Assembly: GCA_016217735.1 (NCBI GenBank)
Contig: JACRGQ010000040.1
Coordinates: 1-41,210, forward strand
Reading direction: 5' to 3'
From: Nitrospinota bacterium
GTDB taxonomy: Bacteria > Nitrospinota_A > UBA7883 > JACRGQ01
DNA: 41,210 nucleotides
Shown one piece after another: positions 1 to 41,210 of the stretch. The translations under genes were made by a program, and so were the position numbers. The notes beneath the pieces were generated by a model. That model made no database searches and had not been told where the DNA came from. It saw only the letters and a list, made by a program, of their open reading frames with translations. Numbering within the stretch: the first letter of the stretch is position 1; each line of letters opens with the position of its first letter.

Positions 1-76
1 GACAAAAGAACGAGGCAAGGGACGCGCTGTTTACAGAAATATTTGAACAGTTCGGGACGCAGGGATGAGGAATCAT
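1..76 (-). CDS. Possible 5' end of a gene downstream of cheA (partial, frame uncertain)
   Basis: Just downstream of cheA, on the same strand, a strong Shine-Dalgarno-like stretch (GGGAGGGGG, read on the minus strand) lies at about positions 78-87. It is followed by an ATG at 76-74 whose frame stays open to the window edge (25 codons). A second frame, starting with GTG at about 79, is also open to the edge and reads more like an ordinary protein (begins MHDSSSLRPELFKYF). The purine-rich stretch would fit either start. Genes after cheA are often cheW, cheB or cheR, but nothing here identifies the product. I treat it as a candidate translation start only. Confidence 0.3.
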   Translation of the reverse strand, partial: MIPHPCVPNCSNISVNSASLASFFC

Positions 77-125
77 GCACCCCCTCCCTTCAGACTCATT
101 TTCATATTGGAAAATACTGCGAAGT

Positions 126-2390
126 TCAGGCTCCGGCCAGTTCAAACAGTCCACCGACATCCAGGATGAGACCCACAAGGCCGTCCCCCAGGATGGAACT
201 CCCCGAAAACCCCTTGATCCCCTGCAACCGCTTGTCGAGGTTCTTCACCACCACCTGCTGCTGTCCCAGCAAATCGTCCACCAACAGGCCGCGCTTCTCC
301 TTCTCGGTGCCCACGATAATGACAAGGGCTTGCATGATATCCGTCCTGGCGTCCGAAAGCCCAAACATCTGGTTCAGGCGGATGAGCGGGATCAGTTCGC
401 CCCGGACGTTGAGCATTTCACCGGAAGTGGTGACCGTGGTGAGTTGCTCCGGCTTGGGCTGGATCGATTCGCTGATGGCGACGGTGGGGATGATATAGCG
501 CTCCGGCCCCACCTTCACCAACATGCCGTCCACGATAGCCATGGTGAGCGGCAGCTTCACCAGAAAGGTGCTCCCCTTTCCTTTCGCGGTGGTGATATCG
601 ACGCGCCCCCCCAGGCTTTCCACATTTTTGCGGACCACATCCATACCCACACCGCGCCCGGAAAGGTCGGTCGCCACCTCGTGCGTGGAAAAACCCGGAA
701 GGAAAATGAGGCCGGTAAGTTCTTCGTCGGTCTGCTGCTTGTTGGGGTCGATAAGCCCCCGTTCGACCGCTTTTTGCCGCACCCTGTCGAGCTTCAGGCC
801 GCCGCCGTCGTCCTTGATTTCTATGACGACGTTCCCCCCCTTTTGGTACGCCCCGAGGGTGATGGTTCCATCGCCCGTTTTTCCGGCGGCGCGGCGCGCT
901 TCCAGCGATTCCACGCCGTGATCCACGGCGTTGCGCAGCAGATGCACCAGCGGATCGTTGAGCTGCTCCACGATGGTCTTGTCGATCTCGGTCTCATCGC
1001 CGTACACCACGAAATTCACCGCTTTGCCGGTCTTGCGCGAGAGGTCGCGCACCAGCCGGTTCATTTTCTGGAAGGTCTGCCTGAGCGGCACCATGCGCAG
1101 CGACATGATGTGATCCTGTATGCCGCCGGTGATCTTCGCCATCTCCGAAATGTCCTTCGAAAGCTTCTGGTTTTCATCTTTTTGCAAGAGATTGTTTTGC
1201 GAGATGATCGCCTGCGAGATCACCAGTTCGCCCACCAATTCGAGCAACAGGTTCAACTTCTTGGTGTCCACCTTGATGGCGCCGGCCGCGGGGGGCTTTT
1301 GAACCGCGGTCTGCGCGGTGAGGGCCGCGCTCACCTCGGCCTTCGATGTGGCCCCCATGTCCACCAGGATTTCGCCCAGCGGCTTCGCCTTCTGTTCCAG
1401 CGCTTTTTGAAGTTGGTCGGGCGTAACTGAATGCTGCTCCAGCAGAATCTCGCCCAATTTCGGGGGAGCCGGCTCTTCATCACCGCCGCCGAAAAGCTTG
1501 CGGTCAATCAGGATGAGCACCGGATCGATCTCCAGCCTCCTGACCTTCCCCTCGAAATTCGGCAGATTCTTTTTCCCTTCGCGCAGCGTGTCGTCGATGG
1601 CGCCAAGCCCTTTTTCCAGCGTGTCGCGCGTCACCATCACGATGTCGCTGAACTCGCGGTCCACCTTCATCTTCCCTTTGCGCGCGTTATCCAGCAGGTT
1701 TTCCGCGTCGTGACACAGCGTATTGATCTCGTTCATCCCCAAAAAGCCGGCCGCTCCCTTGAGGGAATGGAAGACCCGGAAGAGCGAGTTGATGATGTCC
1801 ATGTTCTCCGGATTTTCTTCCAGGGCCATGACGTACTCTTCAATCTTGTTGACCATTTCGGTCGATTCGTCCAAAAAGCCTTCGAAGATCACCACATCAT
1901 TTTCGTCTATGAGGACGATCTTGCTCGTTCCCGTCTCCGCATGTTGCGGGGGAGCCTCCGGCGCGGGCTTGGCGGAAACGGCGGCCGACCCGGCCGCGGC
2001 GGGGGGGGCTTCCGGCGTCACGCTGAATTTTTCCTTGAGGATGGCTATCAGCCCGGCCGCGCGTTCGGCAAAGTTTGCGGCGTCATAGGAGGGGCCAAGC
2101 ATATCGCGGCAAAGATTGATCGCTTCGTCGATCTGCGCCACCGCCATCGGGCCGGAATGCGGCTCCACCTGGTAGAGCAGGAATTTTTCCAGCATTTTCC
2201 CGAGGCCATCGAAGATGAACCCCATCTCCTTCGGCTGAAGCGGCGCAACGAGGCTTTTTAATTCGTCGATTTGCTGGCTGATACCGACGGTGGCGGTAAG
2301 GTCGGAAAGATCGGCGTCAGCCATTGTGCAGGATAGCGCAAGCGAGTCGAGTTTCTCTAAAATCGCTTCGTTATTTGAAGCCATCGCCAC
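126..2390 (-). CDS. cheA: Chemotaxis histidine kinase CheA with an inserted MshEN-like domain
   Basis: CheA autophosphorylates on a histidine and passes the phosphate to CheY/CheB, in complex with CheW and chemoreceptors at the inner membrane. The 754-residue protein has an N-terminal ~130-residue helical region of unknown type, then an HPt domain with the phospho-acceptor motif FHSLKG (His about 208). At about 308-368 there is an inserted module with LGEILLEQ and PLGEILVDMG motifs typical of the MshEN/GspE N-terminal fold. The dimerisation helices follow (from about 372), then the ATPase domain (HLLRNAVDHG N box, DDGGGL, GRGVGMDVV) and a CheW-like C-terminal domain. A classical CheY-binding P2 domain is not obvious. 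The start is GTG at 2390, four bases after GGGAG on the minus strand. An ATG at 2384 is an alternative. The gene is transcribed from the promoter at 2451-2479. Confidence 0.95.
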   Translation of the reverse strand: MAMASNNEAILEKLDSLALSCTMADADLSDLTATVGISQQIDELKSLVAPLQPKEMGFIFDGLGKMLEKFLLYQVEPHSGPMAVAQIDEAINLCRDMLGPSYDAANFAERAAGLIAILKEKFSVTPEAPPAAAGSAAVSAKPAPEAPPQHAETGTSKIVLIDENDVVIFEGFLDESTEMVNKIEEYVMALEENPENMDIINSLFRVFHSLKGAAGFLGMNEINTLCHDAENLLDNARKGKMKVDREFSDIVMVTRDTLEKGLGAIDDTLREGKKNLPNFEGKVRRLEIDPVLILIDRKLFGGGDEEPAPPKLGEILLEQHSVTPDQLQKALEQKAKPLGEILVDMGATSKAEVSAALTAQTAVQKPPAAGAIKVDTKKLNLLLELVGELVISQAIISQNNLLQKDENQKLSKDISEMAKITGGIQDHIMSLRMVPLRQTFQKMNRLVRDLSRKTGKAVNFVVYGDETEIDKTIVEQLNDPLVHLLRNAVDHGVESLEARRAAGKTGDGTITLGAYQKGGNVVIEIKDDGGGLKLDRVRQKAVERGLIDPNKQQTDEELTGLIFLPGFSTHEVATDLSGRGVGMDVVRKNVESLGGRVDITTAKGKGSTFLVKLPLTMAIVDGMLVKVGPERYIIPTVAISESIQPKPEQLTTVTTSGEMLNVRGELIPLIRLNQMFGLSDARTDIMQALVIIVGTEKEKRGLLVDDLLGQQQVVVKNLDKRLQGIKGFSGSSILGDGLVGLILDVGGLFELAGA

Positions 2391-2450
2391 TCATCTCCCA
2401 CCGGCCAAACCGGCAAAACGCTATGAATTGCCGCGCGTTACACCATTCTA

Positions 2451-2479
2451 ATTGTATATTTTTGCGACAATACTGTCAA
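2451..2479 (-). promoter_or_regulatory. Sigma-70 promoter of cheA
   Basis: On the minus strand a perfect -35 box TTGACA (2479-2474) is separated by exactly 17 bp from TACAAT (2456-2451), a 5/6 match to TATAAT. Transcription would start near 2444, leaving a leader of about 54 nt before the cheA start. This is the best housekeeping promoter match in the window. Confidence 0.82.
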
Positions 2480-2522
2480 CCCGCAACACCCGCATCCTCC
2501 CGCAACAGATGCTCCGCGAAGG

Positions 2523-2548
2523 CGGGTGGGGTTAAGCGCCCCCACCCG
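2523..2548. other. GC-rich hairpin between pfkB and cheA
   Basis: CGGGTGGGG (2523-2531) and CCCCACCCG (2540-2548) are perfect 9-bp inverted arms around an 8-nt loop. The hairpin lies between the end of pfkB and the cheA promoter. A seven-A run follows it on the plus strand, so on the minus strand the T-run comes before the hairpin, not after. It is therefore not a canonical Rho-independent terminator for pfkB, though it may still fold in that transcript and separate the two units. Confidence 0.4.
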
Positions 2549-2574
2549 AAAAAAATTCCAACCGTTTTTTGGGC

Positions 2575-3513
2575 CTAGTGGACGAGATCCTCAAACGCGG
2601 TGAGCCGCTTGATGTCGTTGTAGCGGTCGACGATGTTGTGCATGGTCAGGCTGGTGAGCTTGTTGAGGCTGAATGCTTCGACATTGAACGAGGCGAGCGC
2701 GCTGCCGACGATCATTGCCTGGCGGATGATCTCGCCGGAGATTTCGCCGCGCCGGGCGATATAACCCATCACGCCGCCGGCGAAGGTATCCCCCGCGCCG
2801 GTCGGATCGTACACATCTTCCAGCGGATAGGCGGGGGCGGAAAAAATTTCCCCGCCGTAAAGGGCAATCGATCCGTATTCTCCCTGCTTGATGATAACGG
2901 TCTTGGGGCCCATCTTCCGGATGGCGTTCCCGGCTTTGATAAGGCTGGCGTGGCCGGTCAATTCGCGCGCCTCCATTTCGTTGAGCACCACGAGGTCGAC
3001 CAGTTCGATCGCCTTTTTCAGGGATTCCTTCTTGGTCTCAATCCAGTAATTCATGCTGTCGAGCGCGATCAGCTTCGTCCCCTTGAGCTGTTTGATGACC
3101 TTGATCTGGAGGTCCGGGTCGATGTTCCCCAAAAATACGAAGGGAGTCTTGCTCTGCGCCTCGTCGAGATGCGGGTCAAACTGCATGAGCACGTTGAGCT
3201 GGGTGTCGAGTGTTTTCGCCACGTTCAGGTCGTATCCGTAGGATCCGCGCCAGCGGAACGTCTGGCCGTCCGCTTTGACCAGCCCTTTGGTGTCAACGTC
3301 GTGTTTTTCGAACATTTTCATGTAATCGGCCGGAAAATCCTTGCCGATGACCGCCACCAGCCGGACCCCGGCGAAGTAGCTGGCCGACACGGAGAAATAG
3401 GTGGCGCTCCCGCCCAGCACCGATTCGGCCTCGCCGAACGGCGTTTTCACGGAGTCGATGGCGACGGTGCCCACCACCAGCAGGTTTTTTTGGTTCCCTT
3501 TTTGATACGTCAT
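2575..3513 (-). CDS. PfkB-family (ribokinase-like) sugar or nucleoside kinase
   Basis: ATP-dependent small-molecule kinase of the PfkB/ribokinase fold, cytosolic, 312 residues, the usual family length. Visible features are the N-terminal substrate-binding glycine motif (LGGSATYFS, about residues 35-43) and the C-terminal PfkB signature DPTGAGDTFAGG, whose Asp is the catalytic base and whose GAGD forms the anion hole. The substrate cannot be assigned from sequence; the family covers sugars, adenosine and others. The start is supported by GGGGGAG five bases upstream on the minus strand. It lies 31 bp after ahbB on the same strand, so it is probably the third gene of the ahbA-ahbB operon. That pairing may be metabolic or simply positional. 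Confidence 0.88.
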   Translation of the reverse strand: MTYQKGNQKNLLVVGTVAIDSVKTPFGEAESVLGGSATYFSVSASYFAGVRLVAVIGKDFPADYMKMFEKHDVDTKGLVKADGQTFRWRGSYGYDLNVAKTLDTQLNVLMQFDPHLDEAQSKTPFVFLGNIDPDLQIKVIKQLKGTKLIALDSMNYWIETKKESLKKAIELVDLVVLNEMEARELTGHASLIKAGNAIRKMGPKTVIIKQGEYGSIALYGGEIFSAPAYPLEDVYDPTGAGDTFAGGVMGYIARRGEISGEIIRQAMIVGSALASFNVEAFSLNKLTSLTMHNIVDRYNDIKRLTAFEDLVH

Positions 3514-3544
3514 GCAAACTCCCCCTTGGATTTGTTCCCGCGAA

Positions 3545-4024
3545 TCACGGGAAATAGACCATGCTTGTTTTTTTAAACTCCCGGTTGCTGTAGAGCATTC
3601 CGTAGTCCTTGATGCCGGTCGCCTCGGATATCCGTTTCGCCACCGCTTCGCAATCCTCTTTGCTCTCGCCGTGGATCATGGTGAACAGGTTGTAGGGCCA
3701 ATCGGCGTACGAGGGGCGCTCGTAGCAGTGGCTCACCTCGCGGAAGGAAGCCATGACCTCCCCCAGCCGCTGGCGGTCTTCCGCGTTTGGCACGGGCCAC
3801 ACCCCCATGCCGTTGGCGCTGAACCCGGCTTTTTGGTGGCGCAAAATGGCGCCGAAGCGGCGGATCCACTTCTTCTCTTTATAGAGGCTTATTTTTTCCA
3901 CCACTTCCTGTTCGGTGATGCCCGCCGCGTCGGCGATTTCCTTGTACGGGCGCAACGACAGCGGGATGTTCCCCTGCAGGGCCTTCATGATTTTTTTGTC
4001 AAGCGGGGTTATTTCGGGGTTCAT
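3545..4024 (-). CDS. ahbB: Siroheme decarboxylase subunit AhbB (AsnC/Lrp-like fold)
   Basis: 159-residue protein of the AhbA/AhbB/NirDLGH family. With AhbA it decarboxylates siroheme to 12,18-didecarboxysiroheme in the alternative (siroheme-dependent) heme b pathway; the related Nir proteins do this for heme d1. It has an N-terminal winged helix (LDKKIMKALQG, YKEIADAAGITEQEV) and the family block WIRRFGAILRHQKAGF, in which the conserved His lies. The Lrp-like ab-fold follows. The ATG at 4024 overlaps the ahbA stop (ATGA), with GGAGG seven bases upstream. No nirS or other heme d1 gene is in the window, so heme b synthesis is the simpler reading, in line with the heavy cytochrome load nearby. 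Confidence 0.85.
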   Translation of the reverse strand: MNPEITPLDKKIMKALQGNIPLSLRPYKEIADAAGITEQEVVEKISLYKEKKWIRRFGAILRHQKAGFSANGMGVWPVPNAEDRQRLGEVMASFREVSHCYERPSYADWPYNLFTMIHGESKEDCEAVAKRISEATGIKDYGMLYSNREFKKTSMVYFP

Positions 4025-4518
4025 TCTTCGTCCTCCGCGGCGCCGTTGGATTGCTCTTTTCCGTCGTTGAATTTGAAATCCACCTTGATCTTGAATTTTT
4101 TGATGGCCGGCATGTTGCGTATCTCGGCGCAGCCGGTGGCGGTCTCTATTTCCTTCAGTATCTGGTTGATGCGGGCCGGGGATTCGGCGATCACGGTGAA
4201 CCAGATGTTGTACGCGTGGTTGCGCTGGTAGTTGTGGGTCACTTCCACATAGCTGTTGATCTTCGCCACCACCGCGTCGATGAGCGCCGGCGGCACCTTG
4301 ACCGAGCAAAGCGTGCTGCTGAAATTAAGCCCGCGCGAATCATAGCTGGCGCCGATGCGGCGGATAATGCCGCCCTCTTTCATGGCCACCACGCGCCGGT
4401 GCGCCTCTTCTTCCGTGATTCCGGCGCCGTCCGCGATCACCTGATAGGGGTGCGGATCGATGGGAAACCCTGATTGGATGATGTTCAGGATGCTCCGGTC
4501 GATGTTGTCCAATTCCAT
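4021..4518 (-). CDS. ahbA: Siroheme decarboxylase subunit AhbA (AsnC/Lrp-like fold)
   Basis: Partner of AhbB in siroheme decarboxylation. It has an N-terminal winged helix (ELDNIDRSILNIIQSGFP) and the AhbA-type block IIRRIGASYDSRGLNFSST, followed by LCSVKVP, which separates it from the AhbB-type paralogue just downstream. I place the start at the ATG at 4518 because GGAG lies seven to eight bases upstream of it. The in-frame ATG at 4530 adds four residues (MELF) but has no good ribosome site. The length is 165 residues. It is the first gene of ahbA-ahbB-pfkB; a weak promoter is seen at 4558-4585. Confidence 0.85.
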   Translation of the reverse strand: MELDNIDRSILNIIQSGFPIDPHPYQVIADGAGITEEEAHRRVVAMKEGGIIRRIGASYDSRGLNFSSTLCSVKVPPALIDAVVAKINSYVEVTHNYQRNHAYNIWFTVIAESPARINQILKEIETATGCAEIRNMPAIKKFKIKVDFKFNDGKEQSNGAAEDEE

Positions 4519-4557
4519 AAAAAGCTCCATTCCGTCGGGTCAAAGTTGAATGCCTAT

Positions 4558-4585
4558 ACTATATCAAAAACGCGGAGCGGAGCAA
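4558..4585 (-). promoter_or_regulatory. Possible promoter of ahbA-ahbB-pfkB
   Basis: On the minus strand TATAGT (4563-4558, 5/6 match to TATAAT) lies 16 bp from TTGCTC (4585-4580, only the TTG matching well). It is the only reasonable sigma-70 match in the short gap before ahbA. Confidence 0.35.
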
Positions 4586-4640
4586 TTTCCACATTTTCCG
4601 TAACACGCGGGGTTCGCCTGGAGATGGCGCCGTCCGGCGG

Positions 4641-4997
4641 TTACCGGCCGCTGTTTTCCAGCAGTGCGTCCCATCCGTTCATCGGTTCCATCGTAATCCG
4701 TTCAGGCTGATCCGCCATCACCTCTCCGAGGGTATCGGATAAAAACGCCTCCACATGCGTGTCGCGCGCGCCGTTGACGGCGGGGGGCTTATCGCCACCG
4801 AGGGTGAATGTGGCGGCAAGCGCCAGAACGAGCGTGGCGGCAAGCGCCCAGGGCAAATGCCCCAAAAACCCGCGCGGCGCCGTGGATGACGCGGCGGCCA
4901 GTATCCGCGCATATTCTCCCGCTGGCGGGGGCGGGGGAGTGGGACGGTTCCGGCGCAGCAACCGTTCCAAATCCTTTTCGTCAAGTTCCCGGTTCAT
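4641..4997 (-). CDS. Probable single-TM anti-sigma factor
   Basis: 118-residue protein with a short cytoplasmic N-terminus (about 45 residues, with a run of prolines PTPPPPP), one hydrophobic helix at about residues 46-68 (HLPWALAATLVLALAATFTL) and a ~50-residue periplasmic tail. The gene overlaps the ECF sigma gene by four bases (ATGA at 4997-4994), the usual coupling of a sigma factor to its anti-sigma. No zinc-binding HXXXCXXC anti-sigma motif is present, so it is not a ZAS-type protein. In size and topology it recalls CnrY/NccY-like anti-sigma factors. The role is inferred mainly from context. Confidence 0.6.
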   Translation of the reverse strand: MNRELDEKDLERLLRRNRPTPPPPPAGEYARILAAASSTAPRGFLGHLPWALAATLVLALAATFTLGGDKPPAVNGARDTHVEAFLSDTLGEVMADQPERITMEPMNGWDALLENSGR

Positions 4998-5500
4998 GCG
5001 GTTACTCCGTTTTCCTGGAAAAATTTCCCCATTTCGGCGCGGGCGTAGTGCAGGCGGGACTTTACCGTCCCTTCCGGCAGACCGAGCGCCGTGGCGGCCT
5101 CCCGCACCGTAAGTTCTTCAAAAATGCAGAGGGTAACCACCGCCCGCCGCTCCGGCGAAAGCAGCCGCAACCCTTTTTTCACCAAGTCGCGGTAAAGGGC
5201 ATTGGCCTCGCCCCCTTCGCCGCCAAGGATGTCCGGCAGCCAGTTTTCCGCTTTGGCCGCCGCGTTTTTCCGGCACCAGTCCAGCGCGGTGTTCGTGGCT
5301 ATCCGGTATATCCACGTTTTAATGTTGGCATTTTCCTTAAAACCGGGAAGCCCTTTCCATATCTTTATGAATGTCTCCTGCACGAGATCGTCCAGGTCGT
5401 TGCCGCCGCAGATGTTGTACAGCACCGCGCGCACCAACCCGGCATGCGTCTCATAGACGGCCCGGAACCGGTCCGCGCCGCCGTTATCCATCGGAACCAT
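4994..5500 (-). CDS. ECF-family RNA polymerase sigma factor
   Basis: 168-residue sigma-70 family member with only regions 2 and 4, as in ECF factors. Region 2 shows DLDDLVQETFIKIWKGL and the -10-recognition segment IKTWIYRIATNTALDWCRK. Region 4 shows LSPERRAVVTL and the helix-turn-helix LTVREAATALGLPEGTVKSR. It sits between a Spy-like periplasmic protein (18 bp upstream) and a one-TM anti-sigma candidate (4-bp overlap). The start at 5500 has AGGGG very close to it; the ATG at 5491 (spacing about 11) is possible. The promoter found upstream of the operon has ECF-type boxes, pointing to autoregulation. Confidence 0.92.
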   Translation of the reverse strand: MVPMDNGGADRFRAVYETHAGLVRAVLYNICGGNDLDDLVQETFIKIWKGLPGFKENANIKTWIYRIATNTALDWCRKNAAAKAENWLPDILGGEGGEANALYRDLVKKGLRLLSPERRAVVTLCIFEELTVREAATALGLPEGTVKSRLHYARAEMGKFFQENGVTA

Positions 5501-5518
5501 GCCCCTATTCTAGTACGG

Positions 5519-6034
5519 TTATTTCATTCCGTGGCCCTTCATGCCTGAATCCCCGCGTTTCGCGCCGCCGGAATCCATTCCGCCATGATGGAACGCGCCC
5601 ATTTGCTTGCGTTGTTCGGGAGTGAGAACCGCCCGTATTTTGAGGAGCGCTTCAAACCACGCCTCCCCCACCGCCGCGCGCAACGCGCGCACTTTGCCAT
5701 GTTGTTCGCGCAGTTGGGCATCGTCGGCGTCGCCTTGCATCATGTCGCGCATTTTCCCATGTTCGGCGCTGAGTTGTTCGGCGGCCGTCTTGATGGCTTC
5801 GCGCTGTTCGTCACGGATCTGGCCGATCTTTTTTTTCTGTTCGGCGGTCAGGTTCAGTTTTTCCATCCACTGATGGTGTCCCTCTCCGTCTCCCCCATGC
5901 ATGCCGTATCCCGCTCCGCCCCCCCCGCGCGGCCCGTTTCCCCGGGGTTCCGCCGCCACGGCGCCGGTTCCCAGGGCGACAACCGCCGCCACGGCCAGCG
6001 CCGCGCAGGTTCCCGCAAATGTTGATTTGTTCAT
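5519..6034 (-). CDS. Spy/CpxP/CnrX-like periplasmic sensor protein
   Basis: 171 residues with a signal peptide (about residues 1-28, ending AVAA), a Gly/His-rich linker (YGMHGGDGEGHH), and two LTxxQ-type motifs that define the Spy/CpxP/ZraP/CnrX group (LNLTAEQKKKIGQI at about 61-74 and VLTPEQRKQMGAF near 137-149), each followed by long helices. The C-terminus is rich in His, Met and Gly (FHHGGMD, MKGHGMK), which suggests metal binding. In known systems such proteins act as periplasmic chaperones or, in CnrX, as metal sensors controlling an ECF sigma factor. Placement directly before an ECF sigma/anti-sigma pair favours the sensor role. GAGGAG lies seven bases upstream of the ATG. Confidence 0.8.
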   Translation of the reverse strand: MNKSTFAGTCAALAVAAVVALGTGAVAAEPRGNGPRGGGGAGYGMHGGDGEGHHQWMEKLNLTAEQKKKIGQIRDEQREAIKTAAEQLSAEHGKMRDMMQGDADDAQLREQHGKVRALRAAVGEAWFEALLKIRAVLTPEQRKQMGAFHHGGMDSGGAKRGDSGMKGHGMK

Positions 6035-6055
6035 GGCACATCTCCTCTATTTTGT

Positions 6056-6071
6056 GTCTAACCGATTAGAC
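6056..6071. promoter_or_regulatory. Palindrome overlapping the ECF promoter -10
   Basis: GTCTAA-CCGA-TTAGAC is a perfect 6-bp inverted repeat with a 4-bp spacer. The half at 6066-6071 contains the proposed -10 box of the Spy-like operon and the other half covers the expected transcription start. It could be an operator, or two half-sites arising because the -10 motif is itself part of a palindrome. Confidence 0.4.
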
Positions 6072-6093
6072 GCGCGGCGGGCGTGAAAAGTTC
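6066..6093 (-). promoter_or_regulatory. ECF-type promoter of the Spy-sigma-anti-sigma operon
   Basis: On the minus strand GAACTT (6093-6088) is followed after 17 bp by TCTAA (6070-6066). This matches the sigma-E-like pattern GAACTT-N16/17-TCTGA recognised by many ECF factors. It lies about 30 bp upstream of the first gene. The simplest reading is positive autoregulation by the encoded sigma factor. Confidence 0.6.
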
Positions 6094-6183
6094 AAGCCGG
6101 GCATGGCTGAACGAAAGAAACCCGGTCATCGGATGTCTCCACGCCCCTCAGTGGCTGCCGATAAGCCGCAAAAAAGATTCCGC

Positions 6184-6999
6184 TTACCAGAATTTTTCGA
6201 GGTGGATTTGTCCGGGTTCCTTTTTCTTATGTTCCCTAAAGCCTTCGGACGAAAGGGTTTGCAACATATCTTCCGCCATCGCCGGGGCGCCGCAAATAAA
6301 AACGTGCGTATCATCCGGCTTTGGCTGAAACCCCCAGCGCGGCTCAAGCGCTTTTTTCCGCCACAGGTCCTGCACATAGCCGGTATGTCCGGTCCATCCC
6401 TCTTTTTCCCCGTCCGGGCGGCTTATGGAGGGAAGGTAGGCGAAGTTTTTAAAATAATACGCCAGCGTGGAAAGCTCGGCGCGGTAACCCAGATCCCATG
6501 AATGGCGCGCCCCGTGGAAAACGGCAAAGCGCCGTTCGGGCCGGACTTTGAACTCCGTGCGGATCATGCTCATATACGGCGCAATGCCGGTGCCGGTGGC
6601 GATCATGACGATATTCGACTGTTCGGGAACCTGTTGCAACGTGAACATCCCCTTGAACTTTTCGCCCAGGAAAATTCCGTCCCCTTCTTTGAGGTTGAAA
6701 ATCCTGGGGGTGAGCGATCCGGAGCGGATGAGGGTGATGTAGAGTTCGACAAACTCCTTTTCCTTCGAAGACGAGGCGATGGAGTAGGCACGCTTGATAA
6801 GCTTATCAGGGGGCGGCGCTTCCGTGTCGGGATCCGACAGTTCGGTGCGTTTGGCGGAGCCGGGCAGGGCGAGGACGGCGTATTGTCCCGGCTCAAAGTC
6901 CGGCAATTCCCACCCCCCGGGGCGGACACGCAGGATTATCAAACCGGGCGCGACTTCAACGCGTTTCAGGACAACGGCGTTCAACTGGTTTTCTTCCAT
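6184..6999 (-). CDS. fpr: Ferredoxin/flavodoxin-NADP+ reductase
   Basis: 271-residue FAD enzyme moving electrons between NADPH and ferredoxin or flavodoxin in the cytosol. The N-terminal beta-barrel holds the FAD motif RAYSIASS (about residues 90-97). The C-terminal domain has the nucleotide-binding GTGIAPYMSMI, then a cysteine-glycine motif (FICGAPAMAEDML). The chain ends in LEKFW, and a terminal aromatic is typical of this FNR class. GGAGGTGG lies just before the ATG. It is probably monocistronic, with a TATAAT about 30 bp upstream. Possible partners are ferredoxins made with the help of the suf genes in this window; that link is inference. Confidence 0.9.
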   Translation of the reverse strand: MEENQLNAVVLKRVEVAPGLIILRVRPGGWELPDFEPGQYAVLALPGSAKRTELSDPDTEAPPPDKLIKRAYSIASSSKEKEFVELYITLIRSGSLTPRIFNLKEGDGIFLGEKFKGMFTLQQVPEQSNIVMIATGTGIAPYMSMIRTEFKVRPERRFAVFHGARHSWDLGYRAELSTLAYYFKNFAYLPSISRPDGEKEGWTGHTGYVQDLWRKKALEPRWGFQPKPDDTHVFICGAPAMAEDMLQTLSSEGFREHKKKEPGQIHLEKFW

Positions 7000-7025
7000 G
7001 GGGCCACCTCCGTTAATTGTCCATA

Positions 7026-7038
7026 CCCATTATATGGG
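7026..7038 (-). promoter_or_regulatory. Candidate -10 region of fpr within a small palindrome
   Basis: On the minus strand a perfect TATAAT (7034-7029) lies about 30 bp upstream of fpr. It is centred in the palindrome CCCAT-TAT-ATGGG (7026-7038). No good -35 box is seen 16-18 bp further upstream. This could be an activator-dependent promoter with an overlapping operator. Confidence 0.4.
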
Positions 7039-7124
7039 AAAATCACTTCCTGCCGGACTTATTTGGCATAAGGCAGCATACGATGCGGTTTTGTGGAACG
7101 TTACAGTGAGTGGGCGGAGGGAAG

Positions 7125-8216
7125 TTATTTCACGTTGGCGTGGGCGGAAGAGAGCGGGATTTTCATTTCCGTCTTTGTGATAACCACCGGCTGGTAGGAG
7201 AGGTAAACCTCCGCCGCCACCTTGGCGATATTTTTCGGCCGGATGGCGAAACGGAACGTTTCCACCCGCGATTCCCCCGGTAAAAGCCGGTTGTCGCTCG
7301 ACACCTTTTTGCCATGGAGGAACGCGTCGCCATCGGTCAGCATTTCGTTTCCCTTGCCGTCCAGAATCCGTTTGCGGTATACCTTTTTTTTCACTTCCAC
7401 CACGTTCCCGGCGGCATCCATCGCGCGCACTTCCAGCACCAGCGTCCGCGCCGGAGTGCCGGTGGGGATGGCGTGTCCCGCCCCCTCGTTCACCAGCAGC
7501 ACGTCGGCCAGCACGGCGTCGTTCATGCGCACCGGCTCTTTCGTTTCCACCCGCACCGCGCCCAGCATTTTTTCCATGCTGTGGGCGAGTGAATGGTCGT
7601 GGATCGAGTTGCGCCCGTTTTCCTTGGCGCTTCTGCCGGGCATCTCGGCCATGTGACAGTTTTGGCAGTGTACGCCGGACATCATGTATTGCGATTTTTT
7701 CCATTCGTCATAGGTGTTCCCCACCTTCGCGCCGAGGTGGTTCGTGAAGTCGTGGCAACCGGAGCAAAGCCGCGAGGTGGCGAACGCCTCGCCGTAGGCG
7801 GCGCCGTGCTCCTTGGGAGCGCTCTCCTTCAGCGCGGAACGTTTCACATCGCCCGTCTTCAGCACAAATTTCCCTTTTTTCACATCTTCCACGCTGTGGC
7901 AGAAATCACAGGTGATCCCCTCGCGGGTTATTTCGTCCTTTGCGGCATAATCGCCGGTTATCCGCGCGGTGGGGGCGTGGCAGGGAAGGCAGATTTGCGC
8001 CGCCTTGCCAGCGGTTTCGGCGTAAGCTTTCTGGTAGGCGGCCTGGAATATCGGATTGCCATAGGAGAGGGCGTGAAGCGAGTTTTTCCAGTTGTCGTAG
8101 TGATCCTGGTGGCATGCGCCGCAGGCGGCGGCGCCTTTGAAGGGCGCGGGTGTTTTTGCGAAAGCGGTGAACGGAACCGCCACCACCAGAAGCAAAAGCA
8201 TGATCCGCCGGCCCAT
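7125..8216 (-). CDS. Pentaheme c-type cytochrome, cytochrome c554/c-prime type
   Basis: 363-residue exported cytochrome with a signal peptide (LLLLVVAVPFTAFA) and five CXXCH sites in the N-terminal ~200 residues: CGACH, CLPCH, CDFCH, CSGCH and CQNCH. The opening ACGACHQDHYDNWKNSLHA matches the cytochrome c554 family pattern. After the hemes comes a beta-rich ~130-residue domain without cysteines (VLLVNEGAGHAIPTGTP), as in several multiheme redox proteins. I start at the ATG at 8216 because GGGAGG lies five bases upstream; a start at 8231 would place the ribosome site inside the gene. It is divergent from the cytochrome operon, with an extended -10 element at 8261-8269. Whether it is a reductase or an electron carrier is unknown. 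Confidence 0.88.
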   Translation of the reverse strand: MGRRIMLLLLVVAVPFTAFAKTPAPFKGAAACGACHQDHYDNWKNSLHALSYGNPIFQAAYQKAYAETAGKAAQICLPCHAPTARITGDYAAKDEITREGITCDFCHSVEDVKKGKFVLKTGDVKRSALKESAPKEHGAAYGEAFATSRLCSGCHDFTNHLGAKVGNTYDEWKKSQYMMSGVHCQNCHMAEMPGRSAKENGRNSIHDHSLAHSMEKMLGAVRVETKEPVRMNDAVLADVLLVNEGAGHAIPTGTPARTLVLEVRAMDAAGNVVEVKKKVYRKRILDGKGNEMLTDGDAFLHGKKVSSDNRLLPGESRVETFRFAIRPKNIAKVAAEVYLSYQPVVITKTEMKIPLSSAHANVK

Positions 8217-8260
8217 CGCAGCCTCCCGCAAATATAATGAACACCCGCGACTACGGCTAC

Positions 8261-8269
8261 ATCATACCA
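8261..8269 (-). promoter_or_regulatory. Extended -10 promoter of the pentaheme cytochrome
   Basis: Minus strand TGGTATGAT: a TGn extension next to TATGAT (5/6 of TATAAT), with no clear -35. Transcription would start near 8254, about 38 nt before the ATG at 8216. Confidence 0.4.
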
Positions 8270-8282
8270 TGTTTTTTTAGCG

Positions 8283-8327
8283 GGCCGGCGCCGGTCAGCG
8301 GCACCCGTTAACCCGCCGGCCGTTTTT
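8283..8327 (+). terminator. Terminator-like hairpin with a T-run in the divergent gap
   Basis: GGCCGGCG (8283-8290) pairs perfectly with CGCCGGCC (8314-8321) around a 23-nt loop and is followed by G and six Ts on the plus strand. No plus-strand gene ends upstream of it, so if real it would stop readthrough, an antisense transcript, or an unannotated short RNA. Confidence 0.35.
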
Positions 8328-8496
8328 TGACGGCATGCCGCGCAGGCATTGCCGCCGCGCCGGGTCGATTCCGTTCGGGATGTCTATCAGTCCGCCGGGA
8401 GCCACGCGTTTTCATTCCCGTTTTTTGTTTCTTAAAGATAGTGTACCGCTGTGCGGCTTTCGCAGTCAGATTTAAGGCATGAATAGTCTCCCTTGG

Positions 8497-8505
8497 TGGT
8501 ATGAT
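8497..8505 (+). promoter_or_regulatory. Extended -10 promoter of the electron-conduit operon
   Basis: TGGTATGAT (extended -10) lies 26 bp before the ATG of the barrel gene. The start of transcription would be about 8512, just upstream of GGGAGG at 8518-8523. No good -35 is present. Confidence 0.4.
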
Positions 8506-8530
8506 TATCCTAGTAAAGGGAGGATAGGTG

Positions 8531-9757
8531 ATGGGGAGTCTCCGTTCTGCTTTTCGCATGGCGGGCTTCGGCTTTTTCTTTCTCGTCTGTCTTTTTCCCG
8601 CCGCCGCCGGAGCCGCATCCTTCTCCCTTAAATCATCTTCGCAGTTCCTCTGGGGTGAAAACTGGCTGGGCGAAGGCAACCCGGTGGTGGCCGAATACCT
8701 CAAGTTTAAATATGACGGCGAATCCAAAATGCGGTTTACCGGCTACGGCAGGGTATCGAAGGACTTCGGCGCGGGAAATCTGCGCGATACCGCCGCCAGT
8801 GGCCGCCTCTATTACGGCTATCTCGATTATTGGGGTTTTGATCTTTTTTCATTGCGGATGGGGCGGCAGTACACCAGCTATTCCGCCGGCGGAATGATAC
8901 TCGACGGGCTGACCGCCGATTTCCGCAACCTTTCGCAATATGCCGGGATGGCGTTTTCGGCCGGCGGGGATGTGCAGATGCCGATCAACTCCGATTACTC
9001 CACCGACAGGAGAATGGCGGCGGCCGCCAGCATCTATCTGAAGAACGCCGGACTCACCGAAGCCGACATCAGTTATCTGCGCAAATACGACGATAAAAAC
9101 ACCGCGCGCGAAACGGTGGGGGTGAATGTGGCCTCTTCGTTCCGCTGGGCAAAACCGTATGCCCGAGCCGCCTACGGCAATCTTACGGAGTCGTTCGACA
9201 CCATCATCGCCGGCCTTGATATTTATCCCACCGCGCGCCTGGCGATCCGGGGGGAATACTACCAGGCGTATCCCACATTTGATTCGACCTCAATCTACAG
9301 CGTTTTCGCGGTGGATCGCTACAGCGAGTACCTTTTGAAGACCGCCTATGACGTGACGGCGCGCTTTTCCGCCTTCGCCGCATACAAACGGCAGTTGTAC
9401 GAGGAGAACGACACCGCCGACGTCATTTCGCTGGGAGGGCTGTACCAGCCTACGGATGGCACGTGGGTGAATGTGGCGTTGGATAACCGGCAGGGGCGGG
9501 GGGGGCGCCTATGGGGAGGCGAAATTTATGGCGATTATAAAGCTTCAGGCGATTTCAAACTGTCGGCCGGCGTTCAGCGCGACATGTATCAGCGCGTGGA
9601 AACGGTGGACGCCTGGGCCAATGCCTCGCGCTACTGGTTGGGGATCAAGTACCGGATCAAGGAAAACAGCCAGGTGACGTTGCGGATGGAAGAGAACGTG
9701 AACGAAAACTTCAACCACCGGTTTGTGGGGAGGGCGGCCTTTGATATCAGTTTCTGA
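8531..9757 (+). CDS. Small outer-membrane beta-barrel, candidate conduit porin
   Basis: 408-residue exported protein with a signal peptide (FFFLVCLFPAAAGAAS) followed by alternating amphipathic strands rich in Tyr, Arg and Asp (for example GRLYYGYLDYWGFDLFSLRM, RMGRQYTSYSA). It ends in Phe (AAFDISF), the usual BAM insertion signal. It has no cysteines for heme. It opens an operon with a 9-heme periplasmic cytochrome 7 bp downstream and a 13-heme lipoprotein after that, so it is the likely barrel of a porin-cytochrome unit. MtrB-type barrels are much larger (about 650-700 residues). I take the ATG at 8531 (GGGAGG seven bases before); an adjacent GTG at 8528 is in frame. Confidence 0.8.
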   Translation: MGSLRSAFRMAGFGFFFLVCLFPAAAGAASFSLKSSSQFLWGENWLGEGNPVVAEYLKFKYDGESKMRFTGYGRVSKDFGAGNLRDTAASGRLYYGYLDYWGFDLFSLRMGRQYTSYSAGGMILDGLTADFRNLSQYAGMAFSAGGDVQMPINSDYSTDRRMAAAASIYLKNAGLTEADISYLRKYDDKNTARETVGVNVASSFRWAKPYARAAYGNLTESFDTIIAGLDIYPTARLAIRGEYYQAYPTFDSTSIYSVFAVDRYSEYLLKTAYDVTARFSAFAAYKRQLYEENDTADVISLGGLYQPTDGTWVNVALDNRQGRGGRLWGGEIYGDYKASGDFKLSAGVQRDMYQRVETVDAWANASRYWLGIKYRIKENSQVTLRMEENVNENFNHRFVGRAAFDISF

Positions 9758-9764
9758 GCGCGTT

Positions 9765-10529
9765 ATGCGCGCCACGGCGCTTTCCGCGGTAATGATGGGA
9801 TTCTTGTGCCTGTTCACGGGCGATGCCGGGGCTTTTGCCCACAAAAAATATGCCACGGAACCGCGCGATGTCTGCAACGAGTGCCACAAGGATATGAATG
9901 TGGCCCAAAACCACGGGCCGGTCTGGACCACCGGCCATCGCACGTATGCGTTGAAGAGCGACACCAACTGCAAAACCTGCCATGAACAGGCGTTCTGCAC
10001 CGATTGCCATTATGGCGGCGGAATCGACGCCGATCTGCACGCAAGCACCAGCGGCCCGGATTACTTGCCCAAATCGCACCGGACCGATTTCCGTGAACTT
10101 CACCCGCTCAAGGCGAAGGATGATCCCTCTTCTTGCCGGCGTTGCCACGACACCGAGCGTTTTTGCGCCGATTGCCATGCCCGGTTCAACAAAGACGACC
10201 TGATGGGCGTTTCGCACCGGAAGGGTTTTTCAGAGCTTGCGGTTCAGTTGGGCGGGGTCAAGCACAGCTCTTTCACCGCCGGACAGTGTCAGCAGTGCCA
10301 CCCCAACAGCCTGCTGCCGAAGCACGAGTGGTCGGCCCAGCACGCGCGCGAAGCGCGCCAGGATCTCGCATCGTGTCAATCATGCCATCCCGATGGCGAC
10401 GTCTGCCTGAAGTGCCACGCCGCCACCGATGGTTTAAAACGCAACCCGCATCCGAAAGATTGGGCGAAGATCGCGGAAAAAATGCGCGGCGCCAGCGGGG
10501 GCAAAACATGTGACAGGTGTCATCCTTAA
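9765..10529 (+). CDS. Nine-heme periplasmic c-type cytochrome
   Basis: 254 residues with a signal peptide (LSAVMMGFLCLFTGDAGAFA) and nine CXXCH sites: CNECH, CKTCH, CTDCH, CRRCH, CADCH, CQQCH, CQSCH, CLKCH, CDRCH. The last is almost at the C-terminus. Heme density is one per ~25 residues, typical of elongated wire-like carriers such as MtrA (ten hemes). It lies 7 bp after the barrel gene and 19 bp before a lipoprotein cytochrome, so it is the best candidate for the periplasmic, barrel-inserted member of a conduit. The start is uncertain: ATG 9765 has only a weak ribosome site, while a TTG at 9741 has GGGGAGG seven bases upstream but would overlap the barrel gene. Confidence 0.88.
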   Translation: MRATALSAVMMGFLCLFTGDAGAFAHKKYATEPRDVCNECHKDMNVAQNHGPVWTTGHRTYALKSDTNCKTCHEQAFCTDCHYGGGIDADLHASTSGPDYLPKSHRTDFRELHPLKAKDDPSSCRRCHDTERFCADCHARFNKDDLMGVSHRKGFSELAVQLGGVKHSSFTAGQCQQCHPNSLLPKHEWSAQHAREARQDLASCQSCHPDGDVCLKCHAATDGLKRNPHPKDWAKIAEKMRGASGGKTCDRCHP

Positions 10530-10536
10530 ACGCATT

Positions 10537-10543
10537 GGAGGGG
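10537..10543 (+). promoter_or_regulatory. Ribosome-binding site that sets the 13-heme gene start
   Basis: GGAGGGG lies five bases before the ATG at 10549. It settles the start there, giving a lipoprotein signal, rather than at the in-frame upstream codon at 10510, which lies inside the preceding gene. Confidence 0.7.
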
Positions 10544-10548
10544 TTGTT

Positions 10549-12960
10549 ATGAACAGGCATATGAAACGGTTGGCGGTTATGCTCATGGCGGCCGCGGTGC
10601 CGCTTCTGTTCGCGGCGTGCGGCGATGCCAAGAAGGGAAGCGCGGGAACCGCCGCCAGCGGCACGGGAGTTGCCGCGGCGGGCGCCCGAACCTGCTTCAA
10701 GTGCCATGCGGACAACAACAGTCCGGCAGGGCTTAAAAAACCGTTTGGCGACACGCAGACGGTGGCGGCCAATGGCCCGGGATGGCTGAATTCGCGCCAT
10801 GCAAACGCAAACAGTTCGCCGATATATACCGATTCAAACTGGGCATCTTCCTGTGCTTCCTGCCATGACACGAATGATGAAGGGCAGGCAATACTGAATT
10901 TCTACCTCGACACCGGGTTTGATACATTCGGGACCGTGAACAAGCCGATTGCCGGCTGCGAGTCGTGCCACGGCAACGGCGGCAACCATTATGGCGTGGG
11001 GCCGCTGGTTTATAACAATCCCGCCTCCTCCCGCTGCGGCACATGCCACAATGCCAATTATCCGCACACCACCCTCGCCCGCTACAAGGAGCAGCTTAAT
11101 ATCTATACCGACTACACGGCATCGGCGCACGCGGCGTCGATCAACGGCAAGGTGCTGGCTTCCGGCGCCACCGCCGAGGTCACCGCCATCTGCTCACGCT
11201 GCCATACCGATGAAGGCGCCAAGCGGTATATGAAGCTTTACGATGGCTTCTCCACCAGCCAATCCACTTATGCCGATGCGGGCACCGCCCTTGCCGCCAT
11301 CTCCAACATCACCGGCGCGGCGGCCGTGGAGTGCAAAACCTGCCATGACGCGCACAACCCCGGCCGCTTCCTGGCGGAGAACGGCGCGACGTTGACCACC
11401 GTCACAATTTCAGGGGCGCCCACGGTGGTGAGCACGCCGTTTGCTAATGTTGCCAACGGCACATGGTCGGCGGAATTCGCCACCTGCAATATCTGCCACC
11501 AGTTGCTCAAAGCCGATGGCACAAAAAACACCGCCGCTTACCATGATCCGGCCGTTAACAGCGCGGCCGCCACCGATGGCAGCCAAATCATCACCGATAC
11601 CCATTTCGCGACGGGCGGCAACTTTGGCGGCGCCGGAACGTCGACCAACAGCGCCGACATGACGGGGTACAGGATCGACTTCGCGGATTCGCGCGCCTGC
11701 GCCAACTGTCACAATCCCCACCAGGCCAATGTGACCATCAACCGCCAGTGGCACGCCTCGAAGCACGGGGGGGATTTCACCGCCCTCGGCGCATGGGCGC
11801 ATTACAACTGGTCGAATAAAACGACCAATCCCAGCACCGACCGGGGCGTCTGCCAGCGTTGCCATACCGCCACCGGCCTTGCCGCCTACCTCGACGCATT
11901 GAAGGCCGGCGCCACCTACACGCCGCCGTTCACGCTGGATGTGAACTTCAAACCGGATTTGCTGGCGTGCAACGGCTGCCACTCCGACAACAAAGGAACG
12001 CTGCGCGACCCCGGAGCGATTACCGTCACCTATTATGGCGACGCCCAGGCGCTGGCCGATTTCACCACCACCGGCGCCGCCCCCGTCACCTACCCGGATG
12101 CAAAAGGCTCCAACATCTGCATCTCGTGCCACACGGGACGTGAAAGCGGCAGCAGCATCAAGAGTTCCACCAGAACTTTCACTTCGGGAACGAGCTTTAT
12201 CAACTCGCATTATCTTACCGCCGGGGGAACCATTTTTGCCGAAACGGGGTACACCTACTACAGTTCCACCGGCACCTTCAACTACGCAAACCCGTCTTAC
12301 TACCGGCACGACAAGATTGGGCTGGATTCCACGCTGGCGCCGAACACCGGCGCCAACGGGCCATGCGTGGGATGCCATATGACTTCCACGGCTGATGCCG
12401 CGGCGAACTACGGATCGCACCGCTTCCTCCCGGTGCAAAAGGATTCCGCCGGCGTTCTCACCGCGATTACCACCACGGTTTGCGCCAATTGCCACAGCGG
12501 ACAATACAGCATGACCGCCACGGAGTTGGAACACCAGAACACGCTGTTCCAGAGCACCCTTGAAGCGTTGAAAGAGTTGATGGCCTCGAAAGGGTTCTAC
12601 TACTCCGCCAACTACCCGTACTGGTATTCCAATGCCGCCGGAACCACCGCCGCCACTTCATGGGGCGCAACCAAGGCCATCGGCCAGCAGAATATGGGAG
12701 CGGCGTTTAACTATAATCTGCTGAAACACGATCCCGGCGCCTACGCCCACAACCGGTACTACGCCAAGCGGCTGATTTACGATTCGATGGACTGGATGGA
12801 TGATCAAACGCTTAACCACAGCACGCCGGGATACCTGAACAGCCTGGCCGGCGGCGTAACCTATAAAGCGGATGCCATCGCGTATCTTATCGACAGCAGC
12901 GCCACGGCAACCGACCCGTTGACCGGCAGCGGCGCAACGCAGACCGGCGGCAGGCCGTAG
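10549..12960 (+). CDS. Thirteen-heme outer-membrane lipoprotein cytochrome
   Basis: 803-residue c-type cytochrome. The N-terminus MKRLAVMLMAAAVPLLFAAC ends in a lipobox-like FAAC (Phe at -3 is less usual), followed by Gly-Asp, suggesting lipid anchoring and transport to the outer membrane. Thirteen CXXCH sites follow: CFKCH, CASCH, CESCH, CGTCH, CSRCH, CKTCH, CNICH, CANCH, CQRCH, CNGCH, CISCH, CVGCH, CANCH. They are separated by Gly/Thr/Ala/Ser-rich spacers, and the last 160 residues carry no heme. Size and sparse heme spacing recall surface cytochromes such as OmcB-type or MtrC-type proteins rather than compact periplasmic carriers. Within the operon it would be the outward-facing terminal partner of the barrel. 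Its electron acceptor or donor is unknown. Confidence 0.88.
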   Translation: MNRHMKRLAVMLMAAAVPLLFAACGDAKKGSAGTAASGTGVAAAGARTCFKCHADNNSPAGLKKPFGDTQTVAANGPGWLNSRHANANSSPIYTDSNWASSCASCHDTNDEGQAILNFYLDTGFDTFGTVNKPIAGCESCHGNGGNHYGVGPLVYNNPASSRCGTCHNANYPHTTLARYKEQLNIYTDYTASAHAASINGKVLASGATAEVTAICSRCHTDEGAKRYMKLYDGFSTSQSTYADAGTALAAISNITGAAAVECKTCHDAHNPGRFLAENGATLTTVTISGAPTVVSTPFANVANGTWSAEFATCNICHQLLKADGTKNTAAYHDPAVNSAAATDGSQIITDTHFATGGNFGGAGTSTNSADMTGYRIDFADSRACANCHNPHQANVTINRQWHASKHGGDFTALGAWAHYNWSNKTTNPSTDRGVCQRCHTATGLAAYLDALKAGATYTPPFTLDVNFKPDLLACNGCHSDNKGTLRDPGAITVTYYGDAQALADFTTTGAAPVTYPDAKGSNICISCHTGRESGSSIKSSTRTFTSGTSFINSHYLTAGGTIFAETGYTYYSSTGTFNYANPSYYRHDKIGLDSTLAPNTGANGPCVGCHMTSTADAAANYGSHRFLPVQKDSAGVLTAITTTVCANCHSGQYSMTATELEHQNTLFQSTLEALKELMASKGFYYSANYPYWYSNAAGTTAATSWGATKAIGQQNMGAAFNYNLLKHDPGAYAHNRYYAKRLIYDSMDWMDDQTLNHSTPGYLNSLAGGVTYKADAIAYLIDSSATATDPLTGSGATQTGGRP

Positions 12961-12971
12961 TGAATAATTAC

Positions 12972-12993
12972 CCGCCGGCGGAAACGCCGGCGG
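12972..12993 (+). other. GAAA-tetraloop hairpin between cytochrome genes
   Basis: CCGCCGGCG (12972-12980) and CGCCGGCGG (12985-12993) form a perfect 9-bp stem closed by the stable GNRA loop GAAA. No T-run follows. It lies in the 61-bp gap between the 13-heme and triheme genes, where it could stabilise the 3' end of the upstream message or lower expression of the genes downstream. Confidence 0.6.
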
Positions 12994-13021
12994 ATGACCT
13001 TTACGTTAAGGGAGGTGAAAG

Positions 13022-13414
13022 ATGGTCCTGATCATGGGGCGAATTGGGATGGGGCGGGTTTTGCCGCTGGCCCTGTTAGCGGCCATCTTTTTCACTGTCA
13101 CCCCCGTTATGGCCCAGGACGATGAGGATGAAGAGGAAAAGCCGCCGGCCGATTTCGTGATGAAAGACACCGGCAAAGACGATTGGGTCATGTTGAGCCA
13201 CGCGAAGCACGAGAAAAAAGTTCCCAAATGCACATCCTGCCACCCGAAAGTTTTCTCCTCCAAGCTGGGGCGGACCAAGGAAACAAAGGGTGAGGTGAAG
13301 ATGGAGGCGATGGAAAAAGGGGAATTCTGCGGCGTCTGCCACAACGGCAAAGAAAGCTTTGACGTTAAAGTAAAAGAAGATTGCGTAAAGTGCCACAGCG
13401 TTAAGAAAGAATAG
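13022..13414 (+). CDS. Small triheme periplasmic cytochrome, c7/c3-like
   Basis: 130 residues: signal peptide (LLAAIFFTVTPVMA), an acidic stretch (DDEDEEEKPP), then three heme sites (CTSCH, CGVCH, CVKCH). A SHAKHEK motif before heme 1 and the Lys-rich surface follow the pattern of triheme cytochrome c7 proteins such as the PpcA type, where upstream His residues serve as distal ligands. Such proteins shuttle electrons across the periplasm. A near-perfect ribosome site (AAGGGAGGTG) lies four bases before the ATG, suggesting strong translation, as expected for a soluble carrier between the inner-membrane fusion encoded next and the outer-membrane unit. Confidence 0.88.
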   Translation: MVLIMGRIGMGRVLPLALLAAIFFTVTPVMAQDDEDEEEKPPADFVMKDTGKDDWVMLSHAKHEKKVPKCTSCHPKVFSSKLGRTKETKGEVKMEAMEKGEFCGVCHNGKESFDVKVKEDCVKCHSVKKE

Positions 13415-13429
13415 CCCCCTTAACCGGCG

Positions 13430-13449
13430 CGGCGTCATCCAGGACGCCG
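13430..13449 (+). other. Hairpin just before the 19-heme fusion gene
   Basis: CGGCGTC (13430-13436) pairs with GACGCCG (13443-13449) around the loop ATCCAG, and can extend with a bulge into GGCG/CGCC. It ends seven bases before the first in-frame ATG (13457) and could block the ribosome site, which is otherwise not recognisable. This may limit translation of the fusion protein. Confidence 0.5.
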
Positions 13450-13456
13450 CCGCGCC

Positions 13457-16207
13457 ATGAATGGCGGAATGGGTCGCATTATGGCCGGAAAAATTCGCCT
13501 TGTAATGTTGATAGCTCTCTCCTTGCTCCCGCTGTGCGCGTCCGCGGCGGAGCGTGATGCCTGCCAGGCATGCCATGCCGATAAAACCCTTGCCGTAAAA
13601 CGGGGAGATGCCGCCGTCTCCCTGTTCGTCGATCCCGCCGCGCTGGACCGCTCGGTGCATAAAGGTCTCGATTGCGCCGATTGCCACACCACCGCAAAGC
13701 TGAAAAAGGGGGTGCATAAGGAGGGCCTGGACGCGGTGGTGTGCGGCCGGTGCCACGGCGATGTGGCGATTGATTACCAGACGGGGGGGCATCACCAACA
13801 GGCGAAAGAGGGGGGCGGCGCCGTACCCGTCTGCGCTTTTTGCCACGGCAACGGGCATTCGGTACCCGCCGCGCGTGAACGGATGGCGCGCGTTCACCGC
13901 GCCAACCTGGCGGAGCTTTGCGGCGGTTGCCATAGCGAAGGAAAAGCGCCGCATACATGGCGAAAGCCCGGCGGCGTGGAGCGGAACTTCAGCGATGCGA
14001 TCCACGGACGCGCGTTTTATGCCAAAGGGCTGTTGGCCGCCCCCACCTGCGCCGATTGTCACGAAAGCCATCGCGTGCTTCCCGCCACCAATCGTCTTTC
14101 GTCGGTCGCCCCGCACAATCAACCCGCCACATGCGAACGCTGCCATGAAGGGATGGGGAAGCGCCACGCGGGAATCCTCAAAAGCGCGGCGGGCGCAAAA
14201 GGGCGGATCGCCTGCGCCACCTGCCACCCGGTACACCGGCGGACGCCCGTCATGGCCGCGCGCGCGGGAAAAAGCGAGGCCGAGTGCCTGAAATGTCACG
14301 CCGCACCCATTGCCGGGACGGCCAAACCAGTCGTCGCCGCCGACACGGCGGAGCTTGCCGCATCGGTGCATGCCGGCATCCCCTGCATCACCTGTCATAC
14401 CGGCGCTTTGGCAAAAAAGGGGAAACATGACATCCGCATGGAGAACGTGGCATGCGCCAACTGCCACGCCCGCTTTGCGGATGAATATGAACAGAGCACC
14501 CACGGCAGGCTCCGCGCGGCGGGAAACGGGAACGCGCCATACTGCACCGATTGCCACGGCAGCCACGGCATCAAAAATCACCGCGATGTGACGGCGGCCA
14601 CGTATCACAACGCCATCCCAAAACTCTGCGGCAGATGCCACGGTGGCGGCAAAGGCGGGAAGCCGTATCCGGCGGAGTACGACTATACCCGGAGCGTGCA
14701 TGGCAAAGGGGTGGAACTGAAAGGATTGACCGTCGCGGCGGTCTGCACCGATTGCCACAGCAGTCATTTGATAGTGAACAAAGGGGATCCGCGCTCCGCG
14801 GTACACCGCGACAATGTCACCGCCACCTGCGCCGATTGCCACCGTGGCATTTACACGGCCTATGTAAAGGGTGTTCATTATTCGGAAGAACCGGGGAAAA
14901 TGGCCGGCCGCCCCACCTGCGTTGATTGCCACACCGCCCACAGGATCGGCGAAACCGGAAAAAGCGAGTTCATGGTGAGCGTGACCGGCGCATGTGGAAA
15001 CTGCCACAAGGATCTGGCCCAAAAATATCTCTCCTCCATGCATGGAAAAACCTGGCGGCTCGGCTATATGAAATCGGCGAAATGCGCCGATTGCCACAAC
15101 CCGCACATGACCCTCGCGGTGGACGATCCGGCAAGCGAAGTTGGCCCGGCGAAACGGCTGGAAACCTGCCGCAAATGCCATCCTTCGGCGGAGCCGCGGT
15201 TCACCTCTTTTATCGCGCACAGCGATCCGCATGACCGCGGGCGGTATCCCGCGCTGTTTTGGACGAATATGTTCATGATGGCGCTGCTTGCCGGCGTGTT
15301 CGGATTTTTTGGGCTGCACACGCTGGCGTGGCTGCCGCGCGCGCTCAGGCATGTCCGGTTGCATGGCCAGTCTCCGCGCCGCGCCGATAAATACTTTATC
15401 CGCTTCACCCTGGCGCAACGGATCACCCACCTCTTTGTCATCGTCAGTTTCCTGCTGCTTGCGGCCACCGGGCTTATGCTCAAGTTCTCGGAAACCGGCT
15501 GGGCGCGGGCGCTGGCGGTACTGTTCGGCGGCGTGGCGGGAGCGGGGCTTTTGCACCGCATCGGCGCGGTGGTGACCTTCGGTTATTTTTTCTACCACAT
15601 CGGCGAGGTGTTCTTGCGCTGGCGGCGGAGCGGCATGGGGGCCAAGGCGTTCTTTTTAGGCAAGGACTCGATGGCGCCGAACATGGATGACGTGCGCGAT
15701 TTCATCGCGACGGTGAAATGGTCCGTCGGCCAGGGGCCGCGGCCGGTCTACGACCGCTGGACCTACTGGGAAAAGTTCGACTATTTCGCCATCTTCTGGG
15801 GCGTGCCGGTGATCGGCCTCTCCGGCCTTATGCTCTGGTTCCCCGAATTGTTCACCTGGTTCCTGCCGGGATGGGCAATCAACATAGCCGCGATTATCCA
15901 TGGCGAAGAAGCGCTTTTGGCGGTAGGCTTTATTTTCACCATCCACTTTTTCAATACGGATCTCAGGCCCGACAGCTTCCCTGTCGATACCGTCATTTTC
16001 TCCGGCCGGATGACGATGGAGCGGTTTATGGAAGAACGCGGCCGCGAATACGAGCGGCGCCGCGCGGCGGGGGAGCTTGATGCGTTCATTACCGATGAAC
16101 AGTTGCCAAGACCGTATGAACGGGCCATTTTCTTTTTCGGCATGATGTTCCTTTTGACCGGACTCTTGCTTGTGGCGCTGATAATCTTCTCGGCCATCTT
16201 CGGCTGA
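13457..16207 (+). CDS. Nineteen-heme cytochrome c fused to a cytochrome b quinol module
   Basis: 916-residue inner-membrane fusion. A signal sequence ([18 protein letters not shown]) precedes a ~560-residue periplasmic domain with nineteen CXXCH sites (CQACH first, CRKCH last). From about residue 598 there are about six membrane helices of the FdnI/HydC/b561 kind, with paired His candidates for heme b: QRITHLF, LLHRIG, FFYHIGE, AIIHGEE, FTIHFFN. This order matches CbcL-like proteins, which oxidise menaquinol and pass electrons to periplasmic cytochromes, but those have far fewer c hemes. It would therefore be the quinone-linked entry (or exit) of the conduit. Three starts are in frame (13457, 13469, 13481), none with a good ribosome site; ATG 13481 gives the tightest signal peptide. 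The end converges on the NapC-like gene. Confidence 0.88.
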
Positions 16208-16223
16208 TGCCGGTCAATACATC

Positions 16224-18209
16224 TTATTGCGCTACGGGAGCTTCCGGCGGCGGGGCGATTCCGTCAAGCTTCTTCTTGATATCCTTGGCGGCGCGTTTGA
16301 TCGGCTTTGGATTGTGCATGCCGTGGCTGCCGTCGTTTACGATGCCCAGGACGAACGCCTGGGCGTTTTCAACGGCCAGTTTCTGATCCGCTGACAGGTT
16401 CATTTTTCCGGCGCGGGCGGTGCCGGCGCGCAACTCATCGATGAGGGCGTCCATGTCTTTCACCCCCTTTTTCATTTTTTCCGCGTAGGCGGGATCTTTG
16501 TGGCAAGCTGCGCAATCCTCCGGCGTCACGTTTTTGCCGTTCATCAGGTGGCACCTGGTGCAGGGGAAATCGAGGCTCTTCATGCTCGGCTCATCCACCG
16601 CGTTCCATCGTCCCTGAATGATGTCGTTTTGCGGCGTATGGCACTCCTCGCATTTCTTCGTGATTTTTTTCCGGTGATGGCACGGGGCGCATCCCGCCTT
16701 GTCGATGGTCAGTTCGGCATGTTTCACCGCGATGCTGTGGCACCGCTGGCATTCAAACCCGGCTCCGGCGTGGGTCTTGTGATTGAACGGCAGGCCGGCA
16801 TACAGCGGGGCGGCCTTGTCCAGGTAGAAGTGGCAGGTGAGGCAATCGGCGTTTGGCTTCCGTTCCTTTATGCCGGCCGGCGGCAGGGCAAGTGAAACTT
16901 TTGCCTGTGTGCCGATATCCGCGAGGGAGGCCCGCGCCGCTTCCAGTATCTCGTTCGCATAACGGACGTTATGCACGATGTTGCCGTGCGCGACGATGTC
17001 CAGGTTTCCGCGCAGGGCGGCCAATTTTGTTTTTGCCCCTTTGCCGGCCAAGTGTCCCTCCAGTTCAGCCGCCGCGTTTTTCAGCGCGGCGACACGCTCA
17101 TCGGCGGCGCGTTGCCACGTTTTGATAAGTTTGCTAAAGCCCCGTCCGTGGCAGGTGTCGCAGCTTTTGCCGCTGGCATAGTAGGAGCCGGGGGCTTTTT
17201 CACCCGCAACCGTCAGGCCGTGGGAGATGTGGCAACCCCGGCAGTTCAGCCCGATTTGAAACATCCGGTTCGGCAAGGAAGGAACGCCGCTGGCCCCTTC
17301 GCCGGTGAAAAGGGTAATCGTGGCGTTGTGGTGCGACGGATGGCAGGTTTGGCAGTCCGCCGCCGTTTTGGCGTCGCCGGGGCGGAGCTTGTGTTCGATG
17401 GCAAGGTGGCACCGCATACATTCGATCTTGTTTTCGGAAATATGCGTTTGGTGCATAAGGCCGGTGTCGCTGAACTGGTTGAGCCGTTCGCTATCCCAGT
17501 GGCACGCGAAACAGTTTTGCTTGGCGACGGGGCCGGTTCCCATAACGGTGTGGCTGTGGCAGGTCTGGCAGGCCAGCTTCTCGCGCAGCACGATACCGTG
17601 GTCATAGCGCAGCTCACCGGCCTTCGAGCGGCGCGCCATCACATCGCGGGCGTGGCAGACGGTGCATTCGGCCTGTTTCGGCGTGCCGCCCCCTTCTTCC
17701 GTTTTAAAGTGGCAGAGATAACAGGCGGTCGCCGTGACGGTGATATGCAGTCCCTGCACGATCTGCGAGTGGCAACTGGTGCAGCGGAGTTTCTTTCCCC
17801 GTTTCAAATCTCCCAGGTGCGGGACGTGGTCGAACACCACTCCTTCTTTGTAGTTGACCCTCCCCTTGAGGAGGCGCGTTTCGTGACAGCCGGTCCGGAG
17901 GCAGCTTTCATCGGGTATCTCGGCCCACGGGCGCGATTTTTTATAGGTGAGCGAGGTGTATTTCACCAATTGCACCAAGCCGTTCAGTTTGCCGGCGATG
18001 GCCCCTTTAAGGCCGGGGGCGAAGTGGCATTCGATGCATTCGACCTTTTTGTGCGAGGAGTTCCGCCAACTGTCGTAAAACGGCTGCATGTAGTGGCATG
18101 TAACGCAGAAGCTGGAGCGGGAAGTGAAAACAGCCAAGCCGGCGGTGAGGATCGCAAGACCGAAAAGCGAAAACGCGGCGATGGCGAGAGCTCGTTTGAG
18201 CTTACCCAT
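16224..18209 (-). CDS. NapC/NrfH-like anchored cytochrome with 18 heme sites
   Basis: 661 residues. An N-terminal anchor helix (about 8-30) leads into a NapC/NrfH-type start, [14 protein letters not shown], where the CXXCHxM pattern is that of quinol-oxidising NrfH-like proteins, then CIECH. The third site is CLRTGC-H, a CX4CH spacing. Fifteen more CXXCH sites follow (CTSCH to CAACH). Two helical segments with a His-Asn motif, [12 protein letters not shown] (about 415) and [11 protein letters not shown] (near the C-terminus), resemble the C-terminal helices of NrfA-like multiheme enzymes and suggest an internal duplication. It is probably a membrane-tethered periplasmic quinol dehydrogenase or reductase. 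The gene converges with the 19-heme fusion gene (16-bp gap). Its promoter is the extended -10 at 18245-18253. Confidence 0.88.
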
Positions 18210-18244
18210 AAGATTTTTTAAACCTTCCCCGAATTGATGGCTGC

Positions 18245-18253
18245 ATTATACCA
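18245..18253 (-). promoter_or_regulatory. Extended -10 promoter of the NapC-like cytochrome
   Basis: Minus strand TGGTATAAT: a perfect TATAAT with a TGn extension, 36 bp upstream of the ATG at 18209. GGAAGG lies between the two, about 13 bases before the start codon. The -35 region is weak. Confidence 0.5.
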
Positions 18254-18341
18254 TCCCGCGCGGGGCGGAAGAAGGGGGATGGCGTTTTTCCGCATCTCCC
18301 GCATCGCCGGGGAGGCGCGGACGTATTACAATATAAGCATA

Positions 18342-21074
18342 ATGCCCGACATGAAATTTTACCGCTGTTCCGTCGCCGATACGGCCGCCGCGCTGCGGAC
18401 CGACCCGCATAACGGACTCTCCGGGGAGGAGGCGGCGCGCCGCCTGAAGGCCAGCGGCCCCAACCGGATCGAAAAAATAAACAAGCGTTCCATGCCGCGC
18501 ATTGCGCTGGAACAGTTGACCGACCTGTTGGTTATCATCCTTATTGCGGCGGGCCTCATCTCCGTATATCTGGGAGTGTACCGCGACGCGCTGCTTATGT
18601 TCGGCATCGTGGCGGCAAACACCGGCATCCGTTTCTACCAGGAATATAAAGCGGAAAAAATAATCGAGGCGCTCGTCGCCATGATGATACCCGAAGCGAA
18701 GGTGGTGCGCGATGGTTCGGTGCTGGAGATCAGCGCGCTGCACCTCGTCCCCGGCGACGTGGTGCTGATGGAGGAGGGGGACGGCGTACCGGCCGACATC
18801 CGTCTTGCCGAAAGCGAAAATTTCGCAACCAACGATTTCCTCCTCACCGGCGAAACGATGCCGCAGCCTAAAAGCCACGCGCTGGCCATCACGCGCGACG
18901 TGCCGGTGACCAACCAGGACAACTGTGTCTTCAGCGGCGTGACGGTGGCGCGCGGCGCGGCCCGCGGCATCGTTTTCGCCACCGGCATGAACAGCGAAAT
19001 CGGCCGCATCGCCGCCGGCACGGAAGAAATCGGCATGGTTCCCTCCCCCTTGCAAAAGGAGGTGGGCGACCTCGCGCGCAAGCTCACCCGCATCACGCTC
19101 GCGGTGATGGCCGTTCTGTTCGCCGTGAAGCTCCTCTTCCAAACGCCGCTGCACGAGGCGCTGGTCTTCGCCATCGGCGTGGCGGCGGCGCTGGTGCCGG
19201 AAGGAATGCCGACCCAGATATCCGTGGCGCTGGCGCTGGGGATGCGGCGGCTGGGGCGGCAAAACGCGGTGGCCAAAAAACTTTCCGCCATAGAAACCAT
19301 CGGGGCCGCCACCGCCATAGCCTCCGATAAAACCGGCACCATCACCCGCAACGAGATCACCATCAGCCACTGCCACTTCGGCGGCCGCGTCTTCTTCATC
19401 TCCGGTCACGGCTACGCCCCCATAGGCGAAATCGTCGACACGGCCGGGAAAAGCTATCACCGCGAGACCATCGGCGACCTGAAAGTCTTTTTTCTCGACG
19501 GCTATCTCGCCTCCACCGGAACCGTCCACCCCCCCGACGCCGAACACCGCGCATGGTACGCCGTGGGCGACCCCACCGACGCCGCCTTCGCCACGCTCGC
19601 CCAAAAGGCGGGGTATGATCTTGACGAGGTGGACCGCCTCTACCCCCGCATCACCCTCTTCCCCTTCGATAACGAGCGAAAGCGGATGTCGGTGGTGCGC
19701 CAACACAAGGAAAAGCGTATCGTCTTTGCCAAGGGGGCGCCCGAAACCGTGCTGGCCGCCTGCGCGTTTTATGCAACCGACGGCATCGTGAAACCGCTGA
19801 CGGACGCCGACCGCGAGCGGCTGCTGAACCTCGCCCGGAGCCACGCCATTCAATCGTTGCGGGTGCTGGCGCTGGCGTACCGGGACATCCCCCCGCGTGA
19901 AACACATACGCGGGAAGAGGCGGAAAGCGATCTGATCTTCTCCGGCATCGTCATGATGCTGGATCCCCTGCACGACGGCGTGAAGGAGGCGGTTGCCGCC
20001 GCCTACGCGGCGCATATGAAGGTGGTGATGATAACCGGCGATAACGCCGCCACCGCCAAATCGGTGGCGCACGCCATCGGCATGTTGGCCGATGGCCAAC
20101 GCCTGCCGGAGGTCATCGACGGCGAGGAACTGGAACGGATGGACGACGCGGCTGTGGATCGGACGCTGCAAGCGCGCTCGGTCATCTTCTCCCGCGTGAC
20201 GCCGCGGGACAAGCTACGCATCGTCGAAATCCTCAAAGCGCGGGGGGAGGTGGTGGCGGTCACCGGCGACGGGGTCAACGATGCGCTATCGCTCAAGCGG
20301 GCCGACATCGGCATCGCGATGGGGCTCAAGGGAAGCGAGGTGGCGCGCGAAGCGGCCGACCTCGTGCTGCTGGACGACAACTTCGCCACCATCGTCGTCG
20401 CCATCCGGGAAGGGCGCACGATCTACCGCAACCTCGAAAAGACCATAACCTCCTCCCTCACCTCGAACTTTGGCGAGCTTTCCTGCGTGCTGCTCGGTTT
20501 CGCGGGAGGCTTTTGGGGCATTCCCCAACCATTACTGGCGGTGCAAATTCTCGCGGTCGACCTCATCGGCGAAATGCTCCCGCTCACCTTCCTGACCTAC
20601 GACCCGCCGGAGCCGGGCCTCATGACCCGCCCGCCGCGTTCACTGCATCACCACATCATCAACCGGGAAACGCTTCCGAACATCATCTTCTTCGGCTTTC
20701 TCATGGGGCTGTTCGCGTTCGGCGCGTTCATGGGAATCTACTACGGCCACGCGCACGAAACGCTGCATTACGAGCGGGCGCTGGCCGCCGCCTACAGCGC
20801 CATCGTCCTCTGCCAGTTCATGAATATCCTCTCGCGCCGCACGGACAAGTCGGTCTTCGGCGTCTACCTGTTTACCAACGGCCATCTGCTGGCCGCCTTC
20901 TTCGCCTCGCTCCTCTTCGTGCTGGCGATTGTCTACGTGCCGTGGATCAACCCCTTTTTCCACACCGCGCCGCTCACCGCCGCGGAATGGCGCTACCCGC
21001 TGGCCGCCGCCGCCCTCTTCCTGGTGGCGCACGAGTTGCGAAAGGCGCTCCGCCCCTCCCCCGCCGCCGCCTGA
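18342..21074 (+). CDS. P2-type cation-transporting ATPase
   Basis: About 910-residue ion pump of the P2 group. Features in order: N-terminal cytosolic domain (DPHNGLSGEEAARRL), actuator motif TGETMP in place of the usual TGES (the catalytic Glu is kept), TM4 VPEGMPTQ, phosphorylation site DKTGT, nucleotide-binding KGAPE, hinge TGDGVNDALSLK, then the C-terminal membrane helices. TM6 reads AVDLIGEMLP, with Asp and Glu where SERCA-type pumps have Asn and Asp; it looks more like the Na,K-ATPase motif DLGTDMVP. The ion (Ca2+, Na+, K+ or Mn2+) cannot be assigned. The start is uncertain: ATG 18342 fits the family N-terminus but lacks a clear ribosome site, and ATG 18279 has a purine run directly before it. 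Confidence 0.85.
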   Translation: MPDMKFYRCSVADTAAALRTDPHNGLSGEEAARRLKASGPNRIEKINKRSMPRIALEQLTDLLVIILIAAGLISVYLGVYRDALLMFGIVAANTGIRFYQEYKAEKIIEALVAMMIPEAKVVRDGSVLEISALHLVPGDVVLMEEGDGVPADIRLAESENFATNDFLLTGETMPQPKSHALAITRDVPVTNQDNCVFSGVTVARGAARGIVFATGMNSEIGRIAAGTEEIGMVPSPLQKEVGDLARKLTRITLAVMAVLFAVKLLFQTPLHEALVFAIGVAAALVPEGMPTQISVALALGMRRLGRQNAVAKKLSAIETIGAATAIASDKTGTITRNEITISHCHFGGRVFFISGHGYAPIGEIVDTAGKSYHRETIGDLKVFFLDGYLASTGTVHPPDAEHRAWYAVGDPTDAAFATLAQKAGYDLDEVDRLYPRITLFPFDNERKRMSVVRQHKEKRIVFAKGAPETVLAACAFYATDGIVKPLTDADRERLLNLARSHAIQSLRVLALAYRDIPPRETHTREEAESDLIFSGIVMMLDPLHDGVKEAVAAAYAAHMKVVMITGDNAATAKSVAHAIGMLADGQRLPEVIDGEELERMDDAAVDRTLQARSVIFSRVTPRDKLRIVEILKARGEVVAVTGDGVNDALSLKRADIGIAMGLKGSEVAREAADLVLLDDNFATIVVAIREGRTIYRNLEKTITSSLTSNFGELSCVLLGFAGGFWGIPQPLLAVQILAVDLIGEMLPLTFLTYDPPEPGLMTRPPRSLHHHIINRETLPNIIFFGFLMGLFAFGAFMGIYYGHAHETLHYERALAAAYSAIVLCQFMNILSRRTDKSVFGVYLFTNGHLLAAFFASLLFVLAIVYVPWINPFFHTAPLTAAEWRYPLAAAALFLVAHELRKALRPSPAAA

Positions 21075-21114
21075 CACCCTGACTTTTATCAACCCGTAAA
21101 CGGGCGGTTTCCCC

Positions 21115-21140
21115 TTCTAATCGTGATAAGATAATTAGAA
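21115..21140. promoter_or_regulatory. Inverted repeat upstream of the suf operon
   Basis: TTCTAAT (21115-21121) and ATTAGAA (21134-21140) are perfect 7-bp arms 12 bp apart. The repeat overlaps a GATAAT (21130-21135), a candidate -10 without a good -35, and ends 29 bp before sufB. It is a plausible operator for an iron-sulfur or iron-responsive regulator, but no regulator gene lies nearby and it does not clearly match IscR, SufR or Fur consensus sites. Confidence 0.45.
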
Positions 21141-21169
21141 ATCAACAAGTGTTCATTGCAGAGGTTTTT

Positions 21170-22624
21170 ATGGCCGAACCGGATAACAAACAAGATATTT
21201 CCGAATTGACTAAACGGGAATACAAATACGGTTTTACGACCGATATAGAAGCGGATGTGCTGCCCAAGGGGCTGAACGAAGGAACCGTGCGCGCCATCTG
21301 GGCAAAAAAGAACGAGCCGGACTACATGCTGGAGTTCCGGCTGGCCGCGTACCGCCAGTGGCTCACCATGAAGCACCCGAACTGGGCGCACCTGCAAATC
21401 GACCCGATAGATTTTCAAGACATCTCCTATTACTCCGCCCCGAAGAAAAAGGAAAAGCTGCAAAGCATCGACGAGGTGCCGCCGGAAATCCTGCACACCT
21501 TCGAGAAACTCGGCATACCGCTGATGGAGCAGAAACGGCTTTCCAACGTGGCGGTGGACGCGGTGTTCGATTCGGTGAGCGTGGCGACCACCCACCAGAA
21601 AAAGCTGGCCAAACAGGGGATCATCTTCTGCTCCATCTCCGAAGCGCTGCACACGCACCCCGAACTGGTGAAGAAATATCTCGGCTCGGTGGTGCCGATA
21701 ACCGACAACTTCTACGCCGCGCTCAACAGCGCCGTCTTCTCGGACGGCTCGTTCGTCTACATCCCGCCGGACACCAAATGCCCGATGGAGCTTTCCACCT
21801 ACTTCCGCATCAACACGGAAGAGACCGGCCAGTTCGAGCGGACGCTCATCATCTGCGACAAGAACAGCTCGGTGAGCTACATCGAGGGATGCACCGCCCC
21901 GGCGTTCGACACGCGGCAACTCCACGCCGCCATCGTCGAGCTGGTGGCGCTGGATAACGCCGACATCAAATACAGCACCGTGCAGAACTGGTTCGCCGGC
22001 GACCCGGATACCGGCAAGGGGGGCATCTACAACTTCGTGGTGAAGCGCGGCAAGTGCCAGGGGGTGAACAGCAAGATAAGCTGGACGCAGATAGAGACCG
22101 GCTCCGCCATCACCTGGAAATATCCAAGCTGTGTGCTGATCGGCGACAACTCGCAAGGCGAGTTCTACTCCGTGGCGCTCACCACCGGACACCAGCAGGC
22201 CGACACCGGCACCAAAATGATCCACATCGGCAAGAACACCCGCTCCGTCATCATCTCGAAAGGGATATCGGCGGACGTGGCGAGCAACGCCTACCGCGGC
22301 CTGGTCAAGGTGGCAAGCGTGGCGGAGGGCGCCCGCAATTACACCCAATGCGACAGCATGCTGGTGGGGGACAAATGCTCGGCGCACACGTTCCCTTATA
22401 TCGACGTGGGAAACGAGAACGCGCAGGTGGAGCACGAAGCCTCCACCTCGAAGATAAGCGAGGAGCAGCTTCTTTACTTCCAGCAACGCGGCATCGGGAA
22501 GGAAGAGGCGATACGGACGATACTCAACGGATTTTGCAAAGACGTATTCAACCAACTGCCGATGGAGTTCGCGGTGGAGGCGCAGAAACTGCTCGCGCTG
22601 AAACTGGAACACAGCGTCGGATAA
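21170..22624 (+). CDS. sufB: Fe-S cluster scaffold subunit SufB
   Basis: SufB is the core scaffold of the SufBC2D complex, on which Fe-S clusters are built in the cytosol. The 484-residue length is normal. Family motifs include [16 protein letters not shown], the SufB block [19 protein letters not shown] with a conserved Cys, and near the C-terminus [12 protein letters not shown] and [13 protein letters not shown]. The start is the ATG at 21170, six bases after AGAGG; an upstream in-frame GTG (21149) lies in the control region. It begins a six-gene operon (sufB, DUF2283, sufC, sufD, sufS, sufU). Confidence 0.96.
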
Positions 22625-22649
22625 ATCCATCGAAAAGGAGAATAATTTT

Positions 22650-22871
22650 ATGGAAGCGATAAAAATTCTTGAAGGGAAACCCTCGTTAAACTGGGAGTAT
22701 GATGAGGAAGCGGATGTTTTGTATATTTCAGCGGGCGAACCCCGGCCCGCTGTCGGGAAAGACATAGGCGAAGGGGTTATCGTCCGCTATGACGAAAAGG
22801 CAAAAGAAATTGTTGGCATCACGATAGTGGGCATTATGGCGCGTGTTACAAAAGATGAAACGGCCGCATAA
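22650..22871 (+). CDS. DUF2283 small protein within the suf operon
   Basis: 73-residue cytosolic protein of the DUF2283 family, recognised by YDEEADVLYISAGEP followed by GVIVRYDEKAKEIVGITI. The function of the family is unknown; members are often near toxin-antitoxin-like or mobile genes. Here it has its own AAGGAG nine bases upstream of the ATG and ends one base before sufC, so it is co-transcribed and probably translationally coupled with sufC. Placement between sufB and sufC, which normally abut, is unusual. Confidence 0.85.
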   Translation: MEAIKILEGKPSLNWEYDEEADVLYISAGEPRPAVGKDIGEGVIVRYDEKAKEIVGITIVGIMARVTKDETAA

Positions 22872-22872
22872 A

Positions 22873-23619
22873 ATGCTTGAAATAAAAGAATTGCGCGCGG
22901 GATTCGGCGAAGCCGAGATCCTCAAGGGAATATCGCTCACGGTGAAGCCGGGGGAAATCCACGGCATCATGGGGCCGAACGGCCACGGCAAAAGCACCAT
23001 GAGTAAAATCCTTATCGGCCACCCCGCCTATGCCGTCACCGGCGGCGGCGTCACCTTTAACGGCAAGAACCTGCTGGAGATGACGCCGGAAAAGCGGGCG
23101 CTGGAGGGGATGTTCCTCGCCTACCAGTACCCGGTGGAAATCCCCGGCGTGAACAACGCCGAGTTCCTCCGCATGGCCTACAACGAAAAGCGCAAGCACG
23201 AAAAGCTGGAGCCGGTCGACCCGCTGGACTTCGACGAGCTGCTGAACGCCAAGATGAAGTTCCTCAGCATGGACAGCCGCTTCAAGGAACGGAGCGTGAA
23301 CGAAGGCTTCTCCGGCGGCGAAAAGAAAAAGAACGAAATCCTCCAGATGGCCCTGCTGGAACCGAAGGTGGCGATACTGGACGAAATAGACTCCGGCCTC
23401 GACATCGACGCGCTGAAAGTAGTGGCCGAAGGGGTGAACAAGCTGGCCGGGCCGGGCAACAGCCTGCTGGTCATCACCCACTACCCCCGCATATTGCAGT
23501 ACATCAAGCCGCACCATGTGCATGTGCTGATCCGGGGAAAGATCGTCCGCTCCGGCGGCATGGACTTGGCCGAAGAACTGGAACAGACCGGCTACGACAG
23601 CTACCTGAAAGAGAAATAA
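22873..23619 (+). CDS. sufC: Suf ATPase SufC
   Basis: ABC-type ATPase that drives conformational change of SufB-SufD. 248 residues, with Walker A GPNGHGKST, Q-loop region LAYQYPVEIPGV, the SufC-type signature FSGGEKKKNE, Walker B VAILDEIDSGLDIDAL and the H-loop VITHYPR. The ATG at 22873 begins the conserved MLEIKELRAGF. Two ATGs upstream (22843, 22855) overlap the DUF2283 gene and would add residues not seen in the family. The gap to sufD is one base. Confidence 0.96.
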   Translation: MLEIKELRAGFGEAEILKGISLTVKPGEIHGIMGPNGHGKSTMSKILIGHPAYAVTGGGVTFNGKNLLEMTPEKRALEGMFLAYQYPVEIPGVNNAEFLRMAYNEKRKHEKLEPVDPLDFDELLNAKMKFLSMDSRFKERSVNEGFSGGEKKKNEILQMALLEPKVAILDEIDSGLDIDALKVVAEGVNKLAGPGNSLLVITHYPRILQYIKPHHVHVLIRGKIVRSGGMDLAEELEQTGYDSYLKEK

Positions 23620-23620
23620 G

Positions 23621-24934
23621 ATGGCTCCCGGAGAACCGATAGTCAAAGACTCCCCTTTCTTCGCGGCGCTGGACCGCTTCGCCCAGAAAACGGAGTTCCG
23701 CGCGGTGAACGAGGCGGCGCTGGCGCGGATCATGGAACTCGGGGGGCTGCCGGGGCGCAAGCATGAGATGTTCACCTTTGCCAACGTCCGCCCGCACATC
23801 GACCTCCCGTTCCAGCCGAAGTTCGGCGTGGAGGGGCTTTCCCCCGCCGCCGTGCGGAAGCTGGTCTACCACGGCTGCGAAAAATCGTTCCTCGTCATCG
23901 CCGACGGCGTCTATTATCCGGGGCTTTCCGACATCAGCGCGGTGCGCGAAGAACTGACCGCCCGCCCGCTGGCGGATGCGATGGCCGATGCGGGTGCGCG
24001 CCTGCGCGACGCGGCCGCCGCCGAAAACGACATCACCGCCGCGATGAACGGCGCGTTTTGCTCCAGCGGCCTCGCCATCGGCGTCAAAGCGGGGGCGAAA
24101 CTCTCCGCGCCGCTGCAAATCATCGTCTACTCCACATCCGCGAAAGAGCGGCTGAACGCAACCTTCCCCGCCGTCACCCTCGACCTGGGTGAAGGGGCCA
24201 AAGCGGTCGTCATCGTGAAATCGGCCGGCGATGCGGGTGCGTACCTCTGCAACGCGCTTTTCGACCTGCAGCTCGGCATTGCCGCCACGCTCGACTGGGC
24301 CTACATCCAGTCCGACGACACGGCGGCGGTGCATCTTGCCAAAACCCGCCTGGCCGCCAAAAAATACGGCCGCTTCAACGGCGTCATCGCCTCCAAAGGG
24401 GGCAAGATGATGCGGCACCACAGCGAATGCCGCCTGCAGGGGGAAGGGGCGGAACTTTCCCTTTCGGGCGTCGCGATCCTTGAGAAGAAGGAAGAGGCTC
24501 ACCATTATGTGCGGGTACACCACGAGGCCCCCCGCTGCCAAAGCCGCCAGCATTTTAAAAACATCCTGCACGACGCCGGGCACAGCAGCGTGGATACCTG
24601 CGTAACCGTGCATCCCGGCGCGCAACTCACGGACAGCAACCAACTGGTGAACAACCTGATGCTCTCGCCGGACGCCGTGGCCGATAACAAGCCGTGGCTT
24701 TCCATCTATGCCGACGACGTGAAATGCACGCACGGGGCCACCGTCGGCAAGATCGACGAGGATCAGATTTTCTACCTCAAGAGCCGCGGCATCGCGGAGG
24801 CGCGGGCGCGCGCGCTGCTCACCACCAGCTTCGCCCAGAGCGTTATCGGGGCCATCCCGCAAGAGGACGCCGCCCTCGACGCGCGCGACATGCTCATCGG
24901 CAAACTGGAAGCAAAAGGATTTGGAGTCAACTGA
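23621..24934 (+). CDS. sufD: Fe-S assembly protein SufD
   Basis: SufD pairs with SufB on the SufC dimer and is needed for iron entry. 437 residues, with a variable N-terminal helical part (RKHEMFTFANVRPH at about 45-58) and the conserved beta-helix core, including KKYGRFNGVIASKGGKM, HHYVRVHHEAPRCQSRQHFK and the C-terminal CTHGATVGKIDEDQIFYLKS, where the conserved Cys-x-His of SufD is found. Spacing to sufC (1 bp) and sufS (1 bp) shows tight coupling. Confidence 0.95.
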   Translation: MAPGEPIVKDSPFFAALDRFAQKTEFRAVNEAALARIMELGGLPGRKHEMFTFANVRPHIDLPFQPKFGVEGLSPAAVRKLVYHGCEKSFLVIADGVYYPGLSDISAVREELTARPLADAMADAGARLRDAAAAENDITAAMNGAFCSSGLAIGVKAGAKLSAPLQIIVYSTSAKERLNATFPAVTLDLGEGAKAVVIVKSAGDAGAYLCNALFDLQLGIAATLDWAYIQSDDTAAVHLAKTRLAAKKYGRFNGVIASKGGKMMRHHSECRLQGEGAELSLSGVAILEKKEEAHHYVRVHHEAPRCQSRQHFKNILHDAGHSSVDTCVTVHPGAQLTDSNQLVNNLMLSPDAVADNKPWLSIYADDVKCTHGATVGKIDEDQIFYLKSRGIAEARARALLTTSFAQSVIGAIPQEDAALDARDMLIGKLEAKGFGVN

Positions 24935-24935
24935 C

Positions 24936-26159
24936 ATGACCGATTTTAACGTGGAAAAAATCCGGGCCGATTTCCCGATGCTCGCCGCGCTGGAGGGGGA
25001 CAAACCGCTGGTCTACCTCGATAACGCCGCCACCACCCAAAAACCGTGGGTGGTCATAAACCGGATACGCGATTTCGACAGCAAGGAATACGCCACCGTC
25101 CGGCGCGGCAGCTATCGCTTGGGCGAGCGCGCCACCGACAGTTTTGAACAGACGCGGAAAAAGGTGCAGAAGTTCATCAATGCCGCCGACCCGCGCGAAA
25201 TCATCTTCACCAGCGGCGCAACGCAGTCGATCAACCTCGCCGCGTACAGCTTTGGAAAAAAGTTTATCGGCGCCGGCGATGAGATTATCGTCACCCAGAT
25301 GGAGCACCACGCCAACTTCGTGCCGTGGCAACTCCTCTGCCAGGAAAAGGGGGCGGTGCTCCGCGTCGCCCCGATTACCGACAGCGGCGAAATCATCATG
25401 GAAGAGTTCGCCAAACTCCTCGGCCCCAAAACAAAGCTGGTGGCCGTGACCATGTGCTCCAACGTGCTGGGGACGGTGAACCCCGTGAAAGAGATTTGCA
25501 AAATGGCGCACGGCGCGGGCGTAAAAGTTTTGGTGGACGGCGCACAGAGCACCCCGCATATGGCTATCGACGTGCGCGGCATCGACTGCGATTTCTACGC
25601 ATTCTCCGGTCACAAAATGTACGGCCCCAGCGGCGTCGGCGTTCTCTATGGAAAATACGAACTGCTGGATGCGCTGCCCCCATATGTTTTGGGCGGCGAC
25701 ATGATTAATGCCGTCAGCATCGAAAAAACCACGTTTTCCAAGCCGCCGGGCCGGTTCGAGGCGGGCACCCCCGCCATCTCGCAGGTGATCGGCCTCGGCG
25801 CGGCGGTGGATTACCTCACCGGCATCGGCATGAATAACATCGCGGCGTATGAACACGAGTTGCTGGAATACGGCACCGCTGTTCTTTCAAAGGTGCCGGG
25901 ACTCCGCATCATCGGCACCGCGCCGCGCAAGGGGGCGATCATCTCTTTCACGATGGATGCGGCGCATCCGCACGACATCGTCACCATCATCGACCACGAA
26001 GGGGTCTGCGTACGGGGCGGCCACCACTGCGCCCAGCCGCTCATGGCCCGCTACGGCGTGCCCGCCACCAGCCGCGCCTCGCTGGCCTTCTATAATACGA
26101 AGCAGGAGATAGACCACTTGGCCAAAGCCCTGCAAAAAGTGCTGGAGGTTTTCGCGTAA
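24936..26159 (+). CDS. sufS: Cysteine desulfurase SufS
   Basis: PLP enzyme that takes sulfur from cysteine for cluster assembly. 407 residues, group II desulfurase, with YLDNAATTQKP at the N-terminus, TQMEHHANFVPW, the PLP-lysine motif YAFSGHKMYGP (Lys of SGHK) and the active-site cysteine segment RGGHHCAQPLM. The ATG at 24936 follows GGAG by nine bases and lies one base after the sufD stop. It overlaps sufU by one base (TAATG), as expected for a SufS-SufU pair. Confidence 0.96.
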   Translation: MTDFNVEKIRADFPMLAALEGDKPLVYLDNAATTQKPWVVINRIRDFDSKEYATVRRGSYRLGERATDSFEQTRKKVQKFINAADPREIIFTSGATQSINLAAYSFGKKFIGAGDEIIVTQMEHHANFVPWQLLCQEKGAVLRVAPITDSGEIIMEEFAKLLGPKTKLVAVTMCSNVLGTVNPVKEICKMAHGAGVKVLVDGAQSTPHMAIDVRGIDCDFYAFSGHKMYGPSGVGVLYGKYELLDALPPYVLGGDMINAVSIEKTTFSKPPGRFEAGTPAISQVIGLGAAVDYLTGIGMNNIAAYEHELLEYGTAVLSKVPGLRIIGTAPRKGAIISFTMDAAHPHDIVTIIDHEGVCVRGGHHCAQPLMARYGVPATSRASLAFYNTKQEIDHLAKALQKVLEVFA

Positions 26160-26611
26160 TGTCGTACCAAAGCGAGCTGTACCAACAGGTCATCCTCGAC
26201 CACAACAAGAACCCGCGCAACTTCAGGGAAATCGGCGATACCGCCCACTCCTGCAACGGGCACAACCCGCTCTGCGGCGACAAGATAAACATCTACCTGA
26301 AGATCACGCCGGGCGATGTGATAGAGGATGTGTCGTTCACCGGCTCCGGCTGCGCCATCAGCAAGGCGAGCGCCAGCCTGATGACCACTTTCTTAAAAGG
26401 GAAAACCGCCGCCGAAGCAAAGGTGGTGTTCGACGAGTTCCACAAGATGGTGCTGGGCGACCTCGACCCCGCCACGCAGGAACACCACCTCGGCAAGCTG
26501 ACGATCTTTCAGGGGGTGCGTGAATTCTCCTCGCGCATCAAATGCGCCAGCCTCGCGTGGCACACGCTCATCTGCGCCATCGACAAAACCGGCGAAACCA
26601 CGATGGAGTAA
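26159..26611 (+). CDS. sufU: SufU-type sulfur acceptor for SufS
   Basis: 150 residues. The first cysteine motif is NPLCGDKI, followed by GSGCAISKASASLM and IKCASLAW, giving the three Cys plus Asp that bind zinc in SufU. A ~20-residue insertion between the second and third Cys (GKTAAEAKVVFDEFHKM) separates SufU from IscU. Known SufU accepts sulfur from SufS by zinc-ligand exchange. SufE is absent from the operon, consistent with SufU taking that role. Confidence 0.93.
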   Translation: MSYQSELYQQVILDHNKNPRNFREIGDTAHSCNGHNPLCGDKINIYLKITPGDVIEDVSFTGSGCAISKASASLMTTFLKGKTAAEAKVVFDEFHKMVLGDLDPATQEHHLGKLTIFQGVREFSSRIKCASLAWHTLICAIDKTGETTME

Positions 26612-26632
26612 AGACTCCATTATCCCATTCTT

Positions 26633-26707
26633 GTCATCCTGAGCCACGGGCGAAGGATATCTTTCCGGAAAGAGATTCTTCAGTCGCAGATGCTCCTTCA
26701 GAATGAC
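26633..26707. repeat. Intergenic palindromic repeat after sufU
   Basis: GTCATCCTGA (26633-26642) and TCAGAATGAC (26698-26707) are inverted arms with one mismatch. Between them is the perfect 12-bp palindrome CTTTCCGGAAAG (26661-26672). The outer motif with a nearby GAAGGAT resembles the GTCATTCTGAGC..GAAGAATCT intergenic repeats seen in many bacterial genomes; that likeness is from memory. It sits between the convergent ends of sufU and the epimerase gene and could also fold as a bidirectional 3' structure. Confidence 0.55.
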
Positions 26708-26725
26708 ATGCTAATAAAGCCGGGC

Positions 26726-27778
26726 CTACCTGAAGAGGGAAAGGTTTTCGGAAACCCAGCGGGAGAGGCGTTCGACGCCCTCCTTCGCGGAGACCTTCGG
26801 CCGCCAGCCGAGGCCGCGTTGCGCTTTGCGGATATCGCTGATGAATACCGGCTGGTCGCCGGGACGGGTTTTAGCGAACTTGAGCGGAATTTTCTTCCCC
26901 AACGATTTTTCCAGATAGCCGAGCAGTTCCAAAAGGCTCATCGTGTTGCGCGGCCCGCCGCCGATGTTATACGCCTTGCCGGCCGCGGCTTTCCTCTTCT
27001 TGAACGCGGCCTCATAGACATCCAGCAGGTCGTCGATGAACAGCATGTCGCGCACCTGTTTGCCGTCGCCGTAGATGGTGATCTTCTTCCCCAGGTGCGC
27101 GGCGATGGTGAACCACGCCACCCACCCCTGATCCTCCACGCCGAACTGGCGGTAGCCGTAGATGCACGATTGCCGCAACGTCACCCCTTGCAGGCCGTAA
27201 ATGCGGTGATAGTCCATCACATACTGGTCGGCCGTCCCTTTGGAACAGCCGTAGGGTGAATGAAAGTCGAGCTGCATCGTCTCCGGCACGCCATGCTTGA
27301 AATCGCGGTATGCGTAGCGTCCGCCGCGCTCCACCACCGGGACACGCTCCATGCCGCCATACACCTTGTTGGTGCTGGCGTAGATAAGGAACGGCGATGT
27401 ACCACGCCGCGACGGCGACAGCCCGCATGCTTTGCGGATAGCTTCCAGCACGTTGAACGCGCCCAGCGCGTTGGTCTCGAAATCCGTGCGCGGATCCGCG
27501 ACCGAGGTGGTTACGGCCACCTGCCCGGCGAGATGCAATGCCAGCGCCGCATCGGCGTATTTGGAAAAAATGCGGTCCATCGCGGCGGCGCGGCGGACAT
27601 CCTCTTTCAAAAACACGAGGTCGCCGTTTTTGGCGCGGAGCCACGCGAGGTTGCGCCGCGCCCCTTTGCGCGCGCAGTTATCGATAATGACAACGCGCCA
27701 CCCTTTTTCCAAAAAACGGGCGGCGGCGTTGCAGCCGATGAATCCCGCCCCTCCGGTGATGACGGCGGTAGTGCTCAT
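26726..27778 (-). CDS. CDP-paratose 2-epimerase-like SDR (RfbE type)
   Basis: 350-residue extended SDR with the N-terminal NAD motif GGAGFIGCNAA and the catalytic set STNKVYG...YGCSKG (Tyr and Lys of YxxxK). The blocks HSPYGCSKGTADQYVMDYHR and RQSCIYGYRQFGVEDQGW are close to those of tyvelose epimerase (CDP-paratose 2-epimerase). It would act on a nucleotide sugar for O-antigen or another surface glycan. It overlaps the upstream epimerase by four bases (ATGA), so the two form an operon. No glycosyltransferases lie in the window, so the final product is unknown. Confidence 0.85.
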   Translation of the reverse strand: MSTTAVITGGAGFIGCNAAARFLEKGWRVVIIDNCARKGARRNLAWLRAKNGDLVFLKEDVRRAAAMDRIFSKYADAALALHLAGQVAVTTSVADPRTDFETNALGAFNVLEAIRKACGLSPSRRGTSPFLIYASTNKVYGGMERVPVVERGGRYAYRDFKHGVPETMQLDFHSPYGCSKGTADQYVMDYHRIYGLQGVTLRQSCIYGYRQFGVEDQGWVAWFTIAAHLGKKITIYGDGKQVRDMLFIDDLLDVYEAAFKKRKAAAGKAYNIGGGPRNTMSLLELLGYLEKSLGKKIPLKFAKTRPGDQPVFISDIRKAQRGLGWRPKVSAKEGVERLSRWVSENLSLFR

Positions 27779-28890
27779 GCCAATCCCCTGTCCGCCAGTT
27801 CTTTCGCGGCGAGGTCGAATTTATCGCTGGCTTCCGCCGTGCGGGCCCACTCGATGAGCCGCCACATCCCCTCCTCAAAGCCGACGGCGGGAACATAACC
27901 GAGCAGCTCCCGCGCGCGGGCGAGATCGGCAAAGCAGTGGCGGATGTCCCCTTTGCGGAACGTGCCGGTGATGTGCGGGGCGATATCGGGGCGGCCGTGC
28001 AGGCGGGCCAGCGTTTCGGCCACCGCGCGTACCGGCGTTGGGACGCCGCCGCCGATATTGACCGCATGGTAATCGGCGCCGCTCTTCTCCAGCGCCAGCA
28101 GGTTGGCCGCCACCACGTCGGCCACCGATACGAAGTCGCGCGTCTGCCCGCCGTCTTCGTACACCACCGGGGCCTTGCCGCACTTGATGCGGGTCATGAA
28201 GATGGCGGCCACGCCGGTATAGGGGTTGGAAAGCGATTGGCGCGGCCCGTAAACATTGAAGTAGCGCAGCGCCACGGCCGGAATGCCGTAGGTGAGGCCG
28301 ATATTGAGCACGATCTCTTCCTGCGTCATCTTGGTGACAGCGTAGATGGAGTTGGGGGTGCGGCGGGCATCTTCGCGCGTGGCGGCGGCGGTCAGCCGTT
28401 CGCCGCACCGCGGGCAATAATTGTTCCAGTCGCCTTTTTCCAGATCGGCGGTGCGGCGCATGGCTCCTTTCACGGTGCCGCAACGGGGGCAGGCATACTC
28501 CCCTTCCCCGTAGCCGCTCATGCTGGAGGCGACCACCACCTTGCGCACGGCGTGGGGTTCGTTGGCGAGGATGTCCATCAGCACGGCGGTTCCCCGCGCG
28601 TTCACGTCGGCGAAATATTCCACCTTGTACTGCGATTGCCCCACCCCGAGGGCGGCGGCATGGTGGAACACCGCCTCAACGCCGGCCAGCGCCTTTTTCA
28701 TGGCGGCGCGGTCGCGCACATCCCCTTTGATAAATTCCGCGTGCTGGTTCAGATAGGACGGCGGGTTCCCGCCGGGATGCACCTGCGGGTCGAGACTGTC
28801 CAGAATGCGTACCGCATGGCCGCGCGAAACCAGCGCGTCGGCCAAATGGGAGCCTATAAATCCGGCGCCGCCGGTAACAAGTATGTTCAT
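27775..28890 (-). CDS. Sugar-nucleotide epimerase with Zn-ribbon insert, dTDP-rhamnose 4-epimerase-like
   Basis: 371-residue extended SDR: GGAGFIGSHLAD at the N-terminus, VVASSMSGYGEG, then the catalytic SIYAVTKMTQEE (YxxxK). Between the catalytic Ser and Tyr regions there is an insert of about 50 residues with two CPRCG knuckles (about residues 132 and 155), forming a likely zinc ribbon. This insert is known from the dTDP-L-rhamnose 4-epimerase (WbiB) type, so I favour that activity or a close relative. It is first in a two-gene operon with the RfbE-like gene. Confidence 0.85.
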   Translation of the reverse strand: MNILVTGGAGFIGSHLADALVSRGHAVRILDSLDPQVHPGGNPPSYLNQHAEFIKGDVRDRAAMKKALAGVEAVFHHAAALGVGQSQYKVEYFADVNARGTAVLMDILANEPHAVRKVVVASSMSGYGEGEYACPRCGTVKGAMRRTADLEKGDWNNYCPRCGERLTAAATREDARRTPNSIYAVTKMTQEEIVLNIGLTYGIPAVALRYFNVYGPRQSLSNPYTGVAAIFMTRIKCGKAPVVYEDGGQTRDFVSVADVVAANLLALEKSGADYHAVNIGGGVPTPVRAVAETLARLHGRPDIAPHITGTFRKGDIRHCFADLARARELLGYVPAVGFEEGMWRLIEWARTAEASDKFDLAAKELADRGLA

Positions 28891-28942
28891 CCGTGTTATC
28901 TCTGCGAAGAATTACGCTTACTGGTTAACGGCCAACCGCCAG

Positions 28943-28983
28943 AAAAACTTGAGCGCCCCCCTCAGGCTTATTTGCCGGCTCAA
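28943..28983 (-). terminator. Probable terminator after the 28998-29852 gene
   Basis: On the minus strand TTGAGC (28983-28978) and GCTCAA (28954-28949) are perfect arms around a GC-rich interior that can pair further. The stem is followed by GTTTTTCT. It would end transcription of the barrel-type gene before the epimerase operon. Confidence 0.45.
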
Positions 28984-28997
28984 CTGAAAAGAGGCGG

Positions 28998-29852
28998 CTA
29001 GAACGAATACCCCGCCTTAAGGGTCATCACTTCCATCCGGCTTTCCGGTTGCACTATCGCACCGGCGGAAACGCCGCCGGCGGTATAGGTCACGGGATCC
29101 GATTCCTTGAACCGGTAGCTGTCGAATTCGAGCGTGACGCTCCACGGATTGTTGAAACGCCAGCCGACGGATGCGTAATAACTGATGTCCGCCTTCGGAT
29201 GCAGCACCGGGTCGTCATCCGCGCCGAGGGCTTTGAAGCCGACTATTTCATTCAGATACAGGGGATACTTAAAGCCGGCGGCGGCTTCCAGCCCGCTTTT
29301 TGCCGGCAACATCGCAATCCCCGCGCGGAGGAAACCGATGGTGTAATTCTCCTTATAGCCCGCCACGCCGCCGTCCTTCTTGATGTCGCGCGTCCAGAAA
29401 TCCACCCCCAGCCCCGCGACCAGATCAAGGTAATGCCGGTCCGCATCGCCCGGTTGTATGCTGGAATCAAGCCGGTAATGCAGCAACGCCTCATTGAGCA
29501 TCCCCTGGTAACCGGTCGTGGTGGAAAATGGCGAACACTGTCCGCTCGCGCTGCAAGCGCGGCCATTATAGGTGACATCGCCGGAATACAGCTTGCCGTT
29601 ATAGCCCAGCAACAGCCCGGACCGGCCGTCCCGCAGCCAGGTAAAACCGGCCACATAGCGCGGCCCGCTTTCGTCCAGCATTTTCACGCCGCCGCTGTAT
29701 TCACCCCAGCTGAACCGTTCAACGCCGGCGGTGACCCGCATTTCCGCGGCGGCTGTTTCCGGCGCGGCGCACCACAAAGCGGCGCACACGGCGGACAGCG
29801 CGAGCACACGGCCACAAAAGCGGTAAACTCCGTTATTGTTTTTAAACTTCAT
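28998..29852 (-). CDS. Exported beta-barrel protein of unknown function
   Basis: 284 residues with a signal peptide (LSAVCAALWCAAPETAAAE) and alternating amphipathic strands (VTAGVERFSWGEYSGG, ADISYYASVGWRFNNPW, SVTLEFDSYRF). The chain ends in TLKAGYSF, a C-terminal Phe beta-signal of outer-membrane proteins. Two cysteines lie in a loop (RACSASGQCS). I recognise no specific family. The start is the ATG at 29852 because six Gs lie about seven bases upstream on the minus strand. A start at 29897 would lack that. It appears to be a single-gene unit with a terminator downstream. Confidence 0.72.
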   Translation of the reverse strand: MKFKNNNGVYRFCGRVLALSAVCAALWCAAPETAAAEMRVTAGVERFSWGEYSGGVKMLDESGPRYVAGFTWLRDGRSGLLLGYNGKLYSGDVTYNGRACSASGQCSPFSTTTGYQGMLNEALLHYRLDSSIQPGDADRHYLDLVAGLGVDFWTRDIKKDGGVAGYKENYTIGFLRAGIAMLPAKSGLEAAAGFKYPLYLNEIVGFKALGADDDPVLHPKADISYYASVGWRFNNPWSVTLEFDSYRFKESDPVTYTAGGVSAGAIVQPESRMEVMTLKAGYSF

Positions 29853-29921
29853 CGAATGTCCCCCCTTGCCCCGCGCCGCATCGGCGAAACCGTGCATAAT
29901 ATTCCGGCAAAAAACCGCCCC

Positions 29922-29937
29922 GAATCAAGACTGATTC
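29922..29937. promoter_or_regulatory. Small palindrome upstream of the barrel gene
   Basis: GAATCA-AGAC-TGATTC is a perfect 6-bp inverted repeat with a 4-bp spacer. It lies 70 bp upstream of the ATG at 29852 and about 20 bp upstream of a TATTAT (minus strand, about 29899) that may be a -10 box. It may be an operator for that gene; no matching regulator is known here. Confidence 0.3.
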
Positions 29938-29986
29938 TACTACAGACTCCCCCTTTATTGAACTATTTTAGGTCTAGGCGCAATCT

Positions 29987-32461
29987 CTAATGGACGGCGG
30001 GAGCGGTTCCCGGCACGGCCGCCGCCGGGGGCGCGGCCGCTTTGAGGGCCGGACGCTGGCCGAACTCGCGGGGTTCGGTTCCTTCCTTGAAGCTTTCAAA
30101 AAACGATTGCGGGTCATCCGGCGTGGTCAACAACCCCGTTTCCTTGTTGATCCGGACAAAAACGATGTTTTTGGGGGGCGTGAACGGCTTCACCTCAAGG
30201 TCCTTGATCACCGTGCGCATATAGTTGAGCCATATCGGGGCGGCGGCGCGGCCCCCCACCTCGTTTTTGCCGATCGGTTCACGCTGATCACGGCCAATCC
30301 AGACGCCGGTCACCACGCCCGAAGTGAAGCCGATGAACCAGGCATCCACATAATCATTGGTGGTGCCGGTCTTCCCCGCCGTCGGCGCCCCCAGGGAACG
30401 AACGGCCGTGGCGGTTCCTTCCTCCACCACGCCGGTCATCACATTGGTCATAAGGTAGGCGGTATCTTCCGGCATCACCTGAATCGGCGCCGGTTCGGCG
30501 GTTTCCAGCACCTTGCCGTCGAGGGTTTCGATGCGGCGGATGGCGATGGGCTCGAGACGCATTCCCTTGTTCGCGATCACGCCGTAAACCGAAGTCAGTT
30601 CCATCAGCGATACGCTCGATGAGCCGAGCGCGACGGAAAGATCCGGCTTCAGCGGGGACACGATCCCCAGCGCACGGGCCCAATCGATCACATAGTGGAT
30701 GCCGATCTTGTCCAGCACCTTGATGGTAACGACGTTCCGCGATTCGGTGACGGCGGTGCGAATGGTGGTCGGCCCGTAGAAAGCGTTGGCGAAATTGGCC
30801 GGCTTCCAGGCCTGCTCCTCTTCGGCCCCTTCCAGCGTCACCGGCGAATCGATCACGATGGTGGAAGGGGTAAAGCCGCGATCCAGCGCGGCGGAATAAA
30901 TGACCGGCTTGAAGGCGGAGCCGGGCTGGCGCAACGCCTGCACCGCGCGATTGAAGGGGCTCTTCCCAAAGTCGTAGCCCCCCACCATCGCGCGGATTTC
31001 CCCGCTGGCGTAGTCCAGGCTCACCAGCGCCCCTTGCAACGCGGGGGTCTGGTGCAACATCAGCTGCAACGCCCCCTTGCGGATGTCATCCAGCAGCTTC
31101 ACTTCGATGATGTCGCCGGGCTTCACCAGCCGGGTGGCATCTTTCACCGGCTGGTAGCCGCGGCCGTCTTCCTTGGGATTATACTCGTGAGCCCATGCGA
31201 AGAACGCCGCTTCGATGGTTCCCGGCACGCCGTTGACCGACACGGCGATCCTGTCCGGCGCCACCTTCGTCACCACCCCCTTGTACGCCTTCCCCTTGGC
31301 GAAATAATCTTCTTCGCTTATTTTGTCCATGACGGGGTTCAGCTTCTCCCAGCCGGGTTCTTCCCGCGCGGGATCGATATGCCCGGCGATGCCGCGCCAA
31401 CCGATGCGGCGGTCGTTCTCCTCGATGCCGTCGGCAAGCGCCCGCTGCGCCTGCATCTGCCAACCGGTGTCCAGCGTGGTATAAACGCGCAGCCCCTCGT
31501 GATAGAGCTTGTCGGCCCCGTATTTTGTGTAGAGGTAGCGCCGGATGTGTTCGGCGAAATACGGGATATCGTTCGATGTGTGCTTGAATTCAGCCAGCTT
31601 CACCGGCTCGGCGTTCGCCTTGTCCGCCTGCTCTTGCGTGATGTAATGCGAATCGAGCATCCGCCGCAGCACCAACCCCCGGCGGTACACGGCCCCCTTT
31701 TCGTTATTGAACGGGGAATAGCTGTTGGGCGCCTTGGGAAGGCCGGCCAGGAGCGCTATCTCGCCCAACGTAAGCTTCTTGGCGGGTTTGTCGAAATAAA
31801 GCCCGGCGGCCGCTTCCACGCCGTAGCAGCCGTGGCCGTAATAAATCTGGTTGAGGTAGACATCCAGTATCTCTTCTTTCGTCAGGTGCCGCTCCAGCTC
31901 AAACGCGATGATGAATTCCTTGAGCTTGCGCGCGAAGGTTCGTTCGCGCGACAGGAACATCACCTTGGCCACCTGCTGGGTAATGGTGCTCCCCCCCTGC
32001 ACCACTTCGCCCGCCTTCAGGTTCACCGCCGCCGCGCGGAATATCCCAATCACATCAATGCCGCCGTGCTGAAAAAACTTCTCGTCTTCAATGGCGAGGG
32101 TCGCCTTCTTCATCAGGTCGGGAATATCTTCATATTTGAGGAGGACGCGGCGCTCCGTGTAAAACTCCGCCGCCACGTTCCCCTTGCGGTCATAAATGGT
32201 GGTCACCAGCGAGGGATTGTAGTTTTTCAGCCGCGCCACGTCCGGCATCTGCCCGCGGTAGTAGCTGACGTAGCCCGCCACCAACGCCGCCACGCCGATG
32301 ACGCAGCCGCCGGCAAAGGCGGCGGCCACAATCAACAGTTGGCGCAACGTGCGGGCGCCCACAAAACGTGCCCCGGCTTCGATGCACCATGACAGCGCCT
32401 TGAGGAGGATGGCAAGCGCCCGCCCCATCGCCATAAGAACCGTTTTCAAAACCGTTTTCAT
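29987..32461 (-). CDS. mrcA: Penicillin-binding protein 1A, bifunctional peptidoglycan synthase
   Basis: 824-residue class A PBP that polymerises and cross-links peptidoglycan in the periplasm. It has a cytoplasmic tail and one membrane anchor (about 45-65), then the GT51 domain with IEDEKFFQHGG, GGSTITQQVAK and the ELERHLTKEEILDVYLNQIYYG block. The transpeptidase has the active-site Ser about 515 in RQPGSAFKPV, the second motif SRN in TESRNVV, and KTGTT near residue 695. The OB-like domain between the two (from about 335) is as in Gram-negative PBP1A. It lies 11 bp after the UDG gene, third in coaBC-udg-PBP1A. Confidence 0.95.
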   Translation of the reverse strand: MKTVLKTVLMAMGRALAILLKALSWCIEAGARFVGARTLRQLLIVAAAFAGGCVIGVAALVAGYVSYYRGQMPDVARLKNYNPSLVTTIYDRKGNVAAEFYTERRVLLKYEDIPDLMKKATLAIEDEKFFQHGGIDVIGIFRAAAVNLKAGEVVQGGSTITQQVAKVMFLSRERTFARKLKEFIIAFELERHLTKEEILDVYLNQIYYGHGCYGVEAAAGLYFDKPAKKLTLGEIALLAGLPKAPNSYSPFNNEKGAVYRRGLVLRRMLDSHYITQEQADKANAEPVKLAEFKHTSNDIPYFAEHIRRYLYTKYGADKLYHEGLRVYTTLDTGWQMQAQRALADGIEENDRRIGWRGIAGHIDPAREEPGWEKLNPVMDKISEEDYFAKGKAYKGVVTKVAPDRIAVSVNGVPGTIEAAFFAWAHEYNPKEDGRGYQPVKDATRLVKPGDIIEVKLLDDIRKGALQLMLHQTPALQGALVSLDYASGEIRAMVGGYDFGKSPFNRAVQALRQPGSAFKPVIYSAALDRGFTPSTIVIDSPVTLEGAEEEQAWKPANFANAFYGPTTIRTAVTESRNVVTIKVLDKIGIHYVIDWARALGIVSPLKPDLSVALGSSSVSLMELTSVYGVIANKGMRLEPIAIRRIETLDGKVLETAEPAPIQVMPEDTAYLMTNVMTGVVEEGTATAVRSLGAPTAGKTGTTNDYVDAWFIGFTSGVVTGVWIGRDQREPIGKNEVGGRAAAPIWLNYMRTVIKDLEVKPFTPPKNIVFVRINKETGLLTTPDDPQSFFESFKEGTEPREFGQRPALKAAAPPAAAVPGTAPAVH

Positions 32462-32472
32462 CCGCCGCCGCT

Positions 32473-33189
32473 TCAGCCTTTATCCGGTTTCTTTTTCAGC
32501 CGCCAGTATTCATCCCGCAGCTTCTGCAGGTCTTCCCACGCCTCTTTCTTGTGTCCCGGCGAACGCAATAAAAACGAGGGATGATAGGTCGCTAAAAGCG
32601 GCACACCCTCGTAATCATAAATCCGCCCCCGCATGCGCCCAATGGGGGTCTCCTCCCTAAGCAGCGTGTGGGCGGCATGCGCTCCCAGCGCACAAATGAT
32701 GGCCGGCCGCGCAACCGCGATCTGCCGCTTCAAAAACCCCTCGCACGCGGCCACTTCGTCCGGCAACGGGTCGCGGTTCTTCGGCGGGCGGCACTTGAGC
32801 ACGTTGGCTATATAGACGTCTTCGCGGCGGAAGCCGATAGCCTCGATCATCTTGGTCAACAGCTGCCCGGCGCGTCCGACGAACGGTTTTCCCTGTTCAT
32901 CCTCGTCGGCCCCCGGCGCCTCCCCCACGAACATAAGCCCGGTCGCCGGGTTTCCATCGGCGAACACGGTTTGCGTGCGCGTTTTGTGCAGGCCGCAGGC
33001 GGTGCAGGCGGCCGCTTCGCGGGCAATCACTTCAAGGGCGGCGGCAACCGGCGGGGAAGCGGGGAGCGGCGGCGCGGTGGAAACCGCGGCCGATTGCGCC
33101 AGCACGGGACGAGGCAAAGGTGAACCCGGCTCCACAAACTCAACGCCAATCGTCCGCAGGTATCTGAAATAGGCTTCGATCTCCTTCAT
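32473..33189 (-). CDS. Family 4-type uracil-DNA glycosylase with a 4Fe-4S cluster
   Basis: 238 residues. It removes uracil from DNA. The catalytic motif is [18 protein letters not shown] (motif 1) and the C-terminal motif is YHPSFLLR. Four cysteines for the Fe-S cluster are in place: CTACG early, [10 protein letters not shown], and CEGFLKRQ further on. The N-terminal ~75 residues are Pro/Ala-rich and variable. The start at 33189 has GGGGAG four bases upstream; an in-frame ATG at 33237 lies inside the end of coaBC and is unlikely. The gene is 22 bp after coaBC. Confidence 0.92.
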
Positions 33190-33211
33190 CACGCTCCCCT
33201 TCGGTGAAGGA

Positions 33212-34423
33212 TTACTTTGTCCCGCCGGACGCGGCAATCGCGGCGGCTTCCGCTTTCAACGCTTCATCCAGCACGATATCGGCCAGCGCCTCCTTCGTGA
33301 GCCTGCCGGTATGCAGCGGTTCCTGCCCGCGGGGAATGATCACCAGCTCGTTGTACGCGCCGTCGAACCCGATATCGGGACGGCTCACATCGTTGGCGCA
33401 GACAAGGTCGAGGTTTTTGCGCCGCATTTTTTCCCGCGCGTTGTGCGCCAGGTCTTCGGTCTCGGCGGCGAAGCCGACTATCACGCGGTTCCCCTTCTTC
33501 TTCCCCAGAATCTCCAGCAAATCGGGGTTTTGAACCAGCGCCAACGTCAGCGGGGCATTCTTTTTTTTGATCTTTTGCGGCGCGGCGGCGGCGGCGCGGT
33601 AATCGGAAACCGCGGCGGCCATTACCAGCATATCGCACGCGTCGAAGCGGGATTCCAGCGCATCCAGCATATCCCGCGCGGTCCGCACCGCGACCGTCTC
33701 CACTCCCGCCGGCAACGGGATTGCCATCGGACCGTGGATGAGCGTCACCCGCGCTCCGCGGGCGGCGGCGGCGCGGGCAATGGCGGTTCCCATTCTGCCC
33801 GAGGAGCGGTTGGTGAGGTAACGCACGGGATCAATCGGTTCTTCGGTCGGGCCGGCGGTGACGATGACCCGCTTCCCGTTAAAATCCTGTTTCCGCACAC
33901 GGGCGGCAAGCAGAACGTCCCGCAATTGCTCAAGCGCCGGGAGCCGCCCCACCCCCTCGTCGCCGCAGGCCATCGCGCCGCTCTCCGGCGGGATGATCCG
34001 CACCCCGCGCGATTCGAGAATGCGGAGGTTTTCCGCCACGGCGGGGTTTTGCAGCATCCGGGGATTCATGGCGGGGGCCACATAAACCGGGCATTCCAGG
34101 GCCAACACCGCCGTGGAAAGAAGATCGTCCGCGATACCATGCGCCATCTTGGCGATGAAATTGGCCGTCGCGGGGGCAATCAACGCCGCATCGGCGTCCT
34201 GGGTAATGTTCAGGTGGTCGAACGGGTCGCCCTGATGGCCCCAATCGGCGGTAAGCACCCGGTTGCCCGAAACCGACCGCAACGCGGTGGAGGTAACAAA
34301 CTGTTCGGCATTTTTGGTCATTGCCACATGCACGTCGACCCCTTCTTTCTTAAGAAGGCGGACGAAATCGGGCATCTTGTACGCGGCAATGCCGCCGGTG
34401 ACGCCCAGAAACACCTTTTTCAT
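33212..34423 (-). CDS. coaBC: CoaBC, phosphopantothenoylcysteine synthetase/decarboxylase
   Basis: Bifunctional coenzyme A biosynthesis enzyme, about 403 residues. The N-terminal CoaC flavoprotein domain shows GVTGGIAAYK, the active-site His in HLNITQDAD, the PATANFIAKMAHGIADDL block, PAMNPRM and the catalytic Cys in GAMACGDEGVGR. The C-terminal CoaB domain has VTAGPTEEPIDPVRYLTN, RSSGRMG, AAVSDY and the Lys-rich KIKKKN. The start is either ATG 34423 (spacing nine from GAGGG) or ATG 34432 (ribosome site too close). I use 34423. First gene of a likely coaBC-udg-PBP1A operon. Confidence 0.95.
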   Translation of the reverse strand: MKKVFLGVTGGIAAYKMPDFVRLLKKEGVDVHVAMTKNAEQFVTSTALRSVSGNRVLTADWGHQGDPFDHLNITQDADAALIAPATANFIAKMAHGIADDLLSTAVLALECPVYVAPAMNPRMLQNPAVAENLRILESRGVRIIPPESGAMACGDEGVGRLPALEQLRDVLLAARVRKQDFNGKRVIVTAGPTEEPIDPVRYLTNRSSGRMGTAIARAAAARGARVTLIHGPMAIPLPAGVETVAVRTARDMLDALESRFDACDMLVMAAAVSDYRAAAAAPQKIKKKNAPLTLALVQNPDLLEILGKKKGNRVIVGFAAETEDLAHNAREKMRRKNLDLVCANDVSRPDIGFDGAYNELVIIPRGQEPLHTGRLTKEALADIVLDEALKAEAAAIAASGGTK

Positions 34424-34438
34424 ATTTCCCATCCCTCA

Positions 34439-34447
34439 ATCATACCA
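34439..34447 (-). promoter_or_regulatory. Possible extended -10 of coaBC
   Basis: Minus strand TGGTATGAT with a TGGCAT 17 bp upstream as a poor -35. Transcription would begin only about 10 bases before the ATG at 34423, so the message would be nearly leaderless, which lowers confidence. Confidence 0.3.
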
Positions 34448-34475
34448 ACGCGCGGCGGCCTATGCCACCTTTTGG

Positions 34476-34483
34476 CGAAAATG
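34476..34483. repeat. Left target-site duplication (CGAAAATG)
   Basis: The same 8 bases flank the MITE-like element on the right at 34635-34642. The match extends to nine if the next G is counted, which overlaps the terminal repeat. Confidence 0.6.
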
Positions 34484-34634
34484 GGTAGCGGGTCAGTTTG
34501 AAATTAACTTGGTAACAGAGTAGTCCCCTCCTTTGCAAGGAGGGGATACAGGGGAGGTTTTTAACCCCTCCTGCACCTCCCCTTGCAATGCAAGGGGAGG
34601 GAAAAAACGGGATAACTCAAACTGACTCACTACC
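34484..34634. mobile_element. 151-bp MITE-like element with 18-bp terminal inverted repeats
   Basis: The ends are GGTAGCGGGTCAGTTTGA (left, 34484-34501) and its inverted copy at 34617-34634 (reading TCAAACTGACTCACTACC), with two mismatches in 18. An 8-bp direct repeat, CGAAAATG, flanks the element on both sides. Inside are two strong hairpins: CCCCTCCTT-TGC-AAGGAGGGG (34525-34545) and the 12-bp arms CCTCCCCTTGCA/TGCAAGGGGAGG (34576-34600). There is no coding capacity. This is the layout of a non-autonomous insertion element moved by a transposase elsewhere in the genome. Eight-base duplications occur in several IS families, so the parent family is unassigned. Confidence 0.72.
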
Positions 34635-34642
34635 CGAAAATG
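34635..34642. repeat. Right target-site duplication (CGAAAATG)
   Basis: Direct copy of 34476-34483, directly after the right end of the 151-bp element. Confidence 0.6.
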
Positions 34643-34708
34643 GCGTCCCGCCTCCGGAAAGCAGGAGAATCATCCCGCGAACTTAATCGGCACCCTTTCA
34701 TAATAAAA

Positions 34709-34717
34709 TGGTATAAT
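34709..34717 (+). promoter_or_regulatory. Extended -10 promoter of the radical SAM gene
   Basis: TGGTATAAT, a perfect TATAAT with TGn extension, set in the palindrome GGTAT-A-ATACC (34710-34720). It would give a leader of about 130 nt. It lies 66 bp outside the MITE-like element. No good -35 is seen. Confidence 0.45.
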
Positions 34718-34853
34718 ACCGTCAATGATTTCTTAATAACGCCACACACCGCCATCCAAAACAGGCGGGAACCGGGAGCCTATTTAGGACAAGAGTGAAT
34801 TCCACGGCACAATCATCGCGGACATAATTGCGCTTGTTATGAGGAGGCCACCT

Positions 34854-36284
34854 ATGCGGATTATCTTCGTTGAAGCAAAATCCCCCGACCTGCATATTTA
34901 CTCCCGTATGCCCCTCCCCCGCCTCGGCACCATCCTGCTGGCAACCATCCTGCGTGACAGGGGACACGACGCCCGGGTGCAGATTGAAGAGCTGGGCCGC
35001 ATCCGCATGGAGGACATTGAAACGGCCGACGCCGTCGGCATCTCCATCATCACATCAACAGCGCCGCGCGGCTATGAATTCGCCAGAATTTTCCGCAAGA
35101 TGGGAAAAACCGTCTTTATAGGAGGGGCGCACGCCACCTACCTGCCGGAGGAGGCCCTGTTACACTGCGACTATGTGTTGCGCGGCGAGGCGGACGACAC
35201 CATAGTACCGTTCATCGAAGCGCTGGAGCGCAAGAGCGGGTTTGAGGAAGTCGGCGGCCTTAGCTGGTGGCGCGGCGGAACGGTTGTGCACAATCCCAAT
35301 ACCGCCTACATCAAGAATATGGACAAATCGCCGATACCCGATTTCCGGCTGATCACCAACTGGGAAAAGAAGATGGATGTCACCCCCATCATGACCAGCC
35401 GCGGCTGCCCCTACGACTGCGAGTTCTGCTCCGTCTCCAACATGTTCGGACGCCAATTCCGCCATAAGAGCACCGAACGGGTTCTGGCGGAGTTGAGACA
35501 GCACAAGGAACTCTGCCGCGAGAACGGGGTAAAGAACCCCGACGACTGGATTTTCTTCTACGATGACAATTTTACCATCAACAAAAAGCGGGCCAAGGAA
35601 CTGCTCCGCGCCATGATAAGCGAAAACCTGACTCCCCACTGGACCGCCCAGGCCAGCGTTGATGTGGCCGACGATGACGAACTTCTCGGCCTCCTGAAGA
35701 AATCCAACTGTTACCTGCTCTATATAGGGTTTGAGTCGATCAATCCCGAAACCCTTAAAGCCTACAACAAGAAACAGACGGTCGAAAAAATCGAAAAGGC
35801 CATCCACAAACTCCGGCAATACGGCATCCGGGTGCATGGCATGTTTGTCTTCGGGGCCGATACCGACGACGCTTCCGTAATCAGCGGCACGGCCGCCTTT
35901 GCCAAACGGAACAAACTCCATTCAGTGCAGTTCATGATCCTGACCCCGCTTCCCGGCACGCGAACCTATCAGGAACTGACCCGTCAGGAGCGGATAACCA
36001 CCCGCGACTGGCAGCTTTATGACGCCCACCATGTCGTATTCGAACCGGCCCACTTCAGCCAGCACGGGCTGCAATACGACACCATCACCGCCATGCTCAG
36101 CTTCTACGGCCTTCGCCATATCCTCAAGCGGGCATTTTTCCTGCTGCTGCGCCTGCACGACCTTAAACGGGGGCTGATTGAGATTTCAATCAAGCTTTAC
36201 GGCCACCGGACGCTGAAGCATTGGTTTCAGCAAAAGAAGGAGTGGATAGCCGCCCTCCCCCACCATACAAAAGGGTTAAAATAG
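34854..36284 (+). CDS. B12-binding-domain radical SAM protein
   Basis: 476 residues. The N-terminal ~140 residues form a cobalamin-binding-like Rossmann domain (ATILRDRGHDARV, AVGISIITSTAPRG, GGAHATYLPEEAL) without an obvious DxHxxG cobalamin motif. The radical SAM core has the cluster motif CPYDCEFC (about residue 188), preceded by MTSRG, and FYDDNFTINKKRAKELL further on. The C-terminal part carries a hydrophobic, basic helix (LKRAFFLLLRLHDLKRGL). Such proteins methylate or rearrange lipids, cofactors or peptides; the substrate here is unknown. GAGGAGG lies seven bases before the ATG at 34854. It appears to stand alone; the flagellar genes begin 290 bp further on. Confidence 0.88.
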   Translation: MRIIFVEAKSPDLHIYSRMPLPRLGTILLATILRDRGHDARVQIEELGRIRMEDIETADAVGISIITSTAPRGYEFARIFRKMGKTVFIGGAHATYLPEEALLHCDYVLRGEADDTIVPFIEALERKSGFEEVGGLSWWRGGTVVHNPNTAYIKNMDKSPIPDFRLITNWEKKMDVTPIMTSRGCPYDCEFCSVSNMFGRQFRHKSTERVLAELRQHKELCRENGVKNPDDWIFFYDDNFTINKKRAKELLRAMISENLTPHWTAQASVDVADDDELLGLLKKSNCYLLYIGFESINPETLKAYNKKQTVEKIEKAIHKLRQYGIRVHGMFVFGADTDDASVISGTAAFAKRNKLHSVQFMILTPLPGTRTYQELTRQERITTRDWQLYDAHHVVFEPAHFSQHGLQYDTITAMLSFYGLRHILKRAFFLLLRLHDLKRGLIEISIKLYGHRTLKHWFQQKKEWIAALPHHTKGLK

Positions 36285-36576
36285 GGGACAAATAAGAATC
36301 GCGCGGCTATTTTTATCCAACAAAGTACATTTCCGATCAAGCCGTCTTCATAACATCCCCGTGACCGCGCCCCGTCTCCGCGCAAAAAAGGCCTTTAGCC
36401 CCCCGCGCCAAATTCCGAAAACACTAGGCAGATGGAAAACCACAACACCCAACTGATAGAGGAGAACCCGGAAAAGATGTAGAACAACGGAACAAGGCAT
36501 GGAACGAACGAAAAAACCCTACAACTGAAACTAAAGATGGCAAGGATGCCACGAAAAATTCAAGGAGGATACGATC
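36285..36576. other. Flagellin upstream region
   Basis: This 292-bp gap holds no credible gene. The strongest site is the ribosome site CAAGGAGGATACGATC before the flagellin ATG. TGGCA-AGGA-TGCCA (36538-36551) is a small inverted repeat about 25 bp upstream of the start. A weak FliA-like candidate is CAAAGTAC (36321) with GCCGTCTT (36341). I found no sigma-54 site with the GG/GC spacing. A strong promoter is expected here but not clearly visible. Confidence 0.45.
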
Positions 36577-37428
36577 ATGGCTTTGCGTGTATATAACAAC
36601 CTTTTCTCGGTCAATGCCCAGCGGCATTTATCGGCCAATAATGCCAGTCTCGGCGGCTCCCTTGAGAAGCTCTCTTCAGGGCAGAGAATCAACAAAGCGG
36701 CGGACGATGCCGCCGGCCTCGCCATTTCCGAAGGCCTGCGCGCCCACATCCGCTCGCTGGGACAGGCCACCCGCAACTCAAACGACGGCATCAGCCTCAT
36801 AAACACGGCGGAAGGGGCGCTCTCCGAGCAGTCCTCGATACTCGTCCGTATGCGCGAACTGGCCTCGCAGGCCTCCACCGGCACCGTCGGTTCGACCGAG
36901 CGCAGAACGATCAACCGGGAATTCCAGGCGCTGAAAGACGAAATCGACCGCATCGCGGCCGTGACGGAATTCAACGGCCAAAAACTGCTTGATGGCTCGC
37001 TTATGGCTACCCAGCCCGGTTCGGTGGTCATCCAGATCGGCATCCGCGCGACCAGCAACGACCGGATCAGCCTGAACACCGCCGTCGACCTGACCTCCAT
37101 CACCACCACCGGCCTGGCGGTGCAGAACATCAGCGTGCTTACCGCCCAGTCGGCGCTGGCCTCGCTCTCCACCATCGATAGCGCCATCGCGAAAGTAACC
37201 GATGGCCGCGGCCGCCTTGGCGCCGTGCAAAACCGCTTGGTGCATACCTTGGCCAACCTGTCGGTCAGCACTGAAAACCTGACCGCCGCCGAATCGCAGA
37301 TCCGCGACGCCGACTACGCCAGCGAAATCTCGCAGTTCACCCGGAACCAGATACTGGTGCAGGCGTCCACCGCGATTTTGGCGCAGGCGAACCTGGTGCC
37401 GCAGACCGTGTTGCAACTCCTCGGTTGA
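36577..37428 (+). CDS. fliC: Flagellin, filament subunit
   Basis: 283-residue flagellin made of the D0-D1 core with a short middle. The N-terminal helix opens MALRVYNNLFSVNAQRHL and continues with the TLR5/assembly-type segments LEKLSSGQRINKAADDAAG and RMRELASQASTG. The C-terminal helix has RDADYASEISQFTRNQILVQ and ends in QTVLQLLG. The length is near the minimum for the family, meaning few surface-exposed D2/D3 residues. GGAGG lies eight bases before the ATG. It is followed by a FlaG-position gene, fliD and fliS. Confidence 0.96.
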   Translation: MALRVYNNLFSVNAQRHLSANNASLGGSLEKLSSGQRINKAADDAAGLAISEGLRAHIRSLGQATRNSNDGISLINTAEGALSEQSSILVRMRELASQASTGTVGSTERRTINREFQALKDEIDRIAAVTEFNGQKLLDGSLMATQPGSVVIQIGIRATSNDRISLNTAVDLTSITTTGLAVQNISVLTAQSALASLSTIDSAIAKVTDGRGRLGAVQNRLVHTLANLSVSTENLTAAESQIRDADYASEISQFTRNQILVQASTAILAQANLVPQTVLQLLG

Positions 37429-37432
37429 GGCT

Positions 37433-37475
37433 CCATTAGGAAACGATGCAAAGCAATGACTAAACAACCTAATGG
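37433..37475 (+). other. Inverted repeat after the flagellin gene
   Basis: CCATTAGG (37433-37440) and CCTAATGG (37468-37475) are perfect 8-bp arms 27 bases apart, starting five bases after the flagellin stop. No T-run follows. It may protect the flagellin mRNA 3' end or dampen readthrough into the next gene. Confidence 0.4.
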
Positions 37476-37496
37476 CAGAAAGAGGAGGGACATGCT

Positions 37497-37820
37497 GTGG
37501 TGCAATCGATAGACGGCCACTTATATCCCACCCGCCCTATGGAAGGTATTGATGCCTATGGCAATACGCCAATCGCGGATGGGCCGAAAAAGCCATCCAT
37601 TCCGTTTCGGGAATGGCGGCAACGGTTCGGCAAAGCAATGGACATTTTGAAAATGCGGGTCAAGGTAAAGCTCAATCCGGAAAATGGAAAAGCCGTGTAC
37701 GAAACGGCTCCGGAAAAGGCCGCCCCGCAGGGGATTCAAAATGACCACGGAACGACCAAAATAACCGCCTTTCGTTCAGGCGGGAACTTTAAAGGTGCCT
37801 TGTTCAACGATGTAGGGTAA
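37497..37820 (+). CDS. Small protein in the FlaG position
   Basis: 107-residue cytosolic protein between flagellin and fliD, the place where flaG is usually found. A central segment, LKMRVKVKLNPENGKAVYET, recalls the FlaG pattern of a beta-strand with Asn/Asp-Gly turn, but the match is too weak to assert. The N-terminal part is charged and Pro-rich. GTG at 37497 is the likely start, with GAGGAGGGA seven bases upstream; the ATG at 37492 is in another frame and gives only a six-codon peptide. A strong hairpin terminator follows directly. Confidence 0.7.
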   Translation: MVQSIDGHLYPTRPMEGIDAYGNTPIADGPKKPSIPFREWRQRFGKAMDILKMRVKVKLNPENGKAVYETAPEKAAPQGIQNDHGTTKITAFRSGGNFKGALFNDVG

Positions 37821-37831
37821 AAGTTGGGGCA

Positions 37832-37861
37832 GGCAGGGGGTGCCTAAAAACACCCCCTGCC
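37832..37861 (+). terminator. Strong intrinsic hairpin after the FlaG-position gene
   Basis: GGCAGGGGGTG (37832-37842) and CACCCCCTGCC (37851-37861) form a perfect 11-bp stem with an 8-nt loop CCTAAAAA. The T-rich stretch AATATTTCCTTTATATT follows. It ends the flagellin transcript 12 bp after the stop of the small gene. Confidence 0.75.
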
Positions 37862-37917
37862 AATATTTCCTTTATATTCACATACTTAAGCTGCGACCTT
37901 TCCCCTAAAAAAACCCT

Positions 37918-37944
37918 TAAGTGACGTCCGCCATTGCCCGATAA
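37918..37944 (+). promoter_or_regulatory. FliA (sigma-28) promoter of fliD-fliS
   Basis: TAAG (37918-37921), 15 bp, then CCCGATAA (37937-37944) matches the sigma-28 pattern TAAA-N15-GCCGATAA with one mismatch in each box. The predicted start is about 37951, about 29 nt before fliD, and GAGGAG follows in the leader. It lies just after the terminator, so fliD-fliS is a separate late flagellar unit. Confidence 0.65.
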
Positions 37945-37979
37945 GTATTGGTGAACAAAGAACTTGAGGAGAACTGAAC

Positions 37980-39650
37980 ATGGCTATTACACCGACCAGC
38001 TCGGGCGCGGCACCGATACAGATAACCGGCCTGATCTCCGGACTCGACAGCACCAGCATTGTCCAAAAGCTTGTGGAGTTGGAAAAAGCCCCAGTCACCT
38101 CCCTGCAAAATAAACAGGCCGCCATAAGCGATCAGGTCACCGCTTGGCAGACATTAAACACCAAGCTGCTTACGCTCAACACCGCGGTGCATAACCTGAA
38201 TACGAACCAGAAATTCCGCGGCACCAATGGCACCTTCACGAACAGCATTTCGGGGGGGGGCAACATCGTGAACATGTCCACCACCGGCAACGCGGGGAGC
38301 GGCACTTATAGTTTTGCCGTCAACAACCTGGCGGCACAGCACAAAATGCAAAGCGCCACCGGATACAGCTCCGCCACCGCCTCCGCCGGCATCAGCGGCA
38401 TGACCATTACTAAAGGGGGCGTCAGCCAGTCATTCACCCAAAGTTCCCTGCAAGACCTCAGCAGCGCCATAAACTCTTCATCGCTGGGTATTACCGCCAG
38501 CATCGTGAATGGCGGCAGCAGCGACGCACCGAGCTACCGGATGCTCCTCACCAGCAACGATACCGGCGCCAACCAATCATTCACGGTTTCCACGGTGCCG
38601 GGACAGAACGGTTTGGGCCCTGACCCGAACCCGTTGACCTTCACCACCACCCAGACGGCGCGGGACGCCTCGATAACGCTGGATGGCCTTACCGTTACCC
38701 GCGCCTCCAACACGGTCAACGACCTGTTGCCGGGCATGAGCCTTTCGCTCATCGGCACCGGCAGCGGCGAGATAACGCTGGCGAGCGACAACGCCACCAT
38801 CGTTAAAAACATACAGTCCTTCGCCACCGCCTACAACGACGTGATGGATTTTACCCACGCCCAGATGGCCTATACGAAGGGCCAGAGCACCCAGCCGCTC
38901 TTCGGCAACAGCACGCTGCTGAACATCCAACAGGGGCTGAACAGTATCGTCAGCGGCCCCGTTGACGGTCTTCCATCCGACAATGGCTACACCTCGCTTA
39001 GCCAGGTGGGCGTTACCACCGATGTCAACAACCGTTTGAACGTGGATACCGCCAAGCTCACCCAGGCGCTTAGCGGCAATGCCACCGGCGTGCGCCGCCT
39101 CTTCACGCCGAATGCGCAGGGGACATATACATACGTGTACGCCACGGGCGCCACCGTATCCGGCGTCTACGATACCCAGGTTACCAGCGACGCAAACGGC
39201 CAGCCGGTGATGCAGATGCGCCGCCAGGGCACCTCGAACTGGATCACCATGACCCAGAGCGGCAATACCTTCGATGGCCCCGCCGGGGGCGACTTGGCGG
39301 GTTTCGCCATGGAAGCCAACAACATCCATGCCGGTGATACCGGCACCATGAACGTCTCCGTCGGCATCGCCGAAAAACTTTCCTACCGCACCGGCTTTTA
39401 CACGGAATACTCATCGCAGGGAGCCATCTACAACGAACAGACCTCCCTCACCAAGAGAAACGACGACTACCAGAAGCAAATCGACACCCTCAATATGCGG
39501 ATCAAGAAAAAGTCGGACGACCTCACCGCGAAATACGCGCGGCTCGAAAGCCTCCTGGCGACGCTCAAAGGCCAAAGCAGCTATCTGTCACAACAGCTTT
39601 CCACCCTGCCGAGCACGATGCAAGGCCGGGTTGCCCAAAGAATGAGATAA
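37980..39650 (+). CDS. fliD: Flagellar filament cap protein FliD
   Basis: 556-residue hook-associated protein 2, which caps the growing filament and folds exported flagellin. N-terminal GLISGLDSTSIVQKLVELEK is the FliD_N motif; the middle is a long Thr/Ser/Gly/Asn-rich domain with FliD-type repeats; the C-terminal FliD_C domain has coiled-coil helices (YNEQTSLTKRNDDYQKQID, RIKKKSDDLTAKYARLESLL). GAGGAG lies eight bases before the ATG. It precedes fliS by 13 bp. Confidence 0.95.
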   Translation: MAITPTSSGAAPIQITGLISGLDSTSIVQKLVELEKAPVTSLQNKQAAISDQVTAWQTLNTKLLTLNTAVHNLNTNQKFRGTNGTFTNSISGGGNIVNMSTTGNAGSGTYSFAVNNLAAQHKMQSATGYSSATASAGISGMTITKGGVSQSFTQSSLQDLSSAINSSSLGITASIVNGGSSDAPSYRMLLTSNDTGANQSFTVSTVPGQNGLGPDPNPLTFTTTQTARDASITLDGLTVTRASNTVNDLLPGMSLSLIGTGSGEITLASDNATIVKNIQSFATAYNDVMDFTHAQMAYTKGQSTQPLFGNSTLLNIQQGLNSIVSGPVDGLPSDNGYTSLSQVGVTTDVNNRLNVDTAKLTQALSGNATGVRRLFTPNAQGTYTYVYATGATVSGVYDTQVTSDANGQPVMQMRRQGTSNWITMTQSGNTFDGPAGGDLAGFAMEANNIHAGDTGTMNVSVGIAEKLSYRTGFYTEYSSQGAIYNEQTSLTKRNDDYQKQIDTLNMRIKKKSDDLTAKYARLESLLATLKGQSSYLSQQLSTLPSTMQGRVAQRMR

Positions 39651-39663
39651 GGAGAAGCGGGAT

Positions 39664-40095
39664 ATGGTAAACAGACAGGTGATGGCCTACAAAACGGCGG
39701 AAGTGGGCACCGCCAGCAAACTTAAGCTGGTTATCATGATGTACGATGGAGCGATCCGCTTCCTCAACGAATGCAAAAAGCGGATCGACGCGGGCGATAT
39801 CGCCGGCCGCGGGCTCTACATATCGAAAACCCAGCGGATCATCGGCGAACTGCAAGAATCGCTGAACGTGCCGCAGGGGGGTGAAATTGCCCTGCAGTTG
39901 GAACAGCTCTACGGCTTCGTGATGCAGAATCTTACGAAAGCGAACATCAAAGGGGACAAGACCGCCATCGACCAGGCCCTGCATGTGCTGGAAAACCTCC
40001 GCGACGCATGGGGGCAGGTAATGCAAAACGCGCAGGCCAAAACAACGGCTGAGAAGCAGGCCGTCACAATACCGCGCGTGGCCGTACAGCTCTAG
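39664..40095 (+). CDS. fliS: Flagellin export chaperone FliS
   Basis: 143-residue cytosolic helical bundle that binds the flagellin C-terminus. The family opening is seen as MAYKTAEVGTASKLKLVIM followed by YDGAIRFLNECKKRID, then KTQRIIGELQESLN. AAGGAG lies nine bases upstream of the ATG. It is co-transcribed with fliD. Confidence 0.95.
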   Translation: MVNRQVMAYKTAEVGTASKLKLVIMMYDGAIRFLNECKKRIDAGDIAGRGLYISKTQRIIGELQESLNVPQGGEIALQLEQLYGFVMQNLTKANIKGDKTAIDQALHVLENLRDAWGQVMQNAQAKTTAEKQAVTIPRVAVQL

Positions 40096-40182
40096 GGGTC
40101 TCGGCTCACGCACCCCGCCCGCTCCCCTGAACGGCTCGAAATCTCCCTCCCTCCCAAAGGTTTATTCGCGTAAAATGGGGGC

Positions 40183-40701
40183 ATGGGTAAACGGATACTT
40201 ATCGTCATCGCACAGCACAGATTCCGCGACGAGGAATTTGAGCACCCCAAGGCCGTTTTCGCCCAAAAAGGCTTCACCGTGACGGTGGCCGCTCCGGAAA
40301 AAAAAGAGGCCACCGGCATGAAGGGGGCGAAGGTCATGCCCGATTTGTCGATCGCCGACGCCGCAACGCAACAGTATGACGCCGTCGTGGTGGTGGGCGG
40401 CGGCGGCGCGCGGGAAGACCTCTGGAATAACCGGACGCTCTTCAATATCCTGAACGCCCACCACGCCGCCGGTAAACCGGTGGCCGCCATCTGCATCGCC
40501 CCGGTGGCGCTGGCGCATGCGGGACTGCTTAAAGGGATTTCCGCCACCGTCTACAAAGAGCCCGATACGCTGGCTGAATTCGCCAAACATGGGGCGAAAC
40601 TGGAAGAGAAAGACGTAGTGGTGTCGGGCCGCATCGTCACCGCCAACGGACCGGCGGCGGCCCGGCAGTTCGGCCAGGCCGTGGCGGCGTTGCTGGCTTG
40701 A
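40183..40701 (+). CDS. DJ-1/PfpI family protein
   Basis: 172-residue cytosolic protein of the DJ-1/ThiJ/PfpI superfamily. The family opening is seen in RILIVIAQHRFRDEEF, the acidic position lying in the DEEFEHP stretch, and the nucleophile elbow is AAICIAPVALA (Cys at about residue 105). Members include deglycase-like proteins, stress proteins and proteases; the activity cannot be assigned. A purine-rich GGGGGC touches the ATG, so the ribosome site is atypical. A small hairpin follows at 40704-40721. Confidence 0.85.
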   Translation: MGKRILIVIAQHRFRDEEFEHPKAVFAQKGFTVTVAAPEKKEATGMKGAKVMPDLSIADAATQQYDAVVVVGGGGAREDLWNNRTLFNILNAHHAAGKPVAAICIAPVALAHAGLLKGISATVYKEPDTLAEFAKHGAKLEEKDVVVSGRIVTANGPAAARQFGQAVAALLA

Positions 40702-40703
40702 AA

Positions 40704-40721
40704 GCGGCCGTCGGCGGCCGC
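40704..40721. other. GC hairpin after the DJ-1/PfpI gene
   Basis: GCGGCCG-TCGG-CGGCCGC, perfect 7-bp arms with a 4-base loop, immediately after the stop. No T-run follows. It is likely a 3' structure rather than a classical terminator. Confidence 0.35.
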
Positions 40722-40741
40722 ACAAACGCCGCAAAAGAATT

Positions 40742-40770
40742 TTGCCCGGATACCGGCTTTCTGTTAGTAT
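40742..40770 (+). promoter_or_regulatory. Promoter of tRNA-Cys
   Basis: TTGCCC (40742-40747), 17 bp, TAGTAT (40765-40770): four matches in each hexamer with ideal spacing. The start of transcription would be about 40777, 14 bases before the mature tRNA end. Confidence 0.5.
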
Positions 40771-40790
40771 GGCCTTCTTTCTGGAAGAAC

Positions 40791-40864
<74 letters not shown>

Positions 40865-40937
40865 ATAAACAGCCCGGTCATAAAGGCGTGTCGACAGCAT
40901 CAAAAATGGCCCATAGCGGGATGTCGCGGATAACCAC

Positions 40938-41210
40938 ATGAAAATCCTCTCTAAAAACGAATTAAAATCATTTCTCTACTCCTTCAGGCCATTGCGGAAG
41001 GCCGGCTATTGGCTGGGAATGTTCCGCAATCCCATGTTTAAAGCGGTGGAGATTGAAACAACCTCGGCGTGCAACCGGGACTGTGCATATTGCCCCGTTT
41101 CTGTCAGCCCCAGGCCAGCCAAGATGATGGATGAGGCGCTCTTCAAAAAAATCGTGGGGGACCTCCATGCCATCAACTATAAAGGGACGCTTTTCTTCTG
41201 CTTTTACAGC
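40938..41210 (+). CDS. Radical SAM protein (5' part, cut by the window edge)
   Basis: Ninety-one codons, open to the window end. After a basic N-terminus (SFLYSFRPLRKAGYWLGMF) comes the radical SAM cluster motif CNRDCAYC (about residues 50-57), preceded by AVEIETTSA as in SPASM/MoaA-like enzymes, and FKKIVGDLHAINYKGTLFF after it. The cobalamin domain of the other radical SAM gene is absent. The start at 40938 has no strong ribosome site. The substrate is unknown. Confidence 0.85.
   Translation, partial: MKILSKNELKSFLYSFRPLRKAGYWLGMFRNPMFKAVEIETTSACNRDCAYCPVSVSPRPAKMMDEALFKKIVGDLHAINYKGTLFFCFYS

Follow-up and report, generated by a model that had tools for sequence, protein, structure and literature searches.

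What does a protein do that begins like a small quinol dehydrogenase of the NapC/NrfH type yet continues for 661 residues and carries 18 heme sites? The complete gene for such a protein lies on the minus strand at 16224..18209 of the 41,210-nucleotide stretch of Nitrospinota DNA analysed here (the window), as judged from its open reading frame and its conservation in relatives, and GGGGAAGG, which resembles a ribosome site, is found upstream of its start. The protein is probably a quinol dehydrogenase of the inner membrane, a member of the NapC/NrfH superfamily that has grown into a long heme wire in the periplasm and serves extracellular electron transfer. The length, the 18 heme sites, the unusual third site CLRTGCH and the two HN motifs of the original prediction are all present, on the minus strand. 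Seventeen of the sites are CXXCH and one is CX4CH by motif count, whereas shuffling the same residues 2000 times gave a mean of 0.11 CXXCH motifs and a maximum of 2. Fourteen full-length relatives, with identities down to 37-45%, keep the reading frame, each of the 18 heme sites and the two HN motifs. Among all 19-residue hydropathy windows, the only strongly hydrophobic one covers residues 8-28, and this sole peak falls within the N-terminal membrane helix (residues 2-29; 18123..18206, minus strand), which is a helix of high pLDDT (H2-29) in both AF2 models. The model used was built from 41 sequences and is of moderate quality (pLDDT 76, pTM 0.52); it replaced a first model built from 16 sequences with a pLDDT of 55.

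The third heme site, CLRTGCH (17883..17903, minus strand), is identified by its motif and by the alignments of relatives. Its CX4CH spacing is invariant in the 14 full-length relatives. The distant relatives L061, L074 and L075 have CXXCH instead, so the two motifs are interchangeable at heme 3 in evolution. In class III cytochromes, CX4CH is standard. The genome encodes an ordinary system I CcmF, and system II ResB was not found in it. The earlier idea that this site requires tolerant cytochrome maturation was thus overdrawn, and no special maturation need be invoked. Among the short Zixibacteria forms (L055-L071), heme 13 has a CX3CH motif and heme 3 is mostly CX4CH.

Where would electrons enter such a chain? 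The first 115 residues, with hemes 1-3 (17865..18209, minus strand), form an NrfH-like head according to the NrfH profile, Foldseek and Pfam. The Pfam Cytochrom_NNT model (PF03264) is matched with 28.6 bits against a gathering score of 24.1, and the N-terminal anchor together with the first heme motifs thereby scores above the cut-off of the NapC/NirT/NrfH superfamily. The family profile finds NrfH (2j7a_C) in the PDB with E-values of 8.5e-10 and 1.7e-13, and Foldseek matches the AF2 model to NrfH with a probability of 1.00 and a TM-score of 0.51 on the target. The NapC/NrfH-type anchor and CVTCHYM start that were recognized originally are therefore borne out by domain, profile and fold. Quinol oxidation is the putative activity of this head. 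Lys74 (17988..17990, minus strand) is a candidate for the quinol pocket, as it lies 12 residues past the His of the heme-2 CXXCH, which is the spacing of NrfH Lys82. It is invariant in alignment A1 and present in 23 of 41 sequences in alignment A2, and so is not universal. The heme 1 site, CVTCHYM (18087..18107, minus strand), has the CXXCHXM signature of NrfH, where the Met of this motif ligates heme 1, as reviewed (PMC8840924). The corresponding Met41 occurs in 39 of the 41 relatives and is the predicted ligand of the quinol-side heme. Membership in NrfH proper was considered and rejected: the protein scores 47.9 bits with TIGR03153 against an equivalog cut-off of 134.2 and has 18 hemes, not four. 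No nrfA gene lies beside the 18-heme gene in the window.

Where the electrons might go is suggested by the neighbouring genes. On the plus strand, a presumed porin (8528-9757; the assignment is inferred and there is no Pfam match) is followed by a 9-heme cytochrome (9723-10529) and a 13-heme cytochrome with a lipoprotein-like LLFAAC start (10510-12960). Together these three genes (8528..12960) presumably encode an outer-membrane porin-cytochrome conduit. They are followed by a triheme c7 cytochrome (13022..13414, plus strand; Pfam Cytochrome_C7, E 4.5e-15), a candidate acceptor. The order of the porin, 9-heme, 13-heme and c7 genes is retained in L019 and L020. Tail-to-tail with the 18-heme gene is the gene for a 916-residue protein (13457..16207, plus strand) with 19 CXXCH motifs and a C-terminal cytochrome-b membrane part, a layout like that of CbcL/MtoC/MtrH. 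Homologs of this gene adjoin the loci of most relatives, in several lineages and phyla and in varying orientation. However, a search of the related genome G004 (87% complete) at E <= 1e-20 gave no cytochrome-b gene, and there the c7 gene and conduit are still adjacent to the 18-heme gene, which suggests that the 18-heme wire can serve the conduit alone.

Quinol would be oxidised at the head, at the heme 1 ligated by Met41, and electrons would then pass through three c7-type repeats and two NrfA/OcwA-type terminal modules containing the 17 further hemes. Periplasmic or outer-membrane cytochromes, here the c7 protein and the conduit of the neighbouring genes, would receive them from the wire, and the end result would be outward extracellular electron transfer. 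Both the outward direction and the identity of these partners are proposals. Could the same wire run inwards, so that electrons from extracellular donors such as Fe(II) or a partner cell reduce quinone? The direction of electrons is not fixed by sequence: proteins of the CbcL/MtoC/MtrH family, whose layout the neighbour at 13457-16207 has, are implicated in both directions (PMC6295460), while the NapC/NirT proteins tested are quinol oxidases in vivo, even ImoA of an iron oxidiser (PMC9600427). An inward flow is rather unlikely.

It is about equally doubtful that the protein is a CymA-like hub that feeds periplasmic reductases generally and has no special link to an outer-membrane conduit. The porin-cytochrome cluster was seen beside the 18-heme gene only in the closest relatives of the window, and the partners differ in Zixibacteria. 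There the genes conserved next to it encode other multiheme proteins of the inner membrane, and homologs of the porin-cytochrome genes of the window were not found beside the Zixibacteria relatives, which favours a hub. Against it, the porin-cytochrome set that adjoins the gene in the genus of the window is complete, and one relative is fused to a c7 protein. The latter is a short 15-heme protein (L008, 1189-2835, minus strand) whose last domain is a triheme c7 homolog of 13022-13414, presumably a natural fusion of the dehydrogenase with its acceptor.

Several other genes near these loci may be mentioned. A pentaheme cytochrome c554-like protein is encoded in the window at 7125-8231 (minus strand), and a gene 48% identical to it adjoins the short relative in L008. 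Two adjacent AsnC-type proteins are encoded at 3545-4530 (minus strand), and the one tested (4024-4530) matches siroheme-decarboxylase NirDL-like models; this match suggests siroheme-based heme synthesis. In Zixibacteria L021, L025, L026, L027 and L030 the 18-heme gene is followed by one for an 8-heme protein that has a membrane helix at its N-terminus, and in L021 the frame of this second gene is split in two. Several of the short forms L055-L071 have cytochrome-b multiheme genes on both flanks. A second NapC-like multiheme gene, with an open frame of 487 residues, occurs in the same genome in L002/L081 (G000, contig C45).

Is the long body behind the head a wire or an enzyme? A single-sequence search of the PDB gave weak matches, including a chance one to a viral hemagglutinin, and profiles were used instead. 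When residues 189-445 and 446-661 were compared with hhalign, they were similar with a probability of 99.5 and an E-value of 7e-23, as the original prediction of a duplicated block had implied. Heme spacing does not account for this duplication, which is real: its score is 152, whereas 40 permutations with the heme-motif columns held fixed reached no more than 60, and the similarity persists after Cys is masked. Each duplicated unit can be divided further. Three c7-type repeats were recognized on the minus strand. Repeat a (residues 120-200, hemes 4-6; 17610..17852) matches Pfam Cytochrome_C7 at residues 124-186 and aligns by hhalign with the other two (E 6e-10 to repeat b, 1e-7 to repeat c). 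Repeat b (residues 201-299, or about 195-300, hemes 7-10; 17313..17609) was found by comparing segment profiles, and repeat c (residues 446-535, hemes 13-16; 16605..16874) by its hhalign match to repeat b (E 2.6e-10).

The two units end in terminal modules, each with two hemes, three helices and an HN motif. Module 1 (residues 300-445, hemes 11-12; 16875..17312, minus strand) matches residues 359-497 of OcwA (6i5b) with an E-value of 1.6e-15, module 2 (residues 536-661, hemes 17-18; 16227..16604, minus strand) matches OcwA with 1.1e-10, and the two match each other with E-values of 1.9e-16 to 2e-15. The Carboxydothermus undecaheme protein 6qvm is found with 4e-4 by the module 1 profile and 4.7e-11 by the module 2 profile, and MccA with 0.08 and 9.7e-9, respectively; matches to NrfA in the module and family profile searches are weaker than those to OcwA. 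Foldseek places OcwA, MccA, octaheme nitrite reductases and NrfA at its top ranks, none with an E-value below 0.001. The three C-terminal helices of OcwA are those of the NrfA family (PMC6703420). The HN helices are marked by His413-Asn414 (16968..16973, minus strand), which is invariant, and by His632-Asn633 (16311..16316, minus strand), seen in the alignments of relatives. The conservation of the distal His413 and His632, together with two hemes and a long-helix bundle, identifies the C-terminal module of the NrfA/OcwA superfamily in both places. The description of NrfA-like C-termini was thus right, as both tails separately match OcwA, 6qvm and MccA. Homology to OcwA over the whole five-heme NrfA core, considered from a profile match at residues 218-434, was rejected. 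The sub-profile of residues 222-308 (hemes 8-10) gave it no support; this segment matches c7-like 8k9e and ActA (6btm) of alternative complex III, and OcwA and NrfA were absent among its PDB matches. What is matched corresponds to the last two hemes of NrfA (4-5) and their helices, without the active-site heme 1.

The conserved residues that could ligate the hemes were also counted. Across the 41 relatives, 14 His residues outside the heme motifs are conserved (53, 128, 131, 155, 204, 253, 256, 273, 294, 413, 477, 480, 497 and 632), and His512, conserved in the longer forms only, is the 15th ligand His. Only three Met residues are conserved in the whole protein (41, 316 and 543), and all three are at predicted ligand sites. 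Met316 (17262..17264, minus strand), the predicted distal ligand of heme 12, is Met in 40 of 41 sequences and His in L061, a 15-heme Zixibacteria form. Met543 (16581..16583, minus strand), the predicted distal ligand of heme 18, is invariant in alignment A5. Each lies 11 residues ahead of a CXXCH His, the position of the Met in SVMYKAGVTCVDCH of OcwA. Hemes 12 and 18 are predicted to be His/Met-ligated because Met316 and Met543 align with the OcwA Met and the last heme of OcwA (heme 9) has His/Met coordination (PMC6703420); heme 1 is predicted to have NrfH-type Met ligation. The close 18-heme members have 18 ligands (15 His and 3 Met) for 18 hemes. In the distant 18-heme forms L050, L051, L074 and L075 one Met each is missing at the aligned position. 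Nearly all of the 15-heme Zixibacteria forms keep 15 ligands, and His512, Met543 and His632 are gone together with hemes 16-18. His330 was also tried as a ligand; it is present in 21 of 41 sequences, with no conservation outside the close family, and without it the number of ligands equals the number of hemes. The predicted ligands would appear to suffice for every heme, with none left vacant by count.

It is therefore highly improbable that the NrfA-type halves are catalytic, with open hemes that reduce nitrite, hydroxylamine, sulfite or another substrate and a quinol dehydrogenase built in. In favour of this, NrfA, MccA and OcwA have homologous terminal modules, OcwA itself slowly reduces nitrite (PMC6703420), and His294, which in the alignment may equal HH380/381 of OcwA, might be placed next to an open heme 8 in the way that this His pair stands above open heme 5. 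Against it, the 661-residue protein has no CXXCK and no match to PF02335 (NrfA) at E 0.001, its likeness takes in no more of NrfA than hemes 4-5 and their helices, its hemes 8-10 segment is unlike OcwA and NrfA, conserved predicted ligands are enough for all hemes, and OcwA, the closest solved relative, is a cell-surface electron-transfer protein. The protein looks like a wire and not like an enzyme that has a substrate site of its own. The original prediction, a quinol dehydrogenase fused with a duplicated catalytic-type cytochrome in one chain, holds for the NrfH-type head, the similar halves and the NrfA-superfamily fold of the tails, and three hemes are predicted to be Met-ligated, but the term catalytic-type finds no support, as neither a Lys-ligated heme (no CXXCK) nor, by ligand count, an open one was found.

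The same architecture recurs in several uncultured phyla. Relatives that are 82-87% identical belong to the same genus and those at 44% to another genus of the same family, and full-length relatives of about 37-40% identity occur in MAGs labelled Zixibacteria, Calditrichota, KSB1 and Ignavibacteriales. Matches at E <= 1e-40 were found in 7 of 24 genomes of the phylum of the window and, among the genomes sampled, in 33 of 132 Zixibacteria, 6 of 82 Calditrichota/KSB1 and 2 of 198 Ignavibacteriota. The homologs have 11, 15, 18 or 21 hemes. In an unrooted IQ-TREE tree of the shared N-terminal part, some branches of which are long, the 15-heme Zixibacteria forms group together with good support and their sisters have 18 hemes. 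This is consistent with an origin of the 15-heme forms by module loss from the 18-heme form. Why would a single chain need so many hemes? Tentatively, one 18-heme chain could span much or all of the periplasm and connect the quinol pool to the outer-membrane conduit without diffusing shuttles. The two His/Met hemes, one per duplicated unit, would be higher-potential steps, and the family would tune its length by gaining and losing heme modules.

In the open-access literature searched, no description of an 18-heme NapC-type protein with duplicated NrfA/OcwA-type modules was found, and the family is apparently undescribed. The present layout is not among the three quinol oxidase families for extracellular electron transfer in a 2018 survey (CymA, ImcH, CbcL). 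For Nitrospinota-like, Zixibacteria, Calditrichota/KSB1 and Ignavibacteriota genomes, in which pathways of extracellular electron transfer are difficult to annotate, it supplies a candidate point of entry. The protein also illustrates clearly how long multiheme cytochromes are built by adding and removing modules, and it comes with a specific, testable ligand prediction.

How does the protein compare with known systems? The NapC/NirT quinol dehydrogenases have 4-5 hemes compared with 18 here. NrfH (PDB 2j7a/2vr0) shares the N-terminal membrane helix, the CXXCHXM heme 1 and the fold of the head; however, its hemes number 4 and its partner NrfA is a separate protein, whereas 18 hemes are in one chain here. 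CbcL/MtoC/MtrH is by layout (multiheme plus cytochrome b) the family of the adjacent gene, and the 18-heme protein lacks a cytochrome b part. Geobacter ImcH (PMC6295460) is likewise a multiheme relative of NapC; it oxidises quinol at the inner membrane for extracellular electron transfer, a role that is putative here. Membership in ImcH was rejected, as ImcH proteins mostly have 3 membrane helices, CX3CH and 6-10 hemes (PMC6295460) and the protein studied here has 1 helix, no CX3CH and 18 hemes. ImdcA of Thermincola ferriacetica (PMC7911101), compared by description only and not by sequence, is also an inner-membrane-anchored multiheme protein with a proposed role in quinol oxidation for extracellular electron transfer; it has 10 hemes rather than 18, one of them possibly high-spin (PMC7911101). 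The NrfA/MccA/octaheme nitrite reductase superfamily shares the fold of the terminal module, but here there is neither the CXXCK present in most NrfA nor a match to the active-site heme region. OcwA, the cell-surface nonaheme cytochrome of Thermincola potens (PDB 6i5b, PMC6703420), shares the Met position, the two hemes, the three-helix bundle and the HN motif of the terminal module. OcwA is extracellular and two of its 9 hemes are open, whereas here the module is duplicated, a membrane quinol head is attached and ligands are predicted for all hemes.
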